From: Acarospora socialis
Lineage: Eukaryota; Ascomycota; Lecanoromycetes; Acarosporales; Acarosporaceae
NCBI GenBank assembly: GCA_025617375.2
Contig: JAMYGW020000002.1
Location: forward strand, 2,852,001 to 2,916,000
Direction: 5' to 3'
DNA length: 64,000 nucleotides
A model generated the notes under the pieces. It worked only from the letters and a program-made list of their open reading frames with translations, ran no database searches and was not told where the DNA came from. A program made the translations under genes and the position numbers. This document shows positions 1-64,000 of this stretch, one piece after another; position 1 is the stretch's first letter; each line of letters starts with the position of its first letter.

Positions 1-2312
1 TGACGTTGACCGCATGAGTGTGTCCTCCGTTAGGCAGATTGGAAACATCCAGGACAGCGACGGAAGACGGAAGAGCTAGGTCGCCAGTTTTTGTGACGGT
101 CGTCGTGTTGACCAGGACTGCTGCAGGCTTGCAGTCGGCGACAATGACTTGCAGTCTTTCGGCAGGAATGTTGACGTCCAGTGGCGCGTAGATGGCGCCG
201 ATTCGGAGAATGGCTAGGAGTGAGAAGACGAGGCGCGCCGACGCCTCTTGAAAGACAGCAACAACAGAGCCCTTGGTGACACTCGCATCAAGGAGTGCCG
301 ATGAGATGCGGTTGACCTCTGCACTGAGTTGCTGGTAGGTCCACGACCGGCCGGTGATCTCCTTGAGAGAAACCGCCTTGGGGAGTTCAGCGATGATGTT
401 GTCGATGCGGCCTGGCAATGTCCCTGGCCAGCTAGAAGGCAAAACGGGGCCTAAAAGAGGTCAATACGAAACATTACGAGAGGACGAAAAAAACTTATTT
501 TGACCAAGCTGGACCGCATGGTTAATATCCTCCATCGAAAAGAGCGAGATATCTTTCAACGGCTGTCCCGACATCCGACAAACATCCCCCAGCAGCCTAA
601 AGTACATGTCCAGGACCTTGTTCGTCTCCCCTCCCCATAGAGACCCTTCTGCAACATGAGAATCACCCTGGTATCATGTCCCGGATTCTCAATAATATCT
701 AACGATATATCATACCCGGACCTTGGCAGCGAGATCTCCTGCATCTTGCCCGTCGCCCCATCGAATCTCCGCGTCTCGCTCACCCTCTGGCGGTAGTTGA
801 TAAACGCCTGGAACAGCGGACTGAACGACGTCGGCCGCTCGCAATCTATGTTTTCCAGAAGAACATCGAACGGTAGCCGCGAGTGCGACATGGCGAGGTA
901 AGCCTTGCGGCGCGTCTCCTTGAGGACAGCCTCGAAGGTCTGGGTGCCGTCGAGGTGGAAGCGAAGCGGCAGCAGGTTTAGGTACATGCCGATGCTCTCG
1001 GCCACGCGGTCGTCCCAGCGGTTGGCGTCGGCCATGCCGATGCAGACGTCGGCGGTACCGAGGAGCTTGAAGAGGAGGATTTCGAAGACACCGAGGTAGA
1101 AGTGGAACACGTTGGCCTTGAGGCGGTGGCAAGTGTCTTCGATTTGCTTAGCGAGGGCGGGGAGCACGGTGCGGCTGAAGGAGGTGTGCGAGTACTCGGC
1201 GAGGGGGCTGCGGGTTTTGGTGGAGGAAAAGGGGAGGAGGGGGAGGGGTGCCGGGTGGTTAGCGAGCTCGGACTTCCAGTAGTCGATGTCGTTTTGAAGG
1301 CTGCCGGAGGAGATTTCCTGGCGAAGTTTCTCCGAGTAGTCGGAGTACTGGAAGACGTCCTCGGGGAGGGTCTGACCGTTGTAGGCGCGCTGGAGGACGT
1401 TAAGAAAGACTTCGAGGCTGATGCCATCGAGAATAATATGGTGCGAGCCGATGAGGAGCCAGCTCTTGGTGGGTGTTAGCGAGAGGTGGATCAGGCGCAT
1501 GCATTCGCCGTGCTCGATGTCGTAGATGTGGTTCTTCAGCTTTTCGAACTCCTCGACGACTTGGGACTCATCGGCGATAGCCGTTCTCTCCAGATACAGG
1601 CGGGATGTTTCCGAGATGGCCTGGACCGGCTTCTGGTCCTCATCGGTGAAGAAGGAAGTGCGAAAGGCCTCGTGGCGAGCAGCGATCTTGTGCACCGCGC
1701 CCCCGAGACTGTCGAGGCGAATCGTGCCCTCGATCGAGACAGAGATGGTGCTGTTGGCCGTTGTTTGGTCCTCCATTAGCTGCTTGAGAAACCAGAACCT
1801 CGACTGTCCAGGTGAGATAGGGATGATCTTTTCGAAGTCGGTCCGTGAGACATTGTTGAGAGGGGGCGCAGTCAATGGCTCCGTCTTGTTGTGCCCGTCG
1901 TCAAGCTGGCTAGTAGCCGCACCCACGGAGCTGTCATTGTCGTCGCCTGTCTGGCTCGTTCCATTGCTGCCGCTTGTCAGGATGATGCTCGGCACCGAGG
2001 AGTGCGAGTCTGAAGTCAGCTGGGCGGGAGCGGATTCACTCTCCTCAGAGGTAGTCGAGGCCTCGCGGTTCTGATTGGGAGTCAGCTTGGCAGGTATGTT
2101 CTCGAGCGCATAGTCGAGCAGTTGGGCAACTGAGCCTCCCGACAGGACCTTGAAGACGGGAATCTCGGTCTCGATCTCCTTGGTGAACCAGGAGCGGATC
2201 TCGACGGCGATCAAGGGGTCGACTCCGAGATCATCTAGCCCCGAAGCCAAGACCTGCGATTTCTCGGTCTCGGCCGGAAGCTATAGGGAGACCTGCAGCT
2301 TTTGGAAAAAGG
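1..2312 (-). pseudogene. Broken PKS-NRPS hybrid synthase remnant (ACP - condensation - start of adenylation), partial at left edge
   Basis: Read on the minus strand this is the middle of a fungal iterative PKS-NRPS megasynthase: an acyl carrier protein domain (about 2310-2100), a Ser/Thr-rich linker, a full-looking NRPS condensation domain (about 1840-560) with its HHxxxDG-type motif (HHIILDG, near 1445), then, after an intron-like break near 440-500, the beginning of an adenylation domain that leaves the window. In known hybrids this part condenses a polyketide with an amino acid to give a tetramic acid-type product. The whole KS-AT-DH-MT-KR half that should precede the ACP is missing; a regulator fragment sits there instead. 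The remaining part is also broken, with about three disabling lesions, which I do not itemise because the product could have been a toxin. Family call is firm; product unknown. Confidence 0.88.
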
Positions 2313-2578
2313 CGTCTATCGCATGTTAGCATAACACCAATCAAACACGAGCAGTTCCAACACTCGCGTCGTTCCTTGCCAGTGTCACCGCGTTGGGGGC
2401 GGCCCATTCGAACATTGGGGTCCGCGATGCACATTGCCCCTGTCTTTTGACGTCTTTCGCATCCCTGTGGTGCTCGTATACATCGCAGTTTCTGGCCTCT
2501 GCATCTTTCACAGGCTGCTGTGTGTTGCCGTTTTGTCTTGGCGACACGATTAAGATCCGATGCATCTGTGGAGGCCAT
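2313..2578 (-). pseudogene. Zn2Cys6 transcription factor, N-terminal fragment
   Basis: An ATG at 2578 opens about 80 residues that start with a Zn2Cys6 binuclear cluster of the AflR-like kind: the first half reads CERCRGQKLRC (CX2CX6C), followed by a short loop and the second half. In the second half the fifth of the six cysteines is arginine (CERR where CxRC is usual), so zinc binding is doubtful. A GRP basic patch follows the cluster. Nothing of the long middle homology region or activation domain follows; the same strand runs straight into the PKS-NRPS carrier domain. Such factors normally control the neighbouring biosynthetic cluster. I infer that a deletion joined the 5' end of the cluster regulator to the 3' half of the synthase gene. 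The exact 3' end is arbitrary. Confidence 0.7.
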
Positions 2579-3655
2579 GTCCGTCCGAGACTCCAGTTCT
2601 CCGTCGACCAAAGAGGTGAAGAAGAGGTAAAAGTGGAAATGAATTTGAAGTAATCAGGTATTTCCGGCATCGTATATCGAGCCGGGTACCTGCAATAATC
2701 ACAGACTCACAGACCTAAGTCCCCAGTTTTGAAACAGACCGGGGTCGCAGGAATATCCTGGCTTTTAAGCCCGGGTAGTGCTTCTCACGGTCGATTAATA
2801 TTATTGTTTGATCTGAGAGGGATTGAGGCGTAGTACTCTGCCTTGCCCGATTATTGCTCGGTTGACGTGGCCAACACCGAGTCAAGAACCGCGCCGCTGG
2901 GGGCCAAAGGCTACTGTAGGAAGGGACAGTAGTATTCTTGGGAGCAGCCAACGAAATTGAATGCATCATCTGGACATCAAGCCTGCTCTTTTGAATGTTG
3001 TTGTTCCTGATGCAGGTGGAGAAGTAGCGCTTAGTACCGTATACGGTTGAACCCTAAGTATATGTTGGAGTTAAGGTTTACTACACAGAATGACGACCCA
3101 ATTGAATGATATCGCCTGAGCTGACATGAACAGCAAGTCGGATTACGACCCGGGGCGAGGCTACAAGGCTCTGGTCACCACTACACAGTAGTAAGTTTTT
3201 TCCCGAGCGATCCCCCTTCATATTGCCCTCTCAGCTTTCGGTCAGCTCACGTGCTCTCGCGTGGTCCCGATCGTGCATTATGATAGTTATACGTTAAGGC
3301 TGCAGGGGTCGCAGGGATCCCGATCCTGCGGTCTATCCCCCAAAGGTGCTGGCTTTACAGTACCATGGTACAGCGCCTTCGCGACTAGCCGTATCGTAAC
3401 GATATATTCCAACAAAGCCGGGACAGCAAACAACCCGAGTTCTATGTGACGGGATGCCTCCCCATCTCACATTAGTAGTGATATATGTATCTTAACTTCT
3501 TCCACCTAGTACTCAATCAATCTATCTCGCCTCTTCACATTTTGCATCTCCTAGTCTACTCAAATGCCATAGCCTGTAGATGAACAGTATCTCATTCTCC
3601 CCTTTTCCCTTTTCGTTTTTTGTCATTTTCTTTGTCAACTGTGAGGCTCCAGAAG
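2579..3655. promoter_or_regulatory. Gap upstream of MFS exporter, with an E-box
   Basis: No convincing gene. The last 400 bases are the promoter of the exporter at 3656: pyrimidine-rich tracts lie just before the ATG and a palindromic CACGTG E-box lies at 3248-3253. An open frame on the minus strand near 2715-2969 has no recognisable domain. Confidence 0.5.
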
Positions 3656-5441
3656 ATGGCTGTAGACGCCGGGACCACGGCGACAACATTACCAGTCACC
3701 AACATGACAAAGGAGCCAGACGCGGGCAAGAGCCATCAGAGTGATATCGCCGCAGATATAACCGCAGCTGATGAGCAAAACCAGGCATCCGATGACTCTG
3801 AGGCCAAGCCGACAACGACAAAGAAGTCCTTTGGCTTCTACGCCATCATCTTGGCCCTCGCCCTGACCAGTCTCCTGACCTCGCTGGAGGCGACCATCAC
3901 GTCCACGGCGCTGCCTACCATCACGGCCGATCTTGGAGGTGCCAGTCTCTACGTCTGGGTTGTCAATGGCTACTATCTGACCCAGTAGGCACAACACTTC
4001 CCCGTGCGCGTCTGATATTCACTAACAGTGGCCTAGAACGGCCTTCCAGCCCTTTGTTGGACAGATGGCCGACATCTACGGCCGCCGATGGCCCATGATC
4101 ACGAGCGCAGCCATGTTCACCATCGGCAGCGGCGTCGCGGGAGGATCCAAGAACATCGAAACGCTCATCGCGGGCCGCCTCCTCCAAGGGATCGGTAGTG
4201 GCGGGATCCTCGTCCTCACCGAGATCATCATCTGCGACCTTCTCCCTCTGCGCGAGCGAGGCAAATACCTGGGCATGATTGTCAGCCTCGTGGGAGTCGG
4301 CGCCGCCTTGGGACCACTCTTCGGGGGGCTCATCGTGCAATACTCTTCATGGCCGTGGGTCTTTTACCTCAACGTTCCCATCGGCGGAGTGGCGTGCATT
4401 ATGCTCTTCGCCTTCCTCCGCGTCAAGTCAGACAAGACACCCGACTACATACAGCGCCTGCGTCGCTTCGACTGGATCGGCAACGCGCTCTTTGTCCTGT
4501 CCATGGTCTCGATCCTCATCGCCCTGTCGTGGGCCGGGACGCAATACGCGTGGTCCTCTTACCACGTCGTCGTCCCCCTGGTGCTGGGGTTCGTGGGCTC
4601 CGCGGTCTTTGTGTTCTACGAGGCCTCGAGCCTCTGTGTCAACCCGACCATGCCGCTGCACATATTTGCCAACCGTACGTCGGGAACCGCGTTCGCTGTC
4701 ACCTTTCTGCACACGCTCTCCAGCGTGTCGGTCATGTACTTCTTACCTGTGTATTTCCAGGCGGTGCTCAACGCGACACCTTCCCGCTCCGGTGTCCAGC
4801 TTCTCCCGACCATTTTGTTCATGATCCCCGGTGCTATCGCCGGCGGAACCTTGCTCTCCAAATTCGGCCGCTACCGTCCCCTCCAGCACGGGGGCCTCGC
4901 GCTGATGATCATCGGGTTCGGTCTCCTGACCCTCCTCGACGCCGACTCCAACACAGGACAGTGGGTGGGCTACCAACTTCTCGGTGCGTTGGGCACGGGT
5001 CTTGCGCTGCCGGTTCTTCTCCCCGCGGTCCAGGCCCCACTTACCGAAGAGGATACGGCGCTGTGCACTGCGACGTGGTCCTTCATGCGCACTTATGGCT
5101 TTATCTGGGGCGCAACCATTGCCACGGCCGTTTTCAACAATCGGTTCGACGTTCTGGCACCACGCATTACCGACACCGCCATCGGTAGCCAGCTCACTAA
5201 TGGGCGGGCGTACGGGTATGCCACTAAGATCTTTATCAACTCCATCGCGGATCCCGTCACGATCACGGAGGTCCGGTCCGTTTACGTGGATGCGCTTAAT
5301 GTGGTTTGGTATGTGAGTTTGGCTTTCGCGGGCCTGGGATTCCTGCTGGTGTTCTTGGAGAAGGAAGTTCCCCTAAGAAAAGAGCTCGACACTAAGTTCT
5401 CCATGGAGGGAAAGGAAAAGCAGTCCAAGACAGAGGCATGA
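3656..5441 (+). CDS. MFS drug/toxin efflux transporter (DHA2-like, 14 TM type), 2 exons
   Basis: Proposed CDS join(3656..3984,4037..5441), 577 residues. The 52-base intron starts GTAGGC and ends CCTAG with a CTAAC branch site; frame is kept. A charged N-terminal tail of about 60 residues precedes many hydrophobic helices. The motif-A signature GQMADIYGRR lies near residue 117 and the TSTALPTI stretch in helix 1 is typical of fungal 14-helix exporters of the AflT/TRI12/GliA type, which sit in the plasma membrane and expel secondary metabolites by proton antiport. The longer open frame begins at a TTG; the ATG at 3656 follows a pyrimidine-rich leader and is preferred. It lies between the PKS-NRPS remnant and the cluster-type hydrolase, so it was probably the exporter of that pathway, yet it looks intact. 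Substrate cannot be told from sequence. Confidence 0.88.
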
Positions 5442-6368
5442 TTAGACACGGGGTAGATGGAAGCACTTGACGTAGGATGACCGGCCAGATACATCAGGGA
5501 ACATATTTGCAACATTTGTATCTATATTAATATTTTATTGGGTTAGGGTACATGCTACGAGGTCTGCGGTCCGGTAAACGTGACTGCATCGCCCTTAGTT
5601 GGTTGTTAAATAATACAATCTATCTACTCCCTCATATTCGGCTACGGCCTCCTAATCCCCCTTTTTCGTATCAAACATAGCAGTACAGCAGACAATAACT
5701 AAGGGCAATTTGGAAAATAGCATAATCAATAAGCAAACTGACCGCTTTCAATAGTTAACTAACTAACTACCGTCCCTTCATAGATACCTTACCACCCAGG
5801 CATTCAATAGGCATCACATTCCTAAATAGGAAGTCTATTATGGCGTTGCAAAGACCATTGTGCGAGTTTCGCCTTGATACGTCTTTTCGTTCGTGATTCA
5901 CTTTCAAGACTCATTTGTATGTAACAGACGAACAACCCCGTCTTTCTGTCCCCACCGGAATCGCGAGTCAAGAGATTCGAGGGAAGCAAAGGATGGTGCG
6001 GGCGTTCAAAAGTCCCGAATGACGAAACTCCCGAACAAAAAGTCCCGAGCACACACCCTTACCAGTTTCAGGCCCAATCTTTGCATATTCATTGAACAGA
6101 GGACTGGGGCTAATGGTACTCTGCGATTGCGTCTGCGAGTTATCCCGACTCGGGGCTGAGCTAAGGGTACCTCAGCCTCGACGGATTCCACCGTAGTTCG
6201 ATAGAGTAGACTGGGTAGCGCTTGAACTTGACACCCAAAGTCGTCTCTTCTGACATTCTCGGTGAATAGAACAAAGTGCTATACCAAAATCTTCCCTCTC
6301 CCCTGACCCTCATCAACACCTCGCTAAGCACCAAATCATCAAAGCCCTGCATCCTTTACTAGACCACA
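5442..6368. other. Intergenic region, exporter to hydrolase
   Basis: About 0.9 kb, moderately AT-rich at 5500-5830. No open frame with recognisable content; the right half serves as promoter of the hydrolase at 6369. I see no repeat or RNA gene. Confidence 0.5.
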
Positions 6369-7652
6369 ATGACTATGTTCCCCTTCTCCCCCTCTTTCAT
6401 GTTCGACTTCGAACTGACCCGTATCCTCGGGGCCGCCTCCAGCGGCGGCTGCGAGGTCGGCGAGTTCAAGTCAGCCGTCGGTAAGATCAAGAAGCACGAT
6501 CCCGAGTCGTGGCACGCGGCCTGGAAGGAGCAAGGCGAGCGGGCCGAGCGCATCGGCGACGAGGCGGCGGCCGCGGGGTGCCGGGTGCCGGCGCGCAACG
6601 CCTACCTTCGTGCGTCCAACTACTTCCGCACGGCCGCGTACATGTTTCCTAATGACGAGCCGCGCGTGGTCCCCTTTTCGGAGCGGTCCATCCGGAACTT
6701 TGAGCGCGCGGCTGGGCTGATGGATGGGGAGGTGATGTTTGTCGAGATCCCGTATGAGGATGGAGTCACGCTCACGGGGTGGCTGTGTACGCCGCCCACG
6801 GAGGCCAGGGTCGCGGGCAAGACGCCGGTGATGCTGTATGCCAGCGGGGCGGATGCGACCAAGGAGGAGCTCTACTTCTTGTATGGACATACCGGCCCGC
6901 AGCTTGGCTACGCCGTGCTCTGCCTAGAAGGCCCGGGCCAGGGCATGCTTCTGAAGAAGTCCAAGATTCCCCTCCGGCCGGATTTTGAGGTGGTGGCGGG
7001 CTATGTATTGGACTATTTCGCCAACCTTGCGGAGTCTAGGCCTGATTTGGAGCTGGACCTGGACAGAATTGCCGTGGCAGGTGCGGCGACCGGTGGATAC
7101 TTCGCTCTTCGTGCGGCGACGGATGCGCGGATCAAGGCGTGTGTGGCGGTCGATCCGTTCTTCAGCTTGTGGGACCTGTCCTTGACGCGTGCACCCCCAA
7201 TGTTCATGAAGCTCTGGGACAACGGCTGGGTTATGGACAATGTCCTAGACACGTTTACGGATGCGCACTGCCGCGGCAACTTCCAGGCGGGGTGGGAGAT
7301 GAGCCTGGGGAAGAGTAGCATGGGGGTCGAAAAGTCTAGTGCCATGCTCCGACGATTCAAGGATTTTTCGCTGGAGAACAAGAAGGACGGCAAGATCCTG
7401 GACAGGATCACATGTCCTGTCTTCCTCACAGGTCCGGGAGCAGGCAGCGAGATGTATGCGTCGGCGGATGACAGCACGTTCAAGATTAAGGAGATGCTCA
7501 CAAAGGTGCCGGCAAGCAAGAAGGAGGTCTGGGTGCCGACGGATGTCGCCGATGGAGGGTTGACGGCCAAGATTGGGGCTTGGGCGTTGTTGGCGCAAAA
7601 GACGTTTTTGTTTCTGGACAAGCATTTTGAGGTCAAGCGGACGGCCCTATAA
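6369..7652 (+). CDS. Alpha/beta hydrolase of the Ayg1/Fus2 type found in polyketide clusters
   Basis: Single exon, 427 residues, ATG in a good context after a short leader. An N-terminal helical cap (residues 1-120) is followed by an alpha/beta hydrolase core; LYASGADATKEE (about 157-168) matches the oxyanion-side loop of this family and the C-terminal DGGLTAKIGAW block matches hydrolases encoded beside PKS-NRPS genes. Relatives act on polyketide or acyl-amino products (chain shortening in Ayg1; cyclisation steps are proposed for PKS-NRPS-associated members). The nucleophile elbow reads GAATGG (codon GCG at the expected serine), not GxSxG, so a classical serine hydrolase mechanism is unlikely unless another residue serves. 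The reading frame is otherwise intact and about normal length. GC-rich codon use resembles the adjacent exporter. Function is inferred from family and neighbourhood. Confidence 0.8.
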   Translation: MTMFPFSPSFMFDFELTRILGAASSGGCEVGEFKSAVGKIKKHDPESWHAAWKEQGERAERIGDEAAAAGCRVPARNAYLRASNYFRTAAYMFPNDEPRVVPFSERSIRNFERAAGLMDGEVMFVEIPYEDGVTLTGWLCTPPTEARVAGKTPVMLYASGADATKEELYFLYGHTGPQLGYAVLCLEGPGQGMLLKKSKIPLRPDFEVVAGYVLDYFANLAESRPDLELDLDRIAVAGAATGGYFALRAATDARIKACVAVDPFFSLWDLSLTRAPPMFMKLWDNGWVMDNVLDTFTDAHCRGNFQAGWEMSLGKSSMGVEKSSAMLRRFKDFSLENKKDGKILDRITCPVFLTGPGAGSEMYASADDSTFKIKEMLTKVPASKKEVWVPTDVADGGLTAKIGAWALLAQKTFLFLDKHFEVKRTAL

Positions 7653-8664
7653 GATAGGGAATATAAATATCTAGGTATCTTTCTATTGCCTCTCAAGAAA
7701 CGTTTCTTCCGAGCTAGGACCTTTTTTTGCCAGTTCCTGCAAAAGTGCTTTGCAGGACTGGACGTCCATCCGAAGCATGAACTTTTATAGAGCGATCAAA
7801 CCACCAGAGCTGCATCCAACCGTCAAATCGATCATATGGATCTGATAGTGGAAGCTCAGGTCCAAGATTATCCTGCAAGATCTCGAGGTTTTCAAAGCGG
7901 AACGATCCCTCGTGACCCACCACCATCAATACTGAGAACACAAGATGCAGGCGTCAGTGGCTTCAGTTGAACTGTCAAGGCTTTTGAAACCCCACAGAGA
8001 GAACATATGGGAAGGTAATACTCTTCCGCCCTGGATAACAATGACTTCCAAAAATGTAGACACATATGTCACATACTAAGTGAACATCCTTGTCAGCATA
8101 GCCAAAGTCTCAAATACGGTCTCTGGGATAGTACGGAGGTATTATAAAGAATACTGTATTTAGACTGGTCGTCGGGTCGGGTCGGGTTGTATATAGGAAA
8201 AAATCTTGACCCGGCCGGAAAAACTGGGTCGGGTCAGGTTTTTTGACTGGGTCGGGTCGGGTTGGCATCTCTAACCCAACCCGACCTGCTATAATGATTG
8301 TCAGAAGATAAATTACCAAAATACACATCATTAAGTAAAAAAGCATCAATATAAAGTTCACAATTATCAATGTCAAAGTTTATACTGTTTTAGAGATCAG
8401 TCTATCGTCAAGAATCTGCTTCTTCCTCCAATAACGAATGGCTTCCTTTTCTTATGGTATAGACAGGTTGGAATGAAGAGTATCTATGGACATAATCAAA
8501 CCTGGCAGGAAATGTCTAGAGTCATGTCAAGTTTGAATAATTGGATAACCCACCTGTATAACTCCCAGACGCTCATCTACATCCATCATCTGAGCATCAC
8601 CGACCTCCCATTCATGACTTCTCCGCCCTGCCAAACCGTACTTGGTATCAATAGGATCTTTCCA
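7653..8664. other. Intergenic region with Trp-rich ORF remnant and GGGTC repeats
   Basis: About 1 kb. On the minus strand 7714-7941 encodes up to 75 residues with a WMQLWWFDRS stretch; it begins at GTG, has no recognised domain and may be a terminal exon or a gene relic. 8161-8275 carries the GGGTC repeats listed separately. The rest is AT-rich with nothing recognisable. Confidence 0.4.
8161..8280. repeat. GGGTCGGGTC-rich repeat block, possibly a hAT-type transposon end
   Basis: Three clusters of GGGTC/CGGGT units lie at 8174-8190, 8226-8238 and 8250-8265, ending in GGCATCTCTA; the reverse complement starts TAGAGATGCC. That start fits the loose YARNG consensus of hAT terminal repeats, and subterminal CGGGT repeats are common in hAT elements. 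No matching opposite end and no 8-base target duplication were found, so this is at most a fragment. Confidence 0.3.
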
Positions 8665-10209
8665 TCACCCCACGTCCATAGGCAGAACGCCATTCGCATG
8701 CCCATTTGCCTCGCCCACACCCTCCTCCCCTGCTCCCGTCACCATACCCGGTAGCTGTGCGGTGCTCTGACAACCCGGACAATTATGCACAATCTCATGC
8801 GCAAAAAGATCGCAATCGATACAGAAATGATTCCCACACACCGTGCACTCATACCTACTACTCATGCTCATCCCCTTGACCCCCTGCATCCTCGCCCATT
8901 CCTCTCGGGGAGGTACTTGCGGGAAGGCCGTCCCGCACGAGAAGCAGTGACTGCTTCGGCCCGCACGCTTCCACGGGACCTCGACCCAATTGCGTAAGGG
9001 GAAGAGGTGATGATAACTCCTAGCCAAATGCGTCGACAGGATGAGCGTCAGGCCACAAGCCGGACACTCGCTGGGCAAAGCGCAGACCTTGGAACTGCAC
9101 CGCGAACACAGATAGCCGCCCTTCGTGAGCTTGGAATGGCACGCGCAGAGACTGGCGAACGACTCGACAATCCTCGACGGGAAGCCCATCATGAGCAAGC
9201 TCGAGGCGGACTGTTTCTGCGACCGGGTGACGGGCGGGGTGGTGACGGCCATCATCAGCTCGCGGAAGTGCTGCTCGTTCAGCGCGACGCCGTAGACGCT
9301 GTCGTCGCCGTTGTTCGTCTTGGCGCACAGCTCGCGGCAGATGGCGACTTGCGCGGCGAGGCCGACGACGCTGACGCGGATCTTGTCCGCCACCAGGGCG
9401 CCGATGGTCTGGTGGATGTCGCCGGGGTCGGAGCTCAGGAGGGCGCCGAAGATGATTAGGGCTTCGCGGGTGCCGTGAGACGGAGCGTGGCTGTACCATT
9501 GGTCGGTGAACACAACTTGAGTCTCACACTTCGCGAGTTCGGGTCATGGGTCTTTCTTACAATAACGCAGCCCTAGCCATATCCAGCGCATTCTGTAGAC
9601 TCGGATGACCCTTGGCTTCCTTTTCCCTGAGTGCCAAAATCGCCCCGATATGATCGTTTGGATTCCCACTCATGTCGCTGACCCTGACCGCGAGGCCGTC
9701 TCTCATGCCGATTACTCCCAGCTGCGAGATAGGGTTCTGCTCGAAGTACTCCGTCACGAATTCTTGCGCGTAACGGAGCGTGAGGAGGTAGCGCGTAGGC
9801 CGGAGGTCCTTCTCCGACATGGCGGAGGAGAGGTCCAGAATGAGGATCAGGTGTCGTATAATCCCTCTTTGTAAGGGCGTCGTATCTCGTAGCAGTCTGT
9901 AAAATCATCTCAGCCATCAGCGTGCCCTTAGAGCTTCCATCTGCTCCCTAGATCTTATCTCCCGACTGACCGCTTCCTCTTCCCCGCCTCCAGCAGCCCT
10001 TCGACCGTAGAGCTGATCGTCCCATCCGCCCCCTCCACCACGTTCTCCCACGTTCGTCGGACTTCCCATGTCTGCTGTGCCGCCTGATTGGCGCCTCGGC
10101 TTCGTAGTCCTCTGGAGCGTGTGCCAGGACGCGCCCCGCTCGTCACTTGGTGTGCGCCGATCTCATCGTCGGATATGTCTTGGATGTATTCGCCATCAGA
10201 GTCCGCCAT
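8665..10209 (-). CDS. SSL1: TFIIH subunit Ssl1/p44
   Basis: Proposed CDS complement(join(8665..9490,9561..9896,9971..10209)), 466 residues, 3 exons; introns of 70 and 74 bases (GTAAGA...ACAG and GTCAGT...ACAG) keep frame. Order: acidic N-terminus, conserved lead-in ending LLRDTTPLQRGIIRHLI, a von Willebrand A-like domain (about 95-280; LDLSSAM start), then cysteine-rich zinc modules: CACHSK...CSRC, CPACG, HCFSCG and the C-terminal C4 RING-like CTVCGNHFCIDCD...CPGC. Ssl1 is a core TFIIH subunit that stimulates the Rad3/XPD helicase in transcription initiation and nucleotide excision repair. Length fits fungal orthologues. The tail after the last zinc ligand is about 30 residues, poorly conserved. 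It is a housekeeping gene between the two decayed metabolite loci. Confidence 0.95.
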
Positions 10210-10943
10210 GCTCGGTTGCGGATGGGGAGAGCATGAGGTTGGGTTCGGCGGGAGCTTTCGCTATGTCATCACTCATATATGGCTAACCTGGATATTGATG
10301 ATTTTGATATGACAATCAATATATAAGTTGATCGTTTACTAGTGGTAGCACCTGCAATAGACTACTGTAATGTCTACTTCACGTCGTTCGGCTTTTGTGC
10401 ATATACTTGGCTAACACCCTATGTATATCGGCAGTAGTATGATCCATGCAGTTGAAGAAGTTGAGAAGTTCTCTGGACGTCTTCATTAGACCCTTGGTGC
10501 TTATATCTTGCTGAACAGTAGATAGCATAGGCTGTAAACTCTACTTGGGCTTTTTGGGAAGGCTGTCAGTCAAAGAATGGCCTGGCAGCAGGATGGGCAT
10601 ATACGGAGTAATGGCGCATTGAAGCAGCTGTCGTGAAGCTGCAACAAGGACAAGTCTCGAACAATCGAAGGCTTTGGTGAGATGACCGCATAAGCTTCAG
10701 TCATAGGTCACCGTGTCATGCTTTCCTTGCAGTCAGTAAGACCAACCCTGAAGGCGTTGTAAATCTTCTTAAGTTATGGTAATAACGTAGGGCTGTGGAT
10801 CCGTGGACTAGCCACATTAACCTCCCCTTTGCATATTCCGGTGTCTGACTAGAGAGGTGGGATATCAATATAAGTAGACCGCTAAAATAACCATCAAATC
10901 AGGAAGAAGATACCCATGAACAACGCCAGGAATAAAACTTAGA
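10210..10943. other. Intergenic region SSL1 to CHS7
   Basis: 0.73 kb with no supported gene. The left part is the promoter of SSL1 (minus); the right end is the 3' region of CHS7, which is also on the minus strand. No repeat or RNA gene seen. Confidence 0.5.
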
Positions 10944-12046
10944 CTATGTATACGTCTCTGTCGGTGGGCCAACGGGCCAGTCGTCTTCTGTTATGCTCGA
11001 CCAGAAAATCCAAACCATGACCACGGATAGCAACGTAAAGAGAGTCTCGAACAAGGCACCGTTGATCTTGCCGCTGGTACCTCGGCAGAGGTGAGGGCTG
11101 ATGACATATTGAAATATTTGCCCGATGGCGAACAGTAGTGCTGCGCCTGCCAGATAAACTACAGTTCGTCAGAATAGTTGTGGCTGGATAGATACATCAT
11201 CAGACTTACGCATTGGCTTACTTTCACCGAGCACTCTCAATACGAGAATTGTCTCTAGAATGAAAAATAACGTAAGGAAGATAAGCGGTACCAGCTGGTA
11301 AAGCACATAGAGCCCGATGTTCCGGTTGGGGTCGTTCAGGCTAGGTGCGAAGTGCCCTGTCCAGCTGAAGGCAGTATCCAGTGCGATATAGCCAGTCCCG
11401 ACAAAGAGAGCGATTGCTGATAAGAGCAGTAGCCCTATCGACGTAGGCGTTCCATCGTCGAGCAGTTGGAAGCCAACCACAGCATTGAGAAGGAGGACCC
11501 AGAGAGTCGCAACGATCGCACCGAGATGGGCTGCAGTGAAGCCCTGGGTCAAACGTCAGGACCTTCACTTTGACACGATAGGAAAGCCGAGACACACCAT
11601 CCGGACTCGACCATTGAGGGGGAAGCCCCCAACGGTGAAGATTTCACATATCTCGACGATAATGTACCCGACAAGGAACAGTTGCATTTCTCTACACAGT
11701 GAACAGTATCAGCCTATGCCTTACACCGTCGCGACCATAATCAGTACCTTCGCCCCACAGCTGCTTTTTTCCTTTCTGACCTCCATATTAAGAGAAGTGT
11801 GACGAGTATGGCGATGCCACAGAGGATTATTGAACCTGACATTGTCAGCAGTGGCCCTGAGACCACCATATACCCTTAACCTGCACACGCACCCAGATTT
11901 GCCAGATTTCGGCTATTGCTCAGTGGAATTCCTGTCAATTGACAACTGCCGAAGCCTTTCCCGCCCCTTGTTGGTGATTCGTTAAAAAGCTATGACTCCA
12001 TCAGTCTTGCCCTCGAAGAAGCCGACCCTTCTAAGCTCGAGTGCAT
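10944..12046 (-). CDS. CHS7: Chitin synthase export chaperone (Chs7 family)
   Basis: Proposed CDS complement(join(10944..11158,11210..11543,11598..11691,11748..11835,11881..11945,12027..12046)), 271 residues, 6 exons; introns 45-81 bases. Recognised by GFQLLDDGTP, the AVGRRE loop, and a C-terminal part with YVISPHLC...SGKINGALFETLF, all diagnostic of Chs7. About seven hydrophobic helices are visible. Chs7 is an ER membrane chaperone that lets class IV chitin synthase (Chs3) leave the ER. The four 3' exons are secure. The 65-base exon (IPLSNSRN, equivalent to the usual CYSRNIE region) is likely; the 20-base first exon beginning at 12046 is my best guess because no ATG is open further down. The protein is shorter at the N-terminus than yeast Chs7. 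An alternative start at 11869 would skip the SRN block. Confidence 0.85.
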
Positions 12047-13557
12047 GTTTTGGGCGACCCACGTTGCAGACTGGTAGAGTAGAGTCTCGACAGAAATTCT
12101 GCGCAAGTGGTGATTAGCCTCTATCCTTTTCTTGGCCAGTCCTGGCTAAAACGGTAAGAACATACATGAAAGTTGCCAAATGCTGTTGAGCCCATAGCGA
12201 CCGAGTTGTCGTAGAGCCACGCGAGCCTTGAATTATCGCAGCCGTCTTCGAGACACGGATATTATCTTGGTAGTGGAAGCTTCTTTGTCGAATGCACCGA
12301 GTAAGGCAGACGTCACGACCAAGTGGCCAATTGATCGCCCTAGTGAGGATTCCTGATCTGGTGGCTGTGTGTGCAGCAGACTGTTGATCAGCCGTTGTGC
12401 AGACACAGCATTGGCTGAAAAGGGTGTCGCAAAAACAAGAAAACAACGACAACTGGTTCGTTTCCTAGCGAAGCGAGCGAGAGGTGATCGACTGACAGAT
12501 ATTCTTAGAACCACCCATGAACCATTAACATAGCTTCAAATATTATAGCGACGTGGAGGTGCTATGGAAATATAGAAAGGATTGAATGCAGGTTGAATGC
12601 TGTGATGTCCTGCAGCATGAAGAAGAGGAGAATGATGAATGAAGATGAGAAGCGGATGAGGAAGACATGGGAATAGGTAGGTAGCGTGTGTATGGGGGAC
12701 GCAAGATTAAGGTACGAGTAAGATACCTTATTATTTTTATCGAGGGAGGCCACTCCCCACTGCCACTGCCACTGCCACTGCCACTGCCATGCCACTGCCA
12801 TGGCGGGCGGGCGTCTGGCTCGGAAATTGCGACTGCCCACTTTCGAAGAAGCGTTTCTACTATCGACCAGTCTGGTTAGAGTTAGAGGCATCGACTGCTA
12901 CGTTTGTTACCGTACCTTACAGGGGAAAGTACCTTGCCTAAGGTAGTACCTGGTTATTAATGGCGTGGCTCCTCCCGCTAAGGCTTGTTTCACATCACAT
13001 CTTGCATCCTCGATCTTGATTCATGTACTACAGCATCTATGTTGTACAAAGGCGGTGAGCATTTAAATCTCTACGCCACCTCACAGCTTTTGCTGTCATG
13101 CAGAGACTGACAAATGTCTTGAGTACCTAAACACACTTATCTCAGCAAAATGAGTGTTCTTCTAGTGGCAACGGTCTATAAAGCACTCGGCAAAGTTTTT
13201 TGAGCAAGTTGTATCTGTCAAAGTCAACTGAGGTTGGAAGCCCTTGGTCTTTTGAATCAGCTTTTTGGGGTGGCGTAGAGTTTTGCTCACTGCCTTCGTA
13301 CATACATGATCGTCTCACTTACGAACTGTTGGTCTGACCGGAGAATGCTCAAGTTCTCCACACATAATCACAGACGGACCAGCGATATCAAATTCACCAG
13401 AATTTGAGCGAGAATCATCATCGGTGCTCCTCACCACCCACCTACTTACAAAGTCGGACTGTTCTTCATTCGTTTGCTGTACTAGCCTCTCTACACTACT
13501 CTACATAGCTGGAACCATTTGTGATACAGCTGGGGAAACCCTCCCGCTTAGTATATC
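12047..13557. promoter_or_regulatory. Intergenic region between divergent CHS7 and MFS genes
   Basis: 1.5 kb between two divergently transcribed genes, so both promoters lie here. It includes a short hexamer repeat at about 12757-12800. Open frames on the minus strand at 12114-12514 lack recognisable domains. A GATA- and AT-rich stretch lies at 12880-13130. No RNA gene seen. Confidence 0.5.
12757..12801. repeat. (CCACTG)n hexanucleotide microsatellite
   Basis: About five near-perfect CACTGC/CCACTG units in tandem followed by two imperfect ones interrupted by CCATG. On the minus strand it gives a Gln-Trp run in an otherwise unconvincing open frame. A simple repeat with no sign of function. 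Confidence 0.85.
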
Positions 13558-15651
13558 ATGGCAATGGCGTCAAGTCACGCTCCGCTAGTCGAGGACACAA
13601 TCGAGTCGATTGAACTACCAGCAATACAGCTACCTCCTACTGTTGCTACTTCGAGAAGAAGTAACGAGCGGAAGGAATTTGAGACACTGCCTCAAGTCCT
13701 GTCTGAGCCTGTCCAGCGACGGAGCACATTGAGGACGTTTACTGTTATGATCGCTCTTTTTGTGAGTAATCACTTCATTTGCTGATCGATACCGCACGAT
13801 CATGTCTCGTGTGCTCTTCTCTTTCTTTTTAAATTCCAAAGGCCCCCAGGTCAGTACGACAGGTGGCAAAGGCCGGCCGAATGCTTCCGGAAGGCATGCT
13901 TCACTCAAGAGACTGTCAGTAAAATCCTGATTCACATGTTGACTCTGTGACTGTCCAGTCCACGCTCTTCATCGCCGCTCTGAACACCACCATCGTAGCC
14001 ACTGCAATACCCACGATATGCTCCGATCTCCGTTCGGCATCCGGCTACTCCTGGATCGGTGCCTCATATGTCATTGCCACGACCGCTGTGGTCCCTATTT
14101 GGGCGAAACTCTCAGACATATGGGGCCGGAAGCCAATTCTGCTGATGGCCGTTGCTCTGTACTTCGCCAGCTCCATCATATGCGCGGTCTCAAGCAGCAT
14201 GGGCATGCTCATCGTGAGTCGTACTCTCCAGGGCGTATCCGGCGGCGGTTTGACTTCCCTTATCAACATTGTCATTTCGGATTTGTTTAGTATGAGGTTC
14301 GCATCATATACCCGTGCGTTGATCTCGCATCGTTGATGTTTCTCGCAGGACTCGACCTCTCTTTCTCGGCCTTCTTCAAGTAACCTGGGCTGTTGCCGGG
14401 GGGCTTGGACCAGTGCTCGGAGGTGCCTTCACACAGCTTCTGTCGTGGAGGTGGATTTTCTGGATCAACCTTCCAATCTCTGGGGCAGCGTTCTGTCTAT
14501 TACTCCTTTTCCTAGACGTGCATAACCCGAAGACCAAGTTCGCGGAAGGTATCAAAGCCATCGACTGGGCTGGGAGCCTTTCTATCGTAGGTCTCATGGT
14601 TATGGTGCTGCTTGGCCTTAACTTTGGAGGTACAGCGTACCCCTGGGACTCTCCGAAGGTCATCTGCCTTGTCGTGGTTGGTGCTTTGATGGCTGTCTTG
14701 TTTCTCTTCAATGAAAGTCGGCTCGCACGCTATCCAATAATGCCCCTTGGCCTGTTCCGCCATAAGTCCAATGCTGCATGCCTTGCTATTGGCTTTACAC
14801 AACAGTTCGTATGTGTGCTCGAATCCCGTGGCCAAATGATAGCCTTGTACTGACAAATGGCGATATAGGTCGTCAGTGCTACAGAGTACTACCTCCCACT
14901 CTATTTTCAATCCGCAAAAGAGGCTTCCCCCCTCCACTCTGGAGTCCTCCTCCTTCCACTAATAATCACCGAAGCACTCATGGCCATTGCTGCGGGTATC
15001 TTCATTCACCAAATCGGCCGATATGTCGAGCTCATCTGGGTAGGCGTGATTTTGCTCACTATTGGTAACGGACTATATATCCATCTCAACGCGACATCAT
15101 CCATAGGTTCAATTATCGCCTTCGAAGTCGTGGCCGGTCTGGGAGCAGGTCTTCTCTTCGACCCCCCTCTCATTGCCCTACAAGCTCTCGTATCCCAAGA
15201 TGACACCGCAACGGCCACAGCTACTCTTGGATTTATGCGCAACGTCGGTATATCTCTTTCGATTGTTAGCGGTGGCATCATCTTCCAGAACGGAATGCAA
15301 CTTCAGAGGTCCAACTTACGAGACCACGGACTGTCGACAGATCTGGTTAAGAACCTCTCGGGGGCTGATGCTGCGACTAACATCAATCTCATTGCGACGA
15401 TCTCCAATCAGGCTCAGAAATTAGCGGTCAAACAGGCCTTCGCGTGGAGCTTGAGGAATTTTTGGATTATGTGCACTTGTATGGCAGCATGTGGTCTTCT
15501 CGCCGGTGGGCTTGTTACGAAGAAAGAGCTGGCCAAAGAGCACACTGAGACTCAGACGGGGATTGGAAAGAAGATAGAGAGTGTTGCGATCACGCATGAT
15601 AGTCAGGAACCTGCACGCGCTGCTGTGAATGGGGAAGAAGTCTCCGCTTGA
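13558..15651 (+). CDS. MFS multidrug/metabolite exporter (DHA2-like), 4 exons
   Basis: Proposed CDS join(13558..13761,13959..14296,14349..14808,14869..15651), 594 residues. Introns are 197 (GTGAGT...CCAG), 52 (GTTCGC...GCAG) and 60 bases (GTATGT...ATAG); all joins keep frame, though the first intron is long for this window. Motif A reads AKLSDIWGRK near residue 117; helix 1 carries ALNTTIVATAIPTI, the hallmark of 14-helix fungal exporters. The N-terminal 65 residues are hydrophilic and Ser/Thr/Glu-rich, and the C-terminal 50 residues are a charged cytosolic tail. It should sit in the plasma membrane and export small molecules; substrate unknown. It is more distantly related in sequence to the exporter at 3656, so the two are not a recent duplication. 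It neighbours a broken multicopper oxidase, a pairing common in pigment or metabolite clusters. Confidence 0.88.
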
Positions 15652-16088
15652 AGACTTGATACTAAGTAATAGCCCCTAGAGCGGTGCTCGGGAAAGCTAG
15701 ATCGGGCAAATTATTGACATTTGCAAAGTGGAATATGCACCCTGGCAGAATCAAAAGAAAATGGCAACAGAATATATGGTCTAAGCGGGCTCGACCTTCT
15801 ATATAATTAAGGAACACTTTGAAATTCATATTGTGTGGCCTCAGGGGTCGTAATTTCAGCGCCCTCTCAAGCTAACAGCTGCAAGCCCCCAATGGCGCGT
15901 TGTTTTCCAGGACTCCACCATGCCCGGGACTGCCACCCGATAGTGGTCATTGGTGTGGATTCGAACATAGTCATGATCCACAAAACTTGCCTAATTCGCG
16001 CAAACTTTTGACGCGTAGCTGTGAAGGCTGTAGCTTAGGCCCCATATAACAGCCCACACACAATAGCCTGGAAACAACAAGACTTACA
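15652..16088. other. Region downstream of MFS exporter, where the oxidase C-terminus is missing
   Basis: 0.44 kb. This is where the third cupredoxin domain of the neighbouring minus-strand oxidase should lie, but I find no HCHxxWH copper motif in any frame. Nothing else is recognisable. Confidence 0.45.
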
Positions 16089-18184
16089 GAACTTGTGGCC
16101 GTGGAGATGGATGGGGTGGCCCATCTTGAAGACTTTAGCAATGATGGCCCCAGAAGTGCAGCGCGTTGCGAGGAGATGGACTTACCTTATCCACTCCGCA
16201 ACTGCCATAATACTGTCAGTAGTCGAGTTGAGAGGCAGATGAAGCGTTGTATCTGCGTCCCATCCATCGGATGAATTCATGTAGAGAACCGGCGTTGAAG
16301 GCTCGGTGTATGAGGCACGGTTTATCACCCAAGTCACAATACCTGTCTGGCTGATGTGAAAGCTTTGGTCATACGTGCCCTCCCTGACGGTGGCGAGTTG
16401 CTTCGGAACGGTTGCAGCAGAGTACTATCGAGGATCGAAGCATTGTTTATCGCCGACCCCTTTGTAAGCATCCACACCGACGCTAAGTCGTCCCGTGCTT
16501 CGAGCGTACGCCTGGACACTGTGGAATTCATCTAAGCTATTAGCGTCTATCCAAGACCGCGTCCTATGGGATCCATACCTTGTAAGATACAATGGCTTGG
16601 CCTTTCAGGACTTGCTGCATATCACCCATTGGGTACGATGAAAATCGAAGACTGTAATCGCCAGGCGGTTGATTCAATTTGATAATAACTGAATACCGCT
16701 GGCCAACGGATAGGTAAAGGACCTTGCTGTGTTAGTTAAAGCCGGACAGGACCATCGGACGGCTTTCGACTGACATTGACCTCTTGCAGGGTAACATATA
16801 CTCCGTCGGCAGCGTACACATACATGGAATAGGCATTGAGCGATACAGCCAATTTGCTGACCGCTCCCGATGTGATGAGATTGACGGCAAGCCATCCTTG
16901 CTGTCATTCGCCGGAATTGTCAATAAGGAAGGCGTTGTGTTCGCACATGTTGCTAGAGGAAGTGAGCTGACATTGAAGCTTGGTTTGAACCTCATTGGAG
17001 GCGTGCAACCCCGTGCATCCAGTGAGCCCGTTCCTGGTGCTCCGGACATCGAATTCATGCTCGAATTTGATGCCATGCTTGACAGCGGAACCATTCTCGA
17101 CATGGGCGAGGTCGAGGTCATCTGCATTGAACTCTCTGTTCTTGACATCTCCTTCATTGTCATATCCGTGGACATGCTTGATCGAGCCATATCCATTCTT
17201 TATTCATTCCCGCCATGCTCATTGTAGAGATATCACTAAAAGTCTGAGAGGATTCTCTGCCTCCGGAAGCTGAAGAATTGAGCCCTAAACCTGTACCCGC
17301 CTGCAGGATGTAGTCAGGGAGACATTCAACTCGGCCAAACCCGTTTGCCAGAAGACTGTCGACGCAATGCGGGAACGCGCCAGTTTGGAAGTAACGCGCA
17401 ATCGTCTCCGAAAGATCATGGGTCCAATCGGTTAATAGTACAGGAAGGGCGTCAAGTTCAGCTTGAAAAAGCTTCGCCAGCTCATCGCTATTCTGCGCAA
17501 GATTCTCGAAAGGCTGAGGCCGCCTTCGTGATGGGTGTATCATCAATGGCCCTCGAATCGCATCGTTGTAGTAGGCTCGAAAGTGGGATTGGTACCAGTA
17601 GAAGCCATATTCCTTTCCGATAGATAATTCATAGGTGAAGTTACCCTCGGGAGCGATGGGATACTAGGCCATGTTAAATGGCACGTATTCAACTGACCAG
17701 TGCACACGGTAGCGGATCTGTGTTACCCCAGGAACTCCGTCCATCTCCGGTGGCCCACGCTGAAGAAGGCCTAGCGTTGAGGGGTCAGTATTGACGTCTC
17801 GATGGATAAAGCAATGTTCTGGGAAATGACATCTTTATGAAGTCATGACATTGGGTTGCCTACCGTGCCAGTGGATCGTGCTCTCCACGGATAAGTCATT
17901 CTTCACGAATACCTCAAGATTGTCTCCCTCGTTGATTTCTATCAGCGGCCCAGGCTGTCTGCCGTTGATCAGGTACACTTCTCCGGGAAAGCCATCTACA
18001 GAAAGTTAGCAACGGTCCTTCCCAAACGCCGAACAAATCGATGCTTGGACATGCAATAGAGTGCGCATTTACCGGGAGCTTTCGTGCCACTATGGAGCGT
18101 AAAATTGTAAGTACGTAGAGCTGCTTCAGAGAGTCTGCTCAGGACCAGCAATAGTGAAACGAGAAAGTACAAAGATACTTCCAT
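16089..18184 (-). pseudogene. Multicopper oxidase of the Abr1/brown-1 (laccase/ferroxidase) type, decayed
   Basis: The minus strand starts well: ATG at 18184, a signal peptide of about 20 residues, then cupredoxin domain 1 with IHWHG (about 17870) and WYQSH (about 17595) and the conserved NDAIRGPLMIHP. Exon ends 18073, 17995/17864 and 17770 have good splice sites. Next come a Met-rich linker (about 17190-17060), the RGCTPP block, domain 2, and MGHPIHLHGHKF (about 16089-16124). It is broken: the frame shifts near 17.20, 16.89 and 16.39 kb, the copper ligand His of WYHSH is Gln, and the last third with HCHxxWH is absent. Relatives oxidise phenols in conidial pigment (melanin) pathways or Fe(II). 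The good state of most motifs suggests loss is fairly recent. Splice joins around 17.65 kb are unclear and may hide another lesion. Confidence 0.85.
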
Positions 18185-19598
18185 GATCGATATTGCATTT
18201 AGCCACGGGTTGGTGGTGTGGCAAGATGAGATGAGAAATGGTCGCAGCCATGTTCATATCTAGACCGGCGGGACCCTCATCCAAGTTATTTTTGCGTCTG
18301 TTGGAGATGCAACAGCCAAGCAACAGCAGCATATGACCCTTGATACTCAATTTGGCTTGTGAGGATGATTCTTTCTGTTCCTGGACGTGGACATCAAGCT
18401 AAAGTACGCAAAATTCTCTCAACGGGAGCGGCAATGCCCCTGGTATGCAAAATGAAGAAGGTAATACAATGATTGGCTAACTTTGAAGTCACGATGCTCC
18501 TGAAGGACAAAGACTAGAATAGAAAGGTCTACTGATCTGTTCGAGTTCTTTCTCAAAGCATTTCTATTCCTCCGCTGGAAATCTCCGAATGATCGACAAC
18601 AAAGTGTTGATGTAGACTACGAAGGCGAATGACAGAATTCTTCGGCACCCCAAGAATGGTTTAGCGACTGATATCCAAGTTATAAGAGTTGAGATCCGCA
18701 TTGTTCCCATTACTTTGCTGATAATAGTGAATATTTCTGGGTAGACATCTCAGTGTGAACTCTTCGTAGTAAATAGAAGTGCTCTTTTGGCGTATGCCTG
18801 TCTCTAAGTTAGTTAAGAGCCATAAGCTATAGATAGGCACTCGTTGCCCTCTTCATCGAGGAATTGCTATGGCGCCAACTGAACTGTCTGCATGTCCTGC
18901 AAACCAACTTTCTAGCACAAATTACCAATACCTCATCTTTCGTCTTGCTGCTGATTGTTGTTGCCAATCGTTTATCAGAAGGCGGTTGGCATTCCGATGA
19001 TACAGCAACTGAACTTTCTCCAGACAGCTCATGGCATTATGCGGTGGTCAATGATGTATTTGAATACACCTGGCATGATCACTCTTTTGCAGTGAAATCC
19101 AAGAAATCGATTTGATCTGAAGATGCGATCATAGATCAGAACAATAATACTCTTGCAAAAGCATAAAAGCCCCAGGTGTCCGTTTCCGGGCATTGTCAGC
19201 GGTGGTCGCTTGCCTGACCCTGATCACGGCCGCATTATTAATGCTATTGAAATCCTCCAGGCACTCATCAAAGACGAATAGGTGAATCCATAGACTTCAG
19301 GTAGAGAATTCGGAGTACTTGGGCCAGTACCTTAAGGTAGTAGTAAGGCCGATGCCAACCCATATGCGTGTAAGTCCCGGCAAGGCTGCCTTAGGCACTC
19401 TCTTACAACTTACAAGGCTGGCTTACCTGACGGTGTGCTGTACCTACAAAACCCGGGATCGAATCGACAAGCAGAGCAATACACATCCTGTGTCTAGTGA
19501 CAATACGAACTAATCGGACTTACGGAGTACAACTGCTCTTCAACTGGAACCTAAGTGACATGCGTCGTCCCGTCCAGTTCTAGCAGCCCCGTTCTTTG
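18185..19598. other. Gap between oxidase relic and sugar transporter
   Basis: 1.4 kb. The left part is the former oxidase promoter. An open frame at 18864-19115 (plus) has no known domain and starts at TTG. No tRNA, repeat or transposon end seen. The right part is the promoter of the transporter. Confidence 0.45.
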
Positions 19599-22082
19599 AT
19601 GCGTGATTCACCTAGCCATCGTGATCCTCCGCTCACCACAGACCCAACCCACGAGACCCTTCAAACGTCAGCGACCACGCATAGAGGGGGCTGCTGCAGG
19701 TCAGCCCTCTTATAACTGCCCACAATTCCTTCCTCAGTCTTCCACCGCCCTGCCAGCATTCAACTCCGAAGCATTCCAACCTCCTTGCATCGCTTAGACG
19801 ACCACTCGTCGTCGACCAACAACGAGAAACCGGATATCCGGCGCTTTTCCTCCGATTCAGATCGATCGGAGTTTTCTCTCCTGAGCGACACCGGTGATCT
19901 TGCGGAGCAGCTCGCCGATGAGGAGGACCCTCTACAAATCAGGCTTCGAGATTCACTCGACGAGGAGCTTTTCAGGGGTGCCGCCGCGACGGCACGTGGC
20001 CGGCAACCCAAGCGAGTTCGATACCGACAACAGGATCATCTGAAGCGGAAGATCACTCATCCTGGAGTCGATAAAGAGGCGATCGAGATTCCGAACCCTC
20101 CGCCGAGGCGGATATCTCGGACCGAGAAGGTCCTGGCGACCATCATGACAGGCAATCGAGCAGCGAGCCAGATGCATGGCCTGACCGGCAAGCAGCTGCT
20201 GTAGGTCTACAATGCTCTTCCATCGATGCGCCGGCGCCGCTGACAGGACGCAGCTATTTCACGAGTGTCTTTGTGTCGTTGGGCGTTTTCCTTTTCGGAT
20301 ATGATCAGGGTGTCATGTCCGGTATCATAACGTGCGTTTACTGCTTGATGACCAGTAGGAAGGTGCTAAGTGACGGTGGTACAGAGGTCCTTACTTCAAG
20401 GACTATTTCAACCAGCCAACACGAGCCGAGATCGGTACGATGGTGGCCATCCTCGAGGTCGGCGCATTTGTCTCATCTATCAGCGTCGGTCGAATAGGCG
20501 ACATGATCGGTCGGCGGAGAACGATATTATACGGTTCGATAGTATTCTTCATTGGCGGTGCGCTTCAGACCTTTGCTACCGGTATGCCAATGATGTATGT
20601 CGGGCGTACAATCGCCGGTCTTGGGGTCGGTGCCCTGTCCACCATTGTGCCCGTCTATCAATCAGAGATCTCACCACCGCACAATCGTGGGAAACTTGCC
20701 TGCATCGAATTCACGGGGAATGTGAGTGGCTATGCGGCGAGCGTATGGGTGGACTACTTCTGCAGTTTCATCCAGAGCGACTACGCATGGCGAGTGCCTC
20801 TACTGCTGCAGTGCTTCATGGGAGCATTACTCGGGATAGGTAGTCTTATCATCTGCGAATCCCCAAGGTAATAGCATTTTTTGGATTCTACACACGTTTT
20901 CGGTGCTGACACGAAACAGATGGCTGTTGGACAACGATCACGATGAAGAGGGTATCATAGTTATTGCAAACCTGTACGGAAAGGGCAACATTCATAACGA
21001 TAAGGCTCGACAAGAGTACCGTGAGATCAAAATGGACGTGCTCTTACAACGACAGGAAGGAGAACGATCCTATAAAGACATGTTCAAGCGGTACTACAAG
21101 CGCGTCTTCATCGCCATGTCCGCGCAAGCGTTAGCGCAACTCAACGGCATCAACGTCATCTCATACTATGCGCCTCTTGTGTTTGAGCAAGCTGGATGGG
21201 TTGGACGAGATGCCATCCTGATGACAGGTATCAACGGTATCACCTACTTGCTTTCCACCGTCCCTCCTTGGTACCTTGTCGATCGGATAGGGCGTCGACC
21301 CATCCTGCTCTCTGGCGCCTTGGCCATGATTCTCTCCCTCTCTGCAATATCGTACTTCATCTTTGTCGACGTCCACTGGACACCGAGACTTGTAGTGATC
21401 TCGGTCATGATCTATAACGCAGCGTTCGGGGCTTCGTGGGGACCTATCCCTTGGCTGTATCCTCCAGAGATCCTACCTTTAAGCATCCGAGCCAAGGGAG
21501 CAAGTTTGAGCACCGCATCAAACTGGGCGTTCAATTGGTTGGTCGGGGAGTTGACTCCGGTGCTCCAGGAATGGATCACATGGCGGTTGTATCTTGTACA
21601 TGCGTTCTTTTGTGCCGTCAGCTTTATACTTGGTACGTTGTTACCTTCTCCATATTTTCACTTCAATAGGCTCGGCTGAACTACGTCTAGTCTGGTTCCT
21701 GTATCCCGAAACCAGCGGCGTCCGGTTGGAAGATATGGGTCAATTGTTCGGTGACGCGACGACGGCTATGCCTACGCCTGCTCAGGATGCTGAGGTCGAC
21801 TCTCTGATAGGTGGTCGTACTCGGATACCCTCCCTTGACATCCGGAGAGGGAGACCTAGCCCGTTGGACGCTGATAGCGCCATCCCTGGCTTAGACATTG
21901 ACCCACCCAATATCACCGTTCAAAATGGCATGCCCCAACGTCCAGCAGTGAAGAGCAACGCCAGCCAGGGCGAAGGCATTGGCGGTTGGATCACGCGAAT
22001 GGTAAACCGAAGCAAAGGAGACGGTAGAAGTGCCAATGGCCAGAGCGGACAGTACCGGCGGATAGACCAGGACGAAGGCTAA
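19599..22082 (+). CDS. Sugar-transporter-family MFS protein with long hydrophilic N-terminus
   Basis: Proposed CDS join(19599..19699,19757..20200,20254..20331,20385..20867,20920..21632,21691..22082), 736 residues; introns 52-58 bases, all GT-AG, total in frame. A disordered, Ser/Asp/Arg-rich tail of about 185 residues comes before helix 1 (GVFLFGYDQGVMSG). Sugar-porter signatures are present: GRIGDMIGRRR (about 240), PESPRWL-like ESPRWL, the QLNGINVISYYAP helix 7 motif, DRIGRRP, and PETSG near 610. The C-terminal tail (about 120 residues) is also hydrophilic. The long tails and overall pattern recall the yeast Vps73/YBR241C group, thought to be vacuolar, more than plasma-membrane hexose carriers; that is inference. 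Only the first exon (19599..19699) is uncertain: the second exon has no ATG of its own and the join at 19757 restores frame. Confidence 0.85.
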
Positions 22083-22743
22083 GATCCAGCTCCTGCGCTT
22101 TAGGTCGAGTTATCTTGAGAGGTGTATCGTCCTCACCAAGTTGCCGACTACTCAATTTCTTTTATAAGCTCTAGAGGGTGTGTCATGGGTTTCTTGTTTT
22201 AGCTTTATTCCCAGCTACCAACAACATTTGGCGGCCTGCGTTGTATTTTCGCATTTGCGTGTATGGACATAGTAATGACATATCAACTATGACCCCATGA
22301 GAGACTGATGATCTCCTTACATTGACATCGGTTTGACTCGTACGAGTACCTCCAATTTGACTCCTGTTACCTGTAAGCGGCTACTCCCTTGCCTAACTAG
22401 TTCAAGCTTAGCGTTAGTTAGCACCGGCATTCGCTTGTCTTATTTTTGGCCCCAGCTCTCCGGCGATCCTCAGCTGCAGCCTTCAAGGACACCTTGGCCC
22501 AAACAACAGCATCAGGAGAGTGTGCCTTCTTAGCCATTATTGGCTTACAATTTCTTGCCTCTTTTCACGGTCCATGGGGGCCCCAATCGAAGCTTTTTGA
22601 TACTTATTCATCTACTCTCATTGACCATCAGGACATTCTGCGCCCTGTCTCCTATTTGACTCTTTCCGTAACCTCCGCCATCTAGTCTGGGGTTCGTCAC
22701 TCGTTCACTGAGCCTATCCTGGTATACACCTTACGTTGCAAGA
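22083..22743. promoter_or_regulatory. Intergenic region, transporter 3' end and PMT2 promoter
   Basis: 0.66 kb. Terminator region of the transporter followed by the PMT2 promoter, CT-rich in its last 200 bases. No other gene supported. Confidence 0.5.
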
Positions 22744-25252
22744 ATGGCATCACATAATCCAAGCTATGCTACAGGCGCGGACCACGACGCAAATGACTTG
22801 AGGCGAAGGAATGTCCCCACATACAGTGGGAGCAATGGAGATGTCATACAAAAGCCTGAGTCGTCTGATTTCGACAAGAAGGCGAAGAAGGTATGCAATA
22901 TCAGTGGGTTGCGTTATGGGCACATCACAGGAAGGGACTGCCACATTTGCATCAACATACTGACCTCACCTCTTCTCGTGGCAGGCGCAGCGATCAATTA
23001 TATCTATACTGGACGAGTACGAGTTCATCATTGCGCCGCTAATATTCACTTTCCTTGCTTTCTTCACCAGAATGTATAAGATAGGGTTATCGCCCATCGT
23101 GACATGGGATGAAGCTCAGTACGTCCCAACCCCGTACCACGAGGAAAGCGAGGAAAGCAGCTCTGACTTTATCCGTAGCTTTGGCAAATTCGGTTCCCAC
23201 TACCTCAAACGCGAGTTCTACTTCGACGTACATCCCCCGTTGGGGAAGATGCTGGTTGGTCTGTCTGGCTACCTGGCTGGTTATAATGGTTCCTTCGAGT
23301 TCAAGTCGGGAGACACATACCCGGCAGAGGTCAACTACACGTTCATGCGGGTGTTCAATGCCACCTTCGGTGCTCTATGCGTACCAATAGCGTACTTTAC
23401 CGCGAAGGAGCTCAACTTCAGGAGGCCTACGGTGTGGCTTGTCACGATGATGGTACTCTTCGAAAATTCCTACGCCACCATTTCGAGATTCATCCTTTTG
23501 GATTCGATGCTTTTGATGTTTACCTTCACTACCGTACTTTGCTGGGCAAGGTTCCATCGGTTGCAGAAGGACAGCTTTTCGCCGGAATGGTGGATCTGGC
23601 TATTGCTGACCGGAGTTAGTATCGGATGTGTGTGCAGTGTGAAATGGGTGGGGCTATTTTGCACTGCACTCGTCGGGTTATATACGGTAGAGGATCTCTG
23701 GAACAAATTCGGTGACCTGAAAATGCCAAAGGTGGGTCTGGATTGCGTGTATTAGGCCTATCCTCGGTTTGCTGATAATCTGTACAGGTCGAATATGCCC
23801 AGCATGTTGTAGCTCGGGTTATTGGTTTGATTGTGGTACCTCTTCTTGTTTACATGTTCTCCTTCTACCTCCACTTTACGGTATTGGAGAACAGTGGCCC
23901 AGGAGATGCCCAGATGAGTTCGCTTTTCCAAGCCAACCTGAAGGGTACAGAGGTCGGCAAGGACAGCCCGCTCGAAATCGCGTACGGTTCGAGGGCAACG
24001 CTGAAGAATATGGGTTATGGTGGTGGACTACTCCATTCACACGTCCAGGTCTACCCAGAAGGCTCGCAACAGCAGCAGGTCACTTGCTACCACCACAAAG
24101 ATGCCAATAATGACTGGTTCTTCTACCCCAACCGGAATGAACCGGAATATGACGCCGAAGCACCTCTTCGATATGTGGCTGATCAGAATGTAATTCGACT
24201 CATTCACGCCCAAACTGGCCGTAACCTTCACTCACACCAAGTCTCTGCACCAGTCACCAAAGCCGATCATGAAGTATCCTGCTACGGAAATACCACCATT
24301 GGCGATGACAAAGATCACTGGACCGTCGAAGTAGTCAGCGACGTCGCTTCCAATGATCGGTCTAAGATCCGAACCTTGACCACGGCTTTCAGGTTGAAGC
24401 ATACGACCCTAGGCTGCTACTTGCGCGCTGGCAATGTCAATCTCCCACAGTGGGGCTTCAAACAGATCGAAGTCACATGCACAAAAGACAACAAGCCGGG
24501 AGATGTGTACACGCATTGGAACGTCGAAAGCCACTGGAACGAAAAGCGTAAGAATACGAACCACCATCGTAAATTCATAGATACTGACTCTACCATCAGT
24601 CCCCCCCGGCGACCCCGGCTCCTATAAATCCCCCTTCTTCCGCGACTTCCTGCACCTGAACGTCGCCATGATGACCTCCAACAACGCCCTCATCCCCGAC
24701 CCAGACAAACAAGACGACCTGGCCTCGCAATTCTGGCAATGGCCCATCCTCAACGTCGGCCTCCGCATGTGCGGCTGGGACGACCACATCGTCAAATACT
24801 TCCTGCTCGGCAATCCACTCGTCTACTGGTCCTCGACCGCCGCTCTAGGCCTCTTCTCCCTCCTCGCGCTATGGTATCTCGTCCGCTGGCAGCGAGGCTA
24901 CGATGAACTCAAAGCTCACGACATCGACCACATCCATTACTCCGGCCTGTATCCCGTCGTCGGCTGGGTTCTCCATTACCTGCCCTTCGTCGCCATGGCG
25001 CGCGTCACGTACGTCCACCATTATTATCCGGCGCTATACTTCGCTATCTTGACGGCGGGCTTCTTGATCGATTGGTTTACGAGGCCGCTGAGGAGGCGGA
25101 ATCGGGCGGTCGAGTGGGCCGTCTATGGGCTTTGCTATGTGGGTGTGATTGGCATGTTTGTGCTGTTCCGGGCCATTACGTTCGGCATGGTGGGACCCAA
25201 TCGGCAGTGGAGCCATTTGAAGTGGTTGTCGACGTGGAGAATCAGTGATTGA
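22744..25252 (+). CDS. PMT2: Dolichyl-phosphate-mannose protein O-mannosyltransferase, PMT2 subfamily
   Basis: Proposed CDS join(22744..22890,22985..23118,23179..23731,23788..24547,24600..25252), 748 residues; introns 94, 60, 56 and 52 bases. It is an integral ER membrane enzyme that transfers mannose from dolichol phosphate to Ser/Thr of secretory proteins. The catalytic loop-1 acidic pair is in TWDEAHFGKFGS (about 88-99, formed across the second intron) and [11 protein letters not shown] follows; WDEAHFGKFGS rather than FDEVHFGGFAS marks PMT2 rather than PMT4. A luminal block of MIR-type repeats (about 345-530) is followed by four or more C-terminal helices including HYLPF and HHYYPALYF. 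Length is normal for PMT2, which normally forms a heterodimer with PMT1. Intact; housekeeping and often essential in moulds. Confidence 0.95.
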
Positions 25253-25915
25253 TTTGGTTTTCGTGGAGAGGGGGAGTGTGGTGGGTGGATCGGGTGCTAT
25301 GTACGGGCATGATACGATTTGGCATTGACGGCGACAGGAACAAGAGGGACAGAAACTCAACAATAATAAGGGTCGGATGGGTGGGCTGGTGCGGCGGTAC
25401 TTCTAAAGAACACTATCATGGTCCTTTCCATTTCTTCTTTTTGTACGGATATGTAGTTTGTCAGGGTCTTGTCGTAATGCAGATACAACACCTTGATCTT
25501 GGTGTCTCATGGGAAAGGGAGAGCTCTCGTGTGGAAGGGGGGATTTGAGAAGTTATGCAAGGGTGAGTGTGGGCGTGACATGGGATGATATCTCAAGATG
25601 ACCAAGGTAGAGGAAGAGAAGAACGACCCCATTCATGACTCCGCTCGAGCATATTGAGGGTTGTTAACCGGCCGGCTGGGTAAGGTACGCTCTAGGTACA
25701 CGCAGTAACGAACGCCTTCACACTGCAAAGTCCAGCTCTCTCTTAGCGCCCAACGCTTCGAAACCAGGCCATCCAGCCGACATCCCATTCCATCCTATTC
25801 AAACCAGACTTTCAATCTCATTTCTCATTCTCATTCTCATGCACAGCCGAACTAGAACAAAATAGCAACAACGCCAGGACCGGCAATACCCCATTCATCA
25901 TGCAACTCCCAATCC
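25253..25915. other. Convergent intergenic region PMT2 / PNS1
   Basis: 0.66 kb between the 3' ends of two convergent genes; G-rich near 25260-25390 on the plus strand. No gene or repeat seen. Confidence 0.5.
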
Positions 25916-28375
25916 CTAACCCCTCATTCTATACTCCTCTCCCTCACGATCTTCACCAAACAGCCACCCGGCCTCAATACAATACCTCGCCTGCCCATGC
26001 CGCCCTCCCGCACCGGCACCACGTCCTCCTCTCCCCGTACCGCCACCTCCACCCCCGGCACCCGTTTCGCTACCCCAACAAACCAGACACGCGTCCACCA
26101 CGCCCGCGAGAACACCTTCCATGGCGCCTAATACTCCCCACCCGATCGCGCCGGCAATCAGGCCCACGACGTACGCGTACAGACTTCCCTTTACGCCCGC
26201 CCCACCAGCGGCACCGTCGACGACGACTAGCATACGTGCGGTGCTGACCCAGCCGCCGAAGCCGAGAGCCAGAGACGTGACGAAGCGAGTGGCGTGGAGG
26301 AGGAGTTTGGCGAGGCGGTAGGGGAGAATCCCGGGTGCGGAAGTGTTCGATGAGAAAGTGCGTGGGTTGAGCGCCGTTGTGGGGGAGTTGACGGATACGA
26401 AGGACATCTGCGCGAGGCCACGGGCGGAGGTGGAGAGGGGCTGGGAGTGGATGGCGCCGTAGGTGAGGGCGAGCGGGTTGGTGAGGGCGATGATGGGCGT
26501 GGGGACGAGGGAGTAGGTGAAGAGGGCGAAGCAGGCGATCAGACGGCGCGGGAGGATGAGCAGAGGGAGGCGGATGAGGAGCGAGAGGAGGGTGGAGAGG
26601 CAGATGGTGCCGAAGAGGGTGGTTGTCGCGTGGCCGAGGGCGGCTTGCACGACTTGTCGGGAGGTGGGTGCGGGGACGGTGAGCCGGTGGAAGTACCATT
26701 GGCTAACGGTGGCGGCGGTCGTGGCGCGTTGGATGCCCGATCCGACGGCTAGGGTCCAGAGGTAGACCAGCACGAAGAAGATGCCGAGCCACCAGGTGCT
26801 TGCGTCGATGACGAAGAAGTTTCGGGAGCTTGCGAGATGACCGCCGAGGAAGACGCGGGTAAACATGCCCATCCAGAGCCAGGTCCAAGTGACGACACCC
26901 ACGAGCGTCGCAGCACCGAGCATTAGTAGGGCAGGGTTTGCTGCGAGTATTCTGCAGGAGAACTCGAGGATCCCGATGGCCTTGCCGAAAGAATGTCGGC
27001 CACGATAGATTGTGTATGTCCAAAGAACAGACAGAATGATAGGTATGAACGATAGCCATCGCATCGCTCGGTCTTGCAAGCTGGCGCCATGCCAGGGACC
27101 CTTGTAGCTAGATATCAGGGGGTAGAGGGAGAAAGCGAAGAGTATTACAGGTACGCCAACAAGAATGCCGTAGACGAGAGGACGGACGTAGGATCGGAGG
27201 ATTGCCAGCCACAACAAAGATACGATCACGGCGACCAGAGTGTCAACTGCGAGCAGGTGAAACGATGCATGCAGCGTGGTGTATATCGTATCACCCAAGG
27301 GGTGTTTGAGGGTTGGCGCCGAGGTATGCAAGTAAACAAGAAAGAAACTCGCAAAAAGAGAAGCCAGGGATATCAGGTAGAGAGATCCCCAGAATGAGTC
27401 GTGACGAGGTGGTTCAGTAACTGGGTACGAAATCGTCGGTGGAACCGACTCGACATCTGAGTCCGGAGGCTGAGGTCGGCTTAGTAACGCTTCCTGATCT
27501 GTTTCTTGCGGCATGAACGCGCTGTGAGCAAGGAACCGAGGGGTTGTTTCTGTTGGAGGTTTTCGGAACTGCTGAAAGGCTGGAGGATGCTCGTCCGCGG
27601 ACATATCCATCGCGAGATCGTCCGGTGGCTCGTCTCGTTCCAGTGCTTCCATACTGCTCCTCATCGTGCTGTCCAGGCCGACCTCAACCATCCTGCCTTT
27701 CCCCTTGCTGCTGCCCTCACTCTGCCGTTCGGCGGCGTACTCCTGAGCTTCGTCCACAGCCTCTACCTCAGCCCCTCTTCCCCGTCCCCCAGTTTTGCCA
27801 CCTCTCCATGAGCTCTTGATGCCCATGCTCCTCCCAAATCCTCGCTCATCCGTCTCCCTACCATCCCCGCTCTCCTCTAATCCAGATCCTCTGCTTCCAT
27901 CATCATCTGCTTCTGATGATTCGTCTAAATGACTCCCACCGAATTGCCGCCTCGACCGCTGTAAGGCATAGAAGTCTGCAACTTCCCTCTCACGCTCCTC
28001 CTCGTCGTCTTCCTCTCGAAAGTCGTCTGTCGCGCTGTAGAATAGCGGTGCAGGCGCTGCGGACGTTCGTGAGGCGAAGGGAAACTGAGAGAAGTTCGAC
28101 GCCGATGCCTGATATGGGTTGCCTATTGCTGGCCGTTGAAGGTAGGACCTGGAAGTCGGAAACCGGGACGACCCTTGAACCGGCGCTTTTCGGCGCCCGG
28201 GAACGTTCCTTTGACCCTCCTCAGGCTGCCTGAATGATATGCGGGATTGAGACTGGGCCAGGAACCGGGAGGCATCTACGGCTCCGTTAGTCAAGATTCC
28301 CTCATGATGGTCCCACCTTTGTTAGTCGATAAGAAGAGCAAAGGCACAAAAGGGGTTCTGACATTCTGAGAACAT
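25916..28375 (-). CDS. PNS1: Choline-transporter-like protein (SLC44/CTL family), PNS1-type
   Basis: Proposed CDS complement(join(25916..28275,28363..28375)), 790 residues. The first exon is only 13 bases; joining it across an 87-base intron (GTCAGA...GTAG, CTAAC branch) gives an N-terminus beginning MFSEYASRFLAQSQSR, a start I recognise from other fungal members. Residues 1-310 are hydrophilic and low-complexity (acidic, Gly/Arg/Ser-rich); then about ten membrane helices from FWGSLYLISL on, with the family block RATTAATVSQWYFHR (about 545-560). The C-terminal end is Gly-rich (GAGGGGGGTGRGG), unusual for the family and encoded by very G/C-rich sequence. CTL proteins sit in the plasma or organelle membrane; yeast Pns1 has no settled substrate, and choline transport is not proven for fungal members. 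Confidence 0.9.
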
Positions 28376-28980
28376 GTTTATCGACTCATGAGCTTCACCG
28401 CCGAGCTTGTCAGCGCCGGGGCCTTCGGAAGTAAGATGATGCGATAACGATAGCTGATAATCGGAAACCTGCTGTAGGGAGGATTTGCAGATGATAGATG
28501 CAGGTGTTCTTGGTTATGGAGTATGTTGTCATGCGATAGATGTGTTTGAAGAGTGAGTGAGGTGGTCACGAGAGTTATGTATAAGGTCCGTGTTAGGTCG
28601 TCGGCGATGGATGCCTTTGCTCAATGCGGTGAATCACAGGCGACCGATGACGATGAGTAAGCGACAGCTGTGACTCGGAGCAGAACAACAAGAATGAACA
28701 CGTCCAGTCAGAAGGGTCTAGATTTGTTTTTAGATTACCCCGTAATGTTGCCAAAGACTTTCTGGTACTACTACTTGTCAAGACCATCTCAGCATCAACC
28801 AGGTCTAATCAAATTCACCCAAATATCGAGTCCATCTTTGATAACAGACCGCCGAGGTATCGCTCAAGAGTCCTGCTTCCGAGATAAACCAACTGTGCAG
28901 TGACGTCTTTACACTCTTTGAAAGCTACAAATTCCTGTGACGGCGAGCCTGTGCACGATCAACAAACCCCTAAGCGCCTA
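28376..28980. promoter_or_regulatory. Divergent promoter region PNS1 / Rab GTPase
   Basis: 0.6 kb between divergent genes; both promoters lie here. A TGACGTC CRE-like site sits at 28901-28907, just upstream of the Rab ATG. No gene seen. Confidence 0.5.
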
Positions 28981-29954
28981 ATGTCACAACCATGGGATTA
29001 CATCGCAAAGCTCGTCTGCATCGGCGACAGTGGGACTGGTAAATCTAGCGTGCGTCCTCTGCCTCTTCCCCTACCCGAAGAATCCAGCCGTTTACCGCCC
29101 CGCGACAAGGCTCCATGTTCTCTAACACACTCCAGCTCACCATCCGTCTCTGTGAAGGTCGCTTCTCACCGCACCACGATGTGACGATTGGAGTGGAATT
29201 CGGCTCCCGCATCGTCCCCGTCGGTCCACCTGCGTCACTTGCCCTAGGCATCAACAACCCCAACACTTCTCACGATCCCACCTCGTCAGCTCCCAAATCT
29301 CCCGCCCCATCAACGACCTCCACATCAAAGTCCAGATCCAAAGGCGCTTCGAAACTCAGCAGTCCCAATACAGAGCCACCACAAGAACCGCCCCAAAAGC
29401 GAATGAAACTATCCCTCTGGGACACCGCCGGCCAGGAAACCTACAAATCCATAACCCGCTCCTACTTCCGCGGCGCATCCGGCGCACTTCTAGTCTACGA
29501 CATCACGCGACGACCGACGTTCGACTCCGTGACCAGCTGGCTGCATGACTTACGGCAAATCGCGGAAGAGGGCATCGTCGTCATCCTTGTCGGAAACAAA
29601 GCCGACCTTGCGCGTTCGTCGACCGCCACCGGGGACAGTAGTGGGCGGGAGGCGGAGAACAAACGAGCAGTGACGAAGGAGGAAGCCGAAGAGTGGTGCA
29701 GGGCGAATGGGGTGTTGAAGTACGTAGAGACGAGCGCGAAGTCTGGGGAGGGTGTGGAGAGGGCCTTTCTCGAGGTCGCGGAGAGGATATATCAGAATAT
29801 AGAGGCGGGCAAGTACGATCTGAACGATAGGAGATCAGGCGTGAAAGGGCCGGGAGCAGGTGGTGGAGGGAATACGAGTCGGACGCTGAATCTGGGCATG
29901 AATGGTGCGGCGGCCGGTGGGTCAAAGGCCGGGTGGGGTGGTGGATGCTGTTGA
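28981..29954 (+). CDS. Rab family small GTPase (Rab2/Rab4-like) with insertion before switch II
   Basis: Proposed CDS join(28981..29049,29136..29954), 295 residues, one 86-base intron. All G boxes are present: P-loop GDSGTGKSS (about 15-23), switch I region HDVTIGVEFGS, WDTAGQE, NKAD, ETSAKSG, and a terminal GGGCC for double geranylgeranylation. TIGVEFG is typical of the Rab2/4/14 branch that works in Golgi and recycling traffic; fission yeast Ypt4 is a likely relative. It is about 80-90 residues longer than a normal Rab because of a Pro/Ser/Lys-rich insertion of about 55 residues between FGSRIV and KLSLWDTAGQE, a second short insertion after NKAD, and a Gly-rich tail. All insertions are in-frame and low-complexity, so they are probably surface loops. 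An ATG upstream in frame is not available; the 28981 ATG is at the usual Rab start. Confidence 0.9.
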
Positions 29955-30231
29955 GTATCATGAAGGTGCACGTTCTGATGCTACGATATACATAGGATTC
30001 CGTTATGTTCTTTGGGCTGAGCATTGGCATGGCGTTCATTATTAGCCGGCAACCTGGTTTTGTCAAAGATCTGGCAAACTATATCTCTATCACTTCATCT
30101 CATGTTCTTATATTCGTTCTATTCCAAGCTGATCAGTCAAAAAGGAAGGTTAAGCCCTAGAGGTAAAGTCGACGACTGTAATGAAAGACCCCGAAAAGGA
30201 TACACCGCCCCAATACCTCCCCAGCCGACAT

Positions 30232-30822
30232 CTAGCAGTTATGTGTAAGCCTCAATCCCTGCCCGTTAAAATCCGGCCCTTGCTGGAAATACACCTCCCC
30301 AACCTGCGTCTCACTAGCGATCGTAAACCGATACGTCAAAGTGTCGTTACACACACCCGAATTGATGACGCGCTTAACCGCCTCGTTCGACTTCGCCTCG
30401 AACGTGATTGTCCCAAACAAGCTGACAGGCTTCGGCGCCGTATTCCACGTATCGGCGGGCGTGGCATGCTTGTCGACCGTGAAGACGTTGACCTGGCTAG
30501 CGCCGTACTGGTAGACGGTGCCGCCGGCGGGGAAGTAGGCTTCGAGCTGGCAGCCGTAGCTGTTGGCAGGGATGTTGTCGAACTGGACGATGACGTCGCG
30601 GCGGTAGAGGCGGGAGCCGCCGCCGGAGACGGTGTCGTAGGCAATCTCGAAGAAATTGGATTGCTGATTGGCGTAGTCTGGGGAGATTTCGTAGATGTGG
30701 TCGATGAGGGACGGGTATTGGGTGGTGCAGGCGCGGGGGGCGAGGTCGGAGGTGCCGGTGGGGATGGCGGAGGAGAGGAGGGCGGTGGTTAGGAGGGTGG
30801 CGGTGATGGCAATGATATGCAT
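30232..30822 (-). CDS. Small secreted protein with But2 C-terminal-like domain
   Basis: Single exon, 196 residues. A clear signal peptide (residues 1-19, hydrophobic core LLTTALLSSA) is followed by a beta-rich domain with four scattered cysteines (one early, one mid, two near the end, the last being the C-terminal residue). The pattern HIYEISPD...VQFDNIPANSYGCQLEAYFPAG matches the domain family named after the C-terminus of S. pombe But2, common in ascomycete secretomes. Function is unknown; a cell-surface or effector-like role is only a guess. It lies convergent with the Rab gene, 280 bases away. No intron needed. Confidence 0.8.
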   Translation of the reverse strand: MHIIAITATLLTTALLSSAIPTGTSDLAPRACTTQYPSLIDHIYEISPDYANQQSNFFEIAYDTVSGGGSRLYRRDVIVQFDNIPANSYGCQLEAYFPAGGTVYQYGASQVNVFTVDKHATPADTWNTAPKPVSLFGTITFEAKSNEAVKRVINSGVCNDTLTYRFTIASETQVGEVYFQQGPDFNGQGLRLTHNC

Positions 30823-31837
30823 TTTGCGGATGTGGAGAGAGAGATTAGGATCTTAGAAGGAGAGTCCAAAAGTTTCTGTTTAGCTTCAAAAGGAGAGCGC
30901 TGGTGATTCTGCGGTGTGCTGAGGAGCAAAGGACAAGGTGGGAGAGCCCTCATACTTATACAAGAAAATTGGAATAGCAGTACCGTTATAGACCGCGAAG
31001 ATGATAAATCAGAGGGAGATTGACTGCAGCCGCCATGGAAAACACGGCCTTGCGAGGCGCCCTTAGGGCAACATGCGGCTATGTCGCAAGATACAACGAG
31101 ATGTGGATTACATATAGTGGCATGACCTCGACGGAGACACCGGCGCAACAGTCAGCTCGTATTCCACGTAAAGGCCTCCAAGATGCATTGACCGCCTGAG
31201 GTGGCTGCCGCGTCCGAAGAAGCCAAGCGGCTCGAAACGGTCACATTGAAGAAAGGATGGAGAAACACACTGCAAGAGAGAACGTAGCAGTCCGTATTTA
31301 CCCCGCACTGCATTATAGCTTCTGACATTTTCAGAGTTCCACCAAAGAAAAGCAGACGTAGACTTGCAGTGTTGAGGAATGCCAAGGTTGAGGGAGTAAG
31401 ATACGAGATGCAACCTTTCCTTGCGGCGGACACATGACCGAGTGGAGCGGTGAGTACGTTCAACGTAAAGGGCCTTTACCACATGCAGCTATTGCCTTCC
31501 CACTGAGAAGCTCTAGCATGAGTCCTTGATTGCTGTTGGCTAGTGAAATGACGATGGTAGAGTACTGACCTTGCCCGGCACACTCCTGACAAGTGTGACA
31601 GCACGGATAGGACGAGTACGATTGACTGCACGGCCGCATACCTAGAGTGTGTTACAAAGATAAACATTGAAAGATCACGTGTATGACTTAAGCGTATCCA
31701 ACTTGACCTATCATCTTAGGGTTGAAGGTCTACACGCGAAAGACGACACCGGGTTGGGTAGAGCTTCAATCCCACACGCCACAGAGTGTTGTGGCCTCAA
31801 GACGAACCACCAAAGAAAAACGGTACTTGGTGGTATA
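30823..31837. other. Gap upstream of But2-like gene and 2EXR gene
   Basis: 1 kb holding the divergent promoters of the secreted protein (minus) and the 2EXR protein (plus). Minus-strand open frames at 30789-31667 show no domain. No repeat or RNA gene recognised. Confidence 0.45.
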
Positions 31838-32416
31838 ATGGATGTCGCTCTACACAGTCCATTGCTCCAGCTCCCTTTCGAAATCCGGAGCCAAATATAT
31901 TCATATCTCTTGCCCACCACCCTGTCCCATCCAAGCAAGGGAATCGTCTGGCGGCGCGGCAACATCGCCATCCTCGCTACCAACAGACAGATATACCAGG
32001 AAAACATTACACTACTGTACGGAGACAACACGTTTCTCATCGACGTAGAATGGGATAGCATCACATTCAAACACCAATGGATCCTCCTTTCCGGGCTTGT
32101 CCCATCACGGACAATGAAGTTTCCGGAGGGCTTCGCCCCGCGGAACGTCTCTCTCATGAAGAGGTTTCGAGTTACGGTACATCACGTTGACAGTTATACC
32201 GGGTTTGTCAAATACAATTATGGAGGCCCTGGTCTTACGGACGGTCTTCGAAGTCGAGTGACAGACCTCTGTCGAGTACTGAAGGGCGCAGAGGAGTTGA
32301 CGAGGTTGGAGATCAAGCTACTCGACCACAACAGGAATGAAGAGCTAGGACAAACGTTGATGGAGCCGTTCTTCCAGCTGTCTAATGTCCGTCAGATCAT
32401 TATGATAGGAGCCTGA
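31838..32416 (+). CDS. 2EXR/F-box-like hypothetical protein
   Basis: 192 residues, single exon. I start at the ATG at 31838 because the upstream extension of the frame begins at TTG. The N-terminus carries the LLQLPFEIRSQIYSYLL motif typical of the 2EXR (F-box-like) family, followed by ATNRQIYQENITLLYGDNTF, which is the usual second block. Members are very numerous in Dothideomycetes and Leotiomycetes and their function is mostly unknown. The C-terminal part is shorter than many relatives and ends soon after a leucine-rich helix; possibly truncated, but there is no direct sign of a frameshift. Confidence 0.7.
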   Translation: MDVALHSPLLQLPFEIRSQIYSYLLPTTLSHPSKGIVWRRGNIAILATNRQIYQENITLLYGDNTFLIDVEWDSITFKHQWILLSGLVPSRTMKFPEGFAPRNVSLMKRFRVTVHHVDSYTGFVKYNYGGPGLTDGLRSRVTDLCRVLKGAEELTRLEIKLLDHNRNEELGQTLMEPFFQLSNVRQIIMIGA

Positions 32417-33374
32417 GCTGTCAGCTGTGCACGGTCACCTGAGATACCTTTTAGGTATGATCTGGAGAAGCACGGTTTTCGTCGGTGATCCACGCGAGGC
32501 CTTTGAGATTATACCCATGACATCGCAGTATTAGGTCTCTGCGCCATGAGAGCGGACCTCTACTGTCACGGAAACGTTACGATCGACCGCTCGGTCTATG
32601 CTCGCGACAATTCCCGCATCCGAATCGTCTCTACACAAATGCAAAACGAAGCGTAGCACCTTACAATCATGAGCAAAAACGACCAAACAGTCTAGCTTGT
32701 TGATCTTTCGAAACTGCAGCTCTCAGCGCAAGCCAAGTTCCTGTTTGGGAAACCGTGTTTCATTGAGGCCCAGTAGTAGCAGGTGGTGGCACCGCACCTG
32801 AAAATATTCGAAGATCTTTGGTTGAGACCGTACAGTTGGTCATTTTCAATCTCGCATACAGTGCTTCGGGCAGTACCAGCTCAACTTTCAGAGTCTTGGC
32901 GTATGGCCCCGGCTGGGGGAGTCGGAGGTCAAGAGCCTGACTCGCGGAAGCAGTAATACACTTACCTCCACATAACAAACCTCATCTTCAACGGTCCAGA
33001 TAAGGCAACTCTAGGTTCTGCCCTAGCTGTGGGCTGGTACCATTGGTGGGCTGTCAAGCTAGTGCTTCTATATTGATGACTTATACCGTTAATTGAAGGG
33101 GGACTGTACCTTGAGGGCATGAACCTCTACTGAAGCTTGACAATTACCGATGAAGATGCTTAGCTCAATACCATCAATGTCAGAGAGACCGGACACTAAC
33201 ACTTCTCTTTGGCAGCGCCATACTTGGCAAGTGCTTACTACCTACTCCCTGCAGTACCCGTGCTACAGTGACAGGCCCCTCATCTTCCCCCTCCCTCAGC
33301 ACACGAACCACCACCTTCCTCCCTCACCACCCACCCACACACCCCTCCTCTACACCAACAACCCTCCAACCGCA
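32417..33374. other. Intergenic region
   Basis: 0.96 kb. Minus-strand open frame 32760-32978 has no recognised domain. From 33270 the plus strand becomes C-rich (CCACC, CCTCC tracts), probably the leader of the small gene at 33375. Confidence 0.4.
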
Positions 33375-33683
33375 ATGACGCCCCCAACCCTCTTCCCCTC
33401 CACCCCCAAACGCATCATCCTCCGCATGCGCACCTCCGACTTCTCCACCAACATCCCAACCGCCTACCTCACGTTCGCCGGCCGCTCTCCCAGCGAATGG
33501 CTGCCTGAATGCCGTCATCACGCCCACATCGAGCCCTGCCCGGCGCCCGGGCGGGGGCAGACTTCCTTCCACATCGTCTTGGATATGGAGAAGGATTTGT
33601 TGTTGGTGGATAGTAGGCCGGATTGGGATGATGTGCCACATGAGATGTATCGGGTGGGGAGGGATGAGGAGGGGAGGTGGTGA
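33375..33683 (+). CDS. Small hypothetical protein
   Basis: 102 residues from the ATG at 33375; the frame stays open upstream but through Pro/His-rich leader-like sequence. The C-terminal half is well-composed (HIVLDMEKDLLLVDSRPDWDD) and looks translated, but I recognise no family. One cysteine pair (ECRHH...EPCP) is visible. Could be an orphan gene or the remnant of a larger one. Confidence 0.4.
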   Translation: MTPPTLFPSTPKRIILRMRTSDFSTNIPTAYLTFAGRSPSEWLPECRHHAHIEPCPAPGRGQTSFHIVLDMEKDLLLVDSRPDWDDVPHEMYRVGRDEEGRW

Positions 33684-34544
33684 GTGTGGGGTTTTGTGTC
33701 TTGGAGGTTTGGTTTTGGGTTGCGGGGGTGCGGGGATGCAGGGTTGGGAGTTGCAGGGAGAGGATAGGCTGACGCGAGGTGTGGTAGTCAAGTTAGGAGG
33801 ATGAGGAGCGTGGCGGAGGAGAGGAGGTTTATGAAGGTTGCGAGAGGGGTTACGGATGTTGTGTATGCTTGGGGGAAGAGTGGGCGTGCTTGAGGTTTCG
33901 AGAGGTGGGAGTTCAGCGGAAGGGTTTGGTGCGTTCTGGAGAGCTAGCAATAGTTGGGGCATGGGACAGCGGGTTGGCTAGGAACAGCTAGTAGTGACTG
34001 ATGGAGCGGAGGGGAAGGTTGAACGTCTGTTTGACGCCGGTCAAGTGTATGGCGAACCGCAGACAACTTCCTGGGTGGCGCTGTAAGGAGAGTAATAGTG
34101 AGAAAAGGAGCAGTCAGATGGAGTAATGCGGTGGAATTTGAGTTCTATGATTGTGTGCCACTTTGGTTTGAGGTCTAGTTATAAGCTCTCCTGAATGATG
34201 TCGAATGGTATGGATGCTTTCGATGCCAACCTGGTTGTTGGTAAACATTGAGAAAATAATGGAAGGTCATTCTTCTCACTTGACTCCATTCATCAAAGAC
34301 CTGTGAACATGGCAGAACCAACGGACGGAGTAATGGTTGAGTCGGTAACTACCCGCTGCTGTATGTTTTGGTTCTCTTAGGTTATGGGGTTCATTCGAAA
34401 AAGAAGCGGGTTAGAACGAATTTCAAGCTCTATTGATCAGCGCAAGGTCACAGCATGCATTCTTCAATTAGGGTATGCCTGAGCACAGAATTGGTGAACC
34501 GAAACGCCTGACGCTTGTCCAGATTCCACTGGGAAAGAGATTGT
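33684..34544. other. Intergenic region
   Basis: 0.86 kb, G-rich on the plus strand to about 34,000, then AT-balanced. No supported gene. Confidence 0.45.
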
Positions 34545-35650
34545 TCAGGCAAACAGTACGCTCTCATCCAGCTCGTTTCTCTCCTTCCTTCGTCCACCTT
34601 GACTCCTAAGACCCAAATCACCCTTCTTCATCTTCCTCTCAATTCCCTCCTCATTTCGCCTGTTATACCTTCCCGCTTTACTCAACCTCAAATCCGCTCT
34701 AATCTGGTTAGGCGACACAAACTCCTTATTTTCGTAAATAACCGGCCCGCCGAAACTCGACTCTAGTATCACAATAGGCGTCAACACAAATCTTGGTCCG
34801 ATCTCCACTAGACTGATATTGGTTTCCCTGTCGCCCTTCCGTCTTGACTTCTTGCCTGTTGCGGCGTCCTCCGCAACTTCACTGTCTGCGCCTCCGTCCG
34901 CCGCTGCTGACTTGCTAGCCTCCGTCTCTTTGGTCTGATAACACCTTATCCAGATCTTCCCATCTGCGATCGTAAAGCCCATTACGTGATCGACGAAGGG
35001 CTTCGTCTTCCGCGCGCCCTTCGGAACGCCAAATATGTGGAGGAAGAGCTCTTTGATGACGCGGAGGTGTGGTTGAGAGTCGAAGGTGGCATCGAAGGAG
35101 AGGATGGGACGAGAGCCTTTGAGGCAGTTGCCTGTGAAATGGAGCTCTTCCATTGTGTGCACTGTGCACATCCACCCTTACGTTAGTCTACCGTCCAAAG
35201 GTAGAGTGGAGATTGGCGGGGTTAAAGCGTACGGTTCTGCAGGTGCATCTTGACGGTAGGCCCGTTGGGCGCTTTGCTCATCCAGAGGTATAGATCTTTG
35301 CCCTTGCGCGCCTCGAAGAAGAAGACATTGTTGCAGTTATAGAGTTCAGCGAGCTCGTTTAGTTGGTAGAGTTTGGTTTTGGTGTCGAGCTTGGCATCTT
35401 TGCGGCTGTGGGGGAGGAGCGAGTAAAGGTCATTGAGGAGATGCCGATGTCTTCGTTTCATTGACAGTGGGTCAGCGCGGCTTCCCTGGCATGTTGTCGA
35501 GGCATCGTTCAATGCATGCGGACCTTACCTGTATGTCACTCCCCTCGAGGTCAAGATCAACACTCTCTGTCTATTCCGCTTCGTGGTGCTGGCGGCGCCG
35601 TCTTCCTTAGACCCGTTTGTTCTGGAAAGAGTTTTATAGACTGCTGCCAT
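34545..35650 (-). CDS. BRX1: Ribosome biogenesis protein Brx1 (Brix domain)
   Basis: Proposed CDS complement(join(34545..35161,35233..35450,35529..35650)), 318 residues; introns of 71 (GTACGC...ACAG) and 78 bases (GTAAGG...GAAG). The Brix domain spans about residues 30-240: LILTSRGVTYRHRHLLNDL, then KLDTK, NNVFFFEARKGKDLYLWMSKAPNGPT, LHFTGNCLKGSRPILSFD, and ISLVEIGPRFVLTPI. A basic C-terminal tail (KAGRYNRRNEEG) follows. Brx1 acts in the nucleolus with Ebp2 in assembly of the 60S subunit. A short acidic/Ala-Ser insertion (about residues 205-235) interrupts the Brix domain, as in other filamentous fungi. Length is normal. Splice joins give a continuous, family-like sequence. Confidence 0.94.
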
Positions 35651-36400
35651 TGCTTATGTAGATATCCCTACGTGGGCGAAGATTCTATCTCCCAGACTAT
35701 GCTTGGTTGCGGCTCTAGAACTTTCACATAGGGCTGAGAAGCGAACACCAAGCGGCACTAGGCAGATTATTTATCCCCGCCCGGTGGGCTGAGCTGCTCC
35801 TGTATCAACTCTTACTTGTGCCTATACCGCCTATATAAACCAATACCAACACCTCATATTTCATGCCTAATTCGTGCGTAACCTCACACCTAAAGTCATG
35901 CTGAAGCTCACACACGCATTGATGTCTAAACCTTGCCCTATGTCTAAGTCATACCTAGACTCAGGCATGAATCATAGAATCTTACCTGTGGGTAGACGGC
36001 AGCCATGGGGTAGATGTAAGTACTTATCAAGAAGTAGAGTAGACGCAAAGGCATTTGCCATAGGGTGAACGCCTCCTGACACCAATATCCTGAGGCATTC
36101 ACGATTTGGCTTCGGAAAAAGGTAGGGCGTTGTTCACAGACATGCTCATGCACGGAATGAGTCTAATAATACACAGTGACTTTTTTCCTTAAGGAGATAG
36201 CAAGGCATTGTACCAACATCAAAAGGTACCAGATATGTATGAGCCTGGGTGGAGGCCAGAGCCAAGTCCATCTTACCAAACTTGCACCCACAGCCCAGAG
36301 CGTAGACAGCAAAGAAACTTCATGCCAATCATTTCATCATGAAATTCACAAAAGTCGATGCTGACCTTTTACGAGAGGTCTTTCTCAATCTTTAGCAACC
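35651..36400. other. Intergenic region
   Basis: 0.75 kb, BRX1 promoter on the left and 3' region of the WW protein on the right. CCTAA/TGCCTA-like words recur loosely at 35860-35980 but form no clear tandem repeat. No gene supported. Confidence 0.45.
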
Positions 36401-38130
36401 TCAGGCACGCCACCCTGGGGCAGGAGGCTGCCCAGCTGCGGTGTACTTTCCAGGCTGTTGCTGTGGCTGTGGAAGTTGACCATAAGGCCCCTGTTGTCCC
36501 GGTCGAGGTACTCCTTGTTGCCCAGGTTGCTGTTGGAAAGGCTGTCCGTACAATTCACCATATTGAGGCCGATATGCACTTGGCGGTCCATGGGGTCCCA
36601 CATACTGAGGCGGAAATGCACTTTGTTGTTGTTGTATAGGTATGACACCTGATGTAGGCTGTAAAGGCTGAAAACTACTACCCTGGCTTGCTTGCGGATA
36701 CTGACCTGACATCTGACCTTGCTGAAATGGTGTTGCGCCTGGTGAGGACTGAAATTGGCCTGGTGCTTGCCCTGGTTGGGAGTACGGTTGAGGCTGCTGG
36801 CCAGGGTGCCCATAGTGGCCTTGTGGGGGAGGGGGAAAGGTTTGGTTCTGCTGACCTAGTTGCCCATAGTGGCCTTGCACCGAAGGGGAGAAGGTTTGAT
36901 TCTGCTGGCTGTACTGGCCTGGATTTGGAGACTGAAAACCTTGGTTGTGGTCACCATATTGGCTTTGTGGTTGCTGCGGGAACGTCTGAGTGTGCTGCCC
37001 ATGTTGACCATGTTGTGAAGGAAGTGGTAGCGTCTGGCTCGGTCGCCCATACTGGTTCTGTAGTGCGGAGGAAAACGGTTGATTCGGTTGTCCATACTGC
37101 CCGGAAACACTGGGGCTATATGTCGGTTGGCCAAAGCCCGGCTGGTTGCTGTTAGAACTATACTGGCCTTGCTGCTGGCCTAACGGGTTGTATTGACCAC
37201 TCGAAGGACCGTATTGACCTGAAGGTGATGAGACCCCTGGAGTTGCTGGCAAACTGTGGTTGCCCGCCGGAGCATGGACCGATTGACTACCCGTGCCAGA
37301 TACTGGATTATTAGGTGTGTAGCCATAGCTATTCTGCTGACTCTAGGGTGAGGATGACTATTAGCTTCACCACGTTTGGGGCCAGTAATGGCATACTCGT
37401 GACAGATTCGGTTCACGTACTGAAGAGCCATGGTGCCCTAGTAGTCCTGAAGCAAGCCCCATCAAGCCACCATGCTGTGTACTACCAGAAGTGCTCAAGC
37501 CGCCGAACATGCTGGCCTGTTGGGCCTGTTGATGTTGGTGTTGCTGACCATGAGGCTTTCCACCCGAAAGTAGGCCACCCACAAGGTTGCCCGCTATACC
37601 GCCTAATCCAGACTGTGACTGGGTCTGATGCTGTGGCCGGTGGGGCTTTCCGGACAAAATACTCGTAGCCATGTCCTGTGTAGTAAGAACGTCAGCATTG
37701 TTGGCAAAGGTTGGTTCGCCGGGGGGGGGCTTCACCCCTAAGAGGCCCCTATCTGCGCCTTGGTAGTTTTCAACGCTTCGATCATTATTCTCTACAACTT
37801 CACCGTCCTCTTTACCTCCATGCGACTGCGGGGTAGAAGGCTTCTGGAATGGGTCGATGGCTTGCTGTGGAGTGGGATCCGGTGTAGGGGCTGAAGGTGC
37901 TGGTTCTGTAGGAACCTCCCACTGAGAATGACCGGTTGCCCTCTGGACGTAGTAGTATTTGCGTGACTTTCCTTCCCATTGCGCAAGCCTTTAATCCATG
38001 TTAGCTCTTAGAGTAGCTCTGAAACAAACGGGTAAATGCAAGCTCACCAGCCATCTGGAAGTGCCGGTGGATCGTGTGACGGACCTTCTTGCTCCGAAGG
38101 TGCTGGGTGAGTTTGTCCTGACTCCACCAT
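36401..38130 (-). CDS. WW-domain protein with long Gln/Gly/Tyr-rich (prion-like) tail
   Basis: Proposed CDS complement(join(36401..37342,37421..37988,38048..38130)), 530 residues; introns 78 and 59 bases (GTACGT...CTAG; GTGAGC...AAAG). One WW domain at about residues 24-56 (LPDGWLAQWEGKSRKYYYVQ...SQWEVP) is split by the second intron between the first W and L. A linker of about 150 residues with a Gly/Leu-rich block (GGIAGNLVGGLLSGGK) follows, then about 310 residues almost free of charge: repeated QYG, GQ, PQGHYG units in a degenerate 14-20-residue periodicity (for example GQQNQTFPPPPQGHYG appears in near-repeat). WW domains bind Pro-rich peptides; such tails promote condensation or aggregation. 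No enzyme domain. Distantly like the WW protein at 56096. Role unknown. Confidence 0.85.
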
Positions 38131-38926
38131 GCTGGGAGATGTTGGAAGACTACAGATAGAGGTGTCTAGTGATTCTGATAGAAAGTGAGGCTCCTGATAT
38201 AAGAAGAATGACCTGATTAGGCAAGGAGCTTACACCACTCAGCCGGTTACATTCAGCTTCGTGGTCAACTCGAGAATGCTGGTGTTATCGGCCAGCGGCC
38301 AAATCTTGAGCGTACGAAAGTGTGCAATGGGAAGAAGGCGAATGGGGATCTATCGCTGTAGTTGTTGTCAATGTTGCTGCTATAGCCGACAATATTTGGC
38401 CGTTTGTATTTGCAGACGCCTTATTCCATGTGCTGGAGGTCAGCTGCACAGTCAGGTACCTAAGTAGGGTAACTAGTAGGGTTATCGCCAAGCACTCACC
38501 GCCTGGAAAAGGGTCGATGTAACTGGCTCGTTACCTTAGGTAAGTTAATGGATGCTGTGTTTCGATGTGACACTGCATCACCGTTGTGGTAATTTCGTAG
38601 AGTACAAGAAGCGATGATAATTCTACTACACTACTCGTACACGGTCCTATACATACATACTTAGGCTTCCCATAGGCTCTCATAATATGGTGAACGATGA
38701 TTTTGAATATTGTAATGGATGTTAATGTGTCATTGATCCGAACAAGCAATACGGGCCGCAGGCCTTTCAGCCACCGCCTAAACTATCAAATCCTGAACCA
38801 TACCTAGGTAAGGTACTGCTAACTCGTGGTATGAATGCTGGCCTGTCATGTTACATGAAACGCATGCCTTGGACCATGACTGTCGCCCTCATCAACTGGA
38901 ACTGTCGTGGTGCTAATCCGTGCAAT
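38131..38926. other. Intergenic region
   Basis: 0.8 kb: promoter of the WW gene and 3' region of the F-box gene. Short CCTTAGG/ACCTAGG palindrome-like words at about 38532-38540 and 38802-38812. No gene supported. Confidence 0.4.
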
Positions 38927-41104
38927 TTACCAAGCATATGCTGAGTCTCCAAGGGCTGTATCGTCCCCATCCCAATCGTCGTCTCCACTGGCCTCTTCGT
39001 CGAGAAAGTCATCCTCATTCAGTTGCTCCTCCATCGGCCTCAGGTTATCTATTCTCACTTCTACGATCTCACACATTCCCTGAACAAACATCTCGGGTTT
39101 GCTTTCCCATTTGCCATGACCGACGGCTGCAAATTTAGGGCTAGTATTGCTGCCGTTGACCTCCGCCGATATTGATCTTTCGACCTGTGTTTGGCAACCA
39201 CGACGAAGACGTGGCGGAGGGCTCTCCGAGCTAACAGGTAACGCATACTCGTCCTTGTCCTGCTTGCTTAGTCGCGTACTTCTCCGCTTTGGAACAAGCG
39301 GTACATCGCTATCGGAGTCAATATCGTCAGGTCTGTTGGTGATCTCCACATGGCTAAAAGTACCAGTCCTCCTGTTCCGCTGCCTTAAGATACGTCTCGT
39401 GCCTTGCTGCGTGTCAATCTTGCCAGCCGCCTTTCCCTGGCTGCCACTACCTCGACTCGAGGGACGTCTACCATCCCTGCGGACACAATTGTCGCTAACT
39501 TCAGGCATCTGAATCGCTCCGCGGTTCGTGTCGAACGACTCTTGCGGCCGAAGAAAGACCCGTCTTAGCCTCCCTATCCACTTGTCCCTGAAGGAGGCTC
39601 TGTCTCGCCAACCGATCTTCAATATCGCCTTCAGCACTAACCGGCGTAAATGCAGCAAGTGCGGTGCAGCATCCAGAAGAGATTGAAAGAACATCTCTGC
39701 GGTCGAAGCATCCCAATTACGGAGCTGAACCAAGTCCAGAGTTTGAAGTGTTGATGGCCATGTAGGAACCTCGTCAGGTAGGAGGAGATCTTCATATTTC
39801 GGTTCCGAATCACTGAATGTGACATGTGAACTGTAGTAGAGTAGATCCATCTTCAACATCTTTAGTTGAGGGCAAGACGTTGCAAGGCTGGTCAGAAAGG
39901 AGAGGCTGAGCGACTGGTTGTGATCCAGAACCAGCTCTTTAAGCCGACTCCCATGAGTGAGAAGGAAAGGATGAAAAATCTCAGAAATCAATGCCGGACA
40001 GTTTCGTATTGTCAAGCCCGAGAGGACTGTAGGCAAAAGAGGCATCAGCCTTTTATTGATGATTTCGCTTGATTCAAATGTAAGCTCTTCGATGTGTGGC
40101 AGAACAGAGAGTGCAGCAGCAAGGAGCTCTTCATCAGTAGGGACTGATTTGTCGACTTTAGAGCGTCGTTTGGCTGGGGGATAATTGATAAATGTCAACG
40201 CCTTCAACGCTTGGAACGGCGCTGTCCGATGTACATCTCGGATCCAAGCGAGAGATTGCTTAGCACTGGTCATCCTGGTGTTCCATCTCCAGTTACGGAG
40301 GCGTATGTTGGTTTCCTTTAGAGCGTGGAATATTGAATCTTGATAAACCCACTTTCCTGCTCGCGCCACTGTCCCAATTCTGCTGCATTTGGGGTGGTCA
40401 GCCACATGATACAGTGACAGTTCGCGCAACTGCGGAGTCAAGCGTATCAAATTCCCCAAGTCGAAGTGACCATGACCAGGAAAAGTATATGCGAGTGTTT
40501 TGGAAACCTCAATCTCCAAACGTTGAACCTTGGAGTTGTAATTGAACATATGAGCTGCAGGATGTTCTGATAACAGGCCCATTAAGCTATAGGGCTCGGA
40601 AAATAGAGGCGGAGACCGGTACAAAGCTGTAAGTGCAGGCTCCGCAAAGGACTTGCATAAAAGGGATACGCCAACCAGCCAGTTGACAGATGGTTGAGGA
40701 ACGAACCAGTCGTCATAGACTGGATATGAGGCGTGCATGAATATCTGGAGCAGAATCTCATATGGTAGTGTATCCCATGGCGGTATCACTGCACTGCTCT
40801 TGGGGCTTCCATTGACAGGGTCACTCTCCGACTTCAGTGCCTTTGTGCTCTTCCTGGTGTTTTGCTCTGAGGTCTGCAGCAGCACTTTAGGTGTAGTGCT
40901 TCGTTTTCTCTTAACACCTGCCGTACTCGAGCTGTGTGCCGGAACTCGAGCCTTGGGCTTGACGACTTTGGTTTCTGGTGATTCGATATAGAGCTCGTCC
41001 AAGCTTTCTTCTGAGGAAGGCTCCCGGTAGGAAACGTTGGTGCGTGCTGCGCGGCTGCGAACAGGCGCAGCGCAGGCCCGAGAAGGACGGGTTCTCCGAG
41101 ACAT
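38927..41104 (-). CDS. F-box/leucine-rich-repeat protein with acidic tail
   Basis: Single exon, 725 residues. Basic, Ser-rich N-terminus (about 1-100) with KRKR, then an F-box (PWDTLPYEILLQIFMHAS, about 108-125), then irregular leucine-rich repeats to about 500 (for example LTIRNCPALI, LKELVLDHNQSLSLSFL, LKMLKMDLLYYSS, LQTLDLVQLRNW). The C-terminal 200 residues are charged and disordered and end in an acidic stretch (DDDWDGDDTALGDS). The arrangement fits a substrate-receptor subunit of an SCF ubiquitin ligase; the target is unknown. Two basic clusters suggest nuclear location. It is divergent from the SUZ12 gene, with 1.2 kb between starts. Confidence 0.85.
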   Translation of the reverse strand: MSRRTRPSRACAAPVRSRAARTNVSYREPSSEESLDELYIESPETKVVKPKARVPAHSSSTAGVKRKRSTTPKVLLQTSEQNTRKSTKALKSESDPVNGSPKSSAVIPPWDTLPYEILLQIFMHASYPVYDDWFVPQPSVNWLVGVSLLCKSFAEPALTALYRSPPLFSEPYSLMGLLSEHPAAHMFNYNSKVQRLEIEVSKTLAYTFPGHGHFDLGNLIRLTPQLRELSLYHVADHPKCSRIGTVARAGKWVYQDSIFHALKETNIRLRNWRWNTRMTSAKQSLAWIRDVHRTAPFQALKALTFINYPPAKRRSKVDKSVPTDEELLAAALSVLPHIEELTFESSEIINKRLMPLLPTVLSGLTIRNCPALISEIFHPFLLTHGSRLKELVLDHNQSLSLSFLTSLATSCPQLKMLKMDLLYYSSHVTFSDSEPKYEDLLLPDEVPTWPSTLQTLDLVQLRNWDASTAEMFFQSLLDAAPHLLHLRRLVLKAILKIGWRDRASFRDKWIGRLRRVFLRPQESFDTNRGAIQMPEVSDNCVRRDGRRPSSRGSGSQGKAAGKIDTQQGTRRILRQRNRRTGTFSHVEITNRPDDIDSDSDVPLVPKRRSTRLSKQDKDEYALPVSSESPPPRLRRGCQTQVERSISAEVNGSNTSPKFAAVGHGKWESKPEMFVQGMCEIVEVRIDNLRPMEEQLNEDDFLDEEASGDDDWDGDDTALGDSAYAW

Positions 41105-42308
41105 GCGAACGGTGCTTTATCGATCTCTCCGTTTGGAGTTGAGGCCTTGAGGCTGACCGCGGTATTCCATTGTAGTATGGTAGGTCTCACGTTGTGGTCG
41201 TTGCCAACAGGAACCTTACGAATAGTCTTGCTCGTAGGAAGGAACTTATCGATAGCTTCCTTGTGTTATGCGTCATGTTGCGCTACGGAGTAATTAAGTT
41301 ACCCTGCCTTACCTCAATTACTAAGCGTGGGGTGGGACTTAGCCGATCTTGTTCGTCACGTGTTAAACTACGGGCCTCGCTCCTACCTAAGGTAAGGGTA
41401 GGTGGTGTTGTGTAAGGTATTCACTTATAATTTTGATAATTACTGGTGCCTGTCCTCCATGAATGGCAACTGTCGCTTTTATCAATTTACAAGCCCGGTT
41501 GGGTTAATACATATGGTCGAGCGCAATAATTTCGAGTTGTGATTGGAAACCGTCATCTTGGCTCTGTTGTGTTCTCGACGCGCTGGTGTCCCCTGTCGTG
41601 TCTTCTCCCTCGAGAATATCATTTGCGGAGAGAGACAACCCAGCCCAACACCTGACAATTCCCTAGCTGAAAGCCAAAGAGACATCTTCACCCCATTCAG
41701 AGTTGAATGCAAGTCCATGAAAAATACGTGATTAGACTTCTCTTAGGGCACGATCATTCAGAGATCCCATAGAAAGCTCTTGGGAATTTCGAGAGTTGCC
41801 TTGACCGAGATAGTACATTTGTGCTGTCCAACTGCCTTGACCAACAATCTTTCTACTCTTGTTCATAGCGTGCCTTTGCTCCAAACCTGTCTGGGTTGAT
41901 TAGAGTATACACTCTAGGCTACGCAAATCTTGGGCGTTGTGGTACAGGATGATAACGGAAACCGGGCTGGTGGACGATCATTGAAGTCCAAAGTAACGCG
42001 CCCCAGCACCCATTCGTTGGCGGCGCAGTCAAGCGAGCGTCATCCGATCCCTCAAGGTAGGAACTCACCGTACGATCCTCCTTAACGTTGAATTTAACAT
42101 TTTTTTCAGATTGTCAATTGAAGGTTGCCTGGCTTTGTGCACGTCGACACGGATCTCGATTAGGAGGGGCAATCCACTGAGTGATGAGGCTTGCCTGATG
42201 TCGGAAGCGGGTTATGGCCAATATCTTAGTTTTTGACCACAACCTGTGTTCTAAAATCATACATCAATCTCACTTCGGCCTGAAAAAAAGGGCTTTGCCA
42301 CGGTAGCA
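41105..42308. promoter_or_regulatory. Divergent promoter region F-box/LRR gene and SUZ12
   Basis: 1.2 kb between divergent starts. Several open frames (for example 41482-41718 minus) have no domain content. A CACGTG-like site (TCACGTGTT) lies at 41358-41366. No repeat or RNA gene seen. Confidence 0.45.
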
Positions 42309-44711
42309 ATGATCAGCCAAGCAGAGCGAGACTTCCGGAAAGTGTTTACAGGCAACACTGCGTACTATCTCGATAGCGAGCGCCATAGATCTCGGAATTT
42401 CCTACAACGCAATATATCAACGGTTTTGGCTTACCACGGACGACATCATACGACCTTGCAATTGCAGGACCCTGCTCTTGAAAAGATGATAACGAAAGCA
42501 GATCAATCGATGAATGATTCAGATCATGATGCTGTGAAGTTTCCAGGTAGCACTACTTACATTCGAAGGCCGCGGTGGAGTGTTGAAGAGCTATGCAAAG
42601 GACTGAGAGATGGTTCAATCAAGCCACAGCAAGCTGTTCTGAAGGTTGAGCCCAAGGCGTTGAGGAAGAGGTCGGCTTCCGCCTCGAACTCTGGCTCGTT
42701 GGCTGATTCTCCGAACAAGCGACAGAAACAGCCAGATATTCGCTGTTACTGTGGCTTGACTATATGGGGGCCTCGATCGCCAGACAGCGACCCTCTTGTC
42801 AAGAAGTCACAAGAGTGCACTGTCAAAACATCGATTACGCTTACTGGCGAAGTGATGGCCTGGATTGAGATGGATGAACCTTTGCTCCTCAACGCAGGTG
42901 AACTCTTTGTCAGTGTGCAGAGGTCGAATTATTCCAGGATGACTCTCACGGATTCGTACTACATGGAGATCATGCTCTTGCCCCTGGACTCTCGAGAAGT
43001 TTGGCCTACCATACTCGTGAAGCCAGTGAAGGGTCGTCCCAGCCTACAAGTTGATGAAACTGTGGCGGATCAAGTCAAAAACGACCAGGTTTTTGTTGCT
43101 AAGTGGACAAAGCTACCCAATTGTCCGCCTAAGGGTACTTTCCTGAGCATGCAGGCCTTCAAGAACCGAAAGCCTTACAAGGCAAACATCTCTTTAGAGC
43201 TGGATGCCGCTTGGAGCCAGTCCAAAACACCCCTGGAGGTATACAACTCACAGTTACGAATTTCTCCTGCCGACCGTTTTCCCACACCAATATCTGAACC
43301 AGAGGCACCGGAGTTAATAGCTAAGCCCACAGTCACCGTGATATGGACCTTCGGGACCATCCATCTAGGCGAAACGAAGACGGTGACTCTGACTGGATAC
43401 CTTTGTCCTGCTTGCCAACGGAGAGATTTTCTTAACTTCGAACTCCTTCAATTTCATCTTATCACTGGCCATGACCTCTTCAAATTTCAGATAACGGAAG
43501 AGCGTGAAAGCGAAGTTCCCACTCCACAGGATATAATCAGAATAAATGTTACGGTTGCCAACGATTACAGAAACAAAGCAGCGAATCATGTGAAGGATGA
43601 GCGAGAATTTTGCTGGGAAAGACCCAAAAGTCCGTTGGACTTGCAGTCATTTTTGGCCGGCGATGAAAGTTGGATAGGCAAATCCGATCGCTCACGTTCA
43701 ACAGCCATTACACAGCAAAATCCCCCATCAAGGTCGCAGACTCAGGATGCCTCATCTTGGACGCTTCAAAGCAGTGACCCATCTACTGTTCCAAATCTAC
43801 CGGCAGCGAAAAGGAAGAAACATGCTGTACCGGCTGCACCTTCCGAAGTCACGTTTTTCCGAGCAAATGCCAAAAGACCTCTCAATGAGGATGAGCCGAT
43901 CAGCGAGAGCGATGATGATGTTGACGAAACATGGTTCTGGCATAAGCACGACGAGTTGATTGAGAGCTTCCCCAACATGCCCGAGTCAGTGAAGCGCTTT
44001 ATGAAGCGTTACGACGCATATATGTTAAAGGAAGATATCTCTGGAAAGGCTCATTTTGCCGAAGCTTTGATTAGATTCTGCCGGGAAAACAAGGCGTGGC
44101 TGCAGGAGCCACACGTGTTCAAAGAGTTTCTGAGGAACGCGGCTGGTCTTATATCACAGGGCAGCATTGGTGAGCTGGTATTACAAGGCTGTATACGGAC
44201 CATCCAAGGAACAAACAAACCTATTGAGATTACGAAAGCAAAAAGAAGAACTCGTCGGCGTCGAACCATTGTATCCGACATGGATTCTGAGTGTGAAGAC
44301 GCCGTTACCCCCTCTCAAGCCCAGGGCGATGTGGATATGCCAGACGCAGAAACAGCTATCGATAGCGATCTGCGAGAAGATCGAGTTGAGGCTTTGAATC
44401 ACAGAATAGGCACTGGTACCAGTTACAGTACCTGTAAATGCAATGAGAAGATTACGGACCTTAGTACTGCTATCATATGCGCAGATCTTGTGAGTCTAAT
44501 CTCTTACAACGAAAGACATTGAGTTGATATCTAACCACCTATCTCGTTGGGATCCATAATTCGGGGGCATCGACGACTAATCCATTGAATATAGGACTGT
44601 TCGACACCCATGCATCATTTTCGCTGTGTCGGTCTTCAGACGCCCCTGCCTAATTGGCTTTGCACGGCATGTTCAGTCAGGAACGATAAAGCTATGGTCA
44701 TACCTCAGTGA
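42309..44711 (+). CDS. SUZ12: Polycomb repressive complex 2 subunit Suz12 with C-terminal PHD finger
   Basis: Proposed CDS join(42309..44489,44595..44711), 765 residues, one 105-base intron (GTGAGT...ATAG). The middle has a C2H2 zinc finger (YLCPACQRRDFLNFELLQFHLITGH, split here for length: CPAC near 367, HLITGH near 384). The VEFS box spans about 512-640: VTFFRANAKRPL, DETWFWHKHDELI, MKRYDAYM, FIRFC-like LIRFCRENKAWL, and the closing LVLQGCI helix. Suz12 scaffolds the Ezh2-type methyltransferase that makes H3K27me3. Across the intron the frame continues into CKCN...CADLDC...HHFRC...CTAC (about 709-757), a complete CxC-Cx4C-HxxC-CxxC PHD finger of the ING-like kind, although the cage tryptophan position (WFH in ING proteins) is MHH. 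A reader ignoring the intron would end the protein at 44522 and miss half the finger. Confidence 0.88.
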
Positions 44712-46464
44712 GCGTAAACTGAGGTCTGGTATTTTACATATCAAGCATAACCGGTCTCCCGTGGCTGCTCAGCTCTCAAGTTACGACAACGTGACAACAC
44801 CTGTCCGGATATGGGCGCTTGTGACGGGCTATCTAAACCTGACAGGCAGAGGTATAAGAACCCAGGTGGTAATGTCAGATCTTTGATGCTGCAGTTGCGT
44901 GTCATCGACTTGAGTCTTTGCGGGACTGTGAAAGTCCCACACCCTAAGCCTCTGATGCCTGCTATAGGCCAAGCAAACCATGGTTTCAGCCACTGCAGTT
45001 CCCTGACCGATATTTCTAACCCTACCCAACTACGATGGAGCTCCTCCTAGGCCCAATAGGCCGATGCGGCTGGATATCACAATACGAAGTACCAATCAAT
45101 CTAGACAGGCTTATACACCATGACTGCTATGCCGAAGTTCAAGTTGACTCTTTCGATGTTCGAAAAGGGCACATCTAGGCAACAACCATCGGTATTCTTC
45201 CGAGGGGGTACGAAGGACGAGCCTTACACCGAATCATCATACCACCCTACAGGCAGCCTGAGAAAGCAATCCCGACATTTAAGTCAAGCCTGCTACTTTC
45301 AAACCACACCAGTTGGCCCACCAGGCTCTTTTGTACTCTACAAGCATTCCTGTTTTTCGGGGTGCATTCCCGCCCATTGTTGTACCGAGTAACATCAGTG
45401 GGCGATCGACGATATATACAGCTAATTGTCATATTATCCGCATGAGAAATTCACTATAGACGCTTAGGTCTTAAATACGTTGAACGCAGTCGAAATTCTT
45501 ATCACCTATCCCTAAATTAGCATATTGTGGCCTTCTGCACCACGAACAACAGCTCACTACCTTACCTTTCAATGACTGTCTTACGTCTAGAAGGCTTCCA
45601 TGGCGTTATCTTTCACATGTTCATTACGACTACTTCAGCCAGAATCTCATATACCCCGAAATAACCCAAGGAAGTCCGTTCAGCAGACAACCAACGACCC
45701 AAACCCCGAACCCTACTGTTTACCGGGCCAAAAAAGCAGTCATTTTTTCGTCGTCCTCACCTTTTCCTCTGCCTTATCTTTTGCAAGTAGTTGTTGTCTT
45801 CCAGTGGTATTGAAGGCATTCCATTGGCGCTTGCCTTGGTCATTCCCGGTAAGGCCATCAGAGTACCCTCGCCAACCCGGCCTTCCATCACATACATAAT
45901 ACCGCCGCCAACAGCCTCAGTGAAGCCGGCAACCTACTTCTCAACACATTACGCTCCATCGCAACTCAAGACATCTACCCCCCACCTTCCACAGCCCTGC
46001 TTGCCAACCAACCCATCACGGCTGAACCGAAGCCTACACTTGCTATCGAGACCTTGACTTCTGGCTTCGGCATGGGCCGCCAATACAAGTCTCGTCTTGG
46101 CTGTACCACTCCCTTGATGCTCGTCTTATGCTACCATATGCCTACCTAGCCGTCCCGCAATAGCCAAGGGCGTCTAGGGCTATATTAAATCGCGTCGGGC
46201 CTTCTTGAAGGCCAAAAGTGGGGTTTTCGAACAGACATAGTGGATTGATCCCACTGTTTAGGGTCGGTTGGATTTTAAACGGGGTGAATTAGGGGCGTTC
46301 ATGCGCTGCATTGCTGTCAAGGCCTTTGTTTGTAGCTCTTACCGTGTGGGTGTGATGCTCAAGAGCATTGTTTACTAAATGCTTGGCACAAATAGTCAAT
46401 CATCAGGAAGACATTATTGATCGAGAGTACAGGGGTTCGCTCGACATCAGCCGCATAGCCAGTG
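44712..46464. other. Longest gene-free stretch of the core region
   Basis: 1.75 kb. Open frames at 45120-45392, 45600-45899 and 45791-46057 overlap in different frames and none has a known domain. A plus-strand stretch near 45900-46150 has coding-like composition (NSLSEAGNLLLNTLRSIATQ) without an ATG close by, so a decayed gene is possible. No repeat ends or RNA genes seen. Confidence 0.4.
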
Positions 46465-46941
46465 TCAACTTGGGTCGTGCCGGTGGCCAGCTAAATACAT
46501 CCGTTCTAAGCCATCCTCATCAGCGGCACCATCAGACCGCCACTGCGGCCATGCCCTGCAGATCTGGGCCGACCCACCACACAAAGGCCAAGGTGCAATA
46601 TGCCTATCATGCAACAGCTGATAGTTGGCAAACAGAAAATTAATCGTATCGGTGGTATCCAGCTGCTGCATCAGATCCAACACCAGCTCAGTCGGAAGGT
46701 TACGCAGTAGGCCGCATGATGCTGTCACCTGGTCGGAAGAAGGTGGCGAGAGCAAGGCGACAATTCGCTCGGTGCTGAAGGCTGGCGCTATCCCGTGGCG
46801 TCTCATCAGGTGAAATGCGGCGAAGGTGAAGCTAGCGAACTCGACCGTGGTGAGCATATTGAGGATGTTGAGGATTAGCTCGGGCGGAAGGCTGTAGATT
46901 GGAAGCTTGTACAGCGCTTGGAGTTGCTGAAAGTTAGTCAT
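46465..46941 (-). CDS. Small protein with two F-box-like motifs
   Basis: 158 residues, single exon, ATG at 46941. Two similar blocks follow each other: YSLPPELILNILNMLTTVEFASFTFA...LMRRHGIAP (about 16-53) and RNLPTELVLDLMQQLDTTDTINFLFA...LLHDRHIAP (about 79-117). Each has the LPxELxLxxxxxL core of an F-box-like helix, and each ends in xRHxIAP. The remainder is short and not distinctive. It looks like an internal duplication. Function unknown; F-box motifs would suggest Skp1 binding. It lies 67 bases beyond the stop of the PGA1-like gene on the same strand. Confidence 0.65.
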   Translation of the reverse strand: MTNFQQLQALYKLPIYSLPPELILNILNMLTTVEFASFTFAAFHLMRRHGIAPAFSTERIVALLSPPSSDQVTASCGLLRNLPTELVLDLMQQLDTTDTINFLFANYQLLHDRHIAPWPLCGGSAQICRAWPQWRSDGAADEDGLERMYLAGHRHDPS

Positions 46942-47008
46942 CTGTGGTTATTGGCGGCTTCGATGGCTTCAGACGTATTTCTGAACGAAGCGAAGTTGAT
47001 TGTAGCCT

Positions 47009-47958
47009 TCAGCTTTGCTTTTTGTCGTTCACTGAGCTTGGTCTGCGACGCTGATGATCGATAGATTGCCCCGCTGGTGAGGCCTCTACAAAGGCGGAGA
47101 GTTGCTTCCAGATGAAGTCTGATATGAACCAACCCAAAACAGCTAGACAGCTAATGTAGACTGCAGTTGGCAGCAGCGACTTGGGAAAGATGTTGAGGAT
47201 GTAGCTATCTAAGACTGTGGGGCACAGTAGATATCAGCCTTTGAGGCATTCGACAGCACTCTGAAGTCTCGCAATTCTCACGTACTGATATCAACGTCCA
47301 CTGGAAGTACATCTTTCATCAGTATCTTATTTGTGGTATAATAGTCCGCAGCGGAAAATACTTCAAGTAGAAGGATCGATGAGTGATCAATGGATGCTGA
47401 CCCGGTACCAGATCCGGCGTGTTGCCAAAACTTTGGTCGAGATTCCTCAACAGTCGTCCCAGAGGGCTGACGGGACTCAGAGTATAAAGCCAGGGACGAA
47501 ATGAGTGCGGGCGTCTCAAAGACCTCTTTCAACGTGTGTGGAAAGAGCCAGAACTGCGTTGGTTGCTATATAGGATACCCCGCGTCAGCTGTTCACTTTC
47601 TCTGTGGACCATCCGACAATCTGTGGAGGTCGGCAAAAGGTCAAGGGTAAAAATATGGAAAGCGTACCGTTGCAGCCCAGCAAATCCTGGTCTCATAGCG
47701 GCGACCTGGTTCTAATCCATCAAGTAGAACCCATGATGCTTTGCCTTTGGGAGATTTGTCTTGCGGAAACTCCGCAGCCAGTTTGGTCCGCAAGGACGAA
47801 TGGACTGGAGAGATGCGGTCTAAGTTGAGGTCGTCTAGATTGGGATGCGTCGTTGGAATTGCTATGCTCGCTGGAGCAAGAAAGATCACTTTCTCCACAT
47901 TTGCAGAAACACAAGCTACCCAGAGGATTAGAATGGCTATGTGTATCTGCTTGAGCAT
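47009..47958 (-). CDS. PGA1: ER membrane protein, GPI mannosyltransferase II co-activator family (Pga1-like)
   Basis: Proposed CDS complement(join(47009..47214,47286..47565,47668..47958)), 258 residues; introns 71 (GTACGT...ACAG) and 102 bases (GTACGC...ATAG). Signal sequence at residues 1-20 (MLKQIHIAILILWVACVSA), then a luminal domain with VEKVIFLAP, LEPGRRYETRICWAATQPT and FETPALISSLALYSESRQP, all characteristic of the fungal Pga1 family; a single transmembrane helix near residues 200-222 (LPTAVYISCLAVLGWFI) and a basic cytosolic tail. Yeast Pga1 partners Gpi18 in adding the second mannose of GPI anchors. I start at 47958 rather than at the farther ATG at 48030 because the signal sequence begins there. 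Divergent from alpha-tubulin with 344 bases between starts. Confidence 0.85.
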
Positions 47959-48302
47959 TCTGTGGGAGAGCTCCAGAAGTGAATGAGGCTCCGAGATGTA
48001 GCAACATCGTATGTTACCGTTTATCGGCAAGAATTAACCAGAGTGAAAACTGGTTAGCTCCGGTCGCTTTTGAGAGACGCGCTTTCACCTCGCGCTAGTC
48101 ACCCTGGTCGAGAAGCGAAACTAAAGAAACACACAACAAACCTTCCCACCACTCTGTTACAATCCCCCCAATCCTTGTTGCTTGCTGACACTCACTCTCG
48201 AACTGCGTTGATCAAAACAGCACACGGCTTTCTTCGCGTGATTCCCACTTCGAGGACGACTGTATTGATACACTCTCAGACTCGTCTTCGCAAGTGCTCA
48301 CC
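47959..48302. promoter_or_regulatory. Compact bidirectional promoter, PGA1-like / alpha-tubulin
   Basis: 344 bases between divergent ATGs. The tubulin side is pyrimidine-rich (CTTCCCACCACTC, ACAATCCCCCC) as usual for strongly expressed fungal genes. No TATA box is clear. Confidence 0.55.
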
Positions 48303-50008
48303 ATGAGAGAGGTTATCAGTTTGAACGGTAAGTTTTTTCCTTCGCGCCTTGACCTCCTGAAAGTGCATTACCCCACTATCCAAACCACCATGATACTGAC
48401 GACTCGGGGTGGACAGTTGGCCAAGCCGGCTGCCAGATTGCCAACTCGTGTTGGGAGGTAAGCTATCCTAAGAGATCGGAGCCATAGGTATTACAGCTTT
48501 GGTGGCAGCCAACTGATATTTTCGTGTTGTGCCTTATAGCTTTACTGCCTTGAGCATGGTATTCAGGTATGCGAAATATCCTCTCCTACGTCTCCTTTAC
48601 CACATACCGATAGACGACTGACCATCATTCACGTATAGCCTGATGGCTATCTCACCGAGGAGCGTAAAGCTGCGGATCCGGACCAAGGCTTCAGCACCTT
48701 CTTCTCGGAGACAGGCCAGGGAAAATATGTGCCCCGCACGATTTACTGTGATCTCGAGCCCAACGTTGTCGACGAGGTTCGGACTGGCACTTATAGGAGT
48801 TTGTTCCACCCAGAGCAGATGATCACAGGGAAGGAAGACGCGTCAAACAACTATGCTCGCGGTCACTACACTGTTGGCAAAGAATTAATAGATCAAGTCT
48901 TGGATAAAGTTCGACACGTTGCGGACAACTGCACCGGCCTCCAAGGCTTCCTGGTGTTTCACTCTTTCGGTGGTGGAACTGGGTCCGGTTTCGGTGCGCT
49001 GCTCATGGAACGCCTATCCGTCGACTATGGCAAGAAGTGCAAGCTGGAATTCTGCGTTTACCCTGCTCCTCAAGTCGCCACCTCGGTCGTTGAGCCATAC
49101 AATTCAATCCTGACGACTCACACCACCCTCGAGCACTCAGACTGCAGCTTCATGGTTGACAACGAAGCAATTTATGACATATGCCGAAGAAACTTAGGGA
49201 TTGAGAGGCCGAGTTACGAAAACCTGAATCGCCTGATCGCTCAAGGTATGTAGATGAGCATCCGTCATGATCTGTGAGACGAACTAAAGTCCGCAATAGT
49301 CGTGTCGTCTATCACGGCTTCCCTTCGCTTCGATGGCTCGCTCAATGTCGACCTCAACGAGTTCCAAACCAACCTCGTTCCCTACCCTCGCATCCATTTC
49401 CCGTTGGTCGCCTATGCTCCTGTGGTCTCCGCGGCCAAGGCGTCCCACGAGGCCAACTCGGTGCAAGAAATCTCGATGTCATGCTTCGAGCCCAACAACC
49501 AGATGGTCAAGTGCGATCCCCGTAACGGGAAGTACATGGCAACCTGCCTTTTGTACCGCGGCGATGTTGTTCCGAAGGATGTCCACGGTGCTGTTGCTAC
49601 CTTGAAGACAAAGCGTACGATCCAGTTCGTTGACTGGTGTCCTACCGGGTTCAAGATCGGTATCTGTTACCAGCCCCCGCAAATGGTGCCTAACGGAGAT
49701 CTGGCCAAGGTCAACCGTGCTGTGTAAGTCTTTCCCTGTTCTGCAACAGTAAAGTTGCAGCCGTACTAACACACTCTAGGTGCATGCTGTCCAACACCAC
49801 CGCAATTGCGGAAGCTTGGTCTGCGCTGTCGCATAAGTTTGACCTCATGTACAGCAAGCGCGCCTTCGTACACTGGTATGTTGGGGAGGGTATGGAGGAG
49901 GGCGAGTTCTCTGAGGCTAGAGAAGATCTGGCAGCGCTTGAGAGAGACTACGAGGAGGTCGCAACCGACTCTGTCGAAGGCGAAGAAGGCGCCGAAGCCG
50001 AATACTAG
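48303..50008 (+). CDS. Alpha-tubulin
   Basis: Proposed CDS join(48303..48327,48417..48457,48540..48566,48639..49245,49300..49723,49780..50008), exactly 450 residues, the standard length. The first three exons are tiny (25, 41 and 27 bases); five introns of 54-89 bases. [13 protein letters not shown] starts the protein; the GTP-binding GGGTGSG loop lies at about 142-148; [16 protein letters not shown] and the acidic tail ending EAEY are present, so the C-terminal tyrosine is kept. It forms the microtubule heterodimer with beta-tubulin. No lesion or unusual change seen. Placement next to EDE1 is tandem on the same strand. Confidence 0.97.
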
Positions 50009-50836
50009 GCGACGTGTCTGGGGACCCGACGATCGTTGATGTTGGTCAAGCAGTGGGAATCCCCCTTGCCGGATCATTCACGCATCTCTAACAGCCACAT
50101 CTTTGCCCCATCCGCGCAATCCAGATTGTTTCAGCGTGCTTCACATTGAGATCGAGGCTCCAGTTTGTACAAGGTTTTAATCGAGTTGTTCATGAGTTCT
50201 GTTCCTGCTCGGCGGCCTGGATGTTCCGGGATGCTAAGGGGTTCAAAGGCACGGAGTGGCTAGATGAATGAACGACCGATTGACGACACCATCCTGCAAT
50301 CACAGAAAGTAACACTAGAATGCAATCGAGATCCCCAGGGCTACCGCGTAGTAATGAAGACTTGTAGCACGATAATACTTATTAACCATCCTTGCCGGAA
50401 AGGCGTCATTATGAGTAGGCCTAGGGACCACATGTGGGCAGCTTGATATAGCTGCTGAGAGCTCATTAGTATACTACAGTCTTCGGAGCCTTATAATAAA
50501 AGCATCTGATTTCGTTGGCTGATATTTAATTTTAAGGAGCGGAGAATTGATATAGTTGGTTGGATGACATGCAGTAGCGAGCAGTGGTGCTGTTTGCCAG
50601 CCTCGTCCGCGTGGGTCGACGTCGCCCACAGTCCTATATAAGTGACGCCGGGCCACAGTCAACCCCCACGAAATGTACACTTTTCTTGTCGTATCCCTCT
50701 AATATTTGCTGGTTGGCGTGATTCAGCTTGAGCTGGTTGCCCTCGAGCTTGCTATCGAGCTGTGGACTCCTCGTGTATAGCTTTAAGGGCGTCTCTACAA
50801 CACAATCATCAAAGCTGGCCAGCTTAGCTGAAGGTC
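50009..50836. promoter_or_regulatory. Intergenic region, tubulin 3' end and EDE1 promoter
   Basis: 0.83 kb. AT-rich at 50360-50570, then a CGCG/GTCGACGTCG-rich segment around 50605-50650 and a TATATAAG box at 50635-50642, about 200 bases before the EDE1 ATG. No other gene. Confidence 0.5.
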
Positions 50837-53800
50837 ATGGCAGTGTTCAATGGAGCCACGGAGCAAAGTACATCAATTCTGTTACATGGTCATATTCTCT
50901 CTGGTATTTGAAGCGGAGCTGACAAGGTTTATGCATTGTGTTAGGTCACCCTAACTTGAACCTCACTCCCGACGAGAAGCGTGTGTTCGGTCAGCTCTTT
51001 GCTGCTGCAGACACCGACAATATAGGCGTCGTTACTGGGGAAGTCGCAGTGAAGTTCTTTGAAAGGACTAAGCTGGCCCCTACAACGTTAGGAGAGGTCT
51101 GGACGCTACCTTGCTTAGATCGTGTAGCATCATGTTAACTATGGCCGCCCACAGATTTGGCAGATTGCTGATACCGAGAATCGTGGACTCCTCACGCCTG
51201 CTGGGTTTGGAGTGGTGCTGAGGCTAATCGGACACGCGCAAGCTGGACGGGAACCTACACCAGAACTTGCCCTTAGGCGTACGTCCATACCATTGAAGAT
51301 GAGAGGCACAGGTGCTGACCTCAGAAACAATGCAGCCGGCCCGCTACCGAAGTTTGACGGGTTCACCACCGCGACTAATGTTCCACCACAACATGCACCT
51401 CCGGCGGTATTACAACCACAAGCTAGTGGACCCATAAGAGTGCCGCCCTTGAGCCCTGAGAAAGTCAGCGAATACACGTCCATCTTCGAAAATGCAGGGT
51501 CTCGGGATGGCATACTTCCGGGTAATGTGTTGTCCCGGATGGAAAGGCCGTGCAGCTAATATCAATTGTTGCGTAGGAGATATCGCAAAACAGATTTTCG
51601 AAAGAGCAAGATTACCGAATGAAGTTCTTGGGCGAGTGTGGAACCTTGCAGACACTGAGCAACGAGGATTTTTGGATGTCACCGGCTTTATAATAGCAAT
51701 GCATCTGCTTGCGTCATATAAGAATGGTTCGTTACGGGCCCTACCACAGATTCTGCCCCCGGGTCTGTATGAGGTAGCTTCAAGGCGAGGCGCACCCCAG
51801 AGGCAAATGACTGGACCTGGCTCGCGGCCCATGCCAGGAGGCTTTCCTGTGTCCGGAATGCAGCGGCAGTTTAGTACCCAGGAAGCGCGACCTCCATCGA
51901 GCCCAATAACTAGACAAGCCTATAGTACACCGCCCTTATCTGCGCAAACGACTGGTAGCAATTGGGCTATTAGTCCTCAAGATAAGGCGCAGTTTGACAA
52001 TATCTATGCTTCAGTGGACAAGGCAAATCGGGGATTCATTACTGGTGAACAGGCCGTGGCATTCTTCAGTAACTCCAGGTTGCCAGAAGATATCTTGGCT
52101 CAGATCTGGGATCTCGCAGATATCAAATCGGAGGGCCAACTCAACAGGGATGAGTTTGCTGTGGCTATGTACCTCATTCGGCAGCAACGTGGAAAGCGAG
52201 ACGGCAGAAGCGTTCTACCGTCAACCCTACCTGCTGACCTTGTTCCTCCAAGCATGCGACGGCAACCCATTCCACCTTCTCAGCCTACTGCTCCAATGTT
52301 TGACAATGCTGCCAATATCACAGCACCGAAGTCAGCCTCGGCGGACCTGTTTGGCTTGGATGCCATATCGCCGCAGGTCCCGCAGTCTACCGGTGGCTCT
52401 ACGGTAAATACATCAAATACCCCACAAAGAATATCAGAGTCACCTCAGCAATCGCAGTCATCGTCAGTCTTCAAACCCTTCGTGCCTTCGTCCACTTTCG
52501 GACAGAACATGCTATCTTCGCAAACAACAGGAGGATCGGCTAGTGGGCCACCTTTGCAGGATCGTGGTTTCGCGCAGCAACAGCAGCAGCCATACGAGGT
52601 GGATGACCTGCTTGGTGATAATGATCCCGAAATCAGCAAGAACCTTACACAAGAGACGACAGAGCTCGCGAATCTATCGAATCAAGTAGGCACATTGTCT
52701 AGGCAAATGCAGGAAGTCAAATCAAAGAGGTCCTCGACGGAGCAGGAGTTGTCTCGGGCGAGCTCACAGAAACGAGATTTCGAGTCCAGACTTGCACAAC
52801 TCCGAACCTTGTACGAAAATGAAGTCAAGGAAGTTAGAATCCTGGAAGAACGTCTGTCTGTCGCTAGCAACGATACCAAAAAGCTACAACAGGAGATTGC
52901 CAAAATAGAGGGTACTCTTCAAGACCTGCAAAATCAGCACAGTCAGACTGCGGCGTCTTCGCAGGCAGATCAGCAGGAGAATACAAGCCTCAAGGGGCGT
53001 ATTCGACAAACTAACATTGAAATTGCGGAGCTAAAATCTCAGCTAGAGAGGGTAAGGTCCGATGCACGGCAGCAAAAGGGTCTAGTCGCTATCAATAAGA
53101 AGCAGCTAGTTACCAACGAAGCAGAACGGGATAAGCTCCATGGCGAGCTCCACGGGGCTTCAAGAGAGCTCGCTGAAGCTACTCGGGAAGCTGAAGAGAG
53201 TAGGAAAATGGTGCAATCTCCTTCTCAAGTACAGAATCCGCCGCCTATAGTTAGTCCTGCTACCTCGACCAGCAGCCAGAGCATGAATCCTTTCTTCAGA
53301 CGGGCACCAACAGTTGCCTCGGAAACCACGACGTCTTCAATACCATTTGGACGACAAACGGGCACATCCGGAGACCATAGCTCATTCGACAGCGTCTTTG
53401 GGCCATCCTATAACTCTCCGGCACCGGCATCCGGCACACCTAACACCGACAAACCCAAGACTTCATTTAGAACTGAATCCCCGGGCCAAGTGCGCGAAAA
53501 GCCGCCTGTCTCAGCATCCCCCGGCGGCCAGTTAGTTCGCTCGACAGAAGGTTCTGACTTGCAAACACCCTCAACGTCACCGCCGCCATCAGCATTCAAT
53601 GACTCCCCGCAGACAACGGAACCGCCAGCGCCACCAAAGTCGAGGCAAATCACATCTAGCTTCCTACCCCTTCGCGAAAACACCCAACGTTCGGATTCTG
53701 TCAGCTCGTCCGTCAAGGTGTCCGCACCTGCAAGCCGATTCGGTGGTGAGCAGGAAAGTGCGGTCGATGCACCAACCGAGGTGAATGCAAGTCAAGGTCG

Positions 53801-55548
53801 ACGTACATCTAAGGGAGTTGGGGGCAGTGACACGAGGAACAATGAGAGTGCTAGTTCTCGTCCAAGCTCGCCATATCTGCAACGGACTTCATCCGCGTCG
53901 CCTACGGCGAGCGACAAGACCCGACGTGCTTCCACATCTGCGGAAAAAGGGGACCCATATTCTGAGTTTGGGCTGCCAACCTTACCAGGTGATATCCCGG
54001 GAGCGTTCCCCGGAGAGATGACTCCACCGGCGCAACCGCAAGCTCCTAGCGTGACTGATAGTAGTAATCGTAATTCCGAGGACGCTTTGAATAGTCGTTC
54101 AGACCCATTTGCACTCGGGAAGAACAAAGTTGGAGGGTCTAAAACTGTCAAAGATGATTTTGACGCAGCATTTGCCGGTTTCGGGGCACCTAAGCCAGTG
54201 GAAGAGGCACAGAACAATGGCGGCATTCCTGCGCCGGATTCGGGAAAGGCACACAAGGAGTTCCCACCAATCCAAGATCTTGGTGCAGACGAAGACAGCG
54301 ACAGTGCCAGCGAGCAAGGCTTCGACGACGACTTCACGGCCACTTCGCCTCATCGCCGACACCCAAGCTCGAATGAAGCGGCCCCAAAGGTATCCGAGCC
54401 TGAATCCGACGCCAACAACCGGCCAACAGGTCTTGCCCCGCCACGTCCAAGTATGATGACGATGGCTTCGACCGCAAGTCAACTACCTACTCCTGGAGCT
54501 CAGATGTCTCCGCCAACGTATGAGCAGACTGTGCACTCGCACAATGGGGACTCAAGTTCACCTAGAGATGCAAATCAATTTCCGCCAGAGTTCAGCGGTC
54601 TTCTACCAGCAAGAGAGGATCCAACTTCTTCTCCGCCAGTGTCGCAATCACCTGAACGCACCTTTGGAGCTTTACCTTCCGGAGGTCAGGCCCTCTTCAA
54701 TCCATCCTTCCGAGCGAGGGATGCACCAAGTGCTGCTGATGGTGGGCATCACGCGCCATCCGGACCAAGCTTTCCGGATAATTTGCCGGTAAGGGCTCCG
54801 TCAAACGCATACGAAAGCATGTTTCCTGGCCAGGAGAGGCCGCCAGTGCAACAGCAGTCCCCGCAGCATATACCAGGCAAAAATGCTCCCTCTGACGATT
54901 TTGACGATGCATTTGCCGATCTTGCAGATGCCAGGGAAGCAGATGACAAAGGTGACGATGAATTTGGGGGGAACCATCGTGATGGATTCGACGAATTCAA
55001 CCCGATCTTCGACTCCCCAGCGACTACCAAGTCAAGTACTCTGGAGTCTGCGAGCAGTACAATCCAGCCTGAGGATACTTCTCATGGCTTCGGGAATAGT
55101 ATCGGTGGGTTTTCTCAAAGCTCCCAGGTTAGACAGCCCCATCAGCAATCGCTGGTAAACTCATCGCACGATTGGGACGCTATCTTCGCCGGGATCGACA
55201 CGCCACAAGGTGAAGTGAGCAAGCCGATTCTTCCACCGAGGGACGAATCTTATTTTCCAGGCAGTGGCGGTCAAGCGGGGGCGTCGGCAAACACAGTTGC
55301 TGGAAACAAAACCAGCTCGAATCAACCACCGCTGGGACGCGCTCTGACTGCCAGTTCCGAGCATGACGATCCAATATTGAAGAGACTGACCGGCATGGGT
55401 TACCCACGAGACCGGTCTTTAGAGGCGCTCGAGAAGTTTGACTACAATATCGACAAGGTAAGCGGCAGCCGTGTGAGAACGATTGTCGAATGTGGTAGTA
55501 ATCATTCACTATGTCTAGGCCGCCGATTACCTTACGTCGAAGTCGTGA
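50837..55548 (+). CDS. EDE1: EH-domain endocytic scaffold Ede1
   Basis: Proposed CDS join(50837..50888,50945..51096,51155..51521,51577..55457,55519..55548), 1493 residues; introns 55-61 bases. Three EH domains: about 22-110 (LNLTPDEKRVFGQLFAAAD...IWQIADTENRG across the second intron), 165-250 (GRVWNLADTEQRGFLD) and 320-410 (IWDLADIKSEGQLNRDEFAVAMYL). A coiled coil of about 195 residues spans 541-736. A long disordered Pro/Ser/Thr/Asp-rich region follows, with repeated DDFDDAFA/DDFDAAFAGF acidic-aromatic motifs, and a UBA domain closes the protein (about 1453-1493, LTGMGYPRDRSLEALEKFDYNIDKAADYL), split by the last intron. Ede1 (Eps15-like) is an early clathrin-site scaffold binding NPF cargo adaptors and ubiquitin. 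Only the 52-base first exon is tentative, but it restores frame and precedes a good GTCATA...TTAG intron with a CTGAC branch site. Confidence 0.92.
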
Positions 55549-56095
55549 GTGTGGTCAGAGCAACGTAAGGTGGCATCTGGTTCCATACCCTGGTGGAGAT
55601 TACGGTCGCGGGCTACGGTCCTCTGGCCAGATTTGGGGTTTGGCGTACCGCGTGCATAGCTTGCGTGTCTTTGTTTGCGGTGATATCGTACAGAATGCTC
55701 TTGTACTTGTGTACAATAATAACCCTACTTGTAGTCATACTGGTCTCATCAAATGGTAATATATTCTAATAATTCACTAGTCAGTTCGACGATTCTGGCA
55801 ACGAGCATAGGCTGCATGCATGATCCAAAAGTTAGCCTTTAGTTGTTAGTTCCTCGCCATCTTGTGGTGAGCTGAGAAGTGAATTGAAGTTGAGCCACAA
55901 TAGTGTGGCGCAGCCTCGCCACAACCTCCACGATTACGTAGATCGCCAACCGGGTATTCACTGCAACATCGCCTCATGCCTTAAAAAGCCTCACCTACTC
56001 TTCTCAGTCCTACCTTCCTCAGTCCTACTCTCCTCATAGTTTTCATAATTACGCACAATTCCATTTGATATCACAAGAACAGATATTTCAATACC
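55549..56095. promoter_or_regulatory. Intergenic region, EDE1 3' end and WW gene promoter
   Basis: 0.55 kb; tandem CTCAGTCCTAC repeats of about 16 bases lie at 56002-56036 in the leader of the WW gene. No gene. Confidence 0.5.
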
Positions 56096-56992
56096 ATGGC
56101 GGACTTTGTTCCCCCTCCTGGACCTCCTCCGCCTAAGGTGCCAGAAGGCTGGAAAGCTCTATGGAATGAGCAGTACAAGGAGTGGTATGTCGCGCCTGCA
56201 TTTTCAATTCACTTCATGTCAATCAACGCGTAAACACATCTGACCTTTGGTTTTCCTAGGTTCTACGTAAACATCTTCACCAAACAGTCGCAATGGGAGC
56301 GGCCTACCGAGCCAGCCCATGGAGCCTTTTCCGACACCCCACCGCCAGGCGCACCGCCGACGTACTCACAAGGACCCAGCCAAACCGTTCCAGGCGAAAA
56401 GAGCGGCCACAGCACCGCGGACGCCGACGCTCGTTACGCCGCCCAACTCCAAGCGGAAGAAGACGCTCGTGCCGCGGCAGCCGGGCGTCCTGTGTCCCGC
56501 AACAACGCGCAGCAAGATTACCAGAACACGGCCATGCCGTACGATCAGCAACAACTACCGCCTAGGCCGCAAGAAAGGAGCGGTGGCCACAAAGGCCTCT
56601 TGGGGAAGCTGATGGGAAAAGTCAGCCAACCCCACCAGGGCTACGGACAGCAACCGCATGGCGGCGCGTTTCCAGGCTACCCTCCTCAACAAGCGGGTTA
56701 CGGCCAACCTGCTTATGGTGCGTTCCCATCGCAGGGTTATGGTGGCGGTTATGGTGGCGGCTACCCCCCACAAGGTTATGGAGGGGGCTATGGGCAGCAG
56801 CCGATGAGGAGGACTGGTGGTGGTGGCATGGGAGCTGGCGGGGCGGCTGCCCTCGGACTGGGAGGAGGGTTGCTTGGAGGGATGATGTTGGGCGAAGCCA
56901 TGGAAGATCATGATGGAGGGGGTTATGGTAGTGGTAGCGATGGTGGTGGCGGCTATGACGATGGTGGAGATATGGGTGGTGGAGACTTCTAG
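56096..56992 (+). CDS. WW-domain protein with Gly/Tyr-rich tail
   Basis: Proposed CDS join(56096..56184,56260..56992), 273 residues, one 75-base intron (GTATGT...CTAG) that splits the WW domain (about 15-45: VPEGWKALWNEQYKEWFYVN...SQWERP), as in the other WW gene at 36401-38130. Then a Pro/Ala linker with an ADARYAAQLQAEEDARAAA helix, a basic patch (GLLGKLMGKVSQ), Gly/Tyr/Gln-rich repeats (YGGGYGGGYPPQGYGGGYG), a hydrophobic Gly/Ala/Leu stretch (GGAAALGLGGGLLGGMMLGEAM, split: GGAAALGLGGG then LLGGMMLGEAM) and an acidic Gly end (DDGGDMGGGDF). This layout is widespread in Pezizomycotina but uncharacterised. The Gly/Leu stretch could insert in or bind membranes. The ORF is intact. Confidence 0.88.
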
Positions 56993-57913
56993 ATCAGAGT
57001 GGTTGTGAGGTAGGGAGGTGGCTTGGCCGGCCTCCAAAGGCTCGATTGACTTGTGTCTCCTTACTGATTGTCTTCTTGCTGAACTGTCTCCCCAGCCTAT
57101 CAGTAGATTACTTAAGAGGCGTTAGATGGCTTCCGATCATGTTGAACCGATTGATCTCAACCCGTCAGTGATATGTTGTGCTTCCTGGCTCTGTCTTTTG
57201 TCAATAATGACAGCTAACACGCGTTTGAAGTCGCCTTGTGAGCGGCTGTTGTGACAAAAGTCTTAGCGCCAATAATTGACAGTCTGTTTGGTGATACTTC
57301 GCCACTGTTCTGCCGACCTCGAACCTTTTCTGGCCAGGCAATGGTTCGGTAGCCTTTCTCTACACGTTCGTAATCTTGTAATACCCAGGTACTCTTTACG
57401 CCTTATATTCTAAACAGACGTTGAGTCTTTGGAGAAGGGATACTCGGTCTCGCCGGCTCGCTTCCGAGATATTGCGGTGGGATTAGGGCAGGGTGTTACG
57501 CACAAGTCTATCACAGAAGCCTTAGAGGTACTACAACAGCGTCTAGCTGAGAACGTGAGATGAGCGCATGTCATATGAGGCCGCTTTCAGGTGCCGATAT
57601 CTACTAGGTTTATTCGATCTGTGGGTGCTCACATATTGTTCAAGGGTAAGTGAATCTTATAAAGGCATGATTCCACGAAGACACAGCTCAATAAACCCCC
57701 GCAGAGCCTTCAAGTCCAGTGAAGCAACACTTGCTCTACCTCCGTGCTGAGGGACACCCTCGACCGGCAACCTGAGCATTACTTCATGAACGCTCCATCA
57801 GTCCATTAATACCACAGTCAACAGGTTATATCATATCGTCTAAGGTCCTCACTGGTATATAACCTAATATTCCAATGTTTTAACTTACCGTTGACCATAT
57901 CTCTCAAGAGAAT
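56993..57913. other. Intergenic region
   Basis: 0.92 kb with no supported gene; short open frames only. Promoter of the 2EXR-like gene at the right end. Confidence 0.45.
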
Positions 57914-58714
57914 ATGAGTCACTTCCTCTTTTTACCGCCAGAGATCCGAACCATGATATACGAATACTGCCTGGTGGTTGGCAAGGTCTACCCACTGTTC
58001 TCTAAGCTTTCGTGGGAGACATACGGCTATAAGGAACCCTCAACAGACCACCAGGTGCCCGATACTGCGATCCTAAGGGTCTCCAGGCTAATTAACCTTG
58101 AAGCGGAGCAGTTTCTCTATTCACGCAACACCTTCGTTATGCCTGTATTGGAGGACATGCAGCAACTCTACAAGCACTACCTGCAGACGCCCCGACGAGA
58201 TGCACTTCCCTGGATCAGATCTGTCGAGGTTGCCTTTCATACTCATGATCTCTCGAGAGCCGCGAGAAAGAAGGTGCTGGGGAAGGTGTGCTCTGAGCTG
58301 ACGCGCGAGGTACTCAGTATGAGGCCGTTGGACCACTACAACCTAGATGCTATAGGAGATGAGGTGCATAACGCGTTGTCAATAAGCCTTACTGATAACG
58401 CATGGGAACGTAAAGCGATGTTGCTGACTGAAAAACTTCGGCTGCAAAATCTTACGATCGTTCTGGACGGGCCTTGGTGTGTATATAACTGCTGCTTGCT
58501 CGAATGGGAAGCTCTGGGGTGTTTAGCAGGGGGCTTCGTACATGGACTGCCAATACGCATCGAAGTGGCGGCGGTATTCGAGGACGAGATAGAGGAGACA
58601 ATGGTAGCATTCATTAAAGAAGGGCACCAAGTTTATCTGAGAGATAACGGTTACGATATTGAAGCTATGGATTCTGACGCCGAGGAAGTTACTGAGGGGG
58701 AGGGGAGTGGTTGA
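57914..58714 (+). CDS. 2EXR/F-box-like hypothetical protein
   Basis: 266 residues, single exon. FLFLPPEIRTMIYEYCLVV (about 4-22) is the 2EXR/F-box-like opening, followed by ILRVSRLINLEAEQFLYSRNTFVMP, the second family block. The C-terminus is acidic (DSDAEEVTEGEGSG). Intact open frame of typical length. Function unknown. A related-looking LYSRNTFVL word occurs on the minus strand near 59750 (see the relic entry). Confidence 0.72.
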   Translation: MSHFLFLPPEIRTMIYEYCLVVGKVYPLFSKLSWETYGYKEPSTDHQVPDTAILRVSRLINLEAEQFLYSRNTFVMPVLEDMQQLYKHYLQTPRRDALPWIRSVEVAFHTHDLSRAARKKVLGKVCSELTREVLSMRPLDHYNLDAIGDEVHNALSISLTDNAWERKAMLLTEKLRLQNLTIVLDGPWCVYNCCLLEWEALGCLAGGFVHGLPIRIEVAAVFEDEIEETMVAFIKEGHQVYLRDNGYDIEAMDSDAEEVTEGEGSG

Positions 58715-60066
58715 AGGATTTAGTCAATGAGACCGGGTTGCGGGGTAGCAACCCGTCATTCTTTGCATGAGCTATTGTCTCTTTGAAGCTTGGGTGGTCT
58801 GCCAAGGGAGGGCCGAAAGGCAGAAGCTCGTGGTTGCTATACTTTCAACGTCAAGCCTGCAGCACTTCACGAGCAATGCGGTAGCTTCAAACACCAAGTT
58901 ACCTGATACCCCTACCAGGACAGAAATCGCACATAGCTTCATATCAACCATGTTTCAATCGCTATAACCATACGCTATCTAACCTGAAACTCCCTCATGG
59001 GGGCCAACCATTGCCGAACGGGAGCTGAGTTCCTCTACCAGCAATTAACCACCACCAGCCTATTCCAAGCAAGACATATGCCGTACCTCAGATGCAACTT
59101 ACTGACTTGCAAAGACCCACGACATGGTGCTTGACGAAGCACTTCTTGCTATCGCAACTTTGCCAAGGCGCAGCCTCATAGTGGAAGCTCCGAGCCCAAC
59201 ATAGCCCTAATGGTATCCCATAGCAGTGACTAGTTGGGCGTGGCATAGTGATCCTATCCCTACACAAGGCCTGCATAACTCACTGAGTCGGTCATCCCCA
59301 ACCAAAAAATCGACCGTGACAAACAACGGCCGCAGCTGAGCACCCACAATTTCCGCCGCATGTTCACTGACTCCATGACATCCTAACGGGCACATGCTAT
59401 AGATCCTGTGTACACCCAGCTCCTTCCGGCGTGACAGAAGACAATAAACGCACGCTATCATCCGCAACCACGACTCCTCTAGACTCATTCTGAGTCCGTG
59501 ATGCAAATAGCGCCGAGAAAAGGCACCTCTATGTAGAGGATTGTCGCGATATTGAACCGCTTGCAAGATTCTTCAAGAAGATCCACTCGTATTCTACTGC
59601 TGACAGGTCGAGGGGCTCGAAACTGACTTCAACGGATCATTTCCACTTCTGCCGGTCCGCAATTTGATCGCTGTCTTTGCTGGGCCATTGGATCCGAGGC
59701 TGTTGACAGATCTCACCGTGGCACTGTATATTAACAAGACGAAGGTGTTGCGGCTGTACAGGCTTGCTCGGCCTCTTGGAGTACCAGGTTTGAGGTTCTC
59801 GGCACGAAAAGAAAACAGCAATCTGCCTCTGACTCGTTCGAGGCTTGCTCAGAGGCTGTCGCTTTATTATAGCGGGTGGGCTGGATGACAGGTCCGGCTT
59901 TCCCGGATATATCGTTTTAGGAGATGAGGTAAATAACGCTAACTACATCATTTCAACAGCCTGCTCACCCAACATGTCCATGGAGCATATCATCACTCAT
60001 AAATAAACAACATCCCTCTGTTTGAAAAGACAAGACTGTCCAAGTAAAAGCAGCACGCCAAGTTCG
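58715..60066. other. Gap containing a possible 2EXR relic
   Basis: 1.35 kb. Apart from the possible relic at 59207-59890 no gene is supported. The left part is the 3' region of the 2EXR gene at 57914. Confidence 0.4.
59207..59890 (-). pseudogene. Possible relic of a 2EXR/F-box-like gene
   Basis: Two minus-strand open frames (59594-59821 and 59207-59566) in different frames. The first carries SLYSRNTFVLLIYS, close to the LYSRNTFV block of the intact gene at 57914; the second continues with coding-like but unplaceable sequence. No LPxEIR start block remains. I read this as a decayed family member, with low certainty; chance similarity is not excluded. Confidence 0.3.
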
Positions 60067-60669
60067 CTAGCAAATTGCGCAGCAATCGTCTTCCCGCCGG
60101 CCCGGTGGATCCGTTATTCTCCCAGCACCATTCCGATAGATACCGATATACTCCCAGTCCCCGTTGCCGTGGTCAAAATACACGTTCCCATAGTTATCAA
60201 AGCTTGCGCCTGGTGGCCCATAGATCGCTCTTTGTGTAATTCCAGTTGTGAAGCCGAGGAAGACTTGCGGCGGTGGCGGAGGCGGCCCATAGAGCATGCC
60301 TTGTTGCTGGGAAAGAGAGGGGCCATAGAACATCTGTTGCTGTTGAGGGCCCGGAAGAGGGCCATAGTACGCGCCTGGTAGAGGTGCAGGGAAGGAGTAG
60401 CCGCCGGTATGTGGGCCGACGGGACCGGCGGGAGGCGGGGAGCCGAAGTAGTTGCTTCCGTTGTCAGGAGCGAAGTGAGCTTGGGAAGGGGAGCGTAAAT
60501 ATGGGGAGCGTTGCAGCCTGCAGGGGGAGGTCTGGGGATTGGTGTTCTGGGTGTCGGTGTAGGTGGGATATGTGTTCTGCAAACCACAAAACTGTGAGCG
60601 TTCCATACTCTTACAGAGCCAAGGCTAGAAGGGGAGGGTGGGGACAAGACTGACCTCTGGTCTGGACAT
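60067..60669 (-). CDS. Small Pro/Tyr/Gly-rich protein ending in a CaaX-like motif
   Basis: Proposed CDS complement(join(60067..60576,60655..60669)), 174 residues; a 15-base first exon (MSRPE) joined over a 78-base intron (GTCAGT...GCAG). An alternative start is the ATG at 60606. The body is Pro/Tyr/Gln-rich with repeated YGP and FYGPS/YGPP units, then a folded-looking segment (FDNYGNVYFDHGNGDWEYIGIYR), then DDCCAIC at the very end. The last four residues CAIC fit a CaaX box with an adjacent upstream cysteine that could be palmitoylated, so membrane anchoring is plausible. No enzyme domain; family not recognised. Confidence 0.6.
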
Positions 60670-61160
60670 TTCGGATTGGACCAATTGAAGGTGAACGACC
60701 AAATCTGTCGGCGGATATCTTGGTCACTTGCGTGATGGAAGCGTAGATGAGCGGAAATCCAGGATTCTCTGCTCCGGCACAAGGTAGTAAACCCCTCCAA
60801 GCTTTAGCTGCGCATCATATGTATTGGTAGATGAGTATCCGTCAGATAGTTGGGACTAAATATCCCCAGCATACGAGCACCAGCGGCGACAAGGCAGTTA
60901 CGAAACAATTGAGCAAGAAATCACCATACTTCAAGGCGTATGAAAACCAAGGCGCACCAAGTGACAAGAGAATGTCGACGGCTGAGAGACTAGGAAGCGG
61001 AGAAAAAGAAAAGCAAAGAGTTGACGGCACATTCATCCCTACTGCAATCAATTAGACATAACTTGTAAGCGCTGCCCTGCCGTTCTCGCAGTGTGCAGGG
61101 GCTCTGATACGGCAGCCTATATCGAGCAAAGGGCAATAACCCATTTCGCAATTTCGCAAA
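60670..61160. other. Last normal-composition DNA before the AT-rich block
   Basis: 0.49 kb. Promoter of the Pro/Tyr-rich gene at left; an open frame at 60831-61055 (plus) has no domain. The last CG dinucleotide of the window is at 61155-61156. Confidence 0.45.
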
Positions 61161-61200
61161 ATCAAAAATCAAAAATCAAAAACTGAAAATCAAAAATCAC
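61157..61200. repeat. AAAATC/CAAAAAT simple repeat at the edge of the AT-rich block
   Basis: About six imperfect units of CAAAAAT/GAAAATC in tandem, immediately after the last CG dinucleotide of the window. It marks the junction between normal DNA and the AT-rich block. Confidence 0.75.
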
Positions 61201-64000
61201 AAGTCCACCCACAACAACACTGACAATAAACCATTGAATAATTCACCACAAGACATATCATCCATAGTCATTAACATTCTCATATCAATATGAAGTTCTC
61301 AACAACAACTTTGCACATCACAGTCTATGTGTTTTCTTCTTCAGCTTGAGCCAAAATTTCAATTGAAAAAATTAGATGTACAAAGCATCAGAAAGAATTT
61401 GATCTCTTATGAAGATCTTTTGATTACATGCTTCATGAGTTACATCATGAAAGAACTGCACACATATTTTCTTGCTTAAGACTTCACAACATCTCTAAAG
61501 TCTTACTGACATCTACAGCAGCAAATTGTCTTTGACTTTGACTTCAACTCTCATGTGTACATTCATCTCAAGTCTATTACATATTCAGATGAAATCATGA
61601 AACAAAACTGAATCTTACATCTCATTGATGAAAACAATTGAGACATTTACTCACAACTGTAAAAGCATAAATCATCAACATCAAGAATCTAAGTGACTGT
61701 CTTCAGTACTTGATGTAGCACTTGAATGGCAGATAAGATCTGAAAATGTTAAGACTGATATGTATGAGAAGTGATTCTGCTTAAGCAGTCAGTTGAATAT
61801 GAAAAACATTTTCTCATATGAAATTGTGACACAGATATCTTTCTTAACTTTAATATCTTATGATCTCAGCAGTTTCTTCTCAGCACTTAAGTCAAACTGA
61901 TTGTTTATGTTCAAAAGCAAGATTGAATTGATGAAGTCTGATATGAAGAATTAAAAATCAAGAATTAAGTCAGTCAATGTGTACAGTTAACTATGAACTG
62001 AGTACAAAGCATGACTGCTGAACAGAACAAAGATTTCATAAAAAATAAAATATTAGCAAGAGATTTTAGAGAAGTCAAGCAGATATGACTTGTATGAAGA
62101 CTATGAATCTATGAGACTACTGTATTTACAAATCAAGAAGATTGAAGTCTTCATATCAGTATGAAATCTCACAATCTTATAGTGTAAATACAAAAGACAA
62201 TGTCAGATATTCACATCAATAACAATATCAATGTTCTTTCTGTACTCATATCTATTGTTGATATGCAGTGTGTATATAAATGACTTAGTTTGTTGAGCAT
62301 AAAAAGTATAGTTTCAGAAGTTAATCTTAAGAATATAATAACAATAAGTGTCACAGTGACAGTATAATAGAGAGATAGAATTATTAAGATAGAAACTATA
62401 TAACTATGATCTCTGTGAATCTATGACAACACTGTGAATTGTTTTTCATAGAATTTTAAGATGCAATCTAAGAGAATGTAACTATATAATCTTTGAACTG
62501 ACATTGAAGCTTGAGTTCTAAAATCAGCTAATTTTCTTTTTGCTGCATACTTTTGCTTTATCACACTATTCTTTCTGTGATGATTGAGTTTTGTGCTTTG
62601 ATGACTCACTTGTGAACAACTGAGATTGTGTTTATTTCTGTATAAACTTTGATTGTAATTTGATTTCAGTTTCAGTTCTAGTATCAGTATAATTTAAGCA
62701 ATAATGAATTAAGTTCTCTTCTGATGTGAAAGTCTCAGCTATTGACTGCTTTTAGTTATTAAGTCAGTTAATATTTATATTAATATGACAGAATGATATG
62801 AATATTCATATTATGAACTTAAGAAGTATTGAAGATCTAGACTCAGAAGTGAATGCAGATGTTTGTGAATTTACATTCTTGATGAGATTGATCTTATCAG
62901 ATATGATCATGTCAAGATCATTATAAGAGTCAGTCTTTCAGTTATTGACTTCATCATTGCTGACAGTAGTATGAACATTGTCTTACTCATTGAGTAACAG
63001 ACTTGTGACTTTCTGTTTTTTCTTGTTCAGTTTTAAACAGATAATTAATACATGCTTTGCTTCTGAAATGAAGAATGCACTCTGTACTGATATGAGACTT
63101 CTTTTTGACAGTGATTTCTCATTTAATTAGTATGTTCTTCACAGAAGATTTCTGTTTGATTGTTGTTCTTTTTTTATTAGATATTTCATCATCATTAAGA
63201 GATTCTTGCTTGATGCAATACATCTTTTGAGACTTGAGACTGATTGTCATAGAAGTAATAAATTTGAACTTACTTTGACTAACTGTGTTGAACTGCTTCT
63301 CAACAATAAAATAGATGATTCAGTAAGATGCAGAAGTTTTCTTGAGATGAATAAGTAATTCACTAATATTCATAACTACTTGAGTCTGAATCAGCAGATG
63401 TATGATCTCAGTTTTATTACTTTATTTATGAACTAAATATGATTCACACAGTTGATTCTTTGATATCTCTGCATATGATTTCACTTAAGATAGAAGACAA
63501 TGTTATATAAAGTCTTTAAGACTGTCAATGTATGCATTAAAAATCTATACACAAGTTCAATCTAGAGAAGAAAGAGTTAGTGTCTTGCTTTATATTAATA
63601 TAAGAGTAACTTATGAAAGATCTTTCATTTTCAGTCTTTGTCACTAATCAGTGACTTGTCATCATCATAAGATTGCAAAGTCAGAATAAAGAACAAATCA
63701 AAGTGATATTGAAATGCAACAACTTGATCAACTGAATGTTTTGTGCTTCTGTTGATTGAATCAGCTGAAAATTTACTTTTAAACTTGCTGATTGTACAGA
63801 ATGCTTTTGACTGATGTTTCTCAGTTTAATAATGATTCAGTTGAGAGAAATAAGCTGATGTTGACTGTAATGTTGCTTTAGTTGAGAATAGATGATCTGA
63901 TGAATTATAAAGATCAATTATCTCAGCTGTATCTGTGTGCAACAGTTTGAAAGACAACAAAGACTTAGAAAAATTGTAATGTAAGTTTAATACATCACAG
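61161..64000. other. AT-rich gene-free block without CG, CC and (almost) GG dinucleotides
   Basis: About 32% GC by hand count of a sample line; runs off the right edge. Reading every line from 61353 onward I find no CG, no CC and a single GG (61728-61729), whereas CA, CT, TG, AG, GA, TC and GC are frequent. So every C is followed by A or T, and every G but one is preceded by A or T. No open frame of more than about 60 codons; no tandem repeat, transposon end or RNA gene recognised. The composition fits a sequence (perhaps a repeat) driven to saturation by C-to-T change at CpG and CpC. What it was before cannot be told. Confidence 0.85.

Follow-up and report, generated by a model that had tools for sequence, protein, structure and literature searches.

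Probable RIP-like C-to-T mutation directed at CpG and CpC in retroelement-rich DNA of Acarospora socialis

RIP in Neurospora crassa follows the site order CpA > CpT > CpG > CpC (cited in PMC5496416), and a 2025 survey describes CpA preference as shared (PMC12543289). For Coccidioides, a review states that repeat mutation falls chiefly on CpG and CpC and that gypsy transposons are the commonest type, citing a study of ten isolates per species (PMC9409882). Statements cited by PMC number rest throughout on excerpts of those papers. We take the ten-isolate Coccidioides study to be Neafsey et al. 2010, whose abstract reportedly calls the process ‘distinctly different’ from that of Neurospora. The standard RIP indices rest on the change of CpA to TpA. 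Here we describe mutated DNA of a different dinucleotide composition from Acarospora socialis, whose 31.15-Mb genome (38 contigs) is rich in retroelement relics. It was met at the right end of a 64,000-nucleotide stretch (assembly GCA_025617375.2, contig JAMYGW020000002.1, positions 2,852,001 to 2,916,000), hereafter the window, which lies on the contig abbreviated C2.

The block and the region beyond it

Dinucleotide counts of positions 61353..64000 (2648 bp) gave no CC, no CG and a single GG (at 61728..61729, plus strand), as had been predicted from inspection of the sequence, against 48.9, 57.0 and 66.3 expected from base content. The same prediction had put both C and G at about 15–16%, which holds for G (15.8%) but not for C, which is a little lower (13.6%). 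CA (183, obs/exp 1.46) and TG (234, 1.56) are enriched, in keeping with their predicted abundance; TA is low (220, 0.67), and GC is normal (53, 0.93). Outside the block the window has normal composition (obs/exp 0.88 for CG, and 0.98 for each of CC and GG). The last CC to the left of the block is at 61351 and the last CG at 61155, and counts in 50-bp steps place between the two compositions a transition zone of about 200 bp (61157..61352), in which CG and GG are gone and few CC are left, with normal composition further left.

Within the block, the left end (61353..61589, plus strand, 237 bp) has one match in the genome, at C14:414754-415001 with 73% identity, and 14 further sites, spread over 7 contigs, carry all or part of a 160-bp stretch (62280..62439, plus strand) with 68–86% identity. 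Pfam searches of six read-through frames of the block returned no family, and an Rfam search of the whole window no match. Past the window the block goes on as far as about C2:2937.7 kb. A 6.2-kb Gypsy-type copy, which recurs in the same region in inverted and direct orientation with 79–84% identity, starts 293 bp beyond the window edge. It is from this setting that we infer a repeat origin for the block, since its own 2.65 kb contains only short repeats found elsewhere in the genome and no Pfam domain. At the other end of the window, minus-strand frames at 556-5441 resemble, as judged by eye, part of a large biosynthetic enzyme, with a transporter-like plus-strand frame adjoining; perhaps this is a secondary-metabolite cluster.

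Saturated blocks continue to the right of the window up to about 3042 kb on C2, the block in the window being the left end of the series, and the islands between them have a GC content of about 0.5 with near-normal CG and CC. As an unselected sample we took the 200 one-kb bins of C2:2906001-3106000, sorted by GC content and not by CC or CG, of which 100 had GC below 0.32, 6 were intermediate (0.32–0.40) and 94 were GC-rich. The low-GC bins together contain 3 CG (about 1942 expected; 98/100 bins have none) and 48 CC+GG (about 3883 expected; 79/100 have none), so that other AT-rich DNA is depleted as well, whereas GpC stands at 1989 (about 1942 expected). Low GC alone is thus ruled out as the cause, as GpC is at expectation here and in the block, and the depletion is context-specific, as had been claimed at the outset. 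Depletion of CpG only is ruled out too, since CpC is almost equally absent in the end state. The longest run free of CG, CC and GG in this region measures 19471 bp. Segments chosen for low CC/CG, 103.2 kb summed, contain 0 CG, 12 CC and 13 GG, although these totals count about 0.7 kb twice and come from windows selected for that property, and the unselected bins are to be preferred. The counts cover a few hundred kb of the 31-Mb genome.

Saturated bins on C2 stay at about 23–31% GC because CpA and CpT are mostly kept. In the mutated blocks TpA/ApT is low and (CpA+TpG)/(ApC+GpT) high, so scans based on these indices may miss such heavily mutated DNA. The saturated C2 segments are further depleted in CTA/TAG (obs/exp 0.62) and enriched in CAG/CTG (1.28), which we read as a weaker preference at the second base; CAA and CTA are among the CpA and CpT sites changed most often, in a count made without the 3'-neighbour rule given below.

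Context and order of C-to-T change in retroelement copies

The genome contains at least 148 RVT_2 and at least 151 RVT_1 matches. Stop codons interrupt the RVT_2 matches listed, and among the RVT_1 matches listed 23 are stop-free and most others have several stops. The labels Gypsy-type, Copia-type and LINE-type are our own, given from these matches and from mutual alignability. The Gypsy-type sample drew on 20 places from the listed RVT_1 matches and on three earlier copies, spread over contigs but non-random. L063 was left out, as it did not align to L034, L035, L039 or L025, which gave 22 AT-rich copies; L034 and L035 are not counted because both are GC-rich. L054, which opens with 200 bp of telomere repeats, was retained. 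At this place (C8:1-1000) the first 200 bp or so of the contig are CCCTAA/TTAGGG repeat in which CC and GG survive, and the Gypsy-type copy right behind it has neither.

CG is zero in 22/22 of these copies, on 15 contigs, while CC+GG ranges from 47 to 1 per kb (L054 shows 64 owing to its telomere start, and 0 outside the telomere repeats). In the GC-rich Gypsy-type elements L034 and L035, 70 and 85 CpG per 2 kb remain; these elements have diverged from the mutated copies such that CpW change is about equal forward and in reverse, and their CpW columns thus carry ordinary divergence. Gypsy-, Copia- and LINE-type copies are all affected. An artefact of chemical conversion, assembly error or contamination would have to remove CpG and CpC alone, on both strands, and leave CpA, CpT and GpC; it would also have to spare the CC of the islands and of a telomere repeat beside a saturated copy, and to produce copies at differing stages over 15 contigs. 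We consider its probability negligible.

Pairs of copies were aligned and C-to-T changes tabulated by the 3' base on both strands, the less mutated copies standing in for the starting state, from which the direction of change is deduced. The 3' base was required to be unchanged, because CpG dyads hit on opposite strands (CA versus TG) inflate CpA change; an apparent CpA change of about 20% at all stages, in a first table and in a Gypsy-type all-pairs table, was discarded as partly an artefact of such hits. With the GC-rich Copia-type copy L039 as reference, the saturated copy L040 has lost 61/61 CpG and 106/106 CpC, but has changed at only 49/196 CpA and 36/182 CpT (in reverse, 3/150 and 3/149). 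C>T and G>A (178 and 154) make up 332 of the 365 substitutions, so the repeats bear the transitions of RIP on both strands. A second saturated copy compared with L039 gave 85/85 CpG, 124/124 CpC, 60/265 CpA and 59/248 CpT. Aligned copies thus bear out the prediction that both strands lose every C standing before C or G, and CpA is not the main mutated site, which excludes canonical CpA-type RIP and leaves room for RIP with other contexts. CpA and CpT are not untouched: about 20–25% of them are changed in the oldest copies.

An earlier stage is preserved in a young LINE-type family. L025 compared with L030, L031 and L032 gave pooled changes of 13/19 at CpG, 119/274 at CpC and 23/1650 at CpA+CpT, the three comparisons sharing one reference and so not being independent; in the reverse direction, CpC changed at 7/162 and CpA+CpT at 24/1651. 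CpC change at this stage is therefore about 40 times CpW change, with no net CpW change yet. Less changed copies of this family have lost CpC at 2/103 (L026), 9/104 (L029), 12/102 (L027), 12/96 (L028) and 22/94 (L033). Copies L025–L033 lie on C1, C8, C5, C6, C2, C7 and C12.

These stages bear on a slow passive decay of old heterochromatin, in which methylated C deaminates spontaneously and no mutator is directed at repeats. CpA and CpT do decay in the oldest copies, as such a decay would have it. However, L030, L031 and L032, at 94.6–97.5% identity to L025, have lost 31–64% of their CpC, while CpW shows no net loss and each copy has 0 to 5 transversions. Two saturated 6.2-kb Gypsy-type copies, in which CpA and CpT too appear worn at the end stage, differ by 989 transitions and only 22 transversions, which indicates that near-identical insertions were mutated separately and that the change outpaced other kinds of mutation. 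Hardly any new CG, CC or GG is seen, which points to a recurring pressure or to a recent change. Passive decay is, on this evidence, quite improbable.

The order of steps can be read from sites with overlapping targets, pooled from a pair of old copies related to one another. The 45 CCG sites became CTG (16), TCA (13), TTG (8), TTA (4) and others (4); the 24 CCC sites became TTC (11), CTC (7), TCT (3), TTT (2) and CTT (1); and the 118 isolated CpG dyads became TG (53), CA (45), TA (17) and others (3). The CCG outcomes are near the CpG-first prediction; in most cases, then, CpG was the first to be hit, usually on only one strand of the dyad. TTG may come from CCG by a CpC-first event or by a later CpT change, so that in some of the 8 cases CpC may have gone first. 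Once the base 3' of a C has become T, that C is largely protected, and the CTC and CTG outcomes rule out simultaneous conversion of all CpS. Together with the aligned copies, these sites give the order CpG > CpC >> CpA, CpT. CpC was originally said to be lost as completely as CpG; this nearly holds for the end state but not for the rate, as CpG goes first and CpC gradually later. Such fossil order in CCG and CCC sites offers a way to read a mutational step sequence from a single genome.

Methyltransferase genes and the mutational process

A profile search of the genome contigs found four PF00145 matches at three loci, so genes of the three methyltransferase types that the original prediction had proposed to look for (RID, DIM-2 and DNMT5) are all present. 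First, the DIM-2 type on C3 has PF00145 and PF25423, with BAH just under the cut-off, and its named relatives are called Dim-2. Second, the RID type on C2 has PF00145 without a middle part: the RID-type proteins P0002 and P0005 cover positions 2-160 and 253-324 of the profile, and the missing part is as described for RID-type proteins. PPCQ, EN and QxRxR, which we take to be the named methyltransferase motifs, occupy columns that do not vary when the sequence is aligned with 9 of the 13 relatives found, and the RID-type gene thus has its catalytic motifs. The one TGA in this match falls at a gap of about 20–40 bases, at GTGAGT, and the full-length relatives P0013 and P0014 cover the stretches on both sides; the TGA therefore likely lies in an intron. 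Lastly, the DNMT5 type at C8:612909-621000 has PF00145 with PF00176 (SNF2) downstream, read in separate frames, and Pfam gave no RING match at this locus; in DNMT5 the C5 methyltransferase domain precedes RING and SNF2-family domains. The nearest named relative is Pleopsidium flavum, a lichen fungus of the Acarosporales, with 62% identity for DIM-2, 51% for RID over its length and 95% for RPC2, although closer proteins exist (73–98% identical).

A cytosine deaminase acting on DNA, whether of APOBEC type or not, could in principle prefer CpC and CpG and attack repeats without a methyltransferase, and CC is a known context of deaminases in general. However, the preferred site here is CpG, a RID-type gene with conserved motifs is present, and the strands of hits are randomly mixed in 8 comparisons (P 0.25 to 0.80, with few hits in some), so that one-strand tracts leave no trace. 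An APOBEC_N search gave no match in the genome, but none in the control genomes either, and so carries no weight. We hold a deaminase to be very improbable.

The three types of C5 methyltransferase, among them the DNMT5 type with its SNF2 domain, would also suit two processes: one in which CpG is methylated by DNMT5 or DIM-2, perhaps during vegetative growth, and lost by deamination, and a separate, slower one in which RID drives the loss of CpC. The absence of CpG from every sampled AT-rich Gypsy-type copy at any CpC level agrees with such a division, and in Zymoseptoria DIM2 promotes mitotic mutation, with CG maintenance probably the work of DNMT5 (PMC8016269). However, one enzyme with graded preference would yield the identical order, and in Zymoseptoria CG sites are preferentially methylated yet not mutated at high rates (PMC8016269), so that methylation alone need not drive CpG loss. 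Two processes are a genuine possibility, if short of a probable one.

We favour a RIP-like process with targets CpG > CpC >> CpA, CpT, which very probably made the saturated blocks. To judge from sequence, the pattern is that of RIP: C-to-T change affects both strands, repeats are hit and the islands between blocks are not, the border (61157-61352) is about 200 bp wide, and a RID-type gene is present. An unrecognised cytosine-mutating activity, as initially considered, need not be invoked, though one might exist. The block would be the edge of a retroelement-rich region hypermutated by this process. Repetition would be the trigger, and the timing might be around mating, by analogy with Neurospora; RIP as defined takes place between mating and meiosis and requires RID and sequence homology. 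A targeted copy would lose all its CpG, mostly on one strand per dyad, to TpG or CpA and less often to TpA; CpC would then be worn to TpC over many rounds until almost gone, and CpA and CpT would go last and slowly, towards an end state with C before A or T only. The RID-type methyltransferase may carry the unusual specificity, perhaps with DIM-2 or DNMT5 acting on CpG.

Not every repeat is affected, as the 23 listed RVT_1 frames without a stop attest, and stop-free LINE-type copies count against a simple RIP reading. The two examined, L025 and L026, are 99.55% identical and hardly touched, with CpC near normal (obs/exp 0.83 and 0.84), which suggests that the process is leaky or rare, or that these copies are very young. 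Both are nearly free of CpG (6 and 5 per 2 kb, obs/exp 0.10 and 0.08), and possibly the LINE-type family survives by offering few first-phase targets. Stop-free LINE-type frames, of up to 1329 aa, lie mostly at C1:2.65-2.80 Mb, C14 and C10.

Comparison with known systems

Neurospora crassa and Acarospora socialis share C-to-T change in repeats on both strands, an AT-rich product and genes of RID and DIM-2 type, but CpA > CpT > CpG > CpC there (PMC5496416) stands against CpG > CpC >> CpA, CpT here; the two halves of the order are swapped, bearing out the original view of a reversed Neurospora pattern. In Trichoderma reesei CpG is likewise a strong target, although CpA is about equal to CpG and CpC ranks below CpT (PMC5496416, where one order sign is missing), whereas in Acarospora socialis CpC comes second and CpA is mostly spared. 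Transposable elements of the basidiomycetes Microbotryum, Melampsora and Puccinia also show C-to-T change in CpG context, but with CpG as the sole signature and only a Masc2-type Dnmt1 gene found (PMC4352252).

The lichen fungus Cladonia rangiformis resembles Acarospora socialis in RIP regions of 100–500 kb with sharp borders, in RID and DIM-2 homologues and in graded GC, but its TE-derived windows peak near 16% GC (PMC12542154), compared with about 23–31% in the saturated bins here. As to site context, the words dinucleotide, CpA and TpA are absent from the excerpted text of that paper (PMC12542154), and in excerpts of the open-licence literature we found no report of repeats mutated at CpG and CpC in a lichen fungus. 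Comparing a lineage of the order CpG > CpC >> CpA with CpA-type relatives would allow a search for the residues of RID or DIM-2 that govern site choice. Rather doubtfully, we suggest that the RIP enzyme of Acarosporales changed, independently of Coccidioides, to a strict specificity for C before C or G, swapping the halves of the Neurospora order. Its action would have an immediate phase at CpG, with one strand of each dyad hit, and a prolonged phase at CpC, spread over many rounds; every new CpG or CpC would be hit, and repeats would be kept with C before A or T only.

The closest likeness is to Coccidioides, with CpG and CpC as main sites, as we find here. Loss of CpC as complete as that of CpG was at first thought to lie outside the standard RIP contexts, which the report for Coccidioides contradicts (PMC9409882), and a hint towards Onygenales did not hold either, since RPC2 is much closer to Pleopsidium flavum than to Coccidioides (80% identical). 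Coccidioides thus belongs to another class, and the likeness is drawn through the review alone (PMC9409882). The kind of mutation is already known from Coccidioides; Acarospora socialis adds another lineage, a nearly complete loss and a defined order of steps.
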